Shown: piece by piece, positions 1 to 64,000 of the stretch
How the letters are laid out: each line of letters opens with the position of its first letter
Numbering within the stretch: position 1 is the stretch's first letter
Assembly (NCBI GenBank): GCA_022827225.1
Contig: JAJDTJ010000097.1
Span: forward strand, 1-64,000
Length of the DNA: 64,000 nucleotides
Direction of reading: 5' to 3'
Origin: Candidatus Poribacteria bacterium
Lineage (GTDB): Bacteria > Poribacteria > WGA-4E > WGA-3G
Notes under the pieces: model-generated
Database searches by the model: none
The model's input: the letters and a program-made list of their open reading frames with translations, nothing else
What the model was told of the DNA's origin: nothing
Position numbers and translations under genes: made by a program

Positions 1-50
1 AAATCCGATAGAATATCTCCTAAGCAGAGAAGGAGGTCCATTTTTTACGT

Positions 51-83
51 TCCTTTCAAAACTTTTGTCTGTTTATGAAAGGA
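51..83. terminator. weak stem-loop downstream of first gene
   Basis: TCCTTTCA (51-58) and TGAAAGGA (76-83) form a perfect 8-bp inverted repeat just past the stop of the minus-strand gene at 100. There is no clear T-run on the minus strand; on the plus strand a short CTCTTTTTC follows. It may be a bidirectional or unrelated hairpin. Confidence 0.25.
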
Positions 84-99
84 TACCTCTTTTTCTGCT

Positions 100-996
100 T
101 TAAAACACCTTAATTCTTAAAATTGTCCAAACTTTAGTATAGTTAAACGTATAAGTTAAATCAAGATCATCATCAGCCAACCCACTCATAGAACCAGGTT
201 TTAAACTGATTTTTATTTTGCCACTGGTTATAGCCAGATTTCTTGGGGCGGGCAGTAAAAACTCATAGATAGGGAAACTATCACCATATTGACCTCTTGG
301 AAGATATCCTACATGTGATGAAATTTGACAGATCTTATCATCAGTAATGAAATTATCCGAATTATCAAGAATAACAACTTTAATATCACTCTGATCAAAC
401 TTGTGAACACGATAATCTCTATTATTTGACCTGTCTTTAATCCGAAGGTGAACTGGCTTCGCATAATTATCACTTTCAAACGATATATCGCCAGGAGTTG
501 GGGTATGGACTGGTAGGATATGACTTACTTCAAGATCTCTATCGATATAACTATAATCGTTGGTAAAATCTTGATCATTGTGCCGAACAGTTAAAGTTAT
601 ATTACCTGATCCTGAGGCGGGTGATGTCAAGCGTATGTAAGCTTTGTCTGCAACATTTTTGAGAAAATCAGGGAGAGGATTCATCGGAAATCTTAATCTA
701 CTGTAATGGTATCTAAAACTTCCTATACTACCCGTATCTACTGATAGATCATTCACATCAAAACCGGCGGGTCTTAATCTTATATCTACCCATCTATTCG
801 CTTTAAATTCTTGAACATGTATCTCAATATCAATAGATTCGTTCGATATAAACTCATAATTAGAGGGACTAAATTGAACACGGATATCCCCATTGGATTG
901 AGCAACGCACAAATTTAAACCTAATACCAATACTAACAACATGGATAACAGACTTGTTGTCCATAACACTTTGAGCCCAGCAATACGTGATAACAT
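100..996 (-). CDS. secreted protein of unknown function
   Basis: This is a 298-residue protein that I do not recognise. I place the start at 996 because AGGAGG lies 10 nt upstream of that ATG; the open frame continues to 1107 but the extra residues look non-coding. Residues 1-33 form a signal peptide (hydrophobic LLSMLLVLVLGLNLCVA, then Q). The mature part is beta-rich and polar (for example FSPSNYEFISNESIDIEIHV and GNITLTVRHND), which suggests extracellular Ig-like or beta-sandwich modules. The last ten codons lie inside a 26-bp dispersed repeat (116-141) that recurs exactly at 47296-47321. The natural C terminus may therefore have been replaced by a repeat insertion. Confidence 0.6.
   Translation of the reverse strand: MLSRIAGLKVLWTTSLLSMLLVLVLGLNLCVAQSNGDIRVQFSPSNYEFISNESIDIEIHVQEFKANRWVDIRLRPAGFDVNDLSVDTGSIGSFRYHYSRLRFPMNPLPDFLKNVADKAYIRLTSPASGSGNITLTVRHNDQDFTNDYSYIDRDLEVSHILPVHTPTPGDISFESDNYAKPVHLRIKDRSNNRDYRVHKFDQSDIKVVILDNSDNFITDDKICQISSHVGYLPRGQYGDSFPIYEFLLPAPRNLAITSGKIKISLKPGSMSGLADDDLDLTYTFNYTKVWTILRIKVF
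116..141. repeat. 26-bp dispersed repeat, copy 1
   Basis: The 26 bp here are the exact reverse complement of 47296-47321 (core TATACTAAAGTTTGGACA). They overlap the 3' end of the first gene and supply its last codons. A weaker relative (ACTAAAGTTTGGACA) is at about 1282-1297. Confidence 0.7.
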
Positions 997-1107
997 GATT
1001 CTTATGCCTCCTAGCATGTTACTGCGACTATTTGAACACCATTTTGTGAATATCAAACGTTTCAGAAAATACAATGCTGATGTAGCCAGTGATGAAATCA
1101 TAACCAC

Positions 1108-2132
1108 GGATCTTTGATCCTAAAACTTATCAGATAAGAAATAAGTGTTGGCTCATGTAAAAAGTAAAGGCAATTTTTTCATAGCTCCTTTTGAACTCTG
1201 GGTATAAATTTCACTATTGCACGCATTCTTGACATGAGCCATTGAAGTTTGACCGTTTATTCATTACTCAGACCTAAAATTACTAAAGTTTGGACACGAT
1301 TGTAAACTTATGCTGCCTTGTCAAAAAGCAGCGGTGTGAGGGGCAAAAGTGGCACGCTCGCCTCTAAACAAGGGATAATTTTTGTCCCTTCGTAAAGCTT
1401 GTTGCACAAGATTGATAGCCTAAAAAAACGCGGCAGCAGCAAAACACGACCGCTATCAACAGCAAATATCAACGCGGTTGTGTATAGAACTATAGTGAAT
1501 AAAATACTTAATTTTTGTAAAGTGGGGGGGGGGGGGTAATCTCTGTTAACTGACAGTTAGCACAGCAGGTTGTGGACGCGCAAGCGAAGTCACAGCGGTT
1601 CACCGTACCGCCGCATACACCCTCAATATGAGGGGCGGTGAGGATCGTTTTGGCAATGTTAAAATCGATAGGTCCGATCAGCATGTTTGTCACCCGATAT
1701 TCGGTTCTGGTTTCAAAAACCTGCGCGTATCGTTTTGTTCACGCGACATTCTAAACAGATTGGTTTTCAAACTATACAACTGTTTCACAAATCCGATTAG
1801 CTGCCACAGCGAAGTGCCACCGTTTATTCAGACCCCAAATTAGCAAAGTTAAGACGAGTTTGTTGCTAAGAGTTTCCTAAAATTATAGGACGACCATGGT
1901 TCCTCTAACCATTAACGCGTCCTATCCTCAATTGTTTGATAAAGTTTAACAAATACAGGAAAATTTGTCAAGAAAAATTAACAGTATTTGATAAAATGTA
2001 ACAAATATAGAAAGATTTGTCAAGAAAAATTAACTTTTTTTCTTTGACAGCCCCAAACAGATTCGGAAAGCGGTAATTTTCATCCTTTAAACCCCGTAAA
2101 TGTGCCAGAACAACGCGGAATGTTAACTTTAC
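1108..2132. other. gene-poor stretch with repeat debris and a G13 run
   Basis: I see no convincing gene here. Two imperfect direct copies of a sequence starting ACCGTTTATTCA lie at about 1253-1300 and 1820-1860 and may bound a decayed insertion. A run of 13 G residues sits at 1524-1536. The open frame 1508-1693 on the minus strand is Cys-rich (C..C...CC..C) and could be a transposase tail, but this is too weak to call. The sequence GAAGTGCCACCGTTT at 1811-1825 recurs at 19511-19525, where it abuts a truncated gene. Confidence 0.4.
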
Positions 2133-2256
2133 AGGACTTACGCAATTTTGACGATATGACGTTCCATTAGCGGGTGAACCCTGGAAAAACAGAAACGTTC
2201 TCAGTGAACAGGAGACCAACAGCCTATTCTACAAAAGAGCAACCTGCGTAAGTCCT
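2133..2256. mobile_element. MITE, intact copy with 7-bp target duplication
   Basis: This 124-bp element is bounded by perfect 12-bp terminal inverted repeats, AGGACTTACGCA at 2133-2144 and TGCGTAAGTCCT at 2245-2256. Both ends abut the direct repeat ACTTTAC (2126-2132 and 2257-2263), as expected of a target-site duplication. It carries no transposase. Related ends occur at 2508-2627, 34657-34703, 47341-47382 and 48490-48529, so it belongs to a genome-wide family that must be mobilised in trans. Confidence 0.8.
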
Positions 2257-2507
2257 ACTTTACATAACGTGAGCAAGAACCGTGCCAAAAGTCCGAATGA
2301 CTGATTTCCGTAGGTGATATAAGACCTCCGCAAACGAAAACCCGACGACGGACCCGCGGCGTGTCAATTTTTTGCCTGTTTTTTTAGCAGAATTGATAGG
2401 CTTTTTCCTGTTTTTTAGGCAATACAGAAAAAGCAGATTGGAGGGTTGGAAGATGAACGCGCCAAATTTTTCACTTGACTTTACAGCCCCAGTATGGCAT
2501 TATAAAC

Positions 2508-2627
2508 AGGACTTACGCAATTTTGAGTGCAGGCGGTTCTGTCATAAGAAATTTTTCGGTAAACACAGTGTTTTGGCAGCACAAACTGGGAAGTTTGTGG
2601 TACAAAAGAGCATCATGCGTAAATCCT
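2508..2627. mobile_element. MITE, second copy interrupting a WD40 gene
   Basis: This 120-bp relative of the element at 2133-2256 has ends AGGACTTACGCA (2508-2519) and TGCGTAAATCCT (2616-2627), one mismatch between the arms. No target duplication is visible. The WD40 coding sequence stops making sense exactly at its right end, and no WD40 sequence continues on its left. Insertion was therefore followed by, or coincided with, loss of the rest of the gene. Confidence 0.75.
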
Positions 2628-3064
2628 ATTCCAGTTACAACAGTCTTCCCATCGGGAGAAAACGCTACGGAGTTGATAATGTCTGTATGTCCTGAGCGTG
2701 TAACGATGTTTTCGCCCGTGATGACGTTCCACAGTTTCAAGTTTCCATCTTGATGTCCGCTTGCGATGACAGTAGGATCCGGTGAATACGCGATAGTGCC
2801 GATTGCGCTAATATGCTCTGCGATTAGATATCGTTCCTTCTCTTTACCAAGACGGACATCATAAATCCAAATCCCGATCGCACTTCCAACCGCAAGCTGG
2901 GTGCCTTCCGGTGAGAAAGCGATATTTCCAGTGAATCCACCTTTACCGAAGCGCATTGTCGCACTATCCGGTAAACCCCAAGTGTTGTAATCCTGAGCAT
3001 ACGCGTTTGGGAGCAAGAGTGCAAAAGTTAAAAACAGGGTGGTCATACCCGTTAGCTTACTCAT
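2513..3064 (-). pseudogene. WD40-repeat secreted protein, truncated by MITE
   Basis: This encodes a signal peptide (residues 1-23, FALLLPNAYA) followed by WD40 blades with typical GNIAFSPEGTQLAVG, TIAYSPDPTVIASG, NLKLWN and GHTDIINSVAFSPDGKTV motifs. WD40 identity ends after about 145 residues at the right end of the MITE (2627). The remaining codons and the stop come from the MITE. A complete propeller needs about seven blades and only two to three remain. The start overlaps the stop of the upstream lectin-like gene by 8 nt, so it was the last gene of that operon. Type: remnant of a periplasmic propeller protein. Confidence 0.7.
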
Positions 3065-4520
3065 CGGTCATCTCTTCCACTGCAGGTGTTTTAGAAACCA
3101 ACCCGTCCTTCTCTATAATTGCCTCTCGCGTCATTCTCCAGAAAGGGCTTCCGGGACCAACGGACTGCCATTCACCGTCTCTGAAAGTGAACACGACATA
3201 GTCTTTTTCTGTGTCTGGAAGTCTATCAGGAAAAATCGGTCGGACTGCCCAGTTGGTGTAGGTAACAGGTTCCCCACTATCCCACTGCCATTCGCCTTCC
3301 TTTTCCACGTCGGTAAGTCCGATCCATGAGGCGTGGCCTCTAAAAATGATCTGAAGCCAGTGCTGCTCGGCTTCGTCATTGATGGAGACGAGATGCGCGC
3401 CCTCTTCAATCGCCTTTTGTTGCGCATCGTGCCAATCGGCGCACTGAATTCTTTTGTATGCATGACCGTTCGCGGGGTTAATGACCCATACGCTTTTCGC
3501 TGGTTTCCTTGCCTGCGGCGGGACAGGCGGATCGGTTTTAACTTCAGCGGGGACCTCTATATCTCCAGGGGTTTCAATATCACCCGGAGACGGTTTAGCA
3601 GCAACGGGATTCCCATCAAGTGTTAGGACAAGTTCCTCCGGTTGTACACCGTCTTTAAGTAAAAAGGGCCCTGCTCCGGCAGAAAGTTCTTTTCCCGTAG
3701 AAGGTCCACTATATTTCACAGAAACCGTGTAAAACCCAGGTACATCCATGTACTCTGTAAAATAGCCGTCGTCATCGGTAAAGTAGTCCATGCTGTAGCT
3801 GCCGCCGCTTTGCGGGTTGAACTCATCGCGTTGCCGCATGTTGAGTCGTCCGTCGGCGTTGATAAGGGGGGTGCCATCGGCATAAACGATTCGCGCGTGA
3901 ATCCGCAGTCGCGATTTGACGGTGATTTTGACATTTTCGAGGGTTGTACCGGGCTCAAGGGCGAATGTGATCCCTTGAAAAAAGCCAGGCTCCTCCGCGT
4001 TATTGAAAACGATGACCTTTCCAATTTGGATAGAGAAGATCGTTTTATCCGGCTCAAGGGGACCGCGATGTATCAATTCCGGTGGAATCTGTTCTCCTTC
4101 CGGCATCTCCTCGAGATCGAACATCTCAGCCATATCCTGTGCGATGTCCGGAATCGCCTCTAATTGAATGAAACCGGGGTGGATACCGGTGACAGTAAAA
4201 TTACCATCCACATCGGTTCGCCCTGTAGATGGGTGTCGTGGCATACCGGGGAGATTCACGCCTTCAGGCGGTTCTTGACCCTCCAGTTGAAACTCACCCT
4301 CTGGTTGTAACTGACCCTCTTCAAGTTTTATAGGTTGAATAGCAAACGTGAACCCGGCAACAGCCTTACCTTCTAAATCGACAACTTTCCCTGACATGCC
4401 ACTCGGTGCTTGTGGATCCTGCTCTATGAGTACCTGCGCTGTTGTGACACCTATTGTAGCGAATAAAAGTGTGAGTGCTGCTAACACTATGCGTTTTTGT
4501 GGGGTGTAGATCCGATTCAT
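3057..4520 (-). CDS. secreted C-type-lectin-like protein with carboxypeptidase-regulatory domain
   Basis: This is a 487-residue protein with signal peptide (residues 1-28, cleavage after TTAQ). Residues of about 40-115 resemble the carboxypeptidase regulatory-like beta-sandwich (SGKVVDLEGKAVAG, DVDGNFTVTGI), and a second such module covers about 205-300 (YADGTPLINADG, DDDGYFTEYMDVPG). The C-terminal 130 residues form a C-type-lectin fold: WIGLTD, WQWDSGEPVTYTNW. The Ca-binding EPN triplet is EPV here, so carbohydrate binding is uncertain. It is a paralogue of the next gene upstream, 27 nt away, and both are probably cotranscribed with the truncated WD40 gene. A surface or periplasmic binding role is inferred. 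Confidence 0.75.
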   Translation of the reverse strand: MNRIYTPQKRIVLAALTLLFATIGVTTAQVLIEQDPQAPSGMSGKVVDLEGKAVAGFTFAIQPIKLEEGQLQPEGEFQLEGQEPPEGVNLPGMPRHPSTGRTDVDGNFTVTGIHPGFIQLEAIPDIAQDMAEMFDLEEMPEGEQIPPELIHRGPLEPDKTIFSIQIGKVIVFNNAEEPGFFQGITFALEPGTTLENVKITVKSRLRIHARIVYADGTPLINADGRLNMRQRDEFNPQSGGSYSMDYFTDDDGYFTEYMDVPGFYTVSVKYSGPSTGKELSAGAGPFLLKDGVQPEELVLTLDGNPVAAKPSPGDIETPGDIEVPAEVKTDPPVPPQARKPAKSVWVINPANGHAYKRIQCADWHDAQQKAIEEGAHLVSINDEAEQHWLQIIFRGHASWIGLTDVEKEGEWQWDSGEPVTYTNWAVRPIFPDRLPDTEKDYVVFTFRDGEWQSVGPGSPFWRMTREAIIEKDGLVSKTPAVEEMTDE

Positions 4521-4547
4521 CTCTGGGCTCCTTATGTGCTGCTGTGC

Positions 4548-5828
4548 TTAACGTTTTTCGGTGTCCTTGTTTGGCTCAGGGGCACCAATAATGAGATTTT
4601 CTTTTTCGAGAATTGCGCGTTCAGTTAGGCGTGTGAGTGGACTTCCGTGACGTGTGAGCTGCCATTTCTCTGTCAAACTGACGAGGACAGCATATCTCTG
4701 ACGCACGTCCTCGGTTTGAGCGGACTCGGTACTTTCGGCAGTCTCCTTTGGCGAGTTCCAATTTGTGTAAGTGATGGGTTCGCCGTTGTCCCATTGTTGC
4801 TCTGTTTCGTTTGCGTCGAGGGTAAGTCCGATCCAAAAATTTTCTCGTTTTCCAAAGACTGTGAGGATCCACTGCTGTTCTGCTTCATCGTTGATAGCGA
4901 GGAGGTGAGCATCTTCGGCGGCGGCTCGTTCTTGTGCAGCTTCACGGGTTTCACAAGGGATCATTTTATAGGCGTGTCGGTTGTCTGGATTGATTGCCCA
5001 TACGCCTTGGCGTTCCCGTTCTCGTGCAGCTTCAAAGCGTTCCCGATCGCGGACGTGAGGGACGACTTCTACCTTCTCCGGTTTAGGGGGTTGAGGTTCA
5101 GCCTCAAGCGTCAAGACGAGTCCCTCAAGCCGCTGACCATCTTCAAGTAAGATCTCCTCGGATTCTGCCGACTGGCCTTGGTAGCTCACGGTAACGGTGT
5201 AATAGGCAGCCGCATTCACGTATTCCGTAAAGTACCCGTCAGGATCAAGCGTTGTTGGACCGCTGCTGCCGCCGCCGCCCCCGTTCAAGCGTCGTCGGTC
5301 GAGGCTGAAATCAACCCGTGCGTTGCCAAGCGGCGTGCCATCGGCGGAAAGGACACGCCCGCGGATACGCATCCGAAGTCGGACGGTTATCTCTATGTCC
5401 TTAACATCAGCACCCTCTTCAATAGCGAAAGGAAATCCACCTCTCTGCCAGCGGTGCATCTGTGGATCGAGATGAAAAGTTGCGCCGTCGATTTTGATGC
5501 TTTGAAATTCGTATTCTGCTTCATGTTCAGGCATTAATACAAGTGTGTGGACTGCAGGCGAAGCGATGTCAGTAATTGAGAACGCGCCTGTTTCGTCTGT
5601 CTCGCTGGGTTGCGCGGGTGGGAACATAGGTTCAGGTCTGTGGTGCTGGTTTGGTGGCATGTCGCCTGCGAATGACGAGAAGCCTACGGTAACGTTAGAA
5701 ACAGGTTGCCCGTCTTCATCGATAACCTTTCCTGAAAAGCTTGCCGCTGCGCTCGGTAAAGCCGTCGAAACCAAAAGCGCAATACTCACAACACAAACGC
5801 CAAGGAATGTCCGGTAAGAACGTTTCAT
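4548..5828 (-). CDS. secreted C-type-lectin-like protein, paralogue
   Basis: This 426-residue protein has a signal peptide at 1-29 (STALPSAAA). The first regulatory-like beta-sandwich starts at about 30 (FSGKVIDEDGQPVSNVTVGF) and a second at about 150 (VLSADGTPLGNARVDF). The C-type-lectin domain covers about 280-410 (HAYKMIPCETREAAQERA, FWIGLTLDANETEQQWDNG, GEPITYTNW). A low-complexity Gly-rich GGGGGS patch lies in the second sandwich. GGAGG stands 11 nt before the ATG. It is the first gene of a three-gene minus-strand operon with its paralogue and the WD40 remnant. Confidence 0.75.
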   Translation of the reverse strand: MKRSYRTFLGVCVVSIALLVSTALPSAAASFSGKVIDEDGQPVSNVTVGFSSFAGDMPPNQHHRPEPMFPPAQPSETDETGAFSITDIASPAVHTLVLMPEHEAEYEFQSIKIDGATFHLDPQMHRWQRGGFPFAIEEGADVKDIEITVRLRMRIRGRVLSADGTPLGNARVDFSLDRRRLNGGGGGSSGPTTLDPDGYFTEYVNAAAYYTVTVSYQGQSAESEEILLEDGQRLEGLVLTLEAEPQPPKPEKVEVVPHVRDRERFEAARERERQGVWAINPDNRHAYKMIPCETREAAQERAAAEDAHLLAINDEAEQQWILTVFGKRENFWIGLTLDANETEQQWDNGEPITYTNWNSPKETAESTESAQTEDVRQRYAVLVSLTEKWQLTRHGSPLTRLTERAILEKENLIIGAPEPNKDTEKR

Positions 5829-6130
5829 TAGTTGAACGCCTCCTTTTGTTAATGTGGATAAATCGGTATTTCGTTGTCAAAGATTCCGTCCTTGAAAAGG
5901 CGACTGTTTAGTTACAAATGGGGGTTAGAAACCGCTCCTACAATAACCTTTACAAAATAGGTGGAAACTCGCGGTAATTATACAGTATTTTTGTGGAGTA
6001 ATCAATGAAAAAATGTATCCAAATATTGGGATTCTATTGTTTATCTGTTGTTTGATGCATTTTTGGCGACATCTGTGTGGAAAAGTTGGAAATTCTCTAA
6101 ATACAACGTTTTTAGCGACAGCAATTTGAT
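5829..6130. other. intergenic region between divergent genes
   Basis: This is non-coding sequence between the divergent lectin operon and the small lipoprotein. It contains one copy of the dispersed palindrome half CGCTCCTAC (5932-5940). I see no gene. Confidence 0.4.
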
Positions 6131-6159
6131 TTGCCTTTTTAGAAAGAAAATAGTATAAT
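6131..6159 (+). promoter_or_regulatory. sigma-70-like promoter
   Basis: TTGCCT (6131-6136), a 17-bp spacer, then a perfect TATAAT (6154-6159). The start of transcription would be near 6167, about 60 nt before the small lipoprotein start codon, which is preceded by AAGGAGG. Confidence 0.6.
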
Positions 6160-6225
6160 AATCGTGACTGTCATAACCTTGTTTGTTGATAAGGGCGAAT
6201 AAAAACCACTATAAGGAGGCTAAAA

Positions 6226-6495
6226 ATGAGGTATTTTCGTATTTCAATGCATTTCGTGCTGGTGATGCTTCTGATTTCATCATTTTTTAGTTGTGCTGTC
6301 CATCACACATTAGAGACACAGGCACCACTACACCGTGAAACCGGTCCCTTTGAAGATACTTCGGTGGTGAGTTCCGAAGCGAACCCCTCCGAATCTTCTC
6401 ATTATCCACCAGTTCCCGGATACACCAACCGTATTATCACCTACGTGTTCCTGACTGCGAGTATACTTATTCTAGTCTATAGGTGGACGCACTGA
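6226..6495 (+). CDS. small lipoprotein-like membrane protein
   Basis: This 89-residue protein starts 7 nt after a strong AAGGAGG. The N terminus is a hydrophobic leader ending ISSFFSC, a plausible though non-canonical lipobox with Cys24. Residues 25-65 are Ser/Pro/Glu-rich, and residues of about 70-88 form a transmembrane helix (IITYVFLTASILILVY). It would be anchored at both ends with a short exposed loop. No family is recognised. It stands alone behind its own promoter and is followed by a tiny ORF. Confidence 0.65.
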   Translation: MRYFRISMHFVLVMLLISSFFSCAVHHTLETQAPLHRETGPFEDTSVVSSEANPSESSHYPPVPGYTNRIITYVFLTASILILVYRWTH

Positions 6496-6498
6496 TAA

Positions 6499-6603
6499 AT
6501 GAGGAATCTTCAAATGAAGTTAAAAACAACTCACATCTTCGTTATTTTTACGATGAGCGGTGTCGCCCTTTTTTCTATTGAACTCATAGCGAGTAAGGGC
6601 TAA
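6499..6603 (+). CDS. possible 34-residue membrane peptide
   Basis: The ORF starts 3 nt after the stop of the small lipoprotein (alternative in-frame ATG at 6514 preceded by GAGG). It encodes a basic N terminus and a hydrophobic core (IFVIFTMSGVALFSIELIA). The tight coupling and leader-like composition make it plausible, but there is no homology to support it. Confidence 0.35.
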   Translation: MRNLQMKLKTTHIFVIFTMSGVALFSIELIASKG

Positions 6604-7246
6604 GAATGTAAAGTAGATAGGGAACTAAGGCAGAAAGAAAAGGACACAAATTATCTCCCGTTCTTCCCCTATTTCACTACATCCTCATGTTTTACTCAAT
6701 ATGACTTCTTTTTCTATCAATACCCTTTCAACACAACACTTAAAAAGAAAATGGGGGTAAATGAAGAAAATGTATGTGAATCAGGGGCATTCAATTTTAA
6801 GGAATTATTGGGTTGGATGTCTTTTTTTTTGGATCCAGTGCGAAAACTTCCTACTTGACACATATCGTGTTCTGTGTTCACAGTTTTAGCTTCTTGTGAA
6901 ATGCTGCGAAATCTAGCGAAATGCTGCGAAAATTTCGATCGGTTGCTATAACGGGATCTACTATAAAATGGATTTTTGCGGTATTGTCTGATAACGGCGT
7001 GACTCTCTTTATCCGATTGACAGCGAATTCTCGCTTTCCAAGTTTAATTTTCATTTTAGGTAGCGTTATTTTCAGCATTATTTCGCGGAAGCCGTATTTT
7101 TTAACAGTATAAAATCATGCCAAGTTTTTGTCAAAAAGAGACGGTCGGCAAAAGGAAAGGGGATGCCCAAGAGCACCCCCGTTCTTCGATAATAGGTTTC
7201 TGTCTTTGGGCCCCTCAATGTTCAGCCTGCGGTGCCCTATCGTTTG
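6604..7246. other. intergenic region, no convincing gene
   Basis: AT-rich sequence with short ORFs on both strands (for example 6878-7078 minus, basic, no ribosome site). TAACGGGATCTACTA at 6949-6963 matches the terminal repeat of the small TA-flanked MITE at 48212-48324, so part of this stretch is repeat debris. Confidence 0.4.
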
Positions 7247-7636
7247 CTAAGGCGGTGTTGTCGGGAGTTGTCTGACGACTGCCCCCGAAAACGTTGACGG
7301 TGCCAACGTTTCGACCGCCGCCTCGGCATCCGGGAAGCATTGAAACACTTTCACCAGCCGCGTGAGCAGAGTCAAGTTCCTGATCCGTTTTGAAACATTG
7401 ATGAGTCCGATCTCTGTCTCATGACGGTGTGCAATAACGTGTGCGTTGACGAGCATCCCCAACGCCGAAGAATCGAGTTTATGAACATCGGCGAAATCAA
7501 TGAGCAGAGCCGGTGTGTTGGTATCATCGATCCACAAGCCGAGTCTGTCGCGGAATTCCGAGACCGTTTTTCCCGTAATTTTCCCGTGCGGATGCAAAAT
7601 CGGGATACCGTTTTGTAGTGTGAGTGTCATTTCCAT
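7247..7636 (-). CDS. STAS-domain anti-sigma-factor antagonist
   Basis: This is a 129-residue single STAS domain. The start at 7636 is chosen because AAGGAG lies 7 nt upstream; the frame is open to 7666. Characteristic features are the N-terminal strand (LTLQNGIPILHPHGKITG), the central LIDFADVHKLDSSALGML, where the Ser in DSSALG is the family's phosphorylatable residue, and a following helix. In the SpoIIAA/RsbV family this serine is phosphorylated by an anti-sigma kinase, and the unphosphorylated form frees the sigma factor. No kinase is visible here, but a sigma factor is encoded at 12325-12975 and the two share an upstream motif, so a partner-switching role is inferred. A Pro-rich tail follows the domain. 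Confidence 0.8.
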   Translation of the reverse strand: MEMTLTLQNGIPILHPHGKITGKTVSEFRDRLGLWIDDTNTPALLIDFADVHKLDSSALGMLVNAHVIAHRHETEIGLINVSKRIRNLTLLTRLVKVFQCFPDAEAAVETLAPSTFSGAVVRQLPTTPP

Positions 7637-7689
7637 TTCTGTTCTCCTTTTTATTTCCGAATGCACGGATCGTTTTTGCCGTGATGTTC

Positions 7690-7719
7690 ATTATATGCGC
7701 CTCGCTGAGAAAACTTTAG
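7690..7719 (-). promoter_or_regulatory. cluster promoter motif upstream of STAS gene
   Basis: On the minus strand this 30-bp box begins CTAAAGTTTTC and ends GCATATAAT. It recurs with the same length at 8852-8881, 12161-12190, 12288-12317 and, more diverged, at 13046-13075 before the sigma gene. The TATAAT-like end would place transcription start about 45 nt before the STAS start codon. Confidence 0.55.
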
Positions 7720-7726
7720 CATTTTT

Positions 7727-8749
7727 TTAGAAAGTTCCTTCTGGCGACTTTTCGGCTTTTATCTCTGCCCATTGCGTGGTGATTTTCGCGCGGGCGGAGA
7801 CGGCTCGGCTGTTCTGCGGTGTCCAATCCATATCCGAGTTGCTACCCGGATGCTGCTCGGTGAGATTCGTGATCTGCCCATTGCTGAGCCGATACTTATA
7901 GATGTTGAAAATGTGTGGGGTGTTGCCCAACCCGTTCGGCACAGCCGCGAAAAGGATCGCATCGCCATCATCTGCCCAACAGGCGGCACCAATCCACCAT
8001 TTTCTGGGTATATCTAAGACTTTCAGATCCCGACGGGTCTTATCGACGATAAGGATTGCGTTGGCAACACGCCCTTGACCGGGTGCCAACTCCCACTCTC
8101 TATAGAGGATCCATTTTCCATCGGGTGACCACCGCGGCTCAATACTCAATAGCAGTCCGCCGAAAACCGCCTGCCGGGGTCTGCGAAGCAAGGGACGTTG
8201 CCGTCGTCCAGTGGCATCCATAATATAAATGTCGCGCCCTGTCTCGGGTGTCCTCAATTCGTAGGCAAACGCTTTGCCATCGGGCGACCAACTCACGGAT
8301 GTCGCGGACGTGATATCTGTGAGTTTCCGGACGTTGCGACTCGCCAACTCCATGACGAAGATTTCGGAGATCGCCGGTGCCGCACGCTCGGAAATAAAGG
8401 CGATCTGTTTGCCGTCGGGCGACCAGGAGGGCGAGGCGTCAAGTTTTGGATGTTCGGTGAGATTGCGTTGCCGCGAACCATCGGCATTCATGACAAAGAC
8501 ATCATATTGTGCCCATGGCTTCGGATCGGTTTCTATGTCCATCATAAAGGCGATCTGTCTACCATCGGGCGACCATCTTGGATTGGCAATCTTAAAGAAG
8601 GTATCTGTGAGTCTGCGGACATCGAAACCGTCATCGTTCATGATATAAATACTTCTGTTGCCATCCCGATTCGAGATGAAAGTGATGTCGGCGATAGCCG
8701 GGATTGAAACCAGCAAGAGCAAACAGATGTGCATCGAAAGTTTACGCAT
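7727..8749 (-). CDS. TolB-like beta-propeller (PD40) secreted protein
   Basis: This 340-residue protein has a signal peptide (1-20, LLLLVSIPAIA) followed by at least four PD40 blades, each with the WSPDG signature (PRWSPDGRQIAFM, PSWSPDGKQIAFI, VSWSPDGKAFAYE, PRWSPDGKWILYR), plus a degenerate blade (ACWADDGDAILFA). Blades alternate with IYIMNDDG, VFVMNADGS and IYIMDATG strands typical of TolB C-terminal repeats. It lacks the TolB N-terminal domain and there are no Tol/Pal genes nearby, so it is not TolB itself. It is a periplasmic propeller, probably protein- or ligand-binding. Part of the sigma-linked minus-strand cluster. Confidence 0.8.
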   Translation of the reverse strand: MRKLSMHICLLLLVSIPAIADITFISNRDGNRSIYIMNDDGFDVRRLTDTFFKIANPRWSPDGRQIAFMMDIETDPKPWAQYDVFVMNADGSRQRNLTEHPKLDASPSWSPDGKQIAFISERAAPAISEIFVMELASRNVRKLTDITSATSVSWSPDGKAFAYELRTPETGRDIYIMDATGRRQRPLLRRPRQAVFGGLLLSIEPRWSPDGKWILYREWELAPGQGRVANAILIVDKTRRDLKVLDIPRKWWIGAACWADDGDAILFAAVPNGLGNTPHIFNIYKYRLSNGQITNLTEQHPGSNSDMDWTPQNSRAVSARAKITTQWAEIKAEKSPEGTF

Positions 8750-8809
8750 GGTGTTTCTCCTGTATCAGTCGGTTGCACGGATTCTTTTCGTTGATGCCAA
8801 AATGTAAAG

Positions 8810-8847
8810 GGAAGTTCATTGCTGCGTTTTGCCAGAAATGAACTTCC
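8810..8847 (-). terminator. conserved stem-loop, terminator-like
   Basis: GGAAGTTCATT (8810-8820) pairs perfectly with AATGAACTTCC (8837-8847) around a 16-nt loop, and on the minus strand is followed by CTTTACATTTT. The same structure recurs at 12243-12286 with two compensated base-pair changes and a conserved loop. It may terminate the upstream transcript, or lie in the leader of the TolB-like gene if the adjacent promoter motif is active. Confidence 0.6.
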
Positions 8848-8851
8848 GTTT

Positions 8852-8881
8852 ATGATATGCGTCTCGCTGTGAAAACTTTAC
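8852..8881 (-). promoter_or_regulatory. cluster promoter motif upstream of TolB-like gene
   Basis: Second copy of the 30-bp box; on the minus strand it begins GTAAAGTTTTC and ends GCATATCAT. It lies just after the small ORF 8889-8978 and about 100 nt before the TolB-like start codon, with the conserved stem-loop in between. Confidence 0.5.
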
Positions 8882-8888
8882 AACTTTT

Positions 8889-8978
8889 TTAGCGAGCGTA
8901 GACCGATGCGACTTCAGACGGCTCACCTCCTAACCAGAGCCATCTTTGGAATACTTCACGGGGTATACCTCTAAGCAT
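8889..8978 (-). CDS. 29-residue ORF sharing the sigma-factor C-terminal tail
   Basis: The ATG (8978-8976) overlaps the TAG of the preceding lipoprotein-like gene by a few bases. The C-terminal part reads LGGEPSEVASVYAR and matches the last residues of the sigma factor (IGGEPSEAVLVSSR) at DNA level. The homology continues past both stops through the 30-bp box and stem-loop. Either this is the duplicated 3' end of a lost sigma paralogue, or a small coupled peptide. No function can be given. Confidence 0.35.
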   Translation of the reverse strand: MLRGIPREVFQRWLWLGGEPSEVASVYAR

Positions 8979-9885
8979 CGTTGACCCAAGCGATAAACAT
9001 TGCTTCGTCAGCAGTATACCACAGGAGAAGTCCGGTCAGATCTGGCTCTTGAAGTGCCAGCAGAATGAGTCCTTCCTCGACACCGTATGCGTTAAAAAAG
9101 CCGCGTATCTTTTTTTTATCTCTCTCACTGTCCTCTTGAATAAAATCGGTATATCGTGCTTCAAAGGCATTGTAAGCGTTTTCGCCTTGCCCGTTGTCAA
9201 AGATCCATTTCTCCAACGTCTTCTCGGTGAACGCATGGTGGGGCGTGTCTCTGAAAGGACCATCGATGAGATGTTGGGGTTGTTGTATTTTCGGTATGTT
9301 CAGTGGGTCGCCGGGGTTCCTGGCGCAAAATATGGATAAGCCCTGATAGAGCATTAAAGCCCCTTTACCTTCTAAAATGCGCTGATGCAAATAGGCGAAA
9401 TCCTCTGCCTGTGGGTTCTGAAGAAAACCGTCAAACAAGGGACGGTAGGTTTCAGTAGGTATGGGCATCATTGTCCTTCTCCAAAACGCATCGAGCGTCT
9501 GAAATTCCGGCTCCCTTGTGAAAGTTTCTCTGAGATACGTTTTGTAGATTTCAGAGTCGATGAGGTCTCGGAGAATGCGGAAGTTATCTTCCAAAACGGT
9601 GCCTTCATAGCGGTGTCGAAGTGCTAAGAGTTCCGCTTTTTTTTGGGTGTGTATCGGTTCAGGGGGCGTGGGCGGAATGATCTCACTTTCGGAATAGGTT
9701 TTTACCTGACATTCGGGAGCATCTCTGTGAAGATGCGTCAACGTTAGCAGCTCCGCCTCTCGTCTGAGCTCGGTTTCGGTTTTTTCAGGTATTAAGGGAT
9801 CCTGCGTTTTTTCCGAACAACTTGAAGAAAAGAAAAAACTGATAACCGAAACGACGATAAAGCCCGTGATTTGAAAATATCTCAT
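8971..9885 (-). CDS. putative lipoprotein of unknown function
   Basis: This 304-residue protein has a hydrophobic N terminus ending FFFSSSC (Cys23), consistent with a lipoprotein signal. The mature chain is acidic, largely helical and rich in Glu, Arg and Pro; two similar segments (REAELLTLTHLHRD at about 42 and KKAELLALRHRYEG at about 83) look like an internal duplication. I recognise no family. Its ATG overlaps the stop of the 392-residue gene by 4 nt, so the pair is translationally coupled and likely acts together in the envelope. Confidence 0.6.
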   Translation of the reverse strand: MRYFQITGFIVVSVISFFFSSSCSEKTQDPLIPEKTETELRREAELLTLTHLHRDAPECQVKTYSESEIIPPTPPEPIHTQKKAELLALRHRYEGTVLEDNFRILRDLIDSEIYKTYLRETFTREPEFQTLDAFWRRTMMPIPTETYRPLFDGFLQNPQAEDFAYLHQRILEGKGALMLYQGLSIFCARNPGDPLNIPKIQQPQHLIDGPFRDTPHHAFTEKTLEKWIFDNGQGENAYNAFEARYTDFIQEDSERDKKKIRGFFNAYGVEEGLILLALQEPDLTGLLLWYTADEAMFIAWVNDA

Positions 9886-11060
9886 TTTGTCGCTCCCATT
9901 TGGAAAGTTCCATTGCGGTCGTAGTGCTTCTGAAGTAACTCGGCGAGTTGCGAATCTTCGGCTGCAAGTCTGCGGAGCCCCTCTTGAGGGTCGTCGCTAT
10001 TTACGATGTCCAAGGCATACTGGAGTCGCTCTGGTGGCAGTGACTCGGTAAGGAGACGTTCTATTTGTTTTTCAGTAAAGTTGTATTCTTGAAATTCAGC
10101 CCCCCCGAGTGTTAATAATTTTTCAAATTCAATGAAGTCCGCATCGTTGAGTGACTCCAAGAATTGATCAAATTCGTCGATGTCTCGCCGAGGTTGATAT
10201 ACTTCGTTTTGTTGTGTTTCGAGAGGTATTTCTTCGGTTTTCAAGGCATCTTTTCGGGACGAGACTTCTCTGAGTCGCTGCATATCCTCTGGGGCAGGTG
10301 TCGATGTTTCGGATACATTCTCAAGCGTGGGAGGCGGTGGCGTTTTTGCAAGTCGTTGCCCATTATCATCAATATAGATGATTTCATATCCCGTTGGGTG
10401 GATGCCTTGGTAAATGAGCGCAGTTTCTTCGGCTTCATCAAGCCTTTCGCCAAACAAGACTGTGCCTCTGCCTTTTCTTTTGACATAAACGCGACCGGGT
10501 GCAGTTGGAAGGAATGTCTGTTTCCCCGGTCCCGTGAAAAATCCGCCATCGACATCGGGATCGGCTTCTATAGCCGCACGGAACTGTTCATATTCCCAAA
10601 TCTTCCTGTCAATGAAGGCTTTCTTAAATGTTTCCCAATCTGTGGTCGGCGGCAGTCCAAATATATCGGAGGTCCACATTTCGGGCTGGCTTTCAAGGTC
10701 AACTAACGCCTGTCGCGCAGCCATATACCCAGAATAATCGTCATGATTTTCGATGGCAATCCCCATCTCAAAGAGCATTTGAAGCCATTCTCGCTGTGGA
10801 TATTTTTCATCGACATCGGGGTCTGCGGCGATCCATGAGAACGACGATAGCAGTGCGTCAACGTTTTGCGGACCGGTGTAGGGTTCTGCGGGGTTCCCCC
10901 CCATTTTTAAGTGTCTTTGCTCTGGACGTGTGTTTCTATTCGCCTCAAGAGTAGGAAATCCGTCTTGCGGTATTTCAGGGTGTGTCTGAAAAAAATAGAG
11001 ACAGACACATCCAATCCCCAAAGAAATCAGAATTGTCAAAAATATCACCTGACGTGTCAT
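9882..11060 (-). CDS. single-pass membrane protein of unknown function
   Basis: This 392-residue protein has one N-terminal membrane segment (residues of about 4-24, VIFLTILISLGIGCVCLYFF) and a large exported part. The exported part is Pro/Glu-rich in the middle (TPPPPTLENVSETSTPAPED) and helical at the C terminus (QIERLLTESLPPERLQYALD). AGGAGG lies before the start. Segments with a DPDVDE/DPDVDG motif occur twice. No family is recognised. Coupled by a 4-nt overlap to the following lipoprotein-like gene. Confidence 0.6.
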   Translation of the reverse strand: MTRQVIFLTILISLGIGCVCLYFFQTHPEIPQDGFPTLEANRNTRPEQRHLKMGGNPAEPYTGPQNVDALLSSFSWIAADPDVDEKYPQREWLQMLFEMGIAIENHDDYSGYMAARQALVDLESQPEMWTSDIFGLPPTTDWETFKKAFIDRKIWEYEQFRAAIEADPDVDGGFFTGPGKQTFLPTAPGRVYVKRKGRGTVLFGERLDEAEETALIYQGIHPTGYEIIYIDDNGQRLAKTPPPPTLENVSETSTPAPEDMQRLREVSSRKDALKTEEIPLETQQNEVYQPRRDIDEFDQFLESLNDADFIEFEKLLTLGGAEFQEYNFTEKQIERLLTESLPPERLQYALDIVNSDDPQEGLRRLAAEDSQLAELLQKHYDRNGTFQMGATK

Positions 11061-11146
11061 AAAAACCTCCTTCCACTGTGCAAAAGCCGGTGCTATAAAA
11101 ATGAAGTATCATATCGCCCATTTTCATAGCACCGACGCGGATGTGA

Positions 11147-11575
11147 CTAATAAAACCTCCCAGAACCGCGTCCAGAATAGCTTTGATCATCCCGGACGTG
11201 TGTAGACACAGAAAGAGACCGACCGCGTTTAAACCGGTGTTCGACGGTTCCATCGGCATGGCGGTAACCATAGACTTTCGCCCACATACTTCCGGATTCT
11301 GAGAGCGGTTCTCTGTCTTCTACAGTAATCGAAACCGATGCCCATCCACTATAAGCGTGTATGGGCGTATTTTGAAGATCGTAAACGTCGGGTACTGCCG
11401 CCGACCCGAAATTATACCAATTGTGATCGTCATCATTATCACTCAATTCCGAGTTGAGGTATAAGAATGTACCTGTGCTCACATAAACGCCAGAAATGCC
11501 ATGATCGGCAAAAAAAACGAGTGTGAGAAGTGAAAGAATGATGAATGGGGTCATCATCGATTTTCGCCTTTTCAT
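11147..11575 (-). CDS. small secreted protein, paralogue of 11668-12033
   Basis: About 142 residues. I chose the ATG at 11575 because GGAG stands 6 nt before it; the frame opens at 11590. A signal peptide (MTPFIILSLLTLVFFADHGISG) precedes a beta-rich domain. The stretch WASVSITVEDREPLSESG, then MWAKVYGYRHADGTVEHRFK, aligns with SVWIDDESLEDRGPIWVRVY in the neighbouring gene, so the two are diverged tandem duplicates. The C terminus is Ser/Arg/Gly-rich. No known family. Likely an exported beta-sandwich controlled by the cluster sigma factor. Confidence 0.55.
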   Translation of the reverse strand: MKRRKSMMTPFIILSLLTLVFFADHGISGVYVSTGTFLYLNSELSDNDDDHNWYNFGSAAVPDVYDLQNTPIHAYSGWASVSITVEDREPLSESGSMWAKVYGYRHADGTVEHRFKRGRSLSVSTHVRDDQSYSGRGSGRFY

Positions 11576-11611
11576 AATTTGCTCCATCATCTATAGAGAT
11601 AAAGAACTGAG

Positions 11612-11650
11612 GACTTAGGCACCTCTCCGCCTTTCCAATTTGCCTAAGTC
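11612..11650 (-). terminator. stem-loop between the two small secreted genes
   Basis: GACTTAGGCA (11612-11621) and TGCCTAAGTC (11641-11650) form a perfect 10-bp inverted repeat with a 19-nt loop; on the minus strand a T-rich CTCAGTTCTTTATC follows. It could act as an attenuator between the two genes. The arms differ by one base from the 10-bp core of the MITE termini (GACTTACGCA), so it might instead be a deletion derivative. Confidence 0.5.
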
Positions 11651-11667
11651 TTCAAGGACTCGGTTTC

Positions 11668-12033
11668 TTAAATCCAACCCGACGCTATGGCACCTTTTGT
11701 TGCTATCTCTGATCCCGACATTCGAGCACGCCGTTCTCGGACGGTATAACGCCTGTCTTCTCCAGAAAAATAGACGCGAACCCAAATCGGGCCCCTATCC
11801 TCTAACGATTCGTCATCAATCCAGACCGAGCAATTGCCGTACCCGACGTAGTAGCCGACGGGGGTCCTGACATTGAGTCGAACGTCATTCTTGGCAATCG
11901 CTTCAGTGTTTGTTACGCGGTGGTAGTTGTAACAGTAAACACCATCATCGTCTGCCTCGGCAATGTATAATAGGCAACCGACGATTAGGATAACAACAAA
12001 AGATGCAATCCGGGGGATGTTTTGGTGTCTCAT
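11668..12033 (-). CDS. small secreted protein of unknown function
   Basis: About 121 residues starting at 12033 (AAGGAG 7 nt upstream; an alternative ATG at 12039 sits too close to that site). A signal peptide (IASFVVILIVGCLLYIAEA) is followed by a small beta-rich domain with three Cys. The motif SVWIDDESLEDRG, then IWVRVY, is shared with the gene at 11147-11575. No known family. It lies closest to the sigma gene, behind two copies of the 30-bp box. Confidence 0.55.
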   Translation of the reverse strand: MRHQNIPRIASFVVILIVGCLLYIAEADDDGVYCYNYHRVTNTEAIAKNDVRLNVRTPVGYYVGYGNCSVWIDDESLEDRGPIWVRVYFSGEDRRYTVRERRARMSGSEIATKGAIASGWI

Positions 12034-12160
12034 TGTCATTCTCCTTCCTTATCTGTGAATTCTTGAAAGGATCTGTATATTCTCACATAACGAAAAACCC
12101 AACGTTATCGCCACAATGAAAAGACAGATCGCTTTTCGGTGATGCTTTTCGGTGATATGG

Positions 12161-12190
12161 ATAATATGCGCCTCGCTGAGAAAACTTTAG
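12161..12190 (-). promoter_or_regulatory. cluster promoter motif, proximal to small secreted gene
   Basis: Third copy of the 30-bp box; on the minus strand it begins CTAAAGTTTTC and ends GCATATTAT. It lies about 125 nt before the start at 12033. The leader contains a short tandem repeat of ATCACCGAAAAGC. Confidence 0.55.
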
Positions 12191-12242
12191 TACTTTTTTT
12201 CAAACACAGTTGAACACAGGGTCAACCGGCTGGAAATAAAAC

Positions 12243-12286
12243 AAGGGAGATTCATCAATGCGTCTTGCCACGAATGAATCTCCCTT
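12243..12286 (-). terminator. conserved stem-loop after the sigma gene
   Basis: AAGGGAGATTCAT (12243-12255) pairs perfectly over 13 bp with 12274-12286, with an 18-nt loop; on the minus strand TGTTTTATTT follows, as in an intrinsic terminator. Loop core TGCGTYTTGCCA and overall design match 8810-8847. Confidence 0.65.
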
Positions 12287-12287
12287 A

Positions 12288-12317
12288 ATGATATGCGTCT
12301 CGATGCGAAAACTTTAC
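12288..12317 (-). promoter_or_regulatory. cluster promoter motif just after the sigma gene
   Basis: Fourth copy of the 30-bp box; on the minus strand it begins GTAAAGTTTTC and ends GCATATCAT. It lies 8 nt after the sigma stop and before the stem-loop at 12243-12286. Confidence 0.5.
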
Positions 12318-12324
12318 GCTCTTT

Positions 12325-12975
12325 TTATCGAGAAGAAACCAATACGGCTTCAGACGGCTCACCTCCTATTTTTGCGTGTGCTTTTTTCAGTTTTCCGAGT
12401 GCGCTTTTCAGCAACTGGCTCACCCGTCCTTCAGAGACAGACAGCCGTTTTGCGATGTCTCGACTCGAAGCGTCGTTGAAAAACTTCTCCTCGATGACAC
12501 ACCGTTCTTTTTCAGAAAGCCTATCGAGCATCTGCGGCAAAAAAGACCGGAGTTCTTCAACTTCGATCTTTTCACAGACGTCATCTTCAAGGCTTTTCGC
12601 GGCGCAGGCTTCCGCCGTCAACACTGCGAGCAAAGGATTTGGATGGGTATCAGGTTCTGCGGGTGGATCCGAGACATACGGCGTATACTTCAACTCTTTG
12701 CGCCGTTGGGACCAGAGCCGTCCACAGACACGCGATTTCATAAACGTTATGAAACTTGCACCGCTTTCATGCTCCGGATCGTATTTCGGTTCATCTTCAA
12801 GAATCGTGAGATAGGCGATTTGACGGAAATCATCGCGCATGCCGACCAAACGTGGATGATCACATGTGGCACACCGTGCACACTGGTTGACGGATGTTTC
12901 CGCCGAAAGCGGGTTGTTCGGTTCGATATAGAACGGACATTTTGCTGAATAATGAGGACCCCTGTCGTTGAACAT
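12325..12975 (-). CDS. atypical sigma-70-family factor with Cys-rich N terminus
   Basis: This 216-residue protein starts at 12975 (AAGGAG 8 nt upstream). Residues 43-95 form a region-2-like segment (MRDDFRQIAYLTILEDEPKYD, with FITFMKSRVCGRLWSQRR). Residues of about 140-205 are a clear region 4 with helix-turn-helix: LSEKERCVIEEKFF, then SSRDIAKRLSVSEGRVSQLL. Unlike standard ECF factors it has an N-terminal cluster C13, C32, C35, C38, H40 (QCARCATCDH), which could bind zinc or sense redox state. No anti-sigma gene is adjacent. A diverged copy of the cluster box lies before it, so autoregulation is likely. Its C-terminal tail is duplicated at 8889-8978. Confidence 0.75.
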   Translation of the reverse strand: MFNDRGPHYSAKCPFYIEPNNPLSAETSVNQCARCATCDHPRLVGMRDDFRQIAYLTILEDEPKYDPEHESGASFITFMKSRVCGRLWSQRRKELKYTPYVSDPPAEPDTHPNPLLAVLTAEACAAKSLEDDVCEKIEVEELRSFLPQMLDRLSEKERCVIEEKFFNDASSRDIAKRLSVSEGRVSQLLKSALGKLKKAHAKIGGEPSEAVLVSSR

Positions 12976-13045
12976 AAGTGATCTCCTTTCAAGGGTAGAT
13001 CGATGACAGAAACTATTTTTCAACACAAACCTAAGTAACGTTAGT

Positions 13046-13075
13046 ACTATATACGTTTCAGAAAAAAAAGTTTAG
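13046..13075 (-). promoter_or_regulatory. diverged cluster motif upstream of sigma gene
   Basis: On the minus strand this reads CTAAACTTTT at one end and ACGTATATAGT at the other, exactly 30 bp apart as in the four boxes downstream, although the flanks are unrelated. It would start transcription about 65 nt before the sigma start codon. Confidence 0.45.
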
Positions 13076-13277
13076 TTTTTTTTCTCGTCGGGGTCATTGT
13101 TTGATGCAGGGGCATTTAGCTTACACATTCACTTTATAGCTGTGTATAGTCTCTTCGGTAGGAGCGAGTGTTTTTGCTTGGGTGTTTCTTCGCGCTCGCG
13201 ATCTTAAAAAAAAACGTTCACATCTGTAAACGAAAACCCAAGTCAAAACCGAAAACTAAATCGTCCTGATTTTCGAC

Positions 13278-13306
13278 TTGACAAACAACCGCAAAGCACC
13301 TACAAT
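13278..13306 (+). promoter_or_regulatory. sigma-70 promoter of the restriction-modification gene
   Basis: Perfect TTGACA (13278-13283), 17-bp spacer and TACAAT (13301-13306). Predicted transcription start near 13313, about 30 nt before the GTG start at 13343. Confidence 0.7.
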
Positions 13307-13342
13307 CGTATTAATTTCTATCCAAGCAACAGGTATATCCAA

Positions 13343-15610
13343 GTGAAAAACGACCCAACAGACTTCCTCCGCATCGGAGCGCAAAAAGGCTATATTGAAT
13401 TCCTCAATGAACGGACAACAATTCGTTATATCGCACCCGACAAAAAATATCGATTTACCGACCCCGAAGAACAGGTCCGTGCAAGATTTTATGTCGAATT
13501 AATCGAGCATTTTCAATACTCTCAAAACCGAATAGATTTAGAGGTAACTGTCCCACGCAGGACACCTTCTGACCTCGCCGACATCGTCGTTTTCCGAGAC
13601 GATGACAAGAAAGATCCTTTCATTGTGGTTGAGTGCAAAAAGGTGGAAACTTCTGAGGCAGAATTCGATCAGGCGATTGAACAGGCTTTTGGAAACTGTA
13701 ACTCTTTGGGTGGACATTACACTGTTGTCGTTGCAGGAAATACGCGTAGATCCTTCGATGTCAAAAACTATAAACCGCGTGAACGGACAGAAAATATCAT
13801 CGCCGATCCGCCGATAGGATACGGCAAAGTCGAAGAATGGCGATATCTAAAAGGGATTGAGCGTTCGGAACTCTCCGTTATCGAAAGGAGCGACCTCATT
13901 CGTGTCCTTGAGAAATGCCACCAAACGCTCTGGCAAGGCGGCAAATTCGCACCTACACAAGCATTTGATGAACTCGCCAAAATCCTTTTCATTAAAATCC
14001 GGGATGAAAAGAAATCACGATTAAAAGGTAAGCCTTATGATTTTCAGATTAAGACGCATGAAAACGCTGAATCTGTTGCGAAGCGGATTAACGCACTCTA
14101 TCAAGACGCAAAAGCACAAGACCCAGAAGTGTTCACGGAGAATATTGAAATTGATGCAAACAGGCTGTTTTCTGTCGTCAATCATCTGCAGGGGATTAGC
14201 CTCAACCAGACCGATTTGGACGTGAAAGGCGTTGCCTTTGAACGGTTCTTAGGCAATTTTTTTAAGGGCGAAACCGGACAGTTTTTCACGCCACGCGAAG
14301 TCGTTGAGTTTATGGTTAATATGGTTACGCCGCACCATGAAGAACTCATCCTCGATCCTGCCTGCGGTTCCGGCGGTTTTCTGCTGCATGCCATGGATTA
14401 CATCCGAAAACAGGCATCAGACTACTACGACAAAGAAAGTCGAGAACATTATCTTCATTGGCACGATTTCGCTGAAAAGCGACTCTTTGGCATCGAAGTC
14501 AATGACTCTATTGCCCGCGTCGCAAAGATGAATATGATTATCCATGATGACGGGCATAGCAATGTCATCAGCAATGATGCACTCGTCGGTTTTGATACGC
14601 TCCGCGACCAACACAGCAGTTTTGAAAAAGATAAATTTGATGTAATCCTTACGAACCCACCTTTCGGCGCAGACATCAAAAAGACCGAATTACCTTATCT
14701 TGAAAACTATGAACTTGGCAAAGGCAAAACTTCTCGAAAGACTGAAATTTTGTTTCTTGAACGCTGTTTCGACTTTCTCAAATGGGAGACAGGAAAACTC
14801 GCTATTATTCTACCGGATGGAATTTTGACGAATTCCTCACTGCAAGATGTCCGCGATTACATTGAACGGCATTTCAAAATCCGCGCCGTTGTCTCACTCC
14901 CACAGATCGCTTTCTCGCATTACGGTGCCGGTGTTAAAACGTCCATTCTGTTCCTCCAAAAGTTATCGAAACAGGAATATGAACGCTATCAAGCCGCTAT
15001 CAATCAGATTACCAAAAAGAACGAGGCGATCTATGTCCCCCGGATTGAAGCGCTTGAAGATGAACGAAAGTCTATCGTCGCAAAAGGCTCTCCAGCACAA
15101 GTTGATTTAACAGAAACTTATAGACAGCAATTCATGACTATTTTGGACAGTATTGATGCCTTAAATCAGAAACTCGGCAAAACGCCATCAAAAACGGTTC
15201 AAAGACTCAGTGCCTTTTTCTTCCCAGAAATTGAGTCCACACTCACCACAGAATTTGAATTGTTTGACGCGAAAGCTGCCCGCGTGGAACTCAAGGCGCA
15301 GACAAACAAACTGAACGCGCTGGAGAAGGAATATAAAGCGGCATTCAAAGCAGCAGCCGATCCGGAATGGGAAAGCGAAATCAAGGCAGGATACAAGGAG
15401 CAGATTGACGTTGTAAAAGAGGAATGGGAAGATAAGAACACAGAGGACATCCGCGAGTGGGTTCGGGAAAACGCCAATCATCCGATCTTCATGGCAATTG
15501 CTGAGCGTATTGGCTACGACGCAACCGGACGAAAAGACGATGTTAACGATCTCAACACGATCTGTGAAGAATATCACAAGTTCATTGAGAACCCGGATTT
15601 TTTTCCGTAA
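13343..15610 (+). CDS. restriction-modification protein: HsdR_N-type nuclease domain + N6-adenine methylase
   Basis: This 755-residue protein starts with GTG. Residues 1-150 resemble the N-terminal domain of type I R subunits and contain a PD-(D/E)XK-type nuclease core: D80 in LADIVVF, then E97-C-K99 in IVVECKK. From about 170 it is a HsdM-type methylase: helical N domain, FFKGETGQFFTPREVVEFM, SAM motif I LDPACGSGGF near residue 340, and catalytic NPPF near residue 440. The C-terminal region is coiled-coil rich. It ends at a T7 run, after which the specificity part continues in the -1 frame. No separate HsdR motor is present, so the arrangement resembles a one-polypeptide R-M-S (type IIG/IIC-like) enzyme rather than type I. 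Confidence 0.85.
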   Translation: MKNDPTDFLRIGAQKGYIEFLNERTTIRYIAPDKKYRFTDPEEQVRARFYVELIEHFQYSQNRIDLEVTVPRRTPSDLADIVVFRDDDKKDPFIVVECKKVETSEAEFDQAIEQAFGNCNSLGGHYTVVVAGNTRRSFDVKNYKPRERTENIIADPPIGYGKVEEWRYLKGIERSELSVIERSDLIRVLEKCHQTLWQGGKFAPTQAFDELAKILFIKIRDEKKSRLKGKPYDFQIKTHENAESVAKRINALYQDAKAQDPEVFTENIEIDANRLFSVVNHLQGISLNQTDLDVKGVAFERFLGNFFKGETGQFFTPREVVEFMVNMVTPHHEELILDPACGSGGFLLHAMDYIRKQASDYYDKESREHYLHWHDFAEKRLFGIEVNDSIARVAKMNMIIHDDGHSNVISNDALVGFDTLRDQHSSFEKDKFDVILTNPPFGADIKKTELPYLENYELGKGKTSRKTEILFLERCFDFLKWETGKLAIILPDGILTNSSLQDVRDYIERHFKIRAVVSLPQIAFSHYGAGVKTSILFLQKLSKQEYERYQAAINQITKKNEAIYVPRIEALEDERKSIVAKGSPAQVDLTETYRQQFMTILDSIDALNQKLGKTPSKTVQRLSAFFFPEIESTLTTEFELFDAKAARVELKAQTNKLNALEKEYKAAFKAAADPEWESEIKAGYKEQIDVVKEEWEDKNTEDIREWVRENANHPIFMAIAERIGYDATGRKDDVNDLNTICEEYHKFIENPDFFP
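15598..15604 (+). other. T7 slippery heptamer at the M/S junction
   Basis: The last M codons read GAT TTT TTT CCG TAA, so T TTT TTT is in the exact phase of a -1 slippery heptamer. Shifting -1 here joins the methylase to the specificity frame without a stop. A one-base length change of the homopolymer would do the same. Confidence 0.65.
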
Positions 15611-17046
15611 GCCCTGATAGGGAAAATCAAATTTTCCTCACCTATCGGGGCGAAATAGTCAACAAGCGGATCGATGCCTACTATTACCAACCTAAATTCA
15701 AAATCGTTGATAAGATACTGGAAAATGCTCAATTTGATGTTGTCAATTTAGGTGACTTGATAAGTGACATCGCCAGTGGATCCACGCCAAAGGTTGATGA
15801 AGATTACTATACGGATTCGTCTGGTATTCCGTTTTTGAGAGTCCAAAATGTTACGGACGAAGGAATTGATTTGAACGATGTGAAATTTATCAAGAGAGAC
15901 GTTCATAACGGCATGCTCAAGCGTTCGCAACTTAAAAAGGACGATCTGGCGTTTACAATAACCGGTAGAATCGGAAGCGTCGCTGTTGTTCCGGATAACT
16001 TTGAGGGAAATATAAATCAGCATTCAGTTCGATTCCAACTGAAAACCCAAATTGCGAACATCGCTATTAACCCGCGTTACGTGGCTATCTTTCTTAACTC
16101 GGCCCTGGGGCAATCTTTGGCACTTCGAGAGGTAACGGGTGGAACCCGTCCCGCACTCGATTATAAGGCTCTGTATTCCCTAAAGACTATCCTTCCACCT
16201 ACCAGCATCCAAAACCATATTGTCAGCATTATGAGATCTGCATATGCACAGAAACAGCAAAAAAAATATGAAGCAGACACGCTTCTGGATTCAATTGATG
16301 ATTATGTCCTGAGAGAATTGGGAATAGAGATGCCAGCAGTTGAGGAAAAAAAGTGCTTTGTAGTTTATGCCGGTGAAACAACTGGTCAAAGAGTTGACTC
16401 ACATTTTCATCAACCTTACTTTAAGAAACTCTACAGTGCTATAAATGACTATAGTCAGATATTTTCTTTGAAAAATTTAGTGAGTGAATTAGATTACGGT
16501 ATTATGCCTACACAGGATTATGCGGATTCGGAGGATGCTGGTGTTCCGATGATAAGAGTTACCAATCTTCTATCGGACGGAAATATTGATATGTCTGATG
16601 TTAAGTACATTCCATTTGATACTCCAAGATTAAATTTGAAGCGCGTCAAAACTAATGATATTCTGATGGTTCAATGTGGAAGTACTACGGGCAAAATAGC
16701 ACTCGTTCCTAAGGATTTTGAAGATTACACTTTCGGATCTTTCTCCTTTGTCATAAGAGGAAAAAAAGAGATTATAAACCAATACTATCTGTTTGCCATT
16801 CTATCCAACCGTTTAATTCAGGAGCAAATTAAACATACTTGGAATGTTGTTACAGTGCGTCCAAATACCTCAAAACCCAATATTGAAAATCTTTTGATTC
16901 CGGTTCCCTTCTTTAAGATTCAAGATCAAATTGCTAATGAAGTAATGAGACGACGATCCGAAGCCGCAAAACTTAGACAAGAAGCCGATGCTATTGTGGA
17001 ACAGGCGAAAGAGAGAGTTGAGCGGATTTTGTTAGCAGAGGTATAG
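15604..17046 (+). CDS. specificity (S) region of the R-M enzyme, lacking its own start codon
   Basis: The frame is open from 15589. Recognisable S-type sequence begins well before the first usable start (TTG at 15757): KRIDAYYYQPKFKIVDKI then VVNLGDLISDIASGSTPK. There are two target-recognition domains, each starting LxxxxxYGxxP or ASGSTPK and containing GIPFLRVQNV or GVPMIRVTNL. They are separated by a conserved helix (QKKYEADTLLDSIDDYVL) and closed by a second (EAAKLRQEADAIVEQAKER). Between 15589 and 15757 there is no ATG, GTG or TTG in frame. With the preceding gene it would make a protein of roughly 1230 residues, the usual size of fused R-M-S enzymes. Confidence 0.8.
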   Translation, partial: SVSPDRENQIFLTYRGEIVNKRIDAYYYQPKFKIVDKILENAQFDVVNLGDLISDIASGSTPKVDEDYYTDSSGIPFLRVQNVTDEGIDLNDVKFIKRDVHNGMLKRSQLKKDDLAFTITGRIGSVAVVPDNFEGNINQHSVRFQLKTQIANIAINPRYVAIFLNSALGQSLALREVTGGTRPALDYKALYSLKTILPPTSIQNHIVSIMRSAYAQKQQKKYEADTLLDSIDDYVLRELGIEMPAVEEKKCFVVYAGETTGQRVDSHFHQPYFKKLYSAINDYSQIFSLKNLVSELDYGIMPTQDYADSEDAGVPMIRVTNLLSDGNIDMSDVKYIPFDTPRLNLKRVKTNDILMVQCGSTTGKIALVPKDFEDYTFGSFSFVIRGKKEIINQYYLFAILSNRLIQEQIKHTWNVVTVRPNTSKPNIENLLIPVPFFKIQDQIANEVMRRRSEAAKLRQEADAIVEQAKERVERILLAEV

Positions 17047-17070
17047 GGCTCAATCAGGTCTGTCTGATGT

Positions 17071-17571
17071 GTGCAGCACGGACAGCCGGTCAAACAGTTT
17101 ACCAACTCAAAGAAAGTTTACTTGAGGGTCGTGATTGAGATGGTGCAGGAGACGGACACGGTGCCGCCGTATCTGTATCTGTTAGACAATGAAATTACGA
17201 TCCCGACGGGGAGTTTCAGGGAGTATCAGTTTCGGTATAAGCTTGGGAATACGGCAGCGACGGCGTTTGATTTGGTGTGGTTTGCGACGCTGTTGGATGA
17301 GAATTTGATGGTTCGGCAATTGATGGATACGGATAGGCTGCCGCGTGCAACATTCATACCGCCGATACCGAACCTCAGTGGTGCGGCGGATGTCTATCAG
17401 AACGGTGTGTTGCGGTTGTATCCTTCGGCACATGAGGCACCTTACACGTCGGCGGTGGGATCGTTGTGTATGGTGCAGGTGTTGACGGTGGAAGGTGATC
17501 CGAAATCAAACTTTGTGTGTCCAATTCAGTCTCAGTGGCATCAGCATTATCCAACGTGGGAAATCAGGTAA
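17071..17571 (+). CDS. hypothetical protein
   Basis: 166 residues from a GTG at 17071; an internal ATG at 17140 is an equally good start. The sequence is soluble with no signal peptide (REYQFRYKLGNTAATAFDLV, LPRATFIPPIPNL) and ends QSQWHQHYPTWEIR. No family recognised. It follows the specificity region by 24 nt on the same strand and could be cotranscribed with it, but its codon use is more GC-rich. Confidence 0.5.
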   Translation: MQHGQPVKQFTNSKKVYLRVVIEMVQETDTVPPYLYLLDNEITIPTGSFREYQFRYKLGNTAATAFDLVWFATLLDENLMVRQLMDTDRLPRATFIPPIPNLSGAADVYQNGVLRLYPSAHEAPYTSAVGSLCMVQVLTVEGDPKSNFVCPIQSQWHQHYPTWEIR

Positions 17572-17576
17572 GGGGG

Positions 17577-17864
17577 CTAGTCATCTCTTATTGCTTTTCC
17601 GAGTTCTCGTACTCTATCAAGTGTGAATTTCCATAACGTTTTGGGAATTAATCTGAAAAGAACTTGCCATACACGGGGGATAGCCCAAAAGATTGCTTTT
17701 AGTATGAAATATAAAACGATGATTGAAGGGATGGCAATCATTAGGCCGGTAAGTGGATTTTCCCGATTTAACAAAGACGCGACAATGGCAAGTCCGATAT
17801 AGCAGTAAAGAATCCAAAAAAGAATTTTCCGAAAAAGAGTTTTTTGACTTGTGGATAGTTTCAT
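17577..17864 (-). CDS. small two-helix membrane protein
   Basis: 95 residues, start supported by AAGGA 7-8 nt upstream. Two hydrophobic helices (ILFWILYCYIGLAIVASLL and LMIAIPSIIVLYFILKAIF) are flanked by basic residues, ending in a basic amphipathic tail. No family recognised. It converges with the 166-residue gene, with only 5 nt between their stops. Confidence 0.6.
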   Translation of the reverse strand: MKLSTSQKTLFRKILFWILYCYIGLAIVASLLNRENPLTGLMIAIPSIIVLYFILKAIFWAIPRVWQVLFRLIPKTLWKFTLDRVRELGKAIRDD

Positions 17865-18053
17865 AGGATTGTCCTTGTTGTGGGATTTTATTTAATTTCG
17901 CAACAAGTAGATTTGGGATGCAGAAAAAAGCATTGTATATTTGCTTTTAACATAACATTCAAACCAACACATAGGTACTTCTATTTCCATACATTATTTA
18001 TGCATGGATTGTTCTTACGCAGTGTATTTTTGGGTGGTATGGGATTATCAGAA

Positions 18054-19424
18054 TCAAGAAGGACATAATCCTTTTTGTTGAACACATTTCAATATCAAAC
18101 GTTTATAATGTTTCATACAATTTTTCCAAATTGTATCATCAAGCCCATCCGCTGTAAACTTTAAATCTTCTTTATGAGGATGAGGCTGAGCATGCCTATA
18201 ATGTATCAACACATCCAAATCATCAATCATAGATTTTTTATCTTTGCAATTGTTCGCAATAAAATCAGGAATATAATTCTTAAAAATCTTAGCAAAACTA
18301 AGGTCCCTGTCAACTAAGCATGCAAACGAATTTACTAATTCTTGTGATTTTAAAACCATATCAGAACTACGAGAAATGTTGTTATAGTGCCAGATACTTT
18401 TTATAAATTGATCCTTATGAATGTGTTTTTCACACAACTCGTCCATTTTTTGATAGAAACGGTTTATGTCTTGTATGTCTTTATCGGACACATCAATCGG
18501 GTTAGTTCTGCCTACTGTTAGATTATTCATATTGTATTTACCTACATTAGTGTTCATGCTTAAAAAATCACAACATGTTCTTAATAGAGTGTTTTCGGGG
18601 CAAATAAACGGCCAAGTGTTTAAAACGCTTTTTTGGAAATGCACAGATAAAACATAACACAATATATCTATATAATAACCACTGTTACGACTGCAAAAAA
18701 ACACATCGTCCACGTTATATACTAAATATCCTTGTTCATATACTGGCCTGTGGAATTTGTATAAATCATCATCTGACATTTTCCTGATTTTTTCTGAATA
18801 TTGTTCTTCATCTATCCATTCAGGTAAATACAAATTTGTTTTATACTGGTTGCGAAACTTAATAATACTTCTGTCTATAATTAATTCGTTCCCCACAGTT
18901 CTAAACACATTGTTAGGTAAAATGTCAAACGATGTGTTAGTCGGAGATAACATAAAATTACCGAAGTCCACATCTGACGATACATTCAGCCCATCCAAAA
19001 AATTACAACGGACATACCCTAATTCGTCATCATTGACTAAATTTTGAAAAGATTTTATCGCATCATCCAAACCTATCGATATTTTCATATCAATTAAACA
19101 TCTTGACAATATATCAATTGGTATATCACCGACTGGTGATATTATTTTTTCATGCCCAATCAGACATGGCAGCAGGTAATCACTCAGGAATTCTTTAATT
19201 AAATCGCAAAATCGATTAATAACATTATTACTAATCTCAAATCTGTTAATAGGCTCATGAAATCCAAATGTTTGTCCATTATGTAAAATATTCGATTTAA
19301 CTACCGATTCATATTGCAGATCTTCGATTTGTGTTAATCCATACCCATTCATAAAATTATATTTTGGATGCAAATCTGATATTTGAATTTTATCTAAATG
19401 GTTTTTAATTTCTTGTATCGTCAT
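18054..19424 (-). CDS. AT-rich protein with HEPN-like C-terminal motif, possible defence effector
   Basis: This 456-residue protein has base composition clearly more AT-rich than its neighbours and very Asn/Ile/Asp-rich codon use, which suggests recent transfer. The N-terminal two thirds are not recognised. The last 100 residues are helical and include LVDRDLSFAKIFKNYIPDFI and a strict R-x4-H (R410-HAQP-H415), the catalytic motif of HEPN RNases and Apea-like domains. It lies directly between the restriction-modification enzyme and another accessory cassette. An abortive-infection-type RNase is inferred; a non-catalytic HEPN fold or chance motif cannot be excluded. Ribosome site AAGGAA is distant (about 15 nt). 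Confidence 0.6.
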   Translation of the reverse strand: MTIQEIKNHLDKIQISDLHPKYNFMNGYGLTQIEDLQYESVVKSNILHNGQTFGFHEPINRFEISNNVINRFCDLIKEFLSDYLLPCLIGHEKIISPVGDIPIDILSRCLIDMKISIGLDDAIKSFQNLVNDDELGYVRCNFLDGLNVSSDVDFGNFMLSPTNTSFDILPNNVFRTVGNELIIDRSIIKFRNQYKTNLYLPEWIDEEQYSEKIRKMSDDDLYKFHRPVYEQGYLVYNVDDVFFCSRNSGYYIDILCYVLSVHFQKSVLNTWPFICPENTLLRTCCDFLSMNTNVGKYNMNNLTVGRTNPIDVSDKDIQDINRFYQKMDELCEKHIHKDQFIKSIWHYNNISRSSDMVLKSQELVNSFACLVDRDLSFAKIFKNYIPDFIANNCKDKKSMIDDLDVLIHYRHAQPHPHKEDLKFTADGLDDTIWKNCMKHYKRLILKCVQQKGLCPS

Positions 19425-19518
19425 AATTTGTTAATATCGTTCCTTTATATATTATGTTAGGTGCGGTTGTGTGTGATGCACAAAACGTGTGATGCACAAA
19501 ACGAAGGACTGAAGTGCC

Positions 19519-19611
19519 ACCGTTTTTTTAGAAACCCTCGACGAGTTTATCAAAGGTCGGCAAGTTAAACGTGACGGAACGCTCCGAGGTATTGTAGAGG
19601 TAGAAACATGA
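19519..19611 (+). pseudogene. 3' remnant of an upstream partner gene
   Basis: In frame from 19519 this encodes ...LETLDEFIKGRQVKRDGTL...EVET and stops at 19611, overlapping the ATG of the next gene (ATGA). Its 5' side is cut by the repeat GAAGTGCCACCGTTT (19511-19525), which is also at 1811-1825. It appears to be the tail of the first gene of a two-gene pair, the rest having been lost. Confidence 0.5.
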
Positions 19612-19820
19612 TTCACGATGATAAAGAACTCAAAACAAGTCAACAACGCATAGCGTACTTCCAAGATCTGCTCTTGCAATTGCGGGTTAAAGCGACCCCT
19701 GAAGAATTTTCTCTTGTTTCGAGTGGGTATCGGGCAGAGATAGAGAAAATGCAAGCGGAAGTCCTTGAATACCTAACCCGACACGCCTGTGAACCTATAG
19801 AGACGAAAGAGATTCTATAG
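19608..19820 (+). CDS. small helical protein, second member of a broken gene pair
   Basis: 70 residues, start overlapping the stop of the truncated upstream frame. All-helical, charged: HDDKELKTSQQRIAYFQDLL, then VSSGYRAEIEKMQAEVLEYL. The composition and the overlapping layout resemble small toxin-antitoxin-like pairs, but I cannot name the family. With its partner truncated it is probably no longer functional as a pair. Confidence 0.55.
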   Translation: MIHDDKELKTSQQRIAYFQDLLLQLRVKATPEEFSLVSSGYRAEIEKMQAEVLEYLTRHACEPIETKEIL

Positions 19821-19847
19821 TCATTCTATTGACAGCATAGGACTGCC

Positions 19848-19978
19848 TGTCATTTCTTACTTGTCAAAACGGGTTGCATGTAGGTTTTCAAGGCATCCGA
19901 GCGTTTGAGCCACTTCTGGAGATGGTCGGCGTATTTCTCTGGTTCCGTTTTCGCCAACGATTGGAAGACGGTCGGAAA
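19848..19978 (-). pseudogene. duplicated 3' end of the GH108-like gene
   Basis: The minus strand encodes EKYADHLQKWLKRSDALK, then TYMQPVLTSKK and a stop, nearly identical to the last 45 residues of the gene at 22791-23468 (ending TYMQPVLMGKK). DNA identity runs from about 19848 to 19978 against 22780-22915. It marks the left edge of the accessory cassette 19980-22790. Confidence 0.75.
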
Positions 19979-19993
19979 AACACTCCCTATCTA

Positions 19994-20458
19994 TTATTGT
20001 GGGCTCGGTTCTATTACCCATCCGTTTTTAGTAGCAAGTTTGGCTAATGCGATTCGTAGCAATTTAAATGCATTCTTCTGCTTACTGTTTGATCCCCAAA
20101 ATTCGGGTTTTACAATAATCTTTGCATGGGCAGGATTTTCATACGTGGGATCAGGAATGACATCTACGGCGTGATCATCAACATCTCCATTGCCAATTCT
20201 TGTTTTTACGGTTCCTATTGCGCGAACCTCGCCAGCTCTAATACTAACAATTCCATCCGTTTCACTTTTTTGAGACAAAGCAGGATTATAGTCTATTAAC
20301 TTCGCTCTATCTACGGACGGTTGCTTATATCTATCTTGGAAGGCTGCAGGCTCAATTATGAGTTTTCCTTTCTGAATGGAATATTCTTTATCTTCCAATT
20401 TGCCTCGGACACTTCGATAGAGTTCCTCATCATCTTGTACATGCTCACTGTGATTCAT
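19994..20458 (-). CDS. hypothetical protein of TIGR04255 cassette
   Basis: 154 residues starting at the ATG 20458, which overlaps the end of the preceding gene by 14 nt. Soluble, mixed alpha/beta (GKLEDKEYSIQKGKLIIEPA, DPTYENPAHAKIIVKPEFWG). Family not recognised; no signal peptide or membrane helix. The tight overlap makes it the third gene of the minus-strand cassette with the TIGR04255-type protein. Confidence 0.6.
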   Translation of the reverse strand: MNHSEHVQDDEELYRSVRGKLEDKEYSIQKGKLIIEPAAFQDRYKQPSVDRAKLIDYNPALSQKSETDGIVSIRAGEVRAIGTVKTRIGNGDVDDHAVDVIPDPTYENPAHAKIIVKPEFWGSNSKQKNAFKLLRIALAKLATKNGWVIEPSPQ

Positions 20459-21455
20459 CAATTAACCATTCCCAAAGCGTTAGATAATTGTCAGGTTTTA
20501 GAAAATTCACATCCATTTCTGTATCAATATTCGTTCCCCAAACTTTGAAGAATTCTGCCTCATGTTCTCCGATTTGAAGATGTAATTGCCGCTCACCCTC
20601 ATACCATGCTACGGTTACATCACCATCTTCATCACTGGAGATAGATGGCGTGTCGCACCGATGTCCGACGGAAATGATAGAATCTAACAAGGCATTCATA
20701 ATCACCTTCGCGTGCGCTAGGGTTAAATCAGTCGGTTTTGGTGAGCCATGTCCATCCCAGTTATCTTTTCGTTGTGCTAAGATGTCAAATTGATCTGATA
20801 TTTCACGCTTTTGTTTCCAGATTTGGTCCTTCCGAAGTTGGGTAAAGTCCGTTATTGCAGTTCCGGTTTTTGTGTGGGGGAGAACTACATCCACATCCGG
20901 TAGCGGAGTTATGGAAGAATCAAACAAACCTGACGCGCGGACATCTTTCTTAATCTGTGCAGTCTCGCTAACAGGTTGAGATGATTGAGGTTTCCAAAAG
21001 TGAACACTGGTATCTGCATGACTTGGGTTCTCTATTTGTCTCTGGAAACCTGGCCAATAGTTAGTTCCGGTTTCTCGATCTGAGAGAACTATATCTACAT
21101 CCGATAGCGGAGTTATGGAAGTACAAAGCAAATATGACCCAGGAATATCTTCCGTAATCTCCTCTGTTCCACCAATAGATTGAGGTAATTTGGTTTCCTG
21201 AAAGATAACACTGGCATCTACATGACTTGAGTTCTCTATTTGTCTCTGGAAACCTGGCCAATAGTAATTTACGGGAAATTCTGTTTTCCGTGTTGTTGGA
21301 TCAATGAAATGAGGCAATGGCGATGATCCAAAAAGAGTATTGATTCCTTTATGACCCAGATTTTCCCATAGCTTCTCGTAGAGCCTCGGTAATGCTCCAC
21401 TCGAAAAAGTTCCGCTCAAGTTTCTTGAAAATATCGCACTTTGTGAATATCTCAT
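20445..21455 (-). CDS. hypothetical NWDGxG protein with internal tandem duplication
   Basis: 336 residues in the frame. The first 35 residues overlap the end of the preceding gene by 107 nt, so the true start may be downstream although no good start codon is seen. Two tandem copies of a segment of about 65 residues start NYYWPGFQRQIEN and NYWPGFQRQIENPS and both end ITPLxDVDxVL. The C-terminal 140 residues contain RKDNWDGHGSPKP and DGDVTVAWYEGERQLHLQI. That NWDGxG ... PDGxxxxxW pattern occurs in small proteins encoded next to TIGR04255 genes (recalled, not checked). No enzymatic function can be assigned. Confidence 0.6.
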   Translation of the reverse strand: MRYSQSAIFSRNLSGTFSSGALPRLYEKLWENLGHKGINTLFGSSPLPHFIDPTTRKTEFPVNYYWPGFQRQIENSSHVDASVIFQETKLPQSIGGTEEITEDIPGSYLLCTSITPLSDVDIVLSDRETGTNYWPGFQRQIENPSHADTSVHFWKPQSSQPVSETAQIKKDVRASGLFDSSITPLPDVDVVLPHTKTGTAITDFTQLRKDQIWKQKREISDQFDILAQRKDNWDGHGSPKPTDLTLAHAKVIMNALLDSIISVGHRCDTPSISSDEDGDVTVAWYEGERQLHLQIGEHEAEFFKVWGTNIDTEMDVNFLKPDNYLTLWEWLIDESQ

Positions 21456-22134
21456 CTATTACTCCCACATTGCGGTCATAAAAACAATCTATCTCAATTA
21501 TATACGATTTCTCATCAGTGACTTGCCTCTGTCCAAACTCCCCAGATACCTGAGATAAAGTATGAGCGACATGCGCCTTTATTTCATTGTCATCGAATTG
21601 AGATACTGTTTGCAAACTCAAAACGTCATCTGCCCTGGGGGTCCCTAATACCGGAAAAATATGCTCAGGGATAAAAGACTCAACATTCATTTTTTCTAGG
21701 TGTGGTAGAAAGACTCTATTTGCCATGTTTCGGGACAGGAAATCAATACGCGTAAAGTAGGGAGGTTTATAGATTTCATAGAATATTCGCAAAACCTTTT
21801 CTAATTTCTCTTTAAAGTCGCTATAATTTCTGTAATTTCGGTGACAATTCAACGCAATAGAATCTTGGCTTAAAACAACCTCCCAGTCTCTTTGTTCAGG
21901 TAAGAAATGGAATATCTTACCTATGTCATTGGACGCTTGATTAGATATTATACCAGGTGGAACAGCTGGAAAACCGCGGGTGATTTCTGTGTACCCTTCT
22001 TTTCTTAGAGCATCCTGAAAAGCGATAGGAGGCTCGTGCTGGATCCTCATAATTTCCGGAAAGCGAGCCTGAAAAACGACCTGAAACAGGATATTGTGTT
22101 TATATTCAACAAGTTCATAATTCTCAAAGTACAT
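21349..22134 (-). CDS. TIGR04255 family protein
   Basis: 261 residues. The N-terminal pattern (LFQVVFQARFPEIMRIQHEP), the central PPYFTRIDFLSRN and the C-terminal FFEWSITEALREAMG fit the sporadically distributed TIGR04255 family, whose function is unknown. It begins a minus-strand cassette with the NWDGxG protein and the 154-residue protein, all overlapping. Sporadic distribution, linkage to a restriction enzyme and the flanking duplication scars favour an accessory or defence role, by inference. Confidence 0.7.
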   Translation of the reverse strand: MYFENYELVEYKHNILFQVVFQARFPEIMRIQHEPPIAFQDALRKEGYTEITRGFPAVPPGIISNQASNDIGKIFHFLPEQRDWEVVLSQDSIALNCHRNYRNYSDFKEKLEKVLRIFYEIYKPPYFTRIDFLSRNMANRVFLPHLEKMNVESFIPEHIFPVLGTPRADDVLSLQTVSQFDDNEIKAHVAHTLSQVSGEFGQRQVTDEKSYIIEIDCFYDRNVGVIDEIFTKCDIFKKLERNFFEWSITEALREAMGKSGS

Positions 22135-22294
22135 ATTGCATCCAAGCTTCTTGTAGATTTAGAAAATATTTTAATACATTCTTTTTTTTTTTTCAAGACA
22201 AAATCAAGAAATTCCTATAAGTGTTTCAGAGGAAGCATCGTGATTGAGAAGTCGCTCCTACAACCAGTGAAGATCCTTTCATCTGACCTGAATA
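22135..22294. other. intergenic with T13-14 run
   Basis: No gene seen. Contains a long T run (about 22183-22196) and, at 22245-22262, a copy of the dispersed GTCGCTCCTAC palindrome half. Confidence 0.4.
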
Positions 22295-22699
22295 CTATTG
22301 ATGAAACCGGCATCCTAATTCATCGCGCCCAATCTCAACTTTCTGTTTCTCTGCAATTCGCTTGTTAGCTGCAATTGCCCAACACAATGCCTCATTGTAT
22401 TGCCCCCTGAATTGCGCCTTACCCATTGGGTAGACATCCCCCTCTGCAAACATGAGCTGCAAGGAAAATATATCTTTGCTTTTATCTTTTAGAACAAAAA
22501 ATTTGGATAAACCTTCCAGACGACAGAAGGCTCCTGTGAAGGGGCCGTCATCAAAGGCGACACCTTTTTCACCAACTTCCAGAAACGGCAGTCCATCTGC
22601 CTCGGAAATCAACAAAAGCCTATCATTATCTATCTTAAACTCGCTGATTTTAGTCAGGTTCACTTGGCTCACGTGTGTCTCCCATTCTACGCAATTCAT
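22295..22699 (-). CDS. hypothetical protein ending in a MutL-derived tail
   Basis: 134 residues, soluble. There is no Shine-Dalgarno before the ATG. The body (LLLISEADGLPFLEVGEKGV, QFRGQYNEALCWAIAANKR) is not recognised. The last residues KVEIGRDELGCRFHQ plus stop match the end of MutL (IVEMGRDELERRFHR), and the DNA identity covers about 22303-22336 versus 23483-23516. The natural C terminus was thus replaced by the 3' end of mutL during a rearrangement. It may belong to the accessory cassette but is separated from it by 160 bp. Confidence 0.55.
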   Translation of the reverse strand: MNCVEWETHVSQVNLTKISEFKIDNDRLLLISEADGLPFLEVGEKGVAFDDGPFTGAFCRLEGLSKFFVLKDKSKDIFSLQLMFAEGDVYPMGKAQFRGQYNEALCWAIAANKRIAEKQKVEIGRDELGCRFHQ

Positions 22700-22790
22700 T
22701 TCAAATTTGCGCAGATTGTATACTATTTCTGCAAAATTGTCAAATATTTTCCGCGCATGTCTGTTGGTTTATGGTAGAACTCGTAATCGG

Positions 22791-23468
22791 TCATTTTTTA
22801 CCCATCAAAACGGGTTGCATATAGGTTTTCAAGTCGTCTGAGCGTTTAAGCCACTTCTGGAGATGGTCGGCGTATTTCTCTGGGTTCTCTTTTGCCAGTG
22901 CTTGGAAAACGGCGCGTTTCTGAGTGTCGAATTGGAGGAATACCTTCCACGCGTAGTCCGGATTCTGAGAACGTTTCGCTTCAAAGTCGGTATTGAACGC
23001 TCTAACGGCATCCGCTGTGCCCATCCCCCATTGACCGTCCGCTTCGACACCGACGAGTTTCTGCACCTCTTTTACCGCTTCGCGCCCGACCAGTGTAGCG
23101 AAATCAGCATAAATCAGTTGGAGCGCGGGGTGGATGTCCCAGGCGTACCACTTTCTTTGGAGTGTGTCATAGTAGTAGCGTTTGATGATGGTAATATCGA
23201 CTTTTGGGTCCTTTAGCGGATTGAGTTTCGGATCGCCAGCCAGCTCTCGGACATACCTGGGTAGGTGTCGGATATCTCCCTGTTTGCTGCGCCATATCTC
23301 CCATTTTTTCTGCGTGATACCGGCATAATTGTTGGCATCGTTGACACTCTCATCGTGTGCGATGATGAACACGAGGGCGTGATCGTGGTCAATCGGTACG
23401 CCGTTGTAACTGGTCAATATGGCGTAAACCGCAAAAACGGAGCAGACAGCGACAATGGATTTAGTCAT
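22791..23468 (-). CDS. GH108-like peptidoglycan hydrolase with peptidoglycan-binding domain
   Basis: 225 residues. AAGGAG stands 5 nt before the ATG. A short hydrophobic N terminus (IVAVCSVFAVYAIL) acts as a signal or anchor. Residues of about 30-120 fit glycosyl hydrolase family 108 lysozymes: FIIAHDESVNDANNYAGIT matches the family's EGGYxNDPxDxGGxTxxGIT, with the catalytic Glu retained in HDES. It continues with DPKVDITIIKRYYYDTLQ. Residues of about 130-165 fit the partner peptidoglycan-binding domain (VKEVQKLVGVEADGQWG, MGTADAVRAF). It lies 9 nt after mutL. A copy of its 3' end is at 19848-19978. Confidence 0.7.
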   Translation of the reverse strand: MTKSIVAVCSVFAVYAILTSYNGVPIDHDHALVFIIAHDESVNDANNYAGITQKKWEIWRSKQGDIRHLPRYVRELAGDPKLNPLKDPKVDITIIKRYYYDTLQRKWYAWDIHPALQLIYADFATLVGREAVKEVQKLVGVEADGQWGMGTADAVRAFNTDFEAKRSQNPDYAWKVFLQFDTQKRAVFQALAKENPEKYADHLQKWLKRSDDLKTYMQPVLMGKK

Positions 23469-23477
23469 CTTTTCTCC

Positions 23478-25361
23478 TTACCGATGGAAGCGGCGTTCTA
23501 ATTCATCGCGCCCCATCTCGACGATGATCGGACGGGAATGTGGACAATTGAACGGGAGTTTCGCCTGAGATAACTCCTTGATGAGGTTCACCATCTCCTT
23601 CATATCCAATGTATCACCTGCTTTGACAGCCGATTTACACGCGACTGTGATTAAAGCGTCGTCAATCGCTTCTGGGAGTTGTACGTCAGTATACGGTTCC
23701 TCAGGGAGTTTATCGAGTAAGTCCGTGACGGTCTGCGCGGCGACGCGAGTGGGGAGCGGCGACGGAATCGCACGAATCAGGATCGTGTTCCCACCGAACT
23801 CCTCCAGATCAAAACCGAGTTTATTGAAGATGTCGCCGTGAATTTTTAAGGCACTGAGCTGCTGCGAGGTGGCTTCCAAAGTGACAGGTAGCAGCAACCC
23901 CTGCACAGGGATCCCTTCGGCTTGCATCTGGTTGACGAAACGTTCATAAAGCACGCGCTCGGCAGCGACGTGCTGATCGATGAAGAAGATTTTATCTCCC
24001 GCCTCAGCGACGATATAGGTTTTGAAGAGGTTCGCCTTGAGCTGGACGTTCTCAAAGTCGAGTAGACTCAGGTTTACGCCTTCTGGAATCTCTTGTTGCG
24101 GTGGTTGGACGACAATTTCAGTCGGCGTGGAGGGGACTTGCGCTTCCGAAGTGTCCGTAACTTCTTCGGGTTCTTGTCCGATGTCTTCCTCTGGTCTCTG
24201 TGTTGGGGGCGGCTGCGCGTCTGTCCGTCGTGTATGGGTGGGTTGTCCGGTACCTGTACCCACGGGTGCGGAACTCGGTGTCGGGAGCCGTTGCGGTGTA
24301 TGCGTTGCACGATTTTCGGTGTCCGCCTCAGTCTGTGTCGGTTCGACGGGGGTCTCAATTTTCGGGATATACTTCGCTTTATGGAGTGCGTTGCGGAGCA
24401 TGCGGACGATGCCGCTATAGATTGTCCGTTCGTTCCGAAACCGCACTTCAATCTTAGCCGGATGGACATTGACATCGACCGTCTCCGGGTCCAAGGTCAG
24501 GAAAAGCAGTGCCACAGGTTGCCGGTCTTTGGTAACCATCGCGTCGAATCCCTCTTTCAATGCTGCGCCGATGATCCGGCTACGGATGGGTCGTTGATTC
24601 ATAAAAAAGAGTTGATACTCGCGATTCGTCTTTGTGAATTCCGGTTTTCCGAGTAAGCCGTATATTTTCAGTTCAGGGAGTTCCTCCGTAAACTCAATGA
24701 GGTTTTCAGCGAACTCTTTGCCGTAGAGCAGACGGATGCGTTCGAGATGCGAATCGCAGGCACGGACATCGAGGATAGTCCTGCCGTTGTGCGTCAGCGA
24801 AAAATGGAGGTTCGGATGCGCGAGTGCAGCCCATGTTACCTGATTCGTGACATGGTTCATCTCGGTGGTATCGGTTTTGAGGAATTTCAGGCGTGCGGGG
24901 ACATTGTAAAAAAGGTTGTTGATTGACATGTGGGTGCCGGGAGAGCAGCCGCTCTCTTGTACGGAACGGAAGACACCCCCATCAACGTTAACCTTCGTCC
25001 CTTCAAGTGCTTCGGCAGTGCGTGTGAGGAGTTCAAATTGTGAGACGGAGGCGATACTCGCCAACGCTTCACCGCGGAACCCAAACGTCTGAATAGATTC
25101 AAGGTCTTCAATACGACTCACTTTGCTTGTGGCGTGGCGTTCCAAGGCGAGCAGTGCGTCCTCACGTTCCATACCGACACCGTTATCGGAGACATGGATG
25201 AGCCGTTTACCACCAGCACGGATTTCGATGCGGATAGAGGTGCTTTCAGCGTCTACGGCGTTTTCGATCAGTTCTTTAACGACGGAAGCGGGACGCTCGA
25301 CGACTTCGCCAGCGGCGATTTTATTCGCAACATCTGCGGAGAGTATCCTAATTTTCGCCAT
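23478..25361 (-). CDS. mutL: DNA mismatch repair protein MutL
   Basis: 627 residues, full length. The GHKL ATPase N domain shows ANKIAAGEVVERPASVVKEL, DNGVGM and TFGFRGEALASI. A Pro/Thr/Glu-rich linker covers about 335-420. The C-terminal dimerisation domain carries the metal-binding endonuclease motif DQHVAAERVLYE near residue 465 (DQHA-x2-E-x4-E with A to V) and the accessory ACKSAVKAGD and CPHSRP motifs, so it should nick DNA itself, as in bacteria without MutH. No mutS is in the window. It ends 9 nt before the GH108-like gene. Its 3' end was copied to 22303-22336. Confidence 0.95.
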   Translation of the reverse strand: MAKIRILSADVANKIAAGEVVERPASVVKELIENAVDAESTSIRIEIRAGGKRLIHVSDNGVGMEREDALLALERHATSKVSRIEDLESIQTFGFRGEALASIASVSQFELLTRTAEALEGTKVNVDGGVFRSVQESGCSPGTHMSINNLFYNVPARLKFLKTDTTEMNHVTNQVTWAALAHPNLHFSLTHNGRTILDVRACDSHLERIRLLYGKEFAENLIEFTEELPELKIYGLLGKPEFTKTNREYQLFFMNQRPIRSRIIGAALKEGFDAMVTKDRQPVALLFLTLDPETVDVNVHPAKIEVRFRNERTIYSGIVRMLRNALHKAKYIPKIETPVEPTQTEADTENRATHTPQRLPTPSSAPVGTGTGQPTHTRRTDAQPPPTQRPEEDIGQEPEEVTDTSEAQVPSTPTEIVVQPPQQEIPEGVNLSLLDFENVQLKANLFKTYIVAEAGDKIFFIDQHVAAERVLYERFVNQMQAEGIPVQGLLLPVTLEATSQQLSALKIHGDIFNKLGFDLEEFGGNTILIRAIPSPLPTRVAAQTVTDLLDKLPEEPYTDVQLPEAIDDALITVACKSAVKAGDTLDMKEMVNLIKELSQAKLPFNCPHSRPIIVEMGRDELERRFHR

Positions 25362-25417
25362 AATTTTAATTTACCTTGCGGTTCGTTGAAGTGGGACTGG
25401 GGTTTCATTATAATTTG

Positions 25418-27529
25418 CTATGCGTCTTGGTACAAATAACAGTGGCATGAGTGCGTTTGTGTGAAACGTGTTTCGTCTGGGTACTCGTCCTTGCACACCG
25501 TCATGACCTCTGGACAACGTGGATGGAAGTGGCAACCGGACGGACGATTGATGGGTGAAGGCACGTCACCCTCTAATCGAATTTTTTCAACGCCGGTCTG
25601 CGGGTCCATCTTCGGCACGGCGGAGAGGAGTGCCCGCGTGTAAGGGTGCTTCGGCGCATCGAAAATCTCCTCTGTCGCTCCGCGCTCGACGATTCTACCG
25701 AGATACATCACCGCTACCTCATCGGCGAAGTACTCGACGACAGAGAGATTGTGCGTGATGAACAGGTAGGTAAGATTAAAATCGTTCTGTAGCGATTTTA
25801 GCAGGTTCAGTATCTGCGCTTGGACGGAGACATCTAACGCACTCGTCGCTTCATCACAGACGATGAACTCCGGATCGACCGCGAGACAGCGTGCGATACC
25901 GATGCGTTGCCGCTGACCACCGGAGAATTCATGCGGGTAGCGTGTTACCATATCCGGCGATAAACCGACACGCTGCATCAGTTCTGCGACCCGGATTTCG
26001 CGTTCCTCAGTGGATTCACCGATACCGTGTGCCTGCATCCCTTCTTGGATAATAGCACCGACGGTCATCCGCGGGTTCAACGATGCATACGGATCCTGAA
26101 AGATAATCTGCATCCGTTTCCGATAGGGGTGCATCTCGTGACGCGTAGCCGTTGCAATGTTCGCACCCTCATAGACGAGGTCACCCGCAACAGGCACGCC
26201 TAATCGAAGGATGGCTTTGCCGAAGGAGGTCTTGCCGGAGCCAGATTCACCGACGAGGGCAAGTGTTTTACCGTGTGGAATATCAAGCGTGACATCATCG
26301 ACCGCATAGACATAACCGACCGTCCGTTTAAAAACTCCCTTCTGGATAGGATAATGAACACAGAAGTTTTTTACCTGAAGGAGGAGATTGGAAGGTTGGA
26401 AGGTTGGAAGGTTGGCAGAGGAATCCTCGTCTGTTACTACGGAAAGATGGGAAGTAGATTGCCCTCCATTCTTCCATTCTTCCATTCTTCCATCCTTTTC
26501 ACCTGTTTCGAGTTCCAGTTTTGCAGCACCGGCTGTTTTACCATTGAACGGCGGTTCGGGGTTATAAAGATGGCAAGCGACGTTATGTTCGCTCCCGTTA
26601 GCCGTGTGCAGTATGGGTGGAATCGTTTCGCAGCCGTCCATGACTTTCGGACAACGCTCGGCGAATCGGCAGCCGTCGTTATAGTCGGTGGCTTTCGGGA
26701 CTCTACCGGTAATCGTGTGTAACTGTGTCCCGCGTTTATCGCGAGCCGGTGTCGATTCCAAGAGTTTGACTGTGTAGGGGTGCTGCGGGGTCTTGTAAAG
26801 CTGCTCCCATGTCCCCATCTCCGCAATCTTTCCGGCGTACATCACAGCGACACGGTCGGCGATGTTGGCAACAACTCCCAAGTCGTGTGTAATCAGCAAC
26901 ACCGCCATCTGCAATTCTTGCTGGAGGCGTTGGATGAGTTCAAGTATCTGTGCCTGTATCGTAACGTCCAGTGCGGTTGTCGGTTCATCGGCGATGAGGA
27001 GTCCCGGACGGCAGGAGAGAGCCATCGCAATCATGACGCGCTGTTTCATACCGCCGGACATCTGGTGCGGGTATTCATCGTAACGCGCCGCGGGTTCCGG
27101 GATCCCGACAAGGTCGAGCATCTCGATCGCAGCGTTCCGTGCAGCGGTGCCGCGGAGGTTCTGATGTTGTCGGATCGCCTCCGAAATCTGGCTACCGACG
27201 GTGAAAACGGGATTGAGGCTGGTCATCGGCTCTTGGAACACCATAGCGATGTCGTTGCCTTGAATCTTCCGTTTCTCGACCTCCGGCAGACGTGTGATGT
27301 CTTGTCCGTTGTAGTAGATGGCACCCCCTGCAATGAACCCTGCGGGTTGCGCGACGAGTTGGATCACGGAGAGCGCGGTGACGCTTTTACCGCACCCCGA
27401 TTCACCGACGAGCGCGAAAATCTCGTTCGGCGCAATCTCGAAAGAGATGCCGTCAACGGCGCGGGCAAGTCCGTCTGGAGTCCGAAAATAGGTTTTGAGG
27501 TTTTGTACGCTGAGCAACGCTTCTTGCAT
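25418..27529 (-). CDS. fused DppD-DppF-type peptide ABC transporter ATPase
   Basis: About 703 residues from the ATG at 27529; the longer open frame to 27607 looks non-coding. There are two complete ABC domains of the oligopeptide/dipeptide type. The first (about 5-265) has Walker A GESGCGKS, signature MSGGMKQR and Walker B LLIADEPTTALD; the second (about 375-640) has GESGSGKT, FSGGQRQR and FIVCDEATSALD. Each is followed by the family's Cys-containing tail (CRFAERCPKVMDGC, CHFHPRCPEVMTVC). These are usually separate proteins. The linker contains a translated dispersed palindromic repeat (MEEWKNGG ... LPTFQPSNLLL). Permeases are not nearby; the dockerin-tagged binding protein at 54769-56529 could be a partner. 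Confidence 0.9.
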   Translation of the reverse strand: MQEALLSVQNLKTYFRTPDGLARAVDGISFEIAPNEIFALVGESGCGKSVTALSVIQLVAQPAGFIAGGAIYYNGQDITRLPEVEKRKIQGNDIAMVFQEPMTSLNPVFTVGSQISEAIRQHQNLRGTAARNAAIEMLDLVGIPEPAARYDEYPHQMSGGMKQRVMIAMALSCRPGLLIADEPTTALDVTIQAQILELIQRLQQELQMAVLLITHDLGVVANIADRVAVMYAGKIAEMGTWEQLYKTPQHPYTVKLLESTPARDKRGTQLHTITGRVPKATDYNDGCRFAERCPKVMDGCETIPPILHTANGSEHNVACHLYNPEPPFNGKTAGAAKLELETGEKDGRMEEWKNGGQSTSHLSVVTDEDSSANLPTFQPSNLLLQVKNFCVHYPIQKGVFKRTVGYVYAVDDVTLDIPHGKTLALVGESGSGKTSFGKAILRLGVPVAGDLVYEGANIATATRHEMHPYRKRMQIIFQDPYASLNPRMTVGAIIQEGMQAHGIGESTEEREIRVAELMQRVGLSPDMVTRYPHEFSGGQRQRIGIARCLAVDPEFIVCDEATSALDVSVQAQILNLLKSLQNDFNLTYLFITHNLSVVEYFADEVAVMYLGRIVERGATEEIFDAPKHPYTRALLSAVPKMDPQTGVEKIRLEGDVPSPINRPSGCHFHPRCPEVMTVCKDEYPDETRFTQTHSCHCYLYQDA
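26380..26505. repeat. GGAAGGTTGG/CTTCCATTCTTCC palindromic repeat inside ABC linker
   Basis: Tandem GGAAGGTTGG units (about 26389-26416) face tandem ATTCTTCC units (about 26469-26496), forming a long imperfect palindrome. A similar palindrome (GGAAGGATGGAAAGGTGGAAG ... CTTCCAATCTTCC) lies at 35061-35137 before ileS. Here it is read in frame as the linker between two ATPase domains. Confidence 0.6.
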
Positions 27530-27603
27530 GAGATTACTATAGCAGAGAATTTTGTGGAAGTCAAGCGCAATTTCTGACATCTGACAAAAACTTCTTGAAT
27601 CAT

Positions 27604-30012
27604 TCACTCGGCAGTGTCAGATGAAGAATTCGCTTCGGTATCTTCCTGGGGTGGTGCACTTTTTGCGCAACGGAATCCGAGCCAACTGTTCGTATTTGTC
27701 GGTTTATCGTTTCCACGACTCGCTGCTTGCGCGGGAGAATTGCGCGTGTTCCATGAACCGCCGCGCGATACGCGTATCGTCTGGACACTTATGAAATCTG
27801 CCATCAACGCCTCAATATCGGGGACGCCAGCAACCGGATTCTCTTTCGGAGAATTCCTATAAAAATTCCTGTCATACTGATCCAAACACAGTTCCCATAC
27901 ATTCCCACCCATGTCGTGCAGGCCGTATCCGTTGGGTAGATAGCTCCCGACGGGACGCGTATGTTTTCCGTAATATCCGTAGTTCGCTTTACCCGGATGA
28001 CGGGAATTCCCCCAGACATAGCGTCTACCTGTCATGCCGCCGCGCGCTGCTTTCTCCCATTCTGCTTCCGTCGGCAACCGTTTGCCTTTCCATTTCGCGT
28101 AAGCCATTGCTGCGTACCAACTCACGTAGACAACCGGATGGTTGGCTTTCCCTCTCGGATAGTCGTTTCCTGCCCAGAGTCTGAGGTAGTTACCGTTATG
28201 GTATTCACTCGGAATATTGTCTTTGCGCCACTCAGGGTTCGCATCGGTGAACGCCTTGAATTGTGCGTTCGTCACCTCATAAGCGTCAATATAGAACGCG
28301 TCGAGATGGACGGTGTGTCTGGGACTCGCTTCCATGATTTCATTGCTCCCCATCTGGAACTCACCTGCGGGGATGCGTACCATTTCGGCTGCGGCTCTCT
28401 CCAATTCCGCTGCTGGCACGACTCCTTTACCTCTGGATTGCCCTGTCTTTCTGAAATCTATGATTGCTGCTGCGTGTTGATCCAGTGCCTGCTTTGCGCT
28501 TCCACGGCTGTGATAGGCTTCGGTATAATCGGTGTCACGCGCGATAGCGGTATCAAAGTCTTTTATTGCGTCGTCGTATTCACCGAGGGCAGCTTTCGCA
28601 ACACCACGGGTATGATAGGTAGTGGCTCTGTCGGCGTTGCGTTGAACGGCTTTTTCGGTATCAGCGATCGCCGCTTGATAGTACTTCTGTGCGTCGGTGG
28701 TCTTCCCTTGTTTGGTTCGCAATTCTCCGATGAGGTATTTCACCCATCCACGGTCCTTGTAGTTTACATCATCTTCGGGGTCTAACTTGATGGCTCTGGT
28801 ATAATCCTTTATCGCTGCGAGATACTGTTTTCGGGCTTTGCCGAGTTCTTCTTGTTTAACGTTCAATTCCCCGAAGAGCGACTTTGCCCAGGCGCGGCCG
28901 CTGTAATTTCTGCTGTCATCCGAATCCAATTTGATGGCTTTCGTATAGTCTTCAATTGCCGCGAGATAGTGTTTCTCGGCTTCCGTTGTATTCCCCTGTT
29001 TGGCTTCGTATTCACCGTAGTGGGAGCGTGTATGCGCGCGACCGTTATAGTTCCCATCGCCGTCTGCATCCAATGTGATAGCCTCAGTATAGTCTTTTAT
29101 TGCTGCGACGTAGTGTTGCTGTGCGTGCGCGATGGCTCCATACTTGGCGATAGCCTCCCCGTAGTGCGACGACATGTATCCACGAGCGGCGTAAGCCTGT
29201 GTGTATTCGGCATCCAGTTCAATAGATTTATTGAGGTCCTCTATCGCGGCTCTATACTGCTTATCGCTGTATCTATCCTCGCCGCGCTTGTGGTAACTAT
29301 ACGCACGGATACGGTTCTGTTTATACCACGCCGCCAGAGGTTCGACCGCCGTGGACGCAGAAAGTAAAGTTTTGAGCGTATCGGAAGGGACAGCATAACT
29401 ATAGGCATCGTCTACGGCGGTACTGATACCGATAACGTCGCCGCTGCCGTTTAGCATCGGACCGCCACTGTTCCCATGAGAAATATCGGCTGTCGTCTGC
29501 AGCCATTTATTTTGATAGTGGCTGTTTTGGACGGTTCCCTCCGTGAGTTTGTATGCTCCACCACCCGGGTAGCCTATGGCGTAAACGGTCTCACCTTTTT
29601 TAATAGTATCACTGCTGCCGAGGGAGAGCGGGATGCCTTCCCCCATAACCTTCAAAACGACGAGATCGTTTTCTATATCGTATGCTGTGACACCTTCAAC
29701 CATCCAAATCGCTTCCTCACCGCCGAGTTTCGCGAAGATAGGTCCCGGACGTGCGATGACATGAAGGTTCGTTACAATCTTATCGGGTTGTACGAAGAAC
29801 CCGCTGCCTGCACCTATCCTCATCAGGTTCCCGCCTGTAATGCGGACGACTGAGGTTCTGCCTTTTTCGGTTGCCAGCTCTGCTGTGAGTGTTGGGCGTT
29901 TATCAGAGAGGTTCTGCACCCGCGCACACGAGAGGACGAACACAAAAGTTAAAGTGAAGAGACTCAATAGAAAAGTGAAGAGACTCAATAGACATTTTTT
30001 GCTATGTTTCAT
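27604..30012 (-). CDS. trypsin-like serine protease + TPR + formylglycine-enzyme-like domain
   Basis: About 802 residues from the ATG at 30012 (AAAGGAA 8 nt upstream). A lipoprotein-type signal ends LTFVFVLSC. Residues of about 45-220 are a trypsin-like/HtrA-type protease with His in TNLHVIA, Asp in DIENDLVVLKV and Ser in SHGNSGGPML. About 235-545 holds seven or so TPR units (AAIKDYTRAIKLDPEDDVNY). About 555-780 is an FGE/SUMF1-type domain: MVRIPAGEFQMGS, YIDAYEVTNAQF, RLPTEAEWEKAARGG, GLHDMGGNVWELC, SRGGSWN, GFRCA. It is the last and largest of four tandem protease-TPR genes. Likely exported and surface- or periplasm-located; target unknown. Confidence 0.85.
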   Translation of the reverse strand: MKHSKKCLLSLFTFLLSLFTLTFVFVLSCARVQNLSDKRPTLTAELATEKGRTSVVRITGGNLMRIGAGSGFFVQPDKIVTNLHVIARPGPIFAKLGGEEAIWMVEGVTAYDIENDLVVLKVMGEGIPLSLGSSDTIKKGETVYAIGYPGGGAYKLTEGTVQNSHYQNKWLQTTADISHGNSGGPMLNGSGDVIGISTAVDDAYSYAVPSDTLKTLLSASTAVEPLAAWYKQNRIRAYSYHKRGEDRYSDKQYRAAIEDLNKSIELDAEYTQAYAARGYMSSHYGEAIAKYGAIAHAQQHYVAAIKDYTEAITLDADGDGNYNGRAHTRSHYGEYEAKQGNTTEAEKHYLAAIEDYTKAIKLDSDDSRNYSGRAWAKSLFGELNVKQEELGKARKQYLAAIKDYTRAIKLDPEDDVNYKDRGWVKYLIGELRTKQGKTTDAQKYYQAAIADTEKAVQRNADRATTYHTRGVAKAALGEYDDAIKDFDTAIARDTDYTEAYHSRGSAKQALDQHAAAIIDFRKTGQSRGKGVVPAAELERAAAEMVRIPAGEFQMGSNEIMEASPRHTVHLDAFYIDAYEVTNAQFKAFTDANPEWRKDNIPSEYHNGNYLRLWAGNDYPRGKANHPVVYVSWYAAMAYAKWKGKRLPTEAEWEKAARGGMTGRRYVWGNSRHPGKANYGYYGKHTRPVGSYLPNGYGLHDMGGNVWELCLDQYDRNFYRNSPKENPVAGVPDIEALMADFISVQTIRVSRGGSWNTRNSPAQAASRGNDKPTNTNSWLGFRCAKSAPPQEDTEANSSSDTAE

Positions 30013-30078
30013 GCGTGGTATTCCTTTTTTGCATGCCATAAACAGACAATTATGTTGGAGCGAAAAAGTAGATACGGT

Positions 30079-31569
30079 TTATTTTTTGATAGCTGGGTCC
30101 AATTCCTTTGCCTTCTGGAAATCTATTATGGCTTCTTCGTGCTGATTGCGTGCCTCTTTTGCCTTTCCGCGATCGTGATAATAGAGTGCCTTCTTTGGAT
30201 TGCGTCGGATGCATTCACTGAAATCTTCAATTGCACCGTTGTAATCACCGAGACCGGCTTTCGCAGCACCGCGCGTGTGAAGGCACGCTGACTGATATCT
30301 CTTACCTTTTGGTTTTAGTCGGAGTGCCTCATTAGCGTCAGATATCGCTTCTTGATATAATTTTTGTGCTTCGGCAGCATTTCCTTGTTCAGTTTCAAAT
30401 TGTCCAAACAGGTACTTCGTCCATCCACGGCTATTATACGTATTCGCTTTCTGAGGTTTTAGATGAATGGCATCGGTATAGTCATTAATTGCTTCTTGAT
30501 ATAGTTCTTTAGCGCGCGCCTTATCGTCGTTATCCGCTGCAGATTTAGCGTCGCGTGCCTTCCCGAACCCCTGCAGCACCAACCACCCTCTTCTGCCGAA
30601 AACGGTCTTAAGGAACTGAAGCAACGCCACAAAGAGAAAAATATAAAAAAATACGGACAGCCGCGAAAAAAACAATCGGAGATTTGAAATACTCAATTTT
30701 AAGGGCTGGCGTCGGAAGGCGGTGCGAAAATCGTCAAATACCTCTATACAGTTCCCAAAATCATTACTGAGTTCCATCCTCGATTTTGCACGGTGCGCGT
30801 AGACATCAGCCATATCAGGGTCAAGTTTCAGGGCAGCATCGTAGTAAGCGATTGCTGCTTTATGTTCGCCCTGTTTCCGCTTCTCATCGCCTGTCTTGGC
30901 ATGGACATAAGCACATACAAATGGACGCTCTTGCAATGCCTCGAACGTTTCTGGTTCTCCCGTCTCTTTAATCAGGTCTTTCAACGTGTTGACAGGGATA
31001 GCATAACTGTGAGAATTGTCGGAGGAGGTATGGATGCCTATGACTTGTCCACGCTTGTTCAGGATCGGACAACCGCTGCTCCCAGTGGAGGTGCCAATTT
31101 TCATCTGTATCCGATTATCACTTCGCTTGATACACTGAATAGTACCGTCGGCGATTTTACCTACGCCTTTCGGGTAACCGATAGCACAAACAAAATTCCC
31201 TTTTCGGACGCTGGCACTATCCGCAAATGTAAGTGGACTGCCTTGATAAGAAACCTTTAAAAGAGCCAAATCGTTTTCAATATCAAATGCTGTAACACCT
31301 TCTATCTGGAACGCGTCTTCCGTCCGTGAGAGTTCAGCGGTTACAAATGCTGCGCCTGCGATGACGTGAAAGTTTGTTACAATCAATTGCTGCCCAACGA
31401 AAAATCCACTCCCTGTACTCCTCTTAATTTCAGATATATTAAACTGAGGACGTAACTCGACAAGAGATGTCTCCCTTTCTACATTCAAACGGACAACAGA
31501 ATTGGTTAACGCTTTTTCAGCAATCTGTTGTAGTGTTGCATTTCTATTTTGTTCCATAACCCCTTCCAT
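30079..31569 (-). CDS. trypsin-like protease with TPR repeats and a membrane segment
   Basis: 496 residues; an alternative start at 31557 (MEQNRN) matches the MEQDRD start of its paralogue. The protease domain is at about 35-205 with intact triad: His in TNFHVIA, Asp in DIENDLALLKV, Ser in GTSTGSSGCPIL. TPR units follow at about 220-265 and 345-490 (YNGAIEDFSECIRRNPKKAL). Between them is one membrane helix (VFFYIFLFVALLQFL). No signal peptide, so the protease probably faces the cytoplasm, with the C-terminal TPR on the other side or the helix as a hairpin; the topology is uncertain. Second-last of the tandem array. Confidence 0.8.
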   Translation of the reverse strand: MEGVMEQNRNATLQQIAEKALTNSVVRLNVERETSLVELRPQFNISEIKRSTGSGFFVGQQLIVTNFHVIAGAAFVTAELSRTEDAFQIEGVTAFDIENDLALLKVSYQGSPLTFADSASVRKGNFVCAIGYPKGVGKIADGTIQCIKRSDNRIQMKIGTSTGSSGCPILNKRGQVIGIHTSSDNSHSYAIPVNTLKDLIKETGEPETFEALQERPFVCAYVHAKTGDEKRKQGEHKAAIAYYDAALKLDPDMADVYAHRAKSRMELSNDFGNCIEVFDDFRTAFRRQPLKLSISNLRLFFSRLSVFFYIFLFVALLQFLKTVFGRRGWLVLQGFGKARDAKSAADNDDKARAKELYQEAINDYTDAIHLKPQKANTYNSRGWTKYLFGQFETEQGNAAEAQKLYQEAISDANEALRLKPKGKRYQSACLHTRGAAKAGLGDYNGAIEDFSECIRRNPKKALYYHDRGKAKEARNQHEEAIIDFQKAKELDPAIKK

Positions 31570-31593
31570 TCTATTGCCAGCAGTTACCGGTTG

Positions 31594-33138
31594 CTACGGC
31601 TTATTTTCGATATCTGGGTCTAATTCCTTCGCTTTTAAAAAGTCTGCTTTCGCCGCTTCGTGCTGATTGAGTGCTTCTTTTGCCTTTCCGCGGTCGTGAT
31701 AATAGAGTGCCTTCTTTGGATTGCGTCGGATACATTCACTGAAATCTTCAATTGCACCGTTGTAATCACCGAGACCAGCTTTCGCAACACCGCGCGTGTG
31801 ATAGGTAGCAGCCCGAAGTATGGCACGCTTCGGTTTTAACCGCAGCACCTCATTACTATCAGACACTGCTTCTTGGTATAGATTTTGCGCCGCTGTCGTG
31901 TTTCCTTGTTCAGTTTCAAGTTGTCCCAACAGGCACTTCGTCCACCCGCGATTATTGTAGGCTACACTGCACATTGAATCCCGATTAATAGCTTCGGTGT
32001 AGTCGTCTATCGCCATTTGATAGTGATACCGCGCTTCCACCAGAACGCCTTGATCCGCTTTGGATTCACCAATACGACCTTTCGCTAGCCCACGGTTGTA
32101 GTAGGTTTTAGGATTGGATGGACTGAGTTGGAGGGTTTTATCGTAATCTTCAATTGCTCCCACATGGTCACCAAGCGCGGATTTCGCAGTTCCTCGGTTA
32201 TGGTAAACTACCCCTAAATCGGGGTTGAGATTAAGCACAAGGTTATATTTCGCTATCGCTGCTTTATGCTTCCTCTGCATTTGCTTCCTATCCGCTTGTA
32301 CCCGAACAGCATGGGCACGTATGTGTGGAATCTTTTGCCATCTGGTAAAAGCCTCTATTTCCTCCGTTTCCTTAAAGAGCGCATTAAGTACATTAGAAGG
32401 CACAGCTCCCCCAAATCCAAAAGCATCTGAGATACCATCATTCATTATCTGGTCCATGGAACATGCAATACCAATAATTTCACCATTACGATTCAGCACA
32501 GGGCTCCCACTATATCCCGGAAAAAACTGCGTTGTTATCTCAAACCATCTTCTGTTATCCTTACCAGATATCGTACCCGCCACGCACTTATACTCGGCGT
32601 TAGCATACGCAAGCGTGTAAACTCGGTCACCCATCTTGACATTCTCACTGTTGCCGAGACAGAGCGGGGCATCACATTTTTCAGCAACCTTTAAGAGCAC
32701 CAAGTCATTCTTGGCATCAAAGGCGATAACACCTGTGATGGTGTATAAAACGGGATCCTTGCCAACTGATATTTTATAGCCATACGGAATATCCTTATGA
32801 TCTGGAAGGTAAAGCGGAGTTCTTGTCACTTTAATCTGCTTTGCCGCAACAGTTTTTGCCGAGGCAACGACATGAATATTAGTTACAAGTGTGTCATTCG
32901 CTATGAAAAATCCAGTTCCTGCTGCACCAATTTTCTTAGCATCTTTAGAAACATCGTTATTAATGCGCGAAAAGAATTTGTGCAAATTCGTATACGTAGC
33001 ACTCCGACTTCTCTTAAAAAACTTATAAATGCGCCAGTGCAAGGTCAATATAGTATCAGGGATCACTTCTATGTAGACCAAAGCGTTTCTACTCGCTTCT
33101 TCAAGCTCCCGTAGTGTTTTATCTCTATCCTGTTCCAT
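31594..33138 (-). CDS. trypsin-like protease with TPR repeats
   Basis: About 514 residues from the ATG at 33138 (GCAGGAA 7-8 nt upstream), overlapping the end of the upstream paralogue by 14 nt. Protease domain at about 60-270 with His in TNIHVVA, Asp in DAKNDLVLLKV and Ser in FPGYSGSPVL. Helical TPR region at about 290-505 (HVGAIEDYDKTLQLSPSNPK). The last 70 residues are nearly identical in sequence and DNA to those of the neighbouring 30079-31569 gene, which suggests recent exchange. No signal peptide. Confidence 0.8.
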   Translation of the reverse strand: MEQDRDKTLRELEEASRNALVYIEVIPDTILTLHWRIYKFFKRSRSATYTNLHKFFSRINNDVSKDAKKIGAAGTGFFIANDTLVTNIHVVASAKTVAAKQIKVTRTPLYLPDHKDIPYGYKISVGKDPVLYTITGVIAFDAKNDLVLLKVAEKCDAPLCLGNSENVKMGDRVYTLAYANAEYKCVAGTISGKDNRRWFEITTQFFPGYSGSPVLNRNGEIIGIACSMDQIMNDGISDAFGFGGAVPSNVLNALFKETEEIEAFTRWQKIPHIRAHAVRVQADRKQMQRKHKAAIAKYNLVLNLNPDLGVVYHNRGTAKSALGDHVGAIEDYDKTLQLSPSNPKTYYNRGLAKGRIGESKADQGVLVEARYHYQMAIDDYTEAINRDSMCSVAYNNRGWTKCLLGQLETEQGNTTAAQNLYQEAVSDSNEVLRLKPKRAILRAATYHTRGVAKAGLGDYNGAIEDFSECIRRNPKKALYYHDRGKAKEALNQHEAAKADFLKAKELDPDIENKP

Positions 33139-34636
33139 TACGGTATTCCTGCCCCCCGTGTTTAGTATCAAGGGTGTTTTCAAAATCTGGGTCTAATTCC
33201 GTTGCTTTCGCAAAGTCTGTTTTCGCCTCTTCGTGCTGATTGCGTGCCTCTTTTGCCTTTCCGCGGTCGTGATAGTATAGTGCTTTACTCGGGTTGAGTT
33301 GGATAGCTTCATTGAAATCGTTAATTGCGTCGGTATGTTCGCCAAGGGCAACTTTTGCGATGCCGCGCGTATGGTAAGTCGCTGCTCTCCGAAGTTTGGT
33401 TCCTTTCGGATTTGACTGGAGTGCCTTGTCACACTCGGATACTGCTTCTTGGTAGAGGGTTTGTGCTGCTGCGGTGTTGCCTTGCTCGATTTCCAATTTT
33501 CCCATTAAGCACTTCGTCCACCCTAACTCGTTATAAACATTAGCCAAGATTAGGGTTCCCTTTGAATCTAATTGGATTGATTCCGTGTAATCGTTTATCG
33601 CATTTTGATAGAGGGTTCGAGATTTTGCATGATTTCCGTTTTCTGCTTTAACTTCTGCCCAACGTATTCTTGTATAACCGCGACTGTAGTATCCGGTGCT
33701 AGTAGTTGGAGCGACGACGATAGCTTGGTTAGCATCTGCTATCGCTTTTTGATAATTCCCTAATTTACCGTTGGCAATACCCCGAGCGGCGTATGCTTCC
33801 ACTTTTAACCTGGCAACGAACCTGTCGTCCTCAATAATTTTGTCATAAATTGTGATTGCTCCTTCATAGTCCCCCGACATCTGCCTTAGATATACGCGTA
33901 TAATGTAGGCGGTACCTTTAATCTGCCCTCGCCAGATACGCCGAAATATGCCAACTTCGCTGTTAAGCTTCTTACTCATATTGTACGCAGCATAGGCAAG
34001 AACCTCCGGTCGCTTTTGCCACGTTGACCAAGATTCAATTTCTGCCGATGCCGCGCTCGCAAGTAATGTTTTCAATGTATTTGAAGGAATAGCATATCCA
34101 ATATTTTCGGATTCAACACCGGCTGAACAGATTCCTATGGCTTCACCGCTGCTGTTCAGGAGCGGGCAGCCGCTCCACCCTGGGGCGACCAATAGATTTA
34201 ACCTGAGTCGTTTACCGGGGGACTGGGGTCCCCGGACAGTGCCTTCTATCTTATTTTTTTTGTCGCCACTGAAGCCTATCGCGCAAACTTGAGCGTCTTT
34301 CTCAACAGTCTCATTGTTGCCAAGTCGGAAAGGTGTCCCTTCCTCAACGGTTTTCAAGACAACGAGATCATTCTCGTAATCAGATGCGATGATACCTTCA
34401 ATCGTATAAACGGTTCCTGTGTCAACGTGTGTCACGGTCACCTTTGTAGCATCTGCAAGGCCATGGAAGCACGTCACGATTTTATCACGTTCCACAAAGA
34501 AACCGCTCCCTCCGCCTCTGCCAATCCAGCCTGGAATTTCGACTTCGGTCTCAATATAAACCACTGTGCCGACGATTTCTTCGGTAGGTTGTTGACTCTT
34601 GTCATTTTTCGTATCTATCACTATACAAATCTCCAT
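33125..34636 (-). CDS. trypsin-like protease with TPR repeats, first of array
   Basis: 503 residues; a GTG at 34621 with GGAG 9 nt upstream is an alternative start. Protease domain at about 25-200: GGGSGFFVERDKIVTCFHGL (His), SDYENDLVVLKT (Asp), VAPGWSGCPLL (Ser). TPR units at about 255-490 (YQKAIADANQAIVVAPTTST, TDAINDFNEAIQLNPSKAL). No signal peptide or membrane helix. It starts the minus-strand array of four paralogues. A fragment of the 124-bp MITE family lies directly upstream and may have displaced its native promoter. Confidence 0.8.
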   Translation of the reverse strand: MEICIVIDTKNDKSQQPTEEIVGTVVYIETEVEIPGWIGRGGGSGFFVERDKIVTCFHGLADATKVTVTHVDTGTVYTIEGIIASDYENDLVVLKTVEEGTPFRLGNNETVEKDAQVCAIGFSGDKKNKIEGTVRGPQSPGKRLRLNLLVAPGWSGCPLLNSSGEAIGICSAGVESENIGYAIPSNTLKTLLASAASAEIESWSTWQKRPEVLAYAAYNMSKKLNSEVGIFRRIWRGQIKGTAYIIRVYLRQMSGDYEGAITIYDKIIEDDRFVARLKVEAYAARGIANGKLGNYQKAIADANQAIVVAPTTSTGYYSRGYTRIRWAEVKAENGNHAKSRTLYQNAINDYTESIQLDSKGTLILANVYNELGWTKCLMGKLEIEQGNTAAAQTLYQEAVSECDKALQSNPKGTKLRRAATYHTRGIAKVALGEHTDAINDFNEAIQLNPSKALYYHDRGKAKEARNQHEEAKTDFAKATELDPDFENTLDTKHGGQEYRNGTG

Positions 34637-34656
34637 GTATACCGTACAAAAGATGC

Positions 34657-34703
34657 CACAGGCTAACAGCCTATGCTACAAAAGAGCAGCATACGTAAGT
34701 CCT
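34657..34703. repeat. MITE-family right-end fragment
   Basis: CACAGGCTAACAGCCTATG then CTACAAAAGAGCAGCATACG and TAAGTCCT match the right part of the element at 2133-2256. No left terminus is present here, so this is a solo end. Confidence 0.65.
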
Positions 34704-34745
34704 ATCTATTATACACCAAATCCGAATATCCGTGCCAAAAAAGAT

Positions 34746-34775
34746 TTGACACCGGACTGTAGTATGTGGTATCAT
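34746..34775 (+). promoter_or_regulatory. sigma-70 promoter of candidate ncRNA
   Basis: Perfect TTGACA (34746-34751), 18-bp spacer, TATCAT (34770-34775). No ORF begins within 390 nt, which points to an RNA product or a long leader for ileS. Confidence 0.6.
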
Positions 34776-34781
34776 ACAATT

Positions 34782-35047
34782 AACAGATACACATTTTTGA
34801 GATTACACCGAGCGAGATTATCGGATGTTTTACGCATTGCTCACCACACTGACATCGCAATATAGGAAGTCTGTGCGCTACAATACCCTGTCCCAAGGTA
34901 GCATTTCTGCTGTCACGGGTTTGCGCGCCATATTCATTATTATTGCTATTCGTCACGCTGTGGTGGGTTAATTACGAGCAGATAAGAATTTTCTATTACA
35001 ACGCCCATCACTGAAACAGACCATTTCGGTGGGGCGTTTTGTTTTTT
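34782..35047 (+). ncRNA. candidate structured small RNA (6S-like rod shape)
   Basis: Between a good promoter and an intrinsic terminator lies about 265 nt without an ORF. The centre folds as one long interrupted helix. ATTGCTCACCACA (34836-34848) pairs with 34959-34972 with one bulge, TGAC (34850-34853) with GTCA (34952-34955), and GCAATA (34857-34862) with TATTGC (34941-34946). Inside that, GTGCGC (34873-34878) pairs with GCGCGC (34923-34928) and ACCC (34885-34888) with GGGT (34917-34920). The long rod with internal bubbles recalls 6S RNA, but I see no diagnostic sequence. The alternative is a regulatory leader of ileS; the T-box consensus is absent. Confidence 0.5.
35000..35047 (+). terminator. 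intrinsic terminator
   Basis: AACGCCC (35000-35006) and GGGCGTT (35032-35038) enclose a further CACTGAAA/TTTCGGTG pairing, followed by TTGTTTTTT. It ends the candidate RNA 125 nt before ileS. Confidence 0.75.
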
Positions 35048-35060
35048 AAGACACAAAGAG

Positions 35061-35137
35061 AGATGGAAGAAAAGAGGGAAGGATGGAAAGGTGGAAGCAA
35101 CATGCTTCCAATCTTCCAGCCTTCCAATCTTCCACCC
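35061..35137. repeat. purine/pyrimidine palindromic repeat before ileS
   Basis: GATGGAAGAAAAGAGGGAAGG and following GGAAG units face CTTCCAATCTTCC units. It is related to the repeat in the ABC linker at 26380-26505 and ends about 20 nt before the ileS ribosome site. Confidence 0.6.
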
Positions 35138-35172
35138 GTCAACCATACAAGAAGAGTGGGAGGAATTTCTTC

Positions 35173-38100
35173 ATGTTTGAAGAGGTATCACCGCAATTTA
35201 CGTTCGCAGAGAAAGAGAGACAGACCTTGGAATTCTGGCGTGAAAACGACATCTTCGAGAAGAGTATGGAGATGTACAAAGACGCGCCATCCTTCGTTTT
35301 CTTAGAAGGACCCCCGTTCGCGAATGCGCCGCCCGGTGTCCATCACGTCCTTGCACGGATCATGAAAGATGCCGTCTGCCGCTATAAAACGATGACGGGG
35401 CATTACGTCCATCGTAAAGCCGGTTGGGACACGCACGGACTTCCTGTCGAATACCAAGTCGAAAAACAACTCAATATCACAAATAAGGCAGAACTTGAGG
35501 CTTACGGCGTTCAGAATTTTATCGAAAAGTGTAAAGAGAATGTATTCCAATACGAACAGGACTGGCGTGAGATGACGGAGCGCATCGGGTTCTGGGTGAA
35601 CCTTGACGATGCCTATATCACATTGTCAAACGATTACATTGAGAGTATCTGGTGGGTGCTCCGACAAGCGTGGGATAAGGGACTGTTATATCAGGGGCAC
35701 AAAGTACAACCGTATTGCTATCGGTGCGGCACGACCTTGGCAAGCCACGAAGTCGCACTCGGTTACCAAGAGGTCTCCGATCCGTCAATTTTTGTGCGGT
35801 TCCGACTGAAAAATAGAGAGAATACCTATCTGCTGGTTTGGACGACGACACCGTGGACGTTACCGTCTAACGTCGCCGTCGCCGTCGGCGAAGATTACGA
35901 TTACGTCGCTGTTGAAGAACCCAACGGTCAGCACCTCATCCTCGCCAAGGAATGCGTCTCCAGTTTATTCGGAGATGAACCGCCGCGGATCGTCGAAAAC
36001 TATAAAGGGACTGACCTCCAAGATTGGGAATACGAACCGCTTTTTGACAGCGGCGAACACCCCGAAAAATCGCACTATGTTGTCCCTGGCGATTTCGTAA
36101 CGACGACAGAGGGGAGCGGTTTGGTCCATATCGCACCGGCTTTCGGACAAGATGATTACGACATCGGACAAAAATATAACCTACCCTTGGTACAATTAGT
36201 AGGTGCAGATGGCAGATTTGTTGCAGCGGTCAAAGAGCCGTGGGCAGGCGAATACGTTAAAGACGCGGATCCGCAGATTATCGAAAACTTGGACGGACGC
36301 GGACTGCTGTTCAAAGCTGCCGAATATACGCACCAATATCCGTTCTGCTGGCGATGCGATAACCCGCTCCTCTATTACGCGCGCGAATCGTGGTTCATCC
36401 GGACGACCGCCATCCGTGAACAGATGCTCCAGCACAATCAGGAAATCAACTGGTACCCGGAACACATCAAAGATGGGCGGTTCGGGAACTGGCTGGAAAA
36501 CAACATCGACTGGGGGTTGAGCCGCGAACGGTACTGGGGTACGCCGTTGCCGGTCTGGATCTGTGACGACTGCGGACACCAACACTGCGTCGGCAGTATC
36601 GCTGAACTGAGGGACCTCGGTATAGACGTACCCGAGGCTATTGAACTCCACCGTCCGTACGTAGATGATCTGGCACTCACCTGTGAGAAATGCGATGGCA
36701 CGATGCACCGTGTCCAAGATGTAATTGACTGCTGGTTCGACTCCGGTTGCGCCCACACGGCACAATGGCACTACCCGTTTGAAAACAAAGAACTGTTTGA
36801 ACAGGCGTATCCGGCGGACTTCATTTCCGAAGCCATTGACCAGACGCGCGGGTGGTTCTATAGCCTTTTAGCAACCGGCACCCTCCTCTACGACAAACCC
36901 GCCTACAAAAACTGTCTCTGTCTCGAGCTCGTCCTCGCCGCTGACGGACAGAAGATGAGCAAGAGTAAAGGGAACACGGTGGATCCGTGGCTAATTTTGA
37001 ATGAGCAGGGTGCAGACGCGATGCGGTGGTATATGTTCACCGCGACCACACCGTGGACACCACGCTCTTTCAAAATTGATGGCGTTGACGAAGCGTTGAA
37101 GAAGTTCATGGGAACACTTCAAAATGTTTATAGCTTCTTCGTGATGTATGCCAATTTAGAGCAGATTGATGTTTTACAAGACGCACCGCCGGTGGCAGAA
37201 CGTGCCGTTGTGGACAGATGGATCGTGTCTCGTCTCCACACGCTCATTGAAGAAGTGCGCGAGGAGATGGAGAACTACCATCTCACGAACGCGCCCCGTG
37301 CGATTGAGGCGTTTGTGGATGATCTCAGCAACTGGTACGTCCGTCGAACCCGCGACCGGTTCTGGGGCGCAGAAGCGGGTCCCGACAAGCAAGCCGCTTA
37401 TGCGACACTTTATGAAGTGCTTGTAACGGTTGCGAAACTCGCCGCACCGTTCGTCCCATTTCTGGCGGATGAACTCTATCGGAACTTAGTCGGTTCGTTG
37501 GATACTGAGGCACCGCTGAGCGTTCACCTCGCCGAGTATCCGGTAGCAGATGCATCGTTGAAAGACGCACAGTTAGAGACCGATATGGCTTTCACGCGCG
37601 ATGTGATTAGTATGGGACACGCCGCACGCAATCGTTCCGGTATCAAGACGCGACAACCGCTCGCAGAGATTACACTCGGTGGACTCTCCGATGCCGAAAA
37701 GGCGACCGTCAACCGTTTGGCGGAACTCGTTCACGATGAACTCAACGTCAAAACCATCGTCTTCACGGAGGATCTCGACGCATTCGCACAGGTAACGCTC
37801 AAACCGAACTTCAGGGTCTTGGGACCTAAATACGGGAAGGGTGTGCAAGCCATCGCGAAGGCACTCGCGACTGCTGACGCAATGCAGACGAAAGCGGAAT
37901 TGGAAACCGCTGGCAGTTTACAAGTCGAAGCATCAGGAGAGACATACACCCTGGAATCGTCAGATATCGACGTACAAACGCAGAACCGAGAAGGGTTTTT
38001 TGTTGAGGTAGATGCCCGGAAATTCGTCGCACTCTCAACAGAACTGACGCACGACCTGGTCCTTGAAGGTTTGGCACGCGAGTTTGTGAATAAAATCCAG

Positions 38101-38319
38101 AACATGCGGAAGGAAGCCGATTTTAACGTCTCCGATCGAATTAAGCTTTCGCTAACGGATGCATCGCCGCTTGCAGACGAAGCGTTCCGCGTGCATCAAG
38201 CGTATATCCTTCGGGAGACGCTGACAACCGAAGTCGTAGACGCGCTGAGCGCCAATGCGTTTACCGTCGCCCAAAAACTCAACGACGAATCGGCGACCTT
38301 GAGCGTGGAGCAGACCTGA
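35173..38319 (+). CDS. ileS: isoleucyl-tRNA synthetase, IleRS2 type, with swapped GVHH signature
   Basis: 1048 residues; start at 35173 fixed by GGGAGGA 8 nt upstream. It charges tRNA-Ile with isoleucine. Class I signature 2 is normal (KMSKSKGN near residue 594). Class I signature 1 is altered: where the family has HxGH, this protein has G55-V-H-H58 (FANAPPGVHHVLARI). The CP1 editing domain shows VWTTTPWTLPSN and GSGLVHIAPAFGQDDY. Zinc-like Cys pairs occur (CDDCGHQHC, CEKCDG). The sequence style is that of the eukaryotic-like IleRS2 clade, in which GXHH variants have been linked to mupirocin hyper-resistance. Perfect terminator downstream. Confidence 0.95.
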   Translation: MFEEVSPQFTFAEKERQTLEFWRENDIFEKSMEMYKDAPSFVFLEGPPFANAPPGVHHVLARIMKDAVCRYKTMTGHYVHRKAGWDTHGLPVEYQVEKQLNITNKAELEAYGVQNFIEKCKENVFQYEQDWREMTERIGFWVNLDDAYITLSNDYIESIWWVLRQAWDKGLLYQGHKVQPYCYRCGTTLASHEVALGYQEVSDPSIFVRFRLKNRENTYLLVWTTTPWTLPSNVAVAVGEDYDYVAVEEPNGQHLILAKECVSSLFGDEPPRIVENYKGTDLQDWEYEPLFDSGEHPEKSHYVVPGDFVTTTEGSGLVHIAPAFGQDDYDIGQKYNLPLVQLVGADGRFVAAVKEPWAGEYVKDADPQIIENLDGRGLLFKAAEYTHQYPFCWRCDNPLLYYARESWFIRTTAIREQMLQHNQEINWYPEHIKDGRFGNWLENNIDWGLSRERYWGTPLPVWICDDCGHQHCVGSIAELRDLGIDVPEAIELHRPYVDDLALTCEKCDGTMHRVQDVIDCWFDSGCAHTAQWHYPFENKELFEQAYPADFISEAIDQTRGWFYSLLATGTLLYDKPAYKNCLCLELVLAADGQKMSKSKGNTVDPWLILNEQGADAMRWYMFTATTPWTPRSFKIDGVDEALKKFMGTLQNVYSFFVMYANLEQIDVLQDAPPVAERAVVDRWIVSRLHTLIEEVREEMENYHLTNAPRAIEAFVDDLSNWYVRRTRDRFWGAEAGPDKQAAYATLYEVLVTVAKLAAPFVPFLADELYRNLVGSLDTEAPLSVHLAEYPVADASLKDAQLETDMAFTRDVISMGHAARNRSGIKTRQPLAEITLGGLSDAEKATVNRLAELVHDELNVKTIVFTEDLDAFAQVTLKPNFRVLGPKYGKGVQAIAKALATADAMQTKAELETAGSLQVEASGETYTLESSDIDVQTQNREGFFVEVDARKFVALSTELTHDLVLEGLAREFVNKIQNMRKEADFNVSDRIKLSLTDASPLADEAFRVHQAYILRETLTTEVVDALSANAFTVAQKLNDESATLSVEQT

Positions 38320-38376
38320 TCTCCCGCAAGTATCAGACGAGATAACTGTGAGACGCTGTTGCACAATTGCGTCTTT

Positions 38377-38402
38377 GGAGCGGATTTTTAGAAATCCGCT
38401 CC
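38377..38402 (+). terminator. ileS terminator
   Basis: GGAGCGGATTT (38377-38387), 4-nt loop, AAATCCGCTCC (38392-38402): a perfect 11-bp stem 57 nt after the ileS stop, followed by AAATTTTGT. Confidence 0.75.
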
Positions 38403-38423
38403 AAATTTTGTACTGTAAAACGT

Positions 38424-38490
38424 TACTATATGCAAGTAGATTTGCATATAGTACTACTATTTGCAAACAGATTGACATTTAGTAGCACTA
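38424..38490. repeat. AT-rich palindromes
   Basis: TACTATATGCAA (38424-38435) and TTGCATATAGTA (38442-38453) form a perfect 12-bp hairpin with a 6-nt loop. The adjoining CTACTATTTGCAA ... ATTTAGTAG and CACTATATGC repeat the same words. No gene; the rest of 38500-38760 holds nothing recognisable apart from a weak TATAGT box near 38660. Confidence 0.6.
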
Positions 38491-38797
38491 TATGCCGATA
38501 TATATACAGAGTCATTCAGTCTTTGCATAATTTCGTTTTTCGCTCAGGATTCCCTCTGATTGGAGCAACCTTCAAATCTCGGCATTTTACTGCAAATTAT
38601 GCTTCTGACAACCGAAAATCTGCGCGCTTGAACGATAAAAATCTTGCCTTAAAACCGAATTTTTGCTATAGTACGGTTTAAATTGAATATCCGAAACCTA
38701 TCTCATAAATACTGATTTCCGAGGCGAGGTTTCTGTATCTCAGCCTTCATGAAGTAACCTCTAAAATCCCAATTTTGAATGAAAGGAGATTCCGGTT

Positions 38798-39676
38798 ATG
38801 CGAGATTTTTCGTACATTGCCGCGACAACGATACCGGAAGCCGTTGCCCTACTCGACGAAAAGGGAGAGAGCGCACGCATCTTAGCCGGTGGCACCGACC
38901 TCATCGTTCAGGTTCGAGAGGCACGCCGAGATGTCGATTGGATCATTGATATTAAATCCATCCCTGAGGTCAACGCCTTAGACTACACTGCTGATACCGG
39001 TTTAGTGCTTGGTGCTGCAGTCGAGTGTTATAAGATTTACGCCGATGATGCTATCTGCAACGCCTATCCCGGTTTGATTGATGCAACCAAAATTATTGGT
39101 GGCACGGCGATCCAGGGACGCGCAGCGGTCGGTGGAAACCTATGTAACGCCTCACCTGCTGCGGACGGTATACCGCCACTGATTGTACTGAATGCCACCT
39201 GCGTTATTGCCGGTCCAAACGGTGAACGCGAACTCCCCGTTGAAGAGTTCTGTACAGCACCGGGTCAAACCGTGCTTGAGAAAGGTGAGATGCTTGTTTC
39301 AATAAAGGTACCCGCACCAGAAAGCAATTCCAGCTCCTACTATCTCCGGTTTATCCCGCGGAATGAGATGGACATCGCCGTTGTGGGTGCTGGTGCTTCC
39401 GTCGTGCTTGACGATACGAAACAGAGAATTATCTCTGCTCGTGTTGGACTCGCTGCTGTCGCGCCGACACCGCTCTTTGCGGAAGAAGCGAGCGCGCTCC
39501 TTGCGGGTCGAGAGGTCTCCGATGCCGCAATTGACGAAGCCGCGGAAGCTGCACAGGCGATCGCACGTCCGATTAGCGATATGCGCGGCACCGCCGAGCA
39601 GCGGACACACCTCGTCGGTGTCCTGACGCGGCGCGCACTCAACGGTGCCATCCAGAGAGTCCGAGACGCAGCATAG
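38798..39676 (+). CDS. molybdenum hydroxylase FAD-binding subunit (xanthine dehydrogenase/CO dehydrogenase M family)
   Basis: 292 residues, AAAGGAG 8 nt before the ATG. This medium subunit moves electrons from the iron-sulfur subunit to FAD. It has the two PCMH-type FAD motifs: ILAGGTDL near residue 30 and GGNLCNASPAAD near 112, then the CO dehydrogenase flavoprotein C-terminal domain (SARVGLAAVAPTPLFA). Cytoplasmic. First gene of a three-gene operon (FAD, 2Fe-2S, Mo) in the order of the xanthine dehydrogenase family. Substrate not deducible. Confidence 0.9.
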   Translation: MRDFSYIAATTIPEAVALLDEKGESARILAGGTDLIVQVREARRDVDWIIDIKSIPEVNALDYTADTGLVLGAAVECYKIYADDAICNAYPGLIDATKIIGGTAIQGRAAVGGNLCNASPAADGIPPLIVLNATCVIAGPNGERELPVEEFCTAPGQTVLEKGEMLVSIKVPAPESNSSSYYLRFIPRNEMDIAVVGAGASVVLDDTKQRIISARVGLAAVAPTPLFAEEASALLAGREVSDAAIDEAAEAAQAIARPISDMRGTAEQRTHLVGVLTRRALNGAIQRVRDAA

Positions 39677-39725
39677 GCTATCCAGCGGAAACCGAATTGT
39701 AAAAAGAACGAAAGGAACTTATATT

Positions 39726-40196
39726 ATGGCGAGAAGATCGCACGTTCAGACGACTATCAATGGCGAAACGGTGGAATTCCTGTGTGAACCCCGGCAAAGC
39801 CTGCTCGAAGTCCTCAGAGATGAACTCCACCTTACGGGTGCTAAAGAGGGATGCAACAACGGAAACTGTGGGGCTTGCAGTGTCATCCTTGACGGTAGAC
39901 TTGTTAATTCATGCCTCGTCCTCGGTGTAGAGACTGAAGGCAAATCTGTCGAGACCATTGAAGGTTTGGCAGAACCTGACAAGCTGCATCCGATCCAAGA
40001 TGCCTTCCTCGAACACGCCGCGCTTCAGTGCGGGATTTGTACGCCCGGCTTCATCATGAGCGCGAAAGCACTCCTCGAGCAAAACCCGAACCCAACTGAA
40101 CACGAAGTCCGATACTGGTTGGCAGGAAATTTGTGCCGCTGTACCGGCTACGATAAAATTGTCCGTGCTGTACTTGATGCAGCCGCATCCATGTGA
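39726..40196 (+). CDS. molybdenum hydroxylase 2Fe-2S subunit
   Basis: 156 residues from the ATG at 39726 (AAAGGAA 8 nt upstream; the frame is open to 39645). The N-terminal plant-type ferredoxin domain has CNNGNCGACSVILDG and a later Cys (LVNSC). The C-terminal helical domain has the second cluster motif CGICTPGF plus CRCTGY. These eight Cys ligate the two [2Fe-2S] centres that link the Mo site to FAD. Sits 49 nt after the FAD subunit. Confidence 0.92.
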   Translation: MARRSHVQTTINGETVEFLCEPRQSLLEVLRDELHLTGAKEGCNNGNCGACSVILDGRLVNSCLVLGVETEGKSVETIEGLAEPDKLHPIQDAFLEHAALQCGICTPGFIMSAKALLEQNPNPTEHEVRYWLAGNLCRCTGYDKIVRAVLDAAASM

Positions 40197-40289
40197 AAGG
40201 AGCGTCCTTCGCAGGATTGAGACGATGGAAATTGCGGTAATTGTTAGCAAATTTCTGTTTCTCATAATGCGAATTGACGAAAAATAGGA

Positions 40290-42545
40290 ATGCCTGAAAA
40301 CAAAGACTACAAAGTTATCGGAACACGTCCCATCCGCCATGACGGTGTTGACAAAGTCACCGGCAGAGCACTTTACGGGGCAGATTTTCAGATGGCGGGG
40401 CTCCTCCACGGTAGGGTGCTAAGGAGTCCGCATGCACACGCACGAATCCTCTCAATTGATACGAGTCGTGCCGAAGCACTTCCGGGTGTGAAAGGTGTTG
40501 TCACGGCGAAGGATATACCCGACCCAGGCAACAAAATCGCTGATCTTGGGGAAGGTGCTGTTGATCTGAAGCACCTCTGTGATAATATCTTGGCAAGTGA
40601 CAAAGTGCTATATAAAGGTCACGCGGTCGCTGCTGTGGCTGCGACAAATCCGCATATCGCCGAAGAGGCTTGCACACTTATTGAGGTCGAATACGAGGTG
40701 CTACCACCCGTTTTAGAGGTCCGGCAAGCGATGGAGCCGGATGCACCGCTCGTCCACGAACATCTCAGAACGACTTCACTCGGTGAAACTGCGGAAGAAC
40801 CGAGCAATGTTGCGAGTCATATCCAGCACAAATTGGGGGATCCTGAGAAAGGGTTCGCCGAAGCGGATGTCATTATCGAACGCGAGTTCGTCACGGGTAC
40901 TGTCCATCAAGGCTATATCGAACCGCATAATGCCACAGCACACTACAACCCCGATGGTCAACTGACGATCTGGTGTAGTACGCAGGGTGCGTTCACCGTC
41001 CGTGAACAGGTTGCCGAAATTCTGCAATATCCGATCTCGAAGATTAAGGTTGTCCCGATGGAGATCGGTGGCGGTTTCGGTGGTAAGATTAGCGTCTATA
41101 TTAAACCGGTTGCGGCGTTGCTCGCGAAGAAAACGGGTAAACCGGTCAAGGTCTTGATGAACCGCGCGGATGTATTTGAAGGTACAGGCCCGACGCCTGC
41201 CTCTTTCATCCGGGTGAAAATGGGTGCCACTAAAGCGGGTAAGCTAACCGCTGCACAAGGGTATCTCGCTTTTGAAGCGGGTGCCTACCCCGGTTCGCCT
41301 GTCGGACCTGGGGCGATGTGTATCTTTGCGCCGTATAGCATTGAAAATGTCATCATTGATGGTTACGATGTCGTTGTCAATAAACCGAAAACCGCGCCTT
41401 ACCGTGCTCCCGGGGCACCAAATGCTGCTTTCGGTTCCGAAACGGTTCTTGACGAGATCGCGGAACACCTCGGTATCGACCCGCTTGAGATTCGACTGAT
41501 GAATGGTGCGAAAGAGGGTGACCGACGTGCAGATGGCCCCGTTCACCCGCGCATCGGTTTTATTGAAACCGTCGAAGCAGCAAAATCACATCCGCACTAC
41601 TCCGCACCGAACGGAAAGAAACATCACGGTCGCGGGGTCGCCTCCGGTTACTGGTTCAATATCGGTTTGGAGTCGAGTGTGACGATTAATGTCAACGCCG
41701 ATGGCACGATTAACCTCGTTGAAGGTTCTACGGACATCGGTGGTACACGTGCTTCAATCGCTATGCAGGCGGCAGAAGTGCTCGGCATCCCCGCCGAATC
41801 GGTCAACCCAAGTGTTGTTGATACCAACTCTGTCGGTTACACGGCTGTGACGGGGGGTAGCCGTACAACCTACGCGACGGGTTACGCCGCGTATGAAGCC
41901 GCGCAAGAGGTCAAGCGGCAGATGATCGCTCGGGCCGCGAAACTCTGGGAAGTTGACGAAGCCAACGTGCAGTTCGCAGATGGCGAATTCTCAAGCATCA
42001 ACGGCAAAGAGGAGCAGATTAGTTTCCGCGACTTATGCGCACGGCTCGGTGAAACCGGGGGTCCGGTCGTCGGCAGTGGAACTGTGAATCCGGGTGGTGC
42101 CGGTGGTGCCTACGCAACGCACGTGGTAGATGTAGAGGTGGACGAAGAGACCGGCAAGGTCGAGATCCTCCGCTATACCGCAGTCCAGGATGCAGGAAAA
42201 GCCATCCATCCGAGTTACGTTGAAGGACAGATACAAGGCGGTGCGGTTCAGGGTATCGGTTGGGCATTGAATGAAGAATACATCTACAATGCCGAGGGCG
42301 AAATGACGAACGCCAGTTTCCTTGATTACCGAATGCCGACCTGCTTGGATCTACCGATGATTGATGCTGTCATCGTTGAAGTCCCGAATCCGGGGCATCC
42401 GTATGGTGTGCGTGGTGTCGGTGAAGTGCCGATTGTGCCCCCAATGGCTGCCATCGCTAATGCGATCTACGATGCAATCGGTGTTCGGATGACGGAACTC
42501 CCGATGTCGCCGGATCGGCTCCTGAAAGCGATGGGCAAAATCTAA
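40290..42545 (+). CDS. molybdenum hydroxylase Mo-binding catalytic subunit
   Basis: 751 residues. Contains the aldehyde oxidase/xanthine dehydrogenase a/b hammerhead domain (about 15-125, ALYGADFQMAGLLHGRVLRS) and the Mo-binding domain with EIGGGFGGK, APYRAPGAP and, near the C terminus, VRGVGEVPIVPP, whose Glu is the family's catalytic base. It lacks the AYRCSFR active-site loop of CO dehydrogenase, so it is an aldehyde/purine-type hydroxylase and not a CO dehydrogenase. Only TAGGA directly abuts the ATG, and an in-frame stop 13 nt upstream rules out a longer start, so initiation is unusual. Third gene of the operon. Confidence 0.9.
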   Translation: MPENKDYKVIGTRPIRHDGVDKVTGRALYGADFQMAGLLHGRVLRSPHAHARILSIDTSRAEALPGVKGVVTAKDIPDPGNKIADLGEGAVDLKHLCDNILASDKVLYKGHAVAAVAATNPHIAEEACTLIEVEYEVLPPVLEVRQAMEPDAPLVHEHLRTTSLGETAEEPSNVASHIQHKLGDPEKGFAEADVIIEREFVTGTVHQGYIEPHNATAHYNPDGQLTIWCSTQGAFTVREQVAEILQYPISKIKVVPMEIGGGFGGKISVYIKPVAALLAKKTGKPVKVLMNRADVFEGTGPTPASFIRVKMGATKAGKLTAAQGYLAFEAGAYPGSPVGPGAMCIFAPYSIENVIIDGYDVVVNKPKTAPYRAPGAPNAAFGSETVLDEIAEHLGIDPLEIRLMNGAKEGDRRADGPVHPRIGFIETVEAAKSHPHYSAPNGKKHHGRGVASGYWFNIGLESSVTINVNADGTINLVEGSTDIGGTRASIAMQAAEVLGIPAESVNPSVVDTNSVGYTAVTGGSRTTYATGYAAYEAAQEVKRQMIARAAKLWEVDEANVQFADGEFSSINGKEEQISFRDLCARLGETGGPVVGSGTVNPGGAGGAYATHVVDVEVDEETGKVEILRYTAVQDAGKAIHPSYVEGQIQGGAVQGIGWALNEEYIYNAEGEMTNASFLDYRMPTCLDLPMIDAVIVEVPNPGHPYGVRGVGEVPIVPPMAAIANAIYDAIGVRMTELPMSPDRLLKAMGKI

Positions 42546-42560
42546 GGTGTAGACAAGAGT

Positions 42561-42643
42561 TATAAGTGGTAGGTTATAAGTGGTAGGTTAAGAGATTTAT
42601 TATAGCAGTACACAATCTCTTAACTTATAACTTACCACTTCTT
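42561..42643. repeat. palindromic repeat after the Mo hydroxylase operon
   Basis: Two tandem units TTATAAGTGGTAGG, then TTAAGAGATT, face AATCTCTTAACTTATAA then CTTACCACTT. The whole folds as a long hairpin, one of several palindromic intergenic repeats in this genome. It may act as terminator or mRNA stabiliser. Confidence 0.65.
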
Positions 42644-42708
42644 CACTCCGTAGGAGTGCTATGTCTGTAAATAATTGACAACTTGTGTTACCATAAATAG
42701 GATAAAAA

Positions 42709-43737
42709 ATGCCAACCGTAGCCATTCCATCCCTCCTACGTAACCTAACAAGCGGCGAAGAAAGCATTACTGTCCCCGGTGCTACTATCCGAGAGGTCAT
42801 CGACAATTTAGAGGAGCGTTATCCGGGGATGAAAGCCCGGTTGTGCGAAGAAGATCGCATCAAACCCGGCATCGCTATATACGTCAACGGTCTCCTCACG
42901 CGAGGCAGTCTACTTGAACGTGTTGACGCAGACGCAGAAATCCATTTCCTTCCAGCCATCGGTGGCGGTATTTCTGAAACTGAAACCCTGCAACCTATTC
43001 CCGACGGGTTGGTTGTTCTTACCTTTGATGACGGGAACAAGTCGGATTATAAGTATGTTGGACCGTTGTTGAAGCGTTACGGTTTTGGCGCGACGTTTTT
43101 CATCACGGAGGGTCTCAATTTTCTCCACAACAAGGCGCACTATGTCACATGGGCGGAGATCCGTGAATTGCACGAGGCAGGTTTTGAGATTGGGAACCAC
43201 ACCCGTCATCATAAACACGCCAACACACAATCGAAAGAAGAGTTGCTGTCGGACTTGATACACATCGATAAACGATGCGAGGCGTACGGTATTCCTATCC
43301 CTGAGACCTTTGGCTATCCTGCGGATTGTCGCGGACCGGAAGCGATAGAAGTGTTGTCGGAAAAAGGGTATCGTTTTGCGCGGCGTGGCATCGGACCGGA
43401 GTTTCCATTTCATCCGGAGGGCGGGCGCGGTCCGGCTTATGATCCAGATGTCCATCACCCGTTGGTTATTCCGTCAACAGGTGTGCCCGGTCCGAACTAT
43501 GGGTTTGAGGATTTAGTTTGGGCGGTTGAACAGGCGAAGGATAGGAAAATCGCTGTCCTGACGTTCCACGGGGTGCCCGCGCTTGAACATCCATGGGTGG
43601 ATGTCCCACCTGAGCAGTTTAAGACCTACATGGATTATCTTCGGGACAGTGGTTGTACCGTTATTGCGTTGCGCGATCTGGCGAAATATGTTGACGCATC
43701 GGAGTCGGATGGAAAAAGCATAACATATTGGCCCTAA
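42709..43737 (+). CDS. MoaD/ThiS-like domain fused to polysaccharide deacetylase
   Basis: 342 residues. Residues 1-87 are a ubiquitin-like sulfur-carrier fold (MPTVAIPSLLRNLTSGEES, AIYVNGLLTRGSLLERVDAD) ending IHFLPAIGGG, where MoaD-type carriers normally stop. The chain instead continues into a NodB-type deacetylase (about 100-330): TFDDG (metal Asp), NHTRHHKH (metal His pair), FGYPADCRG, and VLTFHG. No Shine-Dalgarno is obvious. It follows the Mo hydroxylase operon by 163 bp, so the carrier half fits molybdopterin biosynthesis. Cleavage after GG or loss of carrier function are both possible. Confidence 0.85.
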   Translation: MPTVAIPSLLRNLTSGEESITVPGATIREVIDNLEERYPGMKARLCEEDRIKPGIAIYVNGLLTRGSLLERVDADAEIHFLPAIGGGISETETLQPIPDGLVVLTFDDGNKSDYKYVGPLLKRYGFGATFFITEGLNFLHNKAHYVTWAEIRELHEAGFEIGNHTRHHKHANTQSKEELLSDLIHIDKRCEAYGIPIPETFGYPADCRGPEAIEVLSEKGYRFARRGIGPEFPFHPEGGRGPAYDPDVHHPLVIPSTGVPGPNYGFEDLVWAVEQAKDRKIAVLTFHGVPALEHPWVDVPPEQFKTYMDYLRDSGCTVIALRDLAKYVDASESDGKSITYWP

Positions 43738-43785
43738 AAACTTTAGCGGAATGAAAAGCGTATCGTTGAAAACACCCGTAAGAGA

Positions 43786-46700
43786 TTAGGTCTCCGGTAG
43801 CGTATATACCCCGCGCCGAACCCTTACGATCTCACCTTTATCTACGAGATTCCTGAGTTCATTATCTATCGCTTTTGGGTGTCCATCAATGGATGTTAAG
43901 ATTTTGGCTGTCCTTGTCTCACCCTTGGCAAGGAGAGAAAGAATCTGTTCTCGGAAAGGCACACGTAGCAGTTTTCCACCCCTTAGCTTGCGTAGCATCC
44001 GGTTCGCCTGCCGTGATGAGCATCCTAAGACCTGTTCTACTTTTTCTCTGCCGGATTCCGCGGTAAGATTGGCGGCTTCTGTTTCAAAGTGTTCGCGTGT
44101 GGCTATGACCTCAGATAATTTGTCTAACCCACCTGCGATCTCAAAGTCTTCCCAGTCGAAAAAGAGTGTTTCCGGTCTGTCGGTGATGTTAGGCAGTGCT
44201 AAACTCGTCATCAATACCACCTTCTTGCCTTGCCAATGGTTCAATCCGACCTGTTCTACAATTCGTGTGAGTAAACCGACAACGTGCTGTTGATAGACAT
44301 GTTGTATACGCTCGTCTTTATAGTGGTCGGATTCTGCTGCTCCCTCGTAATAAAGGGGTTCCTCGTCGTTTCCAAACAACATCTGGGCATGCCACCAAAT
44401 GGTGCTTTGTGGCCAGTACGGCGTGCCGACTATCCATACAACTTCTGCTTCTTCAAAATTAGGGGCCTGCCCTTCTATCATTTTAAAATCCTTCACGAAA
44501 CAGACGTTCTGCTTTTCGGCGAGGTCTACCAACAATCTGTTAATTGGACGATTGATGATAATCGCGTGTTTAACACTTGGGTCGCGTTCAATTTCTGCGG
44601 AGATTCCGAGAAAAAAACGTTCTCCGATTTTAGACAGGCTCGGCACGTCCCACTTGTTATCGTGGTCGTTTAAAATTATATGATGTGAATAGATACCGGT
44701 GCGCAGCTGAAAGACCTTGTTTCCCGGGAGCCACGGTGTCGGTTTAGTGCCAACAAATTCTATTTTTTCATCTGGAAACACCTCGCGGAGATAGCGTTCG
44801 GAGAGGGTTGGCGATATTAACAATAGATGTTTGACGCTCGGATGTAGCACGGGTGGGACGTAGAACTTCAGTTTTTCGTTATCCCACTGCATCGGGGCAT
44901 CGGTATCCCGCGTGTAATGCGTAAAGAAACGTTTCAACTGATGCCAATATGTCCAGTTCGGATGCCGACAAACAGTTGGAAATTCCAGAATTTTCTCAAC
45001 GGTTTCTGTGTCCAAGATCCCCAGCTCGATCGCTGCCGCCATTGACATCGGAATTTGGATATTCTCGTTTAAGGCAAAAGACTCGAATGAGAAGCAAGGC
45101 GTTCCGTTTGTTTTGAGTTTATCTTCGGCGTTAGCATCCACAGGAATGTAGGCGGAAGTGCCGCCCTCAAATTCGATGCAGAAACGCGCTAATTCTTGTC
45201 CAGTTTCGGTATCAACAGCGGCGCGCGCCACGACTTTGCCCGGCACATTTATATTGCACATCTGCCAAACAAGCACGTCTTCATACTGTTGAAACGCGTG
45301 GACGGCTGCGCGAACCTGGACGATAGGGGTATTGATGGGTTGACTTTGCGGTTCAAGCGCATTCAGTAAAGCGTTTGCGAAGTTTCCTAACGCCTTTCCT
45401 CCCCAGTTCACCGCCCACTGCTCTAATACCTTTTTTGAAAGTTCACATTCAAGGAACAGGTCACCTATTGTTATTTTTCTGTGATCAATCATACAGATTC
45501 GTTCTGTTGCATCCACGGTGTTAAGGATTGGCTCCACTGCTTTTGCGTGTTGTGGATCGAGAAACAGTTGGTGGGTCGGTGATATTTGTGCCTTGGCACG
45601 TTGTAATAATTGGATTTGTGATAGATAGCCGCGCGCTTGGCATTCTGTGTAAACGGGGCAGTGCGGACAGATACTTTCCTCCGGCTCGCCACCTTTTAGT
45701 CCAAAGGCACGGCACCGATCGGCATCCTCACACGGATTTCCGCGTTCAAACGGGGTTGCCATGCGCTCGTCAATCGGTATATTTTTCACTTCTTGCCATC
45801 GGTACATCCGGGCTCGCCATCGGGCAAAAGAGGGGAGTTTGCGTGCTTTATACCGTTGTTCTATCGTTTCTGCTAAATGGCGACTTGCTATGTTTAAACA
45901 TATTGCCCCGCCGTCCCGGAGATAGGATTCTACTTCACTATTTGTGCCTGGACCTATCTCCGTATTAACGCCGAGTACGCGTGCGTCCATCTGAAAAACG
46001 CGGCGGACCTGAGCGGCGTTTTCCTCATGTGTTCCGTAAACCGTTTTCCGGGGTTCCTTGCGCGAAATCACGGAAGCGGGACGTTTTATGGCTAATGGAC
46101 TGAGTTTCCCTTCCCGCACGGCGAGCATCTTATCAGTCATAGGCACTCCAGATGATGCGGGTGCCGCGATGCCGGTGTCGTCCCAGATACTTGTTATTGG
46201 CGTGGCTCTCATCGGTAGCCCGCTGATAGGGGCAGAGGCGCGGACCCACACAGTGCCTTGATCCTCCCATAACCATGCGTATATGTCTTTTCCTTCGCGA
46301 CTGCGGAAGATCCAGTGGTGAAAATCCGCATCTTGTTGGAGATACGAAAAATCGCGCTTTAAAAACGCTTCTTTTGCGAGATCAAGGTCGTGTGAACCGA
46401 GGGAGGGTGGCACAACGAAGGCTGTTTCAGGGGGCATTTCTCCTGGCGGTTCGGGGGCGTGAAGCGCAGCACGGAGTACGTTTATAGGTGCGAAGAGAAG
46501 TTCCTTGGCAATGACAGGCGGATCCAATAGGTCGCCAAGTAGAATCTCGTAGCGTGCGTCCCAACGACTGTAACCATTTTCCCCGAGGATTTCAAGATAG
46601 ACATCTCGGTGGTGCGGATTTTCGGGTGTCGGCGAATGTTTGTAGATATACAATTTCGCTGTCTGGGTGTCTGGGTGGAGATAATCTGGCACTCGGCAAG

Positions 46701-47178
46701 AAAACCGGAGTCCACCCGATTTTGTCAATGTCAGCAACGGCTTTGTAGTTGCTTTGACGAGTGTCTCAACACACGCCAAAACCGCATCTGGTGCGGCGCA
46801 TATCGCTTCGTATGTAAAATTAATGTCGTGCCAACGCGCGTCATAGCGTTCCGAAGGAATCCCTGTGTATATTTGAATACCCCATGATGCGAGCCATCTA
46901 TTGCGCCGCCAGCTTCGCGTGCCTTGGCGTTTCAAAAAACGATCGCCGCCAAGGTCTTTCGGACCGCGGTCGTTCTCTGGGGCGCGACCGATTGGCATAA
47001 AGGAGAGGTCTGCCTTCTCAAGTTCATCAAGCATTACGGCGTATCCGCGCGCGCAACGCACCTTAAAATGATAAGGTAAAGGTTTATACAACGCGGGTGT
47101 TATGATGGTCTTGCGTTGTCGAGATGGTTTCTCATGTCGTTGGTGGCAACGTTCTATTATGTTTTGCAAGGTATTCAT
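43786..47178 (-). CDS. large protein of unknown function with Cys cluster and C-terminal winged helix
   Basis: 1130 residues, soluble. The N-terminal third contains TLTKSGGLRFSCRVPDYL and DVYLEILGENGYSRW, vaguely like primase/polymerase folds (SGGLHxxF), but the catalytic acids are not clear. Near 475-520 is a Cys cluster, NPCEDADRCRAF then SICPHCPVYTECQARGYLSQ, fit for an Fe-S or zinc site as in some phage or plasmid replication proteins. The middle (about 780-1000) alternates helices and strands without Walker motifs. The last 75 residues contain two helix-turn-helix units ending GEIVRVRRGVYTLPE, like AbiEi-type antitoxin wings. A replication or helicase-like accessory role is only a guess. 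It stands alone, flanked by repeats. Confidence 0.6.
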   Translation of the reverse strand: MNTLQNIIERCHQRHEKPSRQRKTIITPALYKPLPYHFKVRCARGYAVMLDELEKADLSFMPIGRAPENDRGPKDLGGDRFLKRQGTRSWRRNRWLASWGIQIYTGIPSERYDARWHDINFTYEAICAAPDAVLACVETLVKATTKPLLTLTKSGGLRFSCRVPDYLHPDTQTAKLYIYKHSPTPENPHHRDVYLEILGENGYSRWDARYEILLGDLLDPPVIAKELLFAPINVLRAALHAPEPPGEMPPETAFVVPPSLGSHDLDLAKEAFLKRDFSYLQQDADFHHWIFRSREGKDIYAWLWEDQGTVWVRASAPISGLPMRATPITSIWDDTGIAAPASSGVPMTDKMLAVREGKLSPLAIKRPASVISRKEPRKTVYGTHEENAAQVRRVFQMDARVLGVNTEIGPGTNSEVESYLRDGGAICLNIASRHLAETIEQRYKARKLPSFARWRARMYRWQEVKNIPIDERMATPFERGNPCEDADRCRAFGLKGGEPEESICPHCPVYTECQARGYLSQIQLLQRAKAQISPTHQLFLDPQHAKAVEPILNTVDATERICMIDHRKITIGDLFLECELSKKVLEQWAVNWGGKALGNFANALLNALEPQSQPINTPIVQVRAAVHAFQQYEDVLVWQMCNINVPGKVVARAAVDTETGQELARFCIEFEGGTSAYIPVDANAEDKLKTNGTPCFSFESFALNENIQIPMSMAAAIELGILDTETVEKILEFPTVCRHPNWTYWHQLKRFFTHYTRDTDAPMQWDNEKLKFYVPPVLHPSVKHLLLISPTLSERYLREVFPDEKIEFVGTKPTPWLPGNKVFQLRTGIYSHHIILNDHDNKWDVPSLSKIGERFFLGISAEIERDPSVKHAIIINRPINRLLVDLAEKQNVCFVKDFKMIEGQAPNFEEAEVVWIVGTPYWPQSTIWWHAQMLFGNDEEPLYYEGAAESDHYKDERIQHVYQQHVVGLLTRIVEQVGLNHWQGKKVVLMTSLALPNITDRPETLFFDWEDFEIAGGLDKLSEVIATREHFETEAANLTAESGREKVEQVLGCSSRQANRMLRKLRGGKLLRVPFREQILSLLAKGETRTAKILTSIDGHPKAIDNELRNLVDKGEIVRVRRGVYTLPET

Positions 47179-47295
47179 AAGTTGGTGTCCTGAACCAAGG
47201 TAGGTGCGCGTGACTTACGCGATGCCGAATGCCGATAACTTTGGTAAACTTACCATATAATAACATCAAACCCATTTTTTATCAAGTTTTTGCAT

Positions 47296-47321
47296 TATAC
47301 TAAAGTTTGGACAATTTTAAG
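47296..47321. repeat. 26-bp dispersed repeat, copy 2
   Basis: Exact inverted copy of 116-141. A shorter relative (AAATTGTCCAAACGACTGTA) follows at about 47481-47500. Confidence 0.7.
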
Positions 47322-47340
47322 AGGTCCAATGTTTTTGATC

Positions 47341-47382
47341 GGATACGCTCTTTTGTAGCATAGGAGACCGTTAGCCTGTGGC
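47341..47382. repeat. MITE-family fragment, inverted
   Basis: GGATACGCTCTTTTGTAGCA then TAGGAGACCGTTAGCCTG is the reverse complement of the internal right part of the 124-bp MITE family (see 2133-2256 and 34657-34703). Confidence 0.6.
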
Positions 47383-47630
47383 ACATTCATAGTTACCGTT
47401 ATTTTTCGCTAAGTTCTGTAGCACCGGGAACATGCGTGAAAATCTCTATACCGTTTCAGAACGCAACCCAAACGGGGGGCAAATTGTCCAAACGACTGTA
47501 ATTCTAAAATTTACTATAAATAGCCTTGAACCCGTTTTAAGACAATATTGACAATTTATATAAAATTATTATATAATTGTCTTAAAATGGGTATTTTTTG
47601 GTGTTTGTTAGCACCGAATTCATACGCTAA

Positions 47631-48158
47631 GTGATACATAAGGTTTCGGACGTGCGAAACCCAACTTTTCTATTACCGAAAGATTTGAAAAAACCTTCAT
47701 TTCATAAAGGCGTTTTTATGAAACTCGCTGAGCGGAAGGTAGGAGGGAACGCCGATTCCCGACTATCGCGATTCGGAGATCGCTCCTACCAAGAGGGTAT
47801 TGGAGATCGCTCCTACGAGAAAGATATTGAGGTGCTTGAGCAGCTCTTAGCATCGTTGATACCGAAATCGTCAGCACTGCTGCCGAACTATCCCAACCCC
47901 TTCAACCCGGAGACGTGGATACCGTATCGCTTATCTAAACCGGCGGAGGTGCAGATAAGTATCTATGATGTGCGGGGTAGCATTGTGCGGCAACTCGATC
48001 TCGGGCAGCAGGTAGCGGGTATGTATCAAAGTCGTTCTCGTGCAGCGTATTGGGATGGGACCAATGATGTCGGTGAATCTGTCGCGAGTGGTGTCTATTT
48101 CTATACACTCACAGCAGGCGATTTCTCTGCTACACGCAAGATGTTAATCTTGAAGTAG
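47631..48158 (+). CDS. C-terminal sorting-type domain protein, probably a truncated remnant
   Basis: 175 residues in the frame; ATG at 47718 is a possible alternative start. The last 90 residues are the C-terminal module shared by the surface proteins downstream (ALLPNYPNPFNPETWIPYRL, IYDVRGSIVRQLDLGQQ, GVYFYTLTAGDFSATRKM), similar to type IX-secretion-like or FlgD Ig-like sorting domains. There is no signal peptide. The region before it translates a dispersed palindrome (GDRSYQEGIGDRSYEK from GGAGATCGCTCCTAC units at about 47777-47818). It most likely is the 3' end of a lost surface protein fused to repeat DNA. Confidence 0.5.
   Translation: MIHKVSDVRNPTFLLPKDLKKPSFHKGVFMKLAERKVGGNADSRLSRFGDRSYQEGIGDRSYEKDIEVLEQLLASLIPKSSALLPNYPNPFNPETWIPYRLSKPAEVQISIYDVRGSIVRQLDLGQQVAGMYQSRSRAAYWDGTNDVGESVASGVYFYTLTAGDFSATRKMLILK
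47735..47820. repeat. GGAGATCGCTCCTAC palindromic repeat inside an ORF
   Basis: GGTAGGAG at 47739 faces CTCCTACC at 47791, and GGAGATCGCTCCTAC occurs twice in tandem. Halves of the same palindrome occur at 5932, 13155, 22250 and 56640. Confidence 0.6.
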
Positions 48159-48165
48159 CGTGTTC

Positions 48166-48447
48166 GTCTGAATCGCGGATTAGACGGATGACGCGGATGA
48201 CGCGGATTTTATAGTAGATTTTGGAATTACTTATACACTTGTCCCTTATAAGAGCAGCGTTCGTAGTAGGGCAATTCATTGCCCGTCGTTTCAAAACATG
48301 TGCAAATAATTACGGGATCCACTATAAGACACGCTTTTTATCAAGGGTGTCTCCAAAGAGAGGCACGACATTAGCACAAGAAACGCAGATAAAAGCGGAA
48401 ACCTAATCCGCGAAATCTGTGAAACCCGCGAGAATCCGCGATTCAGA
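48166..48447. repeat. CGCGGATT inverted-repeat element, copy 1 (carries a nested MITE)
   Basis: TCTGAATCGCGGATT (48167-48181) and AATCCGCGATTCAGA (48433-48447) are perfect 15-bp terminal inverted repeats, followed inward by more CGCGGAT words. Copy 2 is at 61853-62018 and a solo right end at 53707-53734. The 282-bp length here is explained by a 113-bp insertion at 48212-48324. Confidence 0.75.
48212..48324. mobile_element. MITE with TA target duplication, nested
   Basis: 113 bp bounded by degenerate inverted ends TAGTAGATTTTGGAATTA and, inverted, TAGTGGATCCCGTAATTA, and flanked by TA (48210-48211 and 48325-48326). The paralogous element at 61853-62018 has the uninterrupted target GATTTTAAGAC (61891-61901). 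TA duplication and the end type fit elements mobilised by IS630/Tc1-mariner transposases; none is in the window. Confidence 0.75.
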
Positions 48448-48489
48448 TGTTACGTTAAGTTCAAAATTTAGTAAATAATAACCCCAGTT

Positions 48490-48529
48490 GCCTCTTTGTA
48501 GCATAGGAAACTGTTGGTCTCCTGTGCAT
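48490..48529. repeat. MITE-family fragment before the Ig-repeat gene
   Basis: CTCTTTGTAGCATAGGAAAC then TGTTGGTCTCCTGTGCA is the reverse complement of the internal part of the 124-bp MITE (TGCACAGGAGACCAACAG matches 2208-2223). It lies 35 nt upstream of the surface-protein start. Confidence 0.6.
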
Positions 48530-48562
48530 CTTCGTTAGGTAGCAAGTAAGGAGTTCAAAACC

Positions 48563-51500
48563 GTGAGAAACCTATTTGTGAGTATGATAGTTGTATTTTT
48601 ATTTATCGGTGTTTCGTTGCCGGCAATAGCACAGGACCCCCCAGAACCAGAATATATGGAGAGAGACACCCACTCCGGGAATGATCAGCGGGCACCTGTG
48701 GGAACAACGTTAAACGCCCCGTTCAATGTTGTAGTGAAGGACGAAAATGATAATAAATTATTGGGTGTGACGGTGAATTTCTCTGTTGACAAAGGTGGCA
48801 CGCTCAGTGCTACCAGTGCGACGACGGGAGGTTTTAACCGTACGGCATCAACCACGTTGACGTTCAGCAACACGCCCGGCCTCTACACCGTCACTGCAAG
48901 TGTTGAAGGTCTTCAATCAATCAGCTTCACTGCTTTTGCTACGACACCCACCAATCTGGAGAAATGGACAAACTCGGACAGTGATCCAGTGATCAGATCG
49001 GATCATCAGAGCGGCGTGGTCAGTACAGCGTTAGAATACGATTTCGTTGTTAGAGTCACGGACCAGGAGAGGATGCCGTATGAGGGAGCCACGGTGAATT
49101 TCACTGTGAGTCCATCAAGCGGCACGCTCAGTGTTCCCAGTGACACATCAGATTCAAAGGGACGCGCACGTACGAAGTTAACATTCGGCAGCACTGCTGG
49201 CACCTACACCGGCACTGCCCGTGTTTCCGGTATCTCAGGCTCCGTCACATTCACCGCGACGGCTACCGAGACGGCAGCTGCCGCAGTGCGGTACCACTCA
49301 GGTATGGAACAGAGTGGGATAGTGCGTCAAGAGTTGACAGACCCCTTAATTGTTAAGGTCACGGACAAGGATGGTACCGCAGTTGAGAATGCCAGGGTGA
49401 ATTTCTCTTTCGGTTCTGGGAGTCCGAGAGGCACGCTCAATCCAACGACTACGAGGACAGACGCAGACGGACTTGCACAAACGAAGTTGACGTTCGGCAG
49501 CACTACAGGAGAATACGTCGTCAATGCTACAGTTCCCGATATTTTACAGGAACACGCAAGAACCAGCATATTCTCAGTGTATGCTTCGAGCCCGCCCCCA
49601 CCACCAGAGCCACTTGCACCGACGGTAGTTACCTCGCTGGATGTCGTCTCAGGGACTGGACAGACGGCGCGGGTCAATGGACAGTTGTCACGTCCACTAA
49701 TTTTTGTGGCAAAGAACCAGCAGGGCGGCGGCGTTGCAAATGCGACTTTAAATTTCTCTGTGAACCCGACAACAGGGACGGTCAATCCGACGAGTGCGAC
49801 GACAGATTCAAGTGGCCGCGCGCAAACTGTGTTGACGCTCGGTGACGCTGCCGGGGTATATACCGTAATCGCCACTACCTTTGGTGTCACTCAACCGGCT
49901 GCAATCACCGCTATCGCAACGGCAGCACCGAGAGCACCGGCAGGTACTACTGTGGAAGTTGTCTCAGGGAATGGACAGACAGCACAGGTCAATCAACAGT
50001 TAACAAATCCTCTAATTGTTGTGGTAAGGGACGAGAATGGTGCCCCATACTCAGGTGCCTGGGTGAGTTTTTCTGCGGGTTCAGGTGCCACGTTCAGTTC
50101 GCCAAGTATGCAAACAGGTTCAAATGGACAAGCACAAACGCGGTTAACACTCGGCAGCACTGCTGGGGAATATACCGTCACCGTCAAGGTTGAGGGTATC
50201 TCAGACACCGCTACATTCACCGCTACGGCTACGGAAACAACGCCGACACCGGTTACGGCTACTGCTACCACGTTGACGAAATACTCAGGTGATGACCAGA
50301 TAGCACGGGTCAGTCAACAGTTGGCTGCCCCTTTAATCGTCGTGGTGAAGGACCAGAACGGTAATGGATTTTCGGGTGCCACGGTGAATTTCGCTGTTAG
50401 CCCAGCAGGTGGGACGCTCAGTCCGACGAGTACGACAACAAGCTCAACAGGGCTTGCGCAAACAAGGTTAAGACTCGGCAGCACGACTGGAGCATATACC
50501 GTCACTGCCAGTGTTACGGGTCTCGCAGATGTCACATTTACCGCTAATACTGCGGCAGCCACGACGTTGGAGGTTGTCTCAGGTGATGAACAGATGGCAC
50601 GGGTCAGTCAACAGTTGTCAAGTCCTCTTATTGTTGTAGTCAAGGACCAGAAAGGGAACCCTTTTTCGGGTGCGACGGTGAATTTCACTGTTGACAAAGG
50701 TGGCACGCTCAGTCCGACGAGTACGACAACAGGTTCAAATGGGCAAGCACAAACAAGGTTAACATTCGGCAGCACGACTGGAACATACACCGTCACCGCC
50801 ACTGTCGGGAGTCTTTCCGCCACATTCACCGCTGAACCACTAACAGCCACTACTATCGGGAGATACTCAGGGAGTGGACAGAGTGGACAGGTTAGTCAAC
50901 AGTTAGCAAATCCTTTGGTTGTTATCGTGAAGGATCAGAATGGTGATCCATTTCAAGGTGCCACGGTGTCTTTCTCTGTGGATTCAGGTGGTGGCTCGGT
51001 CAGTCCTACAACTGCGACGACTAACGCAAGTGGATTCGCACAAACGCAGTTAACACTCGGCAGCACTGCCGGGACAGATAACAATAAGGTCCACGCAACT
51101 ATCACTGGTGGTGCCTTGGCTATATTCTCTGCTACCGCTACGACAGGAACACCGACACCGGTTACGGCTACTGTCACGACGCTGACGGTCTACTCCGGTA
51201 ATGAACAGAAAGGAAAGCGGAATCGACAGTTAGCAAATCCTCTGATTGTTATGATCACGGATCAGAGCGGTAATAGGATGTCGGGTGCCGTGGTGACTTT
51301 CTCTTTCAAGGATGATAGTCCAATCGGGAGGCTCAGTCCGACGCGTGTGACAACAGGCACAAATGGGCTCGCACAAACGCGGTTAACACTCGGCAGCGAT
51401 GTTGGAACATATACCGTCACCGCCAATGTTGAGGGGACAGTACCCGTCGAATCCGTCGAATTCACCGCTAACACGACGGTACCCACGACTATAGAGATTG

Positions 51501-53503
51501 TCTCAGGGAGTGGACAGACAGCAGGACCGAATGTACAGTTGTCAAGTCCTTTGATTGTTCTGGTGAAGGACGAGGAGGGTGACGCATTTCCGGGTGCGTC
51601 GGTGTCTTTCTCTGTGACACCACAAAATGGGATACTCAATCCAACGAGTGCGGTAACAAGCTCAAATGGACGGGCGCAAACCCGTCTGACGCTCGGTGCC
51701 GTCGGCACAAGTGACGGTGTCTACAAAGTCACGGCAAGTGTTTCCGGTGTATCAGACACGGTTGAATTCAGAGCAACCCTTCTCGATAACGGCTCCACGA
51801 TAGAGATTGTCTCAGGGGATGGTCAGACGGGAGTGGTCAATCGACAACTGGCAGAGCCTTTGGTTGTTGTGGTAAAGGACCTGAATGGTAAACCCCTTTC
51901 TGGGGTGACGGTAATGTTCGATGCGAAAAGTGGGAGTGTCAGTCCGACGAGTACAAGAACGAACGCAAGTGGACAGGCGCAAACCATATTGACGCTCGGT
52001 CCCAATACGAACCCTCACGACGTGTTTGTACGTGCTGTTGGTGTCGGAGGCGGTGCTATATTCACAATTACCGCTATCGGTGCCCCCGCAACGGGAGGAG
52101 ATCCGGCATCCCTCAATCTGGAGATCAACGGCGCGTATAGTCAAGGGCAAAACATCGTCAGGACGGGCAACCAGTTCGGATTAACTGCTACGGTAACGGA
52201 TCGGAATGGGCTCCCCGTGAGTGGGGAAAGTGTGTCGTTCGCTGTAAGTCCGAGTGCGAATGCGACGCTCAGCAATGCAACTCCAAGCACCAGTTCAGAG
52301 GGTCGTGCGACAACCAATTTGACGGTCAGTGCTGTCGGCAGCTACACCGTCACTGCCACGGTCTCCGGTAACATTACGGATAGGGTAACAGTCAAAGCGG
52401 TGGTGACGGGAGATATAAAAATAGAGATCGTATCGGGTAATGAACAATTTCGTGGTGCTGGTAGCTCGGTGTCTTTAGTTGTTGCAGTGAAGGACGCTAA
52501 TGATGCTCCAATCTCAGGTGCCAGGGTAGAGTTCACTCCGACGAGAAGTAGTATCGAAACTGGAGCCTCTATTGGCACGGGCGGGTCTGCAACGGTTGTG
52601 ACAAGTTCGAATGGCCAGGCATCCACAAGTTTCAGGCTCGGGAGTACTCCCGGCATATACACTGCTGATGCCGAGGTCACTATCATTAATCAGAAGAAAA
52701 AGGTTGGGTTCACTGCTTACGCAACCGGCACGGTAACCCTGGGAAACTACAGACTGATTAAAGTCACCTCCGATCCTGTTAACGCTAATTACGGAGACAG
52801 TGTGGAGATAACTGTTAGGATATCACCACTCCCAACCCAGGGTAGCGGGGCAGATGACCTAATTTTCTATATTGGGTCTTTTGGTGGAGGTGCTTTATTT
52901 ACCACAGTACCTACAGGTCTTACCCTGGGGATTCCTGGTCCGGGTGACAATCCGGGAGAGAAAGAGGTTGAGGTGAGTATTGGTCAAACTGCTTCGATTC
53001 CAGATTTGGAGCCGAATGTGCCAGGGAAAACCTTCAGGGTCATGGTGGATTTTAGAATCGGTGGTGTCAACGGCACCCGGTATTTTAGAGATAGCGAAGG
53101 CAATTTTAGTTCAGAACCGGTTAATCAACCGGACCCGCTCAGCTTTACAGTGCGCGTTACGGAACCCGTGACCTCAGCACCTGAAGCGACAGAGAGTCCA
53201 CTGCCACCCAGCGAGACGCTGCTCCTGCCGAACTATCCGAACCCGTTCAATCCGGAGACGTGGATACCGTATCAGTTGTCCAAGCCTGCGGATGTATCGC
53301 TGACGATTTACAATCTGCGCGGTGTTGTGGTGCGGGAGATCACGTTGGGGCATCAACCTGCGGGTCTGTATCGGAGTCGGAGCAAGGCGGTCCATTGGGA
53401 TGGTCGCAATGCATTCGGTGAACGCGTGGTGAGCGGTGTCTATTTCTACATGCTCAAAGCAGGGGAATTCTCTGCGACGCGGAAGCTCCTGATTTTGAAG
53501 TAG
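48563..53503 (+). CDS. giant surface protein with about 13 Big_1-type Ig repeats and C-terminal sorting domain
   Basis: 1646 residues, GTG start with GGAG 9 nt upstream. Signal peptide 1-23 (SLPAIAQ). Residues of about 35-1420 are roughly 13 bacterial Ig-like (invasin/intimin Big_1) modules of about 100 residues. Each has the pattern VSGxxQ, PLxVVVKDxxGxPxxGAxV, LSPTSxTT, GxAQTRLTLGSTxGxYTV. About 1440-1550 is a single unassigned domain. The last 90 residues are the shared C-terminal module (LLLPNYPNPFNPETWIPYQL to RKLLILK). It is an extracellular rod, likely for adhesion or matrix interaction. Repeat DNA is conserved enough to recombine. First of the large surface-protein block. Confidence 0.85.
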   Translation: MRNLFVSMIVVFLFIGVSLPAIAQDPPEPEYMERDTHSGNDQRAPVGTTLNAPFNVVVKDENDNKLLGVTVNFSVDKGGTLSATSATTGGFNRTASTTLTFSNTPGLYTVTASVEGLQSISFTAFATTPTNLEKWTNSDSDPVIRSDHQSGVVSTALEYDFVVRVTDQERMPYEGATVNFTVSPSSGTLSVPSDTSDSKGRARTKLTFGSTAGTYTGTARVSGISGSVTFTATATETAAAAVRYHSGMEQSGIVRQELTDPLIVKVTDKDGTAVENARVNFSFGSGSPRGTLNPTTTRTDADGLAQTKLTFGSTTGEYVVNATVPDILQEHARTSIFSVYASSPPPPPEPLAPTVVTSLDVVSGTGQTARVNGQLSRPLIFVAKNQQGGGVANATLNFSVNPTTGTVNPTSATTDSSGRAQTVLTLGDAAGVYTVIATTFGVTQPAAITAIATAAPRAPAGTTVEVVSGNGQTAQVNQQLTNPLIVVVRDENGAPYSGAWVSFSAGSGATFSSPSMQTGSNGQAQTRLTLGSTAGEYTVTVKVEGISDTATFTATATETTPTPVTATATTLTKYSGDDQIARVSQQLAAPLIVVVKDQNGNGFSGATVNFAVSPAGGTLSPTSTTTSSTGLAQTRLRLGSTTGAYTVTASVTGLADVTFTANTAAATTLEVVSGDEQMARVSQQLSSPLIVVVKDQKGNPFSGATVNFTVDKGGTLSPTSTTTGSNGQAQTRLTFGSTTGTYTVTATVGSLSATFTAEPLTATTIGRYSGSGQSGQVSQQLANPLVVIVKDQNGDPFQGATVSFSVDSGGGSVSPTTATTNASGFAQTQLTLGSTAGTDNNKVHATITGGALAIFSATATTGTPTPVTATVTTLTVYSGNEQKGKRNRQLANPLIVMITDQSGNRMSGAVVTFSFKDDSPIGRLSPTRVTTGTNGLAQTRLTLGSDVGTYTVTANVEGTVPVESVEFTANTTVPTTIEIVSGSGQTAGPNVQLSSPLIVLVKDEEGDAFPGASVSFSVTPQNGILNPTSAVTSSNGRAQTRLTLGAVGTSDGVYKVTASVSGVSDTVEFRATLLDNGSTIEIVSGDGQTGVVNRQLAEPLVVVVKDLNGKPLSGVTVMFDAKSGSVSPTSTRTNASGQAQTILTLGPNTNPHDVFVRAVGVGGGAIFTITAIGAPATGGDPASLNLEINGAYSQGQNIVRTGNQFGLTATVTDRNGLPVSGESVSFAVSPSANATLSNATPSTSSEGRATTNLTVSAVGSYTVTATVSGNITDRVTVKAVVTGDIKIEIVSGNEQFRGAGSSVSLVVAVKDANDAPISGARVEFTPTRSSIETGASIGTGGSATVVTSSNGQASTSFRLGSTPGIYTADAEVTIINQKKKVGFTAYATGTVTLGNYRLIKVTSDPVNANYGDSVEITVRISPLPTQGSGADDLIFYIGSFGGGALFTTVPTGLTLGIPGPGDNPGEKEVEVSIGQTASIPDLEPNVPGKTFRVMVDFRIGGVNGTRYFRDSEGNFSSEPVNQPDPLSFTVRVTEPVTSAPEATESPLPPSETLLLPNYPNPFNPETWIPYQLSKPADVSLTIYNLRGVVVREITLGHQPAGLYRSRSKAVHWDGRNAFGERVVSGVYFYMLKAGEFSATRKLLILK

Positions 53504-53539
53504 CGGTCAGCGGTCAGTTGTCAGTTGGGTAGAGCGGTA

Positions 53540-53675
53540 GCGACACCCATAAGGGAATTTCGATTTTGAGTATATATCTTTAGTCCCGTAGGGACGCAAT
53601 GTTTATAGCATTATGTTCAACTGAGCGCATTTTCATATTCGGAAAATCCCTAAATTGACCCTATGGGTATCGCAA
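53540..53675. repeat. imperfect inverted-repeat element
   Basis: GCGACACCCATAAGGGAATTT (53540-53560) is mirrored by CCCTAAATTGACCCTATGGG, then TATCGC, near 53648-53673. Between them lie AGTCCCGTAGGGACGCAATG and other non-coding words. No ORF. Confidence 0.5.
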
Positions 53676-53706
53676 ACTCAACCCGACCTACGAAATAATG
53701 CTCTAT

Positions 53707-53734
53707 GAAATCGGCGAAAATCCGCGATTCAGAC
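53707..53734. repeat. solo right end of the CGCGGATT element
   Basis: GAAATCGGCGAAAATCCGCG then ATTCAGAC equals the right end of 48166-48447 and 61853-62018. It directly precedes the lipoprotein ribosome site. Confidence 0.6.
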
Positions 53735-53752
53735 AAAAATAGGAGGAAAAAA

Positions 53753-54451
53753 TTGAGATTTTTTGCACCGTTTGTCGCAATCCTATTTCTCAGCATCACG
53801 CTATTCGGGTGTGATGAGGGCATGCAAATGATGAAACCGGCGATGCAAGAGAAAGAACCGATGATGGAAGAGAAACCGCCTGTGGAAGAAAGCACGATGG
53901 GCGGCATGAAACAAGAAGAAGAACCATCGGAGGAGAAACCGGACGACAAGCAAGAAATGCTGGAGGAGAAACCACCGGAGGAGATGCAGAAGCCGGAGCC
54001 AGGCGAGCAATCGCTTGATCCGAACTATAAGAAGGCGATGGAGCTCTCAGGTCGGTTAGCAAATATCTATCAAGACGTGTGGTTTCAGCACCTTGAAGAC
54101 CCACAGTCCAGTTTCCAGATAAAGGTCGGGAAAGCGTTTGCAGAAGAAACCGGCATTGAATGGTTTAATAGTGATTTGATCAGTTTATTGCAGGACCAGT
54201 ACCTCCAGTATCACCCGGAAGACCTGGCGTATATGCGGGCAGGTTTCTACCCTGATGTAGAGGAAATCCTCGTCACTGAATTTCTATACGTCGTGTTTAC
54301 CCATCCAGAGGAGGATGACATGTCAATACTCGTTGACGAGCATTTCGTAGAACATATAAGGGAGCGGGACCTCTTTGATGAGACCCAGCTTCAAGACGGA
54401 ATGATCCTTGAGCATGACCGTTACGAACACCTATACATATACGAAGCGTAG
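53753..54451 (+). CDS. putative lipoprotein with acidic low-complexity linker
   Basis: 232 residues. I choose the TTG at 53753 because AGGAGG stands 6 nt upstream; the ATG at 53705 lies in repeat DNA. The leader RFFAPFVAILFLSITLFGC ends in a lipobox-like LFGC. The next 70 residues are Glu/Lys/Pro/Met-rich (MQEKEPMMEEKPPVEES), a flexible surface linker. The last 150 residues form an unrecognised helical domain (SGRLANIYQDVWFQHLED, GKAFAEETGIEWFN, LVDEHFVEHIRERDLF). Confidence 0.65.
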   Translation: MRFFAPFVAILFLSITLFGCDEGMQMMKPAMQEKEPMMEEKPPVEESTMGGMKQEEEPSEEKPDDKQEMLEEKPPEEMQKPEPGEQSLDPNYKKAMELSGRLANIYQDVWFQHLEDPQSSFQIKVGKAFAEETGIEWFNSDLISLLQDQYLQYHPEDLAYMRAGFYPDVEEILVTEFLYVVFTHPEEDDMSILVDEHFVEHIRERDLFDETQLQDGMILEHDRYEHLYIYEA

Positions 54452-54768
54452 CCTTCGGAAAAGAGATGAAAATATAAGCCCCTTGGAAGGCAGTGTTTGT
54501 TAGGGGCATCCATTCCCATTCCTCCACTGTCTTCCACGGATATAGAAGTCAATGGACAGCATTGCTTGGTTATCGTCATCTTCACGGTAATGTTGTTAAT
54601 CTGTGTTGCCGATATAAACACAAGCAATTGACCCGCGTTCGCTGCGGTCCCTACCGTTATTGACTTGACTACAAGGCGAGGCAACCTCGCCCCTACGATA
54701 AAATTACCCTTATAGTAGATCCCGTAATTATTTGCACACACGGTAACTCGTAAAGGAAGCATAGAACT
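54452..54768. other. intergenic, includes a terminal fragment of the TA-type MITE
   Basis: No gene seen. TAGTAGATCCCGTAATTATT, then TGCAC (54713-54737), matches the inverted end of the MITE at 48212-48324. ACAAGGCGAGGCAACCTCGC at 54671-54690 (CGAGG/CCTCG) is a further short palindrome. Confidence 0.45.
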
Positions 54769-56529
54769 ATGAAAAAATTAATTGCTACGGCAATCATCTT
54801 ATCAATCTCACTCCTACTTCTCATAAGCAGCACCGCACACGCAGCGAATATCGAAGGCGATGTCAACGGCGATGGCGTTGTCAACATCCTTGATTTAACA
54901 CTCGTCGCTTCACACTTCGGTGAAAGCGTTGACGCGTCCGAGGAACCGAACCCAGATATCAACGGCGATGGCATCGTAGATATCCGAGACTTGGTACTTG
55001 TTGCCGGGCGGTTCGGACAAAGCGAATCAGATAATACCCTCATTTTTGGACGCGGTGGCGACTCTATCACGCTTGACCCAGCGAACATCGAAGACGGCGA
55101 ATCGGCGAAAGTGTGTGATATGATTTACGACACGCTCGTTCAATATAGAGAGAACACAACCGCCCTTGAACCTGCTTTAGCCGAATCGTGGACGCGCTCC
55201 GCTGACGGATTGACATGGACATTTCATTTACGACAAGGTGTCCAATTCCACGACGGGACCCCGTTTAGTGCTGATGCGGTTGTGTTCTCACTGACCCGTC
55301 CACTGATGTTGTTCCGCGATTTTCATGAGCAATTTATTAGTCAGATTGTCGCGCTTGATCCGTTTACGGTGCAGATTCAACTCAAGACACCTTACGCACC
55401 CTTTATCAGTACATTGGCGGGAACCTCGTTCTCTATTGTGAGTCCGGTAGCCATTCAGACACTTGGCGAAAACCCGATAGGGACGGGTCCCTTCAAATTT
55501 GTGCAGTGGGATAAGAACGACAAAATTGTTCTCAGTGCAAACGATACACACTGGGCAGGCAAGCCGGCACTCGATAGGTTAATCTTCCGATCCATTCCCG
55601 ACAACGCCATGCGGCGCACCGAACTCCAGGCAGGCAACATCCACGTCATGGAATTCCCGAATCCAGACGAAATACCGCTGATTCAAGGTGACCCGCAGCT
55701 CGAAATCCTCATGCAACCGAGCCTGAATACCGGATATTTGGCGATGAATATGGAGAGACCCCCTTTTGATAATCTCAAAGTTCGGCTCGCAATCAACCAC
55801 GCCATTAACAAAGCTGAGATCGTTGAACGCCTCTATCAAGGTTTAGGCATCCCAGCAAAGAATCCCATCCCACCGACACTCTGGAGTTATGACGATTCTA
55901 TTGAGGCTCATGCTTATGACCCTGAACTCGCGAGACAGCTCCTCGCTGAGGCGGGTTACCCTGACGGTTTTGAAACGACGCTCTGGGCGTTACCCGTTCC
56001 GCGCCCCTATATCCCTGATGGGATGGCACTGGCAGTGGCACTGCAATCTGACCTTCAAAATGTCGGTATCAATGCAAATATTGTGACCTATGACTGGGCG
56101 ACCTATCTTGAGAAAACGGCAAACGGCGAGCACGATATAGCGATGTTAGGCTGGATCGCAGACGTAGCGGACCCAGATAACTTTTTTTACACGCTTTTGA
56201 GTATCCCCAGCGCAGAGAAGCCCGCGTATAATATCTCATTCTATCGAAACGAGGCGCTGCAGAAGATTCTGGATCGCGCCAGAATGAGTACGGATCAAGA
56301 TATCCAAGCGTTTGAAGCACTTGATATAGACAAGGGCGGGGGCAGCGCAATTACGGATCGAGAGGTGCGCATCCGGCTTTATCAGCAAGCGCAAGCCATC
56401 TTCCATACGGATGCCCCGTGGGTACCGTTAGCGCATGCTCAAAGGATTTTGGTTGTTAGCAGAGATGTCAAAAATCTCAAACTTTCGCCATTAGGGTGGA
56501 AATACATTCGCTCAGCATCATTTGAATAG
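54769..56529 (+). CDS. dockerin-tagged oligopeptide-binding protein of an ABC transporter
   Basis: 586 residues. Signal peptide 1-25 (LISSTAHA). Residues of about 28-85 form a type I dockerin-like pair of Ca-binding loops: GDVNGDGVVNILDLTLVASHF and PDINGDGIVDIRDLVLVAGRF. The rest is a family 5 extracellular solute-binding protein (SBP_bac_5, DppA/OppA-like): TWTFHLRQGVQFHDGTPFSA, GTGPFKFVQWDKND, LRxAINHAINKAEIV. No lipobox, so retention may rely on the dockerin. A dockerin on a binding protein is unusual. It could serve the fused ATPase at 25418-27529. Confidence 0.85.
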   Translation: MKKLIATAIILSISLLLLISSTAHAANIEGDVNGDGVVNILDLTLVASHFGESVDASEEPNPDINGDGIVDIRDLVLVAGRFGQSESDNTLIFGRGGDSITLDPANIEDGESAKVCDMIYDTLVQYRENTTALEPALAESWTRSADGLTWTFHLRQGVQFHDGTPFSADAVVFSLTRPLMLFRDFHEQFISQIVALDPFTVQIQLKTPYAPFISTLAGTSFSIVSPVAIQTLGENPIGTGPFKFVQWDKNDKIVLSANDTHWAGKPALDRLIFRSIPDNAMRRTELQAGNIHVMEFPNPDEIPLIQGDPQLEILMQPSLNTGYLAMNMERPPFDNLKVRLAINHAINKAEIVERLYQGLGIPAKNPIPPTLWSYDDSIEAHAYDPELARQLLAEAGYPDGFETTLWALPVPRPYIPDGMALAVALQSDLQNVGINANIVTYDWATYLEKTANGEHDIAMLGWIADVADPDNFFYTLLSIPSAEKPAYNISFYRNEALQKILDRARMSTDQDIQAFEALDIDKGGGSAITDREVRIRLYQQAQAIFHTDAPWVPLAHAQRILVVSRDVKNLKLSPLGWKYIRSASFE

Positions 56530-56562
56530 CCGGTCTGACAACAAGGAGGTACCTATATTGAA

Positions 56563-56643
56563 ATGTCCGCTAAACAAAAATGTTTCTCACTATTTTTCAT
56601 AACACTAACTTTGGTCTTTGGCATACAGAGTTTCGGTGCTTAG
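56563..56643 (+). pseudogene. orphan signal-peptide fragment
   Basis: After AAGGAGG (13 nt upstream) a 26-residue frame encodes MSAKQKCFSLFFITLTLVFG then IQSFGA, a clean signal peptide, and stops at 56643 in TTAGGAGCGATCTC, which is a dispersed palindrome half. It looks like a surface-protein gene cut after its signal peptide by a repeat. Confidence 0.5.
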
Positions 56644-56767
56644 GAGCGATCTCTGTATGATAACCCCTCAAATGCCATATACGCATTCGACGTTGATTAA
56701 ACACTGGATTGGGAGGGTGGAGGATGCCCCCTTTCAACCCACTATTTAATAAAGGATCAAAGAGAAA

Positions 56768-59329
56768 ATGAAACACTTTCACATATTTTCAGTTATTGTA
56801 TTACTTATGTTCACCTGTTTTTTTCCTCACATTGCACAGGCACAGGATGCCTCAACGTGGATGCCGGATTCAAATCTCCGAACCGCTGTCCGAAATTCTC
56901 TTGGGCTTGCAAATGGCGAGGCTTTGACACAAGCAGGCATGTTAAACCTAACCGATCTGAGAGCTGCACGTAGAGGCATAAGCAGTCTCACCGGCTTAGC
57001 GTATGCGACGAACCTAAGTGTAGCGAGGTTAGCACACAATCAAATCTCGGACTTGTCGCCGCTCTCGGGTTTGACTTCGCTGACGAAACTTCGGCTTCAA
57101 GATAACAATATCACGAGTGTTACTTCACTGTCGGGCTTAACAGCACTCACGCAATTATACTTGAATAACAATCAGATAACGGATGTCTCTGCGCTGAGCG
57201 GGTTGGTGAAACTTCAGAAGCTCCGTCTTGCGGGCAATACTTTGACGAATGCCCATGTTTTAGGTTCGCTAACAAATCTCGACAGTATTGATATAACGAT
57301 ACCCGAGCCACCAGACACAGTTGCGCCGGGTGTCAGTATTTCTGTGCCATCGGGTGTGCAGAATGGCGCATTCTCCGTAACAATCACGTTCACGGAGGTA
57401 GTGTCGAATTTCGTCCAAGCAGATGTGAGCCTCTCCGGCACCGCAACAGCGTCTATCACGGCATGGGCAACGACAGATAATACCACCTTTACCGCCACGA
57501 TTACACCGACAACCAGTGGCACCGTGACAATCGGGGTTGCCGCGAATGTCGCTACAGATGCTGCGAGCAACTCAAACACCGCCGCAACCTCGCAAACTGT
57601 GACCGTGGATACTACCGCACCGGGTGTTAGTATTTCCGTGCCATCGGGTGTGCAGTACCGTGCGTTTTCTGTGACGATCACTTTCACAGAGGCAGTATCG
57701 GGTTTTGTCCAAGGAAATGTGAGCCTCTCAGGCACGGCAACTGCATCCATCACAGCATGGAATACGACGGACAATACTACATACGCTGCCACGATTACAC
57801 CGACTACCAACGGCACAGTGACGATCGGCGTTGCCGCGAGTGTCGCTACAGATGCTGCAAGTAACTCAAACACCGCCGCAACATCGCAAACTGTGACCGT
57901 CACTCTGGATAGTACCCCACCGGATGTCAGTATTTCTGTGCCGTCAGGGGTACAGAATAGTGCGTTTTCTGTGACGATCACGTTCACGGAGGCAGTGTCA
58001 GGGTTTACACAATCCGATGTCTCACTCTCAGGCACGGTAAGAGCATCTATCACGGCATGGACAACGACAGATAATACCGTCTATACCGCCCTGATTATAC
58101 CCGCTGCCAGTGGCACCGTGACAATCGGGGTTGCCGCGAATGTCGCTACAGATGTTGCGAACAACCGAAACACTGCCGCAACATCAAAAACTGTGACCAC
58201 CAATATTACAATCACCACGCTATCAGAACGCACGCAACAGGTGCAAGATGCTATTGTCGATGCTGTGGAAGGCGTAGATTCCGTAAATGATGTAACTGAA
58301 GCAGACCTCGCGATGATTGAACAGCTCAGTCTGCGAGGGGAATCAGTTACCTCGCTAAAATCTGGTGATTTCAGTGGGCTTAAAAGACTGAATTCCCTCA
58401 ACCTGGGCGTCAATGATTTTACCAGTTTGCCATCAGGTATCTTTGACCAACTCACCGATCTGAGATCGCTCAGTATATATGACGGCTCTTTGACGAGTTT
58501 ACCGTCAGGTATCTTTGACAAGAACACCAAACTGACAATACTCTTTCTGGGCAACAACGATTTTACCAGTTTACCATCAGGTATCTTTGACAAACTCACG
58601 GCTCTGACAACGCTCGATCTTCGCAGCAACGATTTGGCGAGTTTGTCATCAGAGGTTTTTGACAAGAACACCCAATTGACACAGCTCTACCTGCACGGCA
58701 ACGACTTGACGAGTTTGCCATCAGGCGTTTTTGATGAACTCACCGAACTGACACTGCTCTACATGTACCAAAACGGTTTGGCGAGTTTGCCATCAGGTGT
58801 CTTTGACAATAACACCAAACTGGCAGACCTCAAGTTGAAATTCAACAGAATCAAAGATGTATCCGCCCTTGAAAATTTGACATCGCTCACAACGTTATCT
58901 ATCAGAGCAAATCCGATCTCAGATTATGGACCGATCCGTAGACTCGTCGCAGCAATTGATGCAATTCCGGATCATCCGGGTCTAACTTTAGATACGCCAC
59001 TTCCCAGTGCTGCCCCATCAGCGCAACCGCTGCCAATACAAACTGAACTCCTTGCGAATTTCCCGAACCCGTTCAACCCGGAGACGTGGATACCGTATCA
59101 GTTGGCAAAATCTGCGGATGTATCACTGACAATTTACAATCTGCGTGGTGTTGTGGTGCGGGAGATAAAGTTAGGACATCAGCCTGTGGGTCTATATCGG
59201 AGTCGGGGTCGTGCTATCCATTGGGATGGTCGCAATGCCTTCGGTGAACGCGTGGCGAGTGGTGTATATCTTTATACGTTCACGGCAGGCGATTTTACTG
59301 CGACACGCAAGATGTTGATACGGAAGTAA
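56768..59329 (+). CDS. secreted LRR + Ig-like repeat surface protein with sorting domain
   Basis: 853 residues. Signal peptide 1-25 (FPHIAQAQ). Internalin-type LRRs at about 55-185 (NQISDLSPLSGLTSLTKLRL). Three Ig-like modules of about 97 residues at about 190-480, each starting VSISVPSGVQ and ending NTAATSxTVT. A second LRR block at about 515-735 of the LPSGIFDKLTxLTTL type (variable-lymphocyte-receptor-like spacing). Then a Pro-rich linker and the C-terminal module (NFPNPFNPETWIPYQLAKSA to KMLIRK). Extracellular, ligand-binding by inference. The N terminus is duplicated in the next gene. Confidence 0.85.
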   Translation: MKHFHIFSVIVLLMFTCFFPHIAQAQDASTWMPDSNLRTAVRNSLGLANGEALTQAGMLNLTDLRAARRGISSLTGLAYATNLSVARLAHNQISDLSPLSGLTSLTKLRLQDNNITSVTSLSGLTALTQLYLNNNQITDVSALSGLVKLQKLRLAGNTLTNAHVLGSLTNLDSIDITIPEPPDTVAPGVSISVPSGVQNGAFSVTITFTEVVSNFVQADVSLSGTATASITAWATTDNTTFTATITPTTSGTVTIGVAANVATDAASNSNTAATSQTVTVDTTAPGVSISVPSGVQYRAFSVTITFTEAVSGFVQGNVSLSGTATASITAWNTTDNTTYAATITPTTNGTVTIGVAASVATDAASNSNTAATSQTVTVTLDSTPPDVSISVPSGVQNSAFSVTITFTEAVSGFTQSDVSLSGTVRASITAWTTTDNTVYTALIIPAASGTVTIGVAANVATDVANNRNTAATSKTVTTNITITTLSERTQQVQDAIVDAVEGVDSVNDVTEADLAMIEQLSLRGESVTSLKSGDFSGLKRLNSLNLGVNDFTSLPSGIFDQLTDLRSLSIYDGSLTSLPSGIFDKNTKLTILFLGNNDFTSLPSGIFDKLTALTTLDLRSNDLASLSSEVFDKNTQLTQLYLHGNDLTSLPSGVFDELTELTLLYMYQNGLASLPSGVFDNNTKLADLKLKFNRIKDVSALENLTSLTTLSIRANPISDYGPIRRLVAAIDAIPDHPGLTLDTPLPSAAPSAQPLPIQTELLANFPNPFNPETWIPYQLAKSADVSLTIYNLRGVVVREIKLGHQPVGLYRSRGRAIHWDGRNAFGERVASGVYLYTFTAGDFTATRKMLIRK

Positions 59330-59365
59330 AAGATATTAACGCATTCTAAAAGGGAGACTGAACCT

Positions 59366-60523
59366 ATGAAACGTTCTTACACATTTTTTGCCCTTTTTCT
59401 TGCATTTAGCAGCTGGATTTACGTTGCCGATGCACAAAATACTGCAGAATGGATGCCGGATGCGAATCTCCGCACGGCTGTGCGTGCCTCTCTTGGACTC
59501 GCAGATGGCGATGCTTTGACACAAGCGCGCATGTTAGACCTTACCGATCTTAGAGCTGCGGGTAGAAATATAAGCAGTCTCACCGGCTTAGCGCATGCAA
59601 CGAACCTCACTGTAGCGAGATTAGCACACAATCAAATCTCGGATCTCAGTCCGCTCTCTGGGTTGACCTCGCTAACGAAACTCCGGCTACAAGACAACAG
59701 TATTACGAGCATCAGTTCGCTTTCAGGATTAACGGCCCTCACGCAGTTATTCTTGAATGATAATCAGATTACCGATGTCTCGCCCCTGAGTTCGTTAGTA
59801 AATCTTGAGAAACTTCGGTTGACTGGGAATAATTTGACGAATGCACATTTACTTGGATCGCTTACAAATCTGAACGATGTTGATATAACGATACCGGCAC
59901 CACCGCCGCAGGAACTGCCCCCTCAGGCGTCTGTGGATGTGGATGCGCCGAGTGTGAGTATTTCAGTACCTACGGGTATTCAAAACGATGCGTTTGATGT
60001 GACAATCACGTTTACAGAGGGAGTGTCAGGTTTTGCGCAATCTGATGTTTCACTTTCTGGCACAGCAACTGCGTCCATCACAGCATGGAGCACCACAGAC
60101 AACACGACTTACACTGCTACGATAACACCAACAACCAGCGGCACCGTGACAATCGGTGTCGCCGCGAATGTCGCTACCGATGCCGCAAGCAACCAAAATA
60201 GTGCTGCAACATCGCAAACTGTGACCGTCAATATGGATACTACCTCACCGAGTGTTAGTATTTCCGTGCCATCGGATGTACAGAACGGTGCCTTTAATAT
60301 ATCCATCACCTTTACGGAGGCAGTGTCAGGTTTTACACAATCTGATGTTTCACTTTCTGGCACGGCGACTGCATCTATTACAGCATGGAATACCACAGAC
60401 AATACGACTTACACCGCTACGATTACGCCAACAACCAGCGGCACCGTGACAATCGGTGTTGCTGCGAATGTCGCTACCGATGCCGCAAGCAATCAAAACA
60501 CTGCTACAGTATCAGCGATCTAA
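59366..60523 (+). CDS. LRR + Ig-like surface protein, N-terminal part (frameshifted)
   Basis: 385 residues, GGGAG before the ATG. Signal peptide (LAFSSWIYVADAQ), LRR block at about 55-185 and two Ig-like modules (VSISVPTGIQ, VSISVPSDVQ), closely paralogous to 56768-59329. The frame stops after NTATVSAI in a place where the paralogue continues. The adjoining -1 frame goes straight on with SDLTVFKDMTSLEFISL and another LRR block, so this and the following segment are one gene broken by a frameshift or deletion. Confidence 0.7.
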   Translation: MKRSYTFFALFLAFSSWIYVADAQNTAEWMPDANLRTAVRASLGLADGDALTQARMLDLTDLRAAGRNISSLTGLAHATNLTVARLAHNQISDLSPLSGLTSLTKLRLQDNSITSISSLSGLTALTQLFLNDNQITDVSPLSSLVNLEKLRLTGNNLTNAHLLGSLTNLNDVDITIPAPPPQELPPQASVDVDAPSVSISVPTGIQNDAFDVTITFTEGVSGFAQSDVSLSGTATASITAWSTTDNTTYTATITPTTSGTVTIGVAANVATDAASNQNSAATSQTVTVNMDTTSPSVSISVPSDVQNGAFNISITFTEAVSGFTQSDVSLSGTATASITAWNTTDNTTYTATITPTTSGTVTIGVAANVATDAASNQNTATVSAI

Positions 60524-61827
60524 CGGTATTTAAGGATATGACATCGTTGGAATTTATCTCTCTGTCTAACAATTCTATCAGCGATATATCGGCACTCAAG
60601 AATCTCACATCGTTGACAAGGCTCGAGCTGTATAACAATTCTATCAGCGATATATCGGCACTTAAGGGGCTGACATCGTTGAAAAGGCTCTTGCTGTCTA
60701 ACAATTCTATCAGAGATATATCGGCACTTAAAGGTCTCACATCGTTGACATCGCTCTCTCTGTCTTCCACTGCTATTAGCGATATATCGGCACTTAAAGG
60801 TCTCACATCGTTGACTGGACTCTATCTGGCTTCCACTGCTATCAGCGATATATCGGCACTTGAGGATCTCACATCCTTGACTACGCTTGTTCTGTATAAC
60901 AATTCTATCAGTGATATATCGGCACTTGAGGATCTCACATCGTTGAAAAGGCTCTATCTGGAAGACAATTCTATCAGCGATATATCGGCACTTGAGAATC
61001 TGACTTCCTTGAATACGCTCAATCTGTCTAACAATTCTATCAGCGATATATCGGCACTTGAAGGTCTGACTTCGTTGAGGACTTTATATCTCAGTGGAAA
61101 TTTGATTTCAGATTACGCACCGCTCCGCACACTCATCGCAGCAATTAAGGCAAAGGGTCGTACACTAAACTTCGATATTGATATTGATAATAACCCTCCT
61201 GTATTCACAGATGGCGACAGCACGACTCGCTCGGTAGCCGAGAACACGGCAGCCGGTCAAAACATCGGCACTGCTGTCGGCGCGACCGATACGGATGGTA
61301 GTGACACACTCACCTACACCTTGGGCGGCACAGATGAGGCATCGTTTAGTATTGTTCGCAGATCAGGGCAGCTGCGAACTAAAGCGTCCTTGGATTATGA
61401 AACGAAGACATCTTATACAGTCACGATCACTGTATCTGATGGGAATGATGGCGGAGACAGCATCACGGTTACCATCAATGTCACGGATGTAGCAGGTGCT
61501 GCACCATCCGTGCAAACGCCGCCAGCACCTCCTAATACAACAGCATTGTTGCCAAACTACCCCAACCCGTTCAACCCGGAGACGTGGATACCGTATCAGT
61601 TGGCAAAACCTGCGGATGTATCGCTGACGATTTACAATCTGCGCGGTGTTGTGGTGCGGGAGATAAAGTTAGGGCATCAGGCTGCGGGTGTGTATCGGAG
61701 TCGTAGCCGTGCTATCCATTGGGATGGTTGCAATGCATTCGGTGAAAAGGTAGCGAGTGGTGTATATCTTTATACGTTCACGGCAGGCGATTTTACTGCG
61801 ACACGCAAGATGTTGATACGGAAGTAG
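60517..61827 (+). pseudogene. LRR + cadherin + sorting domain, C-terminal part of the frameshifted gene
   Basis: In the -1 frame relative to the preceding segment: nine 22-residue internalin-type LRRs (ISDISALKGLTSLTSLSLSS), a cadherin-like domain (PPVFTDGDSTTRSVAENTAA, LRTKASLDYETKTSYTVTI) and the C-terminal module (LLPNYPNPFNPETWIPYQL to KMLIRK). The open frame formally starts at 60385, but residues before about 60515 are an out-of-frame reading of the Ig module. Without a frameshift it has neither signal peptide nor ribosome site, so it would not be exported. Confidence 0.7.
60526..61119 (+). repeat. 66-bp tandem repeats encoding LRRs
   Basis: Nine units of 66 bp, each with ATCAGCGATATATCGGCACT then CACATCGTTGA-like words. 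Units 2-8 are nearly identical in the first half, so copy number can change by slippage or recombination. Confidence 0.75.
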
Positions 61828-61852
61828 CATGTTTGTCAGAATCGCGGTGTGT

Positions 61853-62018
61853 TCAGAATCGCGGATTGGACGGATGACGCGGATTACACGGATTTTAAGA
61901 CCCTCTTTTTATGAGGTGTGTTTTCAAAGTTGGTGAACAAATCAGGAAAAGAAACGCAGATAAAAGAAGAAGCATAATCCGCGAAATTCGTGAAATCCGC
62001 GAAAATCCGCGGTTCAGA
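61853..62018. repeat. CGCGGATT inverted-repeat element, copy 2 (empty site)
   Basis: TCAGAATCGCGGATT (61853-61867) and AATCCGCGGTTCAGA (62004-62018) bound a 166-bp element. It aligns with 48166-48447 except for the nested MITE. A partial extra end (GTCAGAATCGCGG) precedes it. It ends 21 nt before the next start codon. Confidence 0.75.
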
Positions 62019-62039
62019 CAAAAAGCAGAGGTGTATATC

Positions 62040-64000
62040 ATGAAAGAGTATATCACACAAAAACGCACGCTACTCGTTTTTGCAATACTGGTGCTGGTTT
62101 GCATTCCGCAGGGTGTCGTTTATGCACAAGGCCCATCTTTTACATCGTCTAACGCAACCCGCACGGTACCAGAAAATACCGCAGCAGGCATAAATATCGG
62201 CGATCCGATACCGGCGGAACCGGGTACTGTCTATGAATACCGCCTCGTTGGGACTGATGCTTCACATTTTACACTTGAGGATATCGGGATAGGTCTCGGC
62301 ATCAGTGACAACGGTAGCGTGGATAGCCAGCTGCGAACCAAGGGTGCGTTAGACTATGAAACCAAAAACTCCTATTCGGTGACACTCCAACTTTTTACTG
62401 GCAATATCGTAATGGTAGGCACACCACCTGTCCCATCTGTCACGTGGAACGCCTCTCCTGCGGATACCATTAGCATCACCATCAACGTCACGAATGTGAA
62501 CGAGGCACCAGCGTTCTCCAGCAGCACCACCACCATCCAAATACCAGAATCCACGAGTGCTAACGCAGACATCAGTAGCCCGATTACCGCAACGGACCCG
62601 GATATTGCCGGTGGCAACACCGATGCCAACCCTGAGACGGCTGACGCTGATACCGTGGCGTACAGCCTCAGCGGCACCACCGCTGCACCGAATGACTATG
62701 AATCGTTTGCGATTAACGCCGAAACCGGACAGTTGAAAGTCGCCGAAAACGTTGACCTCGACTACGACGATCAGAATTCCTATACCTTTATTGTCACCGC
62801 TTCCGATGACACGCTTTCTGGCACCATTGAAGTCACGGTTGAGCTTCAGGATGTAGTCCACGCGCCGCTGTTCATCAATGATATGGGTGAGACAATTACT
62901 GAGGCGAGCTTCGAGATACGAGAGGAGTTACCGCCAGGGACAGATGTCGGTTACGCACTGAAAGTCCGGGTTGACGATGACAACGCCACCGTTACCTATA
63001 GCCTCAGCGCACACGATGACGCACCGAACGACTCTAATTCGTTTACCCTTAATTCAGACGGGCAGCTGAAAATCGCGGATAACGTTCTCCTCGACTACGA
63101 AACGAAGACTGCGTATAAGGTAAATGTCACCGCCTCCGATGGCACCCACAGCACCACCATCCCGGTCACTATTACTGTCACTAACCTTGGATTGAGAATA
63201 ATCAATGAAAATGGTAGTGAGCTTTCCAGTCCAACCACTGTCCACGTAGACGAAGGCGTACCCCGCGGCACAAAAATTGCCGGTCCTTATCGGATTAATG
63301 AGCATAATGCGGTTATTTTTAACTTCTTTGGGGTCAATAATAATAATGATTATCAATCATTCGTACTTGAAAAAAGCTCGAATGAGGATGCGGAAAGAGT
63401 TTGGTACATAATAGCCAAGGACGCTCTGGACTACGAAAGTAAGAACCAGTATCTCGTTGAGATGTTTCCCCAAGTTGTTGGTCATGACGAAAGCGAGAAG
63501 ATTAGGTTAATAATCAACATTAGGGACACAAACGATAACCGACCAGTATTCACGGACGGTGTCCGTGCGACCCGCTCCATCGTAGAGAACACACCGAGTG
63601 GCGAACCTGTCGGAGAACCGATCGCCGCGATGGATGACGATGCCGGCACCACCATTACTTATGCACTACAGGCACACCCGGATGCACCATCGGACGTTGA
63701 TGCGTTTACTATTGACACAGGAACCGGACAGATAAAAACCAATGCCGCACTTGACTACGAAACAAAGACCGTTTATCTTGTAACCGTCACCGCTACCGAT
63801 GATGACCCGAATGATCCGAACGATACGTTCCGCACCACCAGCATACCGGTCACCATCAACGTCATCGACCTTGTCCTGACCTTCATTGAAGAGGACCCCG
63901 CCAGCCGCTCCGTTGCGGAAAACACGGCACGCGGCACAGACATCGGAGACCCGGTGGCTGCCACGGGCCCCGACCCCGGAGAGACATCGACCTATAGCCT
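62040..64000 (+). CDS. cadherin-repeat surface protein, 5' part (runs off the window)
   Basis: ATG at 62040 with AGAGGTG 6 nt upstream; the frame is open for at least 653 codons to the window edge. Signal peptide 1-30 (LVCIPQGVVYAQG). Then at least six cadherin-like modules of about 100 residues, with the hallmarks RTVPENTAAGxNIG, ALDYETKNSYSVT, ITINVTNVNEAPAF, ENVDLDYDDQNSY and DTNDNRPVFTD. Calcium binding is implied by the DxNDN and LDYE motifs. Extracellular adhesion by inference; a C-terminal sorting module is expected beyond the window. Confidence 0.8.
   Translation, partial: MKEYITQKRTLLVFAILVLVCIPQGVVYAQGPSFTSSNATRTVPENTAAGINIGDPIPAEPGTVYEYRLVGTDASHFTLEDIGIGLGISDNGSVDSQLRTKGALDYETKNSYSVTLQLFTGNIVMVGTPPVPSVTWNASPADTISITINVTNVNEAPAFSSSTTTIQIPESTSANADISSPITATDPDIAGGNTDANPETADADTVAYSLSGTTAAPNDYESFAINAETGQLKVAENVDLDYDDQNSYTFIVTASDDTLSGTIEVTVELQDVVHAPLFINDMGETITEASFEIREELPPGTDVGYALKVRVDDDNATVTYSLSAHDDAPNDSNSFTLNSDGQLKIADNVLLDYETKTAYKVNVTASDGTHSTTIPVTITVTNLGLRIINENGSELSSPTTVHVDEGVPRGTKIAGPYRINEHNAVIFNFFGVNNNNDYQSFVLEKSSNEDAERVWYIIAKDALDYESKNQYLVEMFPQVVGHDESEKIRLIINIRDTNDNRPVFTDGVRATRSIVENTPSGEPVGEPIAAMDDDAGTTITYALQAHPDAPSDVDAFTIDTGTGQIKTNAALDYETKTVYLVTVTATDDDPNDPNDTFRTTSIPVTINVIDLVLTFIEEDPASRSVAENTARGTDIGDPVAATGPDPGETSTYS

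Follow-up and report, generated by a model that had tools for sequence, protein, structure and literature searches.

A conserved promoter-like box predicted to autoregulate a sigma28-related sigma factor in Candidatus Poribacteria

A 30-nt box recurs five times around a sigma-factor gene in the window studied here, a stretch of 64,000 nucleotides. We propose, with a probability of about 0.85, that the sigma factor encoded at 12325-12975, most likely a phylum-restricted mini-sigma28, would use this box as its cognate promoter and thereby regulate its own gene. Such autoregulation is the best reading because the box recurs before homologous sigma genes at the same spacing, amid flanks that are not conserved. 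Sequence comparisons thus support an autoregulated alternative sigma factor with a hybrid promoter, part sigma28 and part housekeeping; from them we infer that this sigma factor recognizes the box. The papers found on Poribacteria contain no treatment of their sigma factors or promoters. Since the promoter was deduced from conservation alone, the regulon of an uncultured sponge symbiont becomes readable.

Box copies in the window and in the genome

The five copies claimed in the original prediction are all present at their places on the minus strand. Each measures 30 nt from the first C/G through the final T. Four are similar and read (C/G)TAAAGTTTTC-N9-CGCATATnAT, and the fifth, at 13046-13075 before the sigma gene, is a diverged copy, CTAAACTTTTTTTTCTGAAACGTATATAGT. 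Table 1 lists the boxes with the other features of the cluster. Each box had also been described as standing before a cluster gene, which holds for those at 7690, 8852 and 12161 but not for that at 12288. This box begins 8 nt past the sigma stop codon and is followed by a hairpin rather than directly by a gene, with the 12161 box 127 nt further on.

Table 1 Features of the sigma-factor cluster in the window
Feature	Position	Strand	Basis or remark
STAS-domain protein, anti-sigma-factor-antagonist type, DSSALG motif	7247-7636	-	Pfam STAS 1.5e-14
Box, STAS gene, 53 nt leader	7690-7719	-	Sequence search
Exported TolB-like PD40 beta-propeller	7727-8749	-	Pfam PD40 6.9e-31
Stem-loop directly after the 8852 box, homologous to 12243-12286	8805-8851	-	Inverted repeat I1; fold -19.9 kcal/mol
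Box, TolB-like gene, about 100 nt leader	8852-8881	-	Sequence search
3' remnant of a second, lost sigma gene (GGEPSEVASVYAR*)	8889-8932	-	Translation and alignment
Lipoprotein-like protein, conserved in the G005 cluster, no Pfam match	8971-9885	-	Cross-genome comparison
Membrane-anchored protein, conserved in the G005 and G052 clusters, no Pfam match	9882-11060	-	Cross-genome comparison
Small exported protein, distant paralog of the 11668-12039 product	11147-11590	-	phmmer 1.6e-5 between the two
Small exported protein, first of a four-gene block	11668-12039	-	Block comparison with G005
Box, small secreted protein gene 11668-12039, about 120 nt leader	12161-12190	-	Sequence search
Stem-loop (AAGGGAGATTCAT...ATGAATCTCCCTT, loop TGGCAARACGCA) starting 1-2 nt after the -10 of the 12288 box	12243-12286	-	RNA fold -24.8 kcal/mol
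Box directly behind the sigma stop codon, then hairpin	12288-12317	-	Same layout in C16, G018 (two loci) and G005
Sigma factor, 216 aa: N-terminal cysteine motif C13-C32-x2-C35, sigma2-like region, linker, FliA/WhiG-type sigma4	12325-12975	-	Pfam, TIGRFAM/NCBIfam, PDB match
Predicted autoregulatory sigma-gene promoter: A-tract, -35 CTAAAC, 17-bp spacer, -10 TATAGT, 70 nt leader	13046-13083	-	Cross-genome conservation

The genome searched is a Candidatus Poribacteria MAG of 5.62 Mb (89% complete). The pattern TAAAGTTTTN10CGCATATNAT has six exact matches in it; the window contains four of them and contig C16 the other two, which adjoin a second, paralogous sigma gene 82% identical to that of the window. 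A diverged copy, with 3 mismatches to the pattern, precedes both sigma genes; other matches with 3 mismatches are no more frequent in the genome than in a backwards control. Genome-wide, the box therefore amounts to six exact and two diverged copies, found only in these two paralogous sigma clusters. An origin of the box as an interspersed repeat was rejected, since the copies in this genome occur at sigma loci only. The boxes sit upstream of genes, usually with a leader of 30-200 nt, as had been anticipated for a genome search. The wider envelope regulon anticipated along with this did not appear: matches are confined to sigma loci, and the regulon is mainly a local cluster rather than a genome-wide envelope regulon.

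The 8852 and 12288 boxes lie within a 126-nt repeat that also holds the hairpin and the last codons of the sigma gene, and the 7690 and 12161 boxes lie within a 59-nt repeat. The four copies are thus two duplicated pairs and not four independent instances, so that independent support has to come from other genomes. That duplication accounts for some of the similarity had been foreseen, and the two repeats do explain the likeness within each pair. The sigma remnant at 8889-8932, whose C-terminus is identical to that of the G018a sigma factor, indicates that a sigma gene formerly preceded the 8852 box, as one still precedes the 12288 box. In another genome, a sigma gene truncated to 100 aa (L122, G010:C77, about 1494-1957, minus strand) retains both its upstream box and a box behind it, the latter now serving a secreted-protein gene.

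Conservation upstream of homologous sigma genes

All 21 relatives of the sigma factor in the named genome collection belong to Candidatus Poribacteria. For footprinting, we used 34 homologous sigma genes with their flanks, drawn from two families of the order and sharing at least about 45% identity. Most of them are preceded by a conserved box, A6-8-N2-CTAAA(G/C)-n-TTTT-N13-TATnnT, in which the distance from TAAASn to TATnnT is always 17 bp. Information averages about 1.1-1.5 bits across the A-tract, the -35 and the -10, and falls to 0.1-0.2 bits outside the box. A matrix from which the clade being scored had been left out found a box within 400 nt upstream of 26 of the 31 sigma genes that have enough upstream sequence; the other five have none directly upstream, and some of these have one farther up or divergent. 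This recurrence at one spacing, in two families and amid unconserved flanks, agrees with the original view that spacing conservation would reflect an autoregulated promoter.

The degenerate pattern gave about 52 matches in 73 genomes of the order, against 0 for its backwards control, and the matrix of the conserved promoter gave 48 matches above score 18 in 33 loci (relatives and own genome), against 0 in reversed sequence. A box is present in 19 of 24 genomes with the sigma gene and in 5 of 49 without it (p=7e-9). In these five genomes no sigma gene was detected, and two or three of the matches lie at contig ends. Sigma genes do not carry the box in general, as three paralogues of greater distance in this genome (30-38% identity) lack it; at least two of them have TTGACT-like promoters. 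These three lie near TolB-like genes (C138 and C77) or a STAS gene (C31), at L029 7771-8902, L030 1251-2343 and L031 9492-9843.

The duplicated pairs in the window and the second sigma remnant could also mean that the repeats are mere leftovers of a sigma cassette that was recently duplicated in place, or of a mobile interspersed repeat, and that they regulate nothing. However, the box is kept in other genera and families amid unrelated flanks, it is also found divergently oriented upstream of STAS, TolB-like and secreted-protein genes, and it is absent from the rest of the genome. Judged on sequence, cross-genome conservation already largely refutes such an origin, which we consider extremely improbable.

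The sigma factor, its predicted promoter and the cluster genes

The general sigma-70 model TIGR02937 matches the protein over residues 47-199, covering sigma2 and sigma4 (8e-17; 61.3 bits, cut-off 42.9), and matches all 16 members of the family tested. Pfam Sigma70_r4 is found at 1.6e-12. The FliA_WhiG model TIGR02479 aligns with region 4 only (7e-17); its 61.8 bits stay far below the family cut-off of 189.6. WhiG is the best PDB match (7lq4, 4e-12) and also the best match by fold search. Because the predicted structure is only fair (pLDDT 76, pTM 0.44), whole-chain fold matches were used as support only. The recognition helix reads EGRVSQL, compared with EGRISQI and ESRVSQL in WhiG/FliA. Pfam Sigma70_r3 is found in only one of 16 members, at E 0.057, and about 45 residues separate sigma2 from sigma4. 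C13, C32, H69 and C84 are invariant among the homologues and C35 nearly so, a pattern that suggests a metal or redox site. No FliA/WhiG gene above the family cut-off was found in this genome, and no flagellin above the family cut-off in the genus.

Another locus (L123, G000:C72:17000-36900) shows a different arrangement. ORFs 9475-12600 and 14791-17793 encode an N-terminal ECF-like sigma factor (sigma2 and sigma4) fused to BNR/sortilin-type beta-propellers. Such fusions are many, of about 1000 aa each with several close together, and about 90 region-4 matches occur genome-wide.

In the proposed mechanism, RNA polymerase carrying this sigma factor would bind the -35 element CTAAA(G/C)nTTTT through the FliA/WhiG-type region 4, region 2 would bind TATnAT as the -10, 17 bp downstream, and the upstream A-tract would help polymerase binding. 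The holoenzyme would then transcribe the gene of its own sigma factor, in a positive feedback, as well as the cluster genes for secreted proteins, the TolB-like propeller and the STAS protein. Through partner switching with an anti-sigma kinase whose gene lies outside the cluster (candidates on C74 and C31), the STAS protein would probably act back on the activity of the sigma factor.

In 775 kb of related DNA, TAAAG was seen 16 times as the -35 pentamer 17 bp before TATAAT, against 0.56 expected, an enrichment by choice since the loci were chosen for the sigma factor. At the same distance, the other clearly enriched pentamers were housekeeping-like TTGAC and its variant TTGAT, seen 10 and 8 times against 0.69 and 1.05 expected. 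As both types are enriched at one distance, the sigma factor would differ from the housekeeping factor chiefly in -35 recognition. The box shares its -10 and its spacing with the TTGAC-type promoters of the same genomes, so that a housekeeping polymerase with a separate activator bound to the -35 region, on TAAAGTTTT, could leave the same footprint; the box would then be a housekeeping-type promoter (TATnAT at 17 bp) and the sigma gene one of the activator's targets. Against this, the spacing is fixed and a sigma28-type -35 suits a FliA-type region 4. Moreover, the sigma factor is the recurrent regulatory gene at these loci, box presence tracks it, and no other shared DNA-binding gene was found when neighbours were compared by selected queries. 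We therefore hold an activator to be unlikely and retain recognition by the sigma factor.

STAS genes lie near about 15 of the 34 homologous sigma genes, and those with a box of their own are found in the window and, divergently, at two G047 loci. TolB-like PD40 propellers follow boxes in the window, in G053 (divergently), in G067 and in G068. Other box-preceded genes encode short secreted proteins and members of a single-pass membrane protein family. In G005, the four-gene block 8971-12039 is found collinear behind the sigma gene and the box. Concerning partner switching, a STAS protein with a phosphorylatable serine is encoded near the sigma gene, and the operon lacks an RsbW/SpoIIAB-type kinase. 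HATPase (PF13581) matches occur only on C74, C31 and C53 and none in the cluster; with no such kinase near the sigma gene, uncharacterised membrane proteins of the cluster could serve as anti-sigma factors.

Three side observations concern the neighbouring proteins. The product of 7727-8749 and 12 other proteins of related loci, exported and other, end in a shared motif, K-L-x-T-x-W-(G/A)-x-(I/L)-K, which may be a tail for sorting or attachment. At 3057-5828 (minus strand), two neighbouring genes encode exported paralogues that combine carboxypeptidase-regulatory-like with C-type-lectin domains. The genes at 13343-17046 (plus strand), which lie upstream of the sigma promoter and point away from it, read like a type I restriction-modification methylase and its specificity subunit.

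The hairpin is restricted to one clade, where it follows only boxes placed behind a sigma gene, now or formerly. It is absent after the boxes at 7690, 12161 and 13046 as well as in other clades, and an Rfam search at the hairpins returned no match. In six copies it starts at about the expected transcription start, with a stem kept through compensatory changes and a conserved loop. We infer that it is a terminator of the sigma mRNA or a short RNA. These same features would fit a box that, together with the hairpin, acts mainly as the promoter of a short structured RNA and not of the downstream genes. This is rather doubtful, given that the hairpin is limited to the behind-sigma boxes of one clade and that a plain terminator of the sigma mRNA fits equally well.

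Comparison with known sigma systems

Like ECF (group 4) factors, this sigma factor has sigma2 and sigma4 only, and its regulon is small, local and, as predicted here, autoregulated, with envelope genes. It differs in its region 4, which is nearer to FliA/WhiG, and no anti-sigma membrane protein was recognised in the cluster. The typical AAC -35 of ECF promoters is missing from the box.

The Bacillus sigmaB and sigmaF systems, which use partner switching (rsbV-rsbW-sigB), share with the poribacterial cluster a STAS antagonist gene beside an alternative sigma gene. There, as is proposed here, the sigma operon is transcribed from a promoter of its own sigma factor. The poribacterial cluster differs in having no HATPase anti-sigma kinase, and the promoter sequence is different.

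Streptomyces WhiG, which is under RsiG/c-di-GMP control, is the best match in sequence and fold, with the recognition helix EGRISQ. The poribacterial factor differs from it by its N-terminal cysteine motif and its other targets.

The sigma28 (FliA) promoter consensus of E. coli is TAAAGTTT-n11-GCCGATAA (PMC2859248). The -35 of the box, TAAAGTTTT/TAAACTTTT, matches the published -35 TAAAGTTT (PMC2859248), at almost the same distance from the -10. In contrast, the -10 is TATnnT, mostly TATnAT, and not GCCGATAA. Region 4 most resembles that of FliA/WhiG, yet sigma3 is missing and the score is far under the FliA/WhiG cut-off. Among sigma28 factors, reading of the GCC part of the -10 is attributed to sigma3. 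A housekeeping-like -10, with the difference placed in the -35, fits the loss of sigma3. One may speculate further, with more doubt than confidence, that the protein stands for a sigma class restricted to the phylum, a mini-sigma28 in which the GCC part of the -10 went with sigma3 while the flagellar -35 stayed, without a detected flagellin. Such a factor would sense a signal directly via its N-terminal cysteine cluster (C13, C32 and C35 with C84/H69) and autoregulate, and the box behind its gene would serve it as the promoter of a small hairpin RNA. With the -35 reader kept, sigma3 lost and the -10 in a housekeeping-like form, the poribacterial system offers a natural test of how promoter reading is split between sigma3 and sigma4 in sigma28-type factors.
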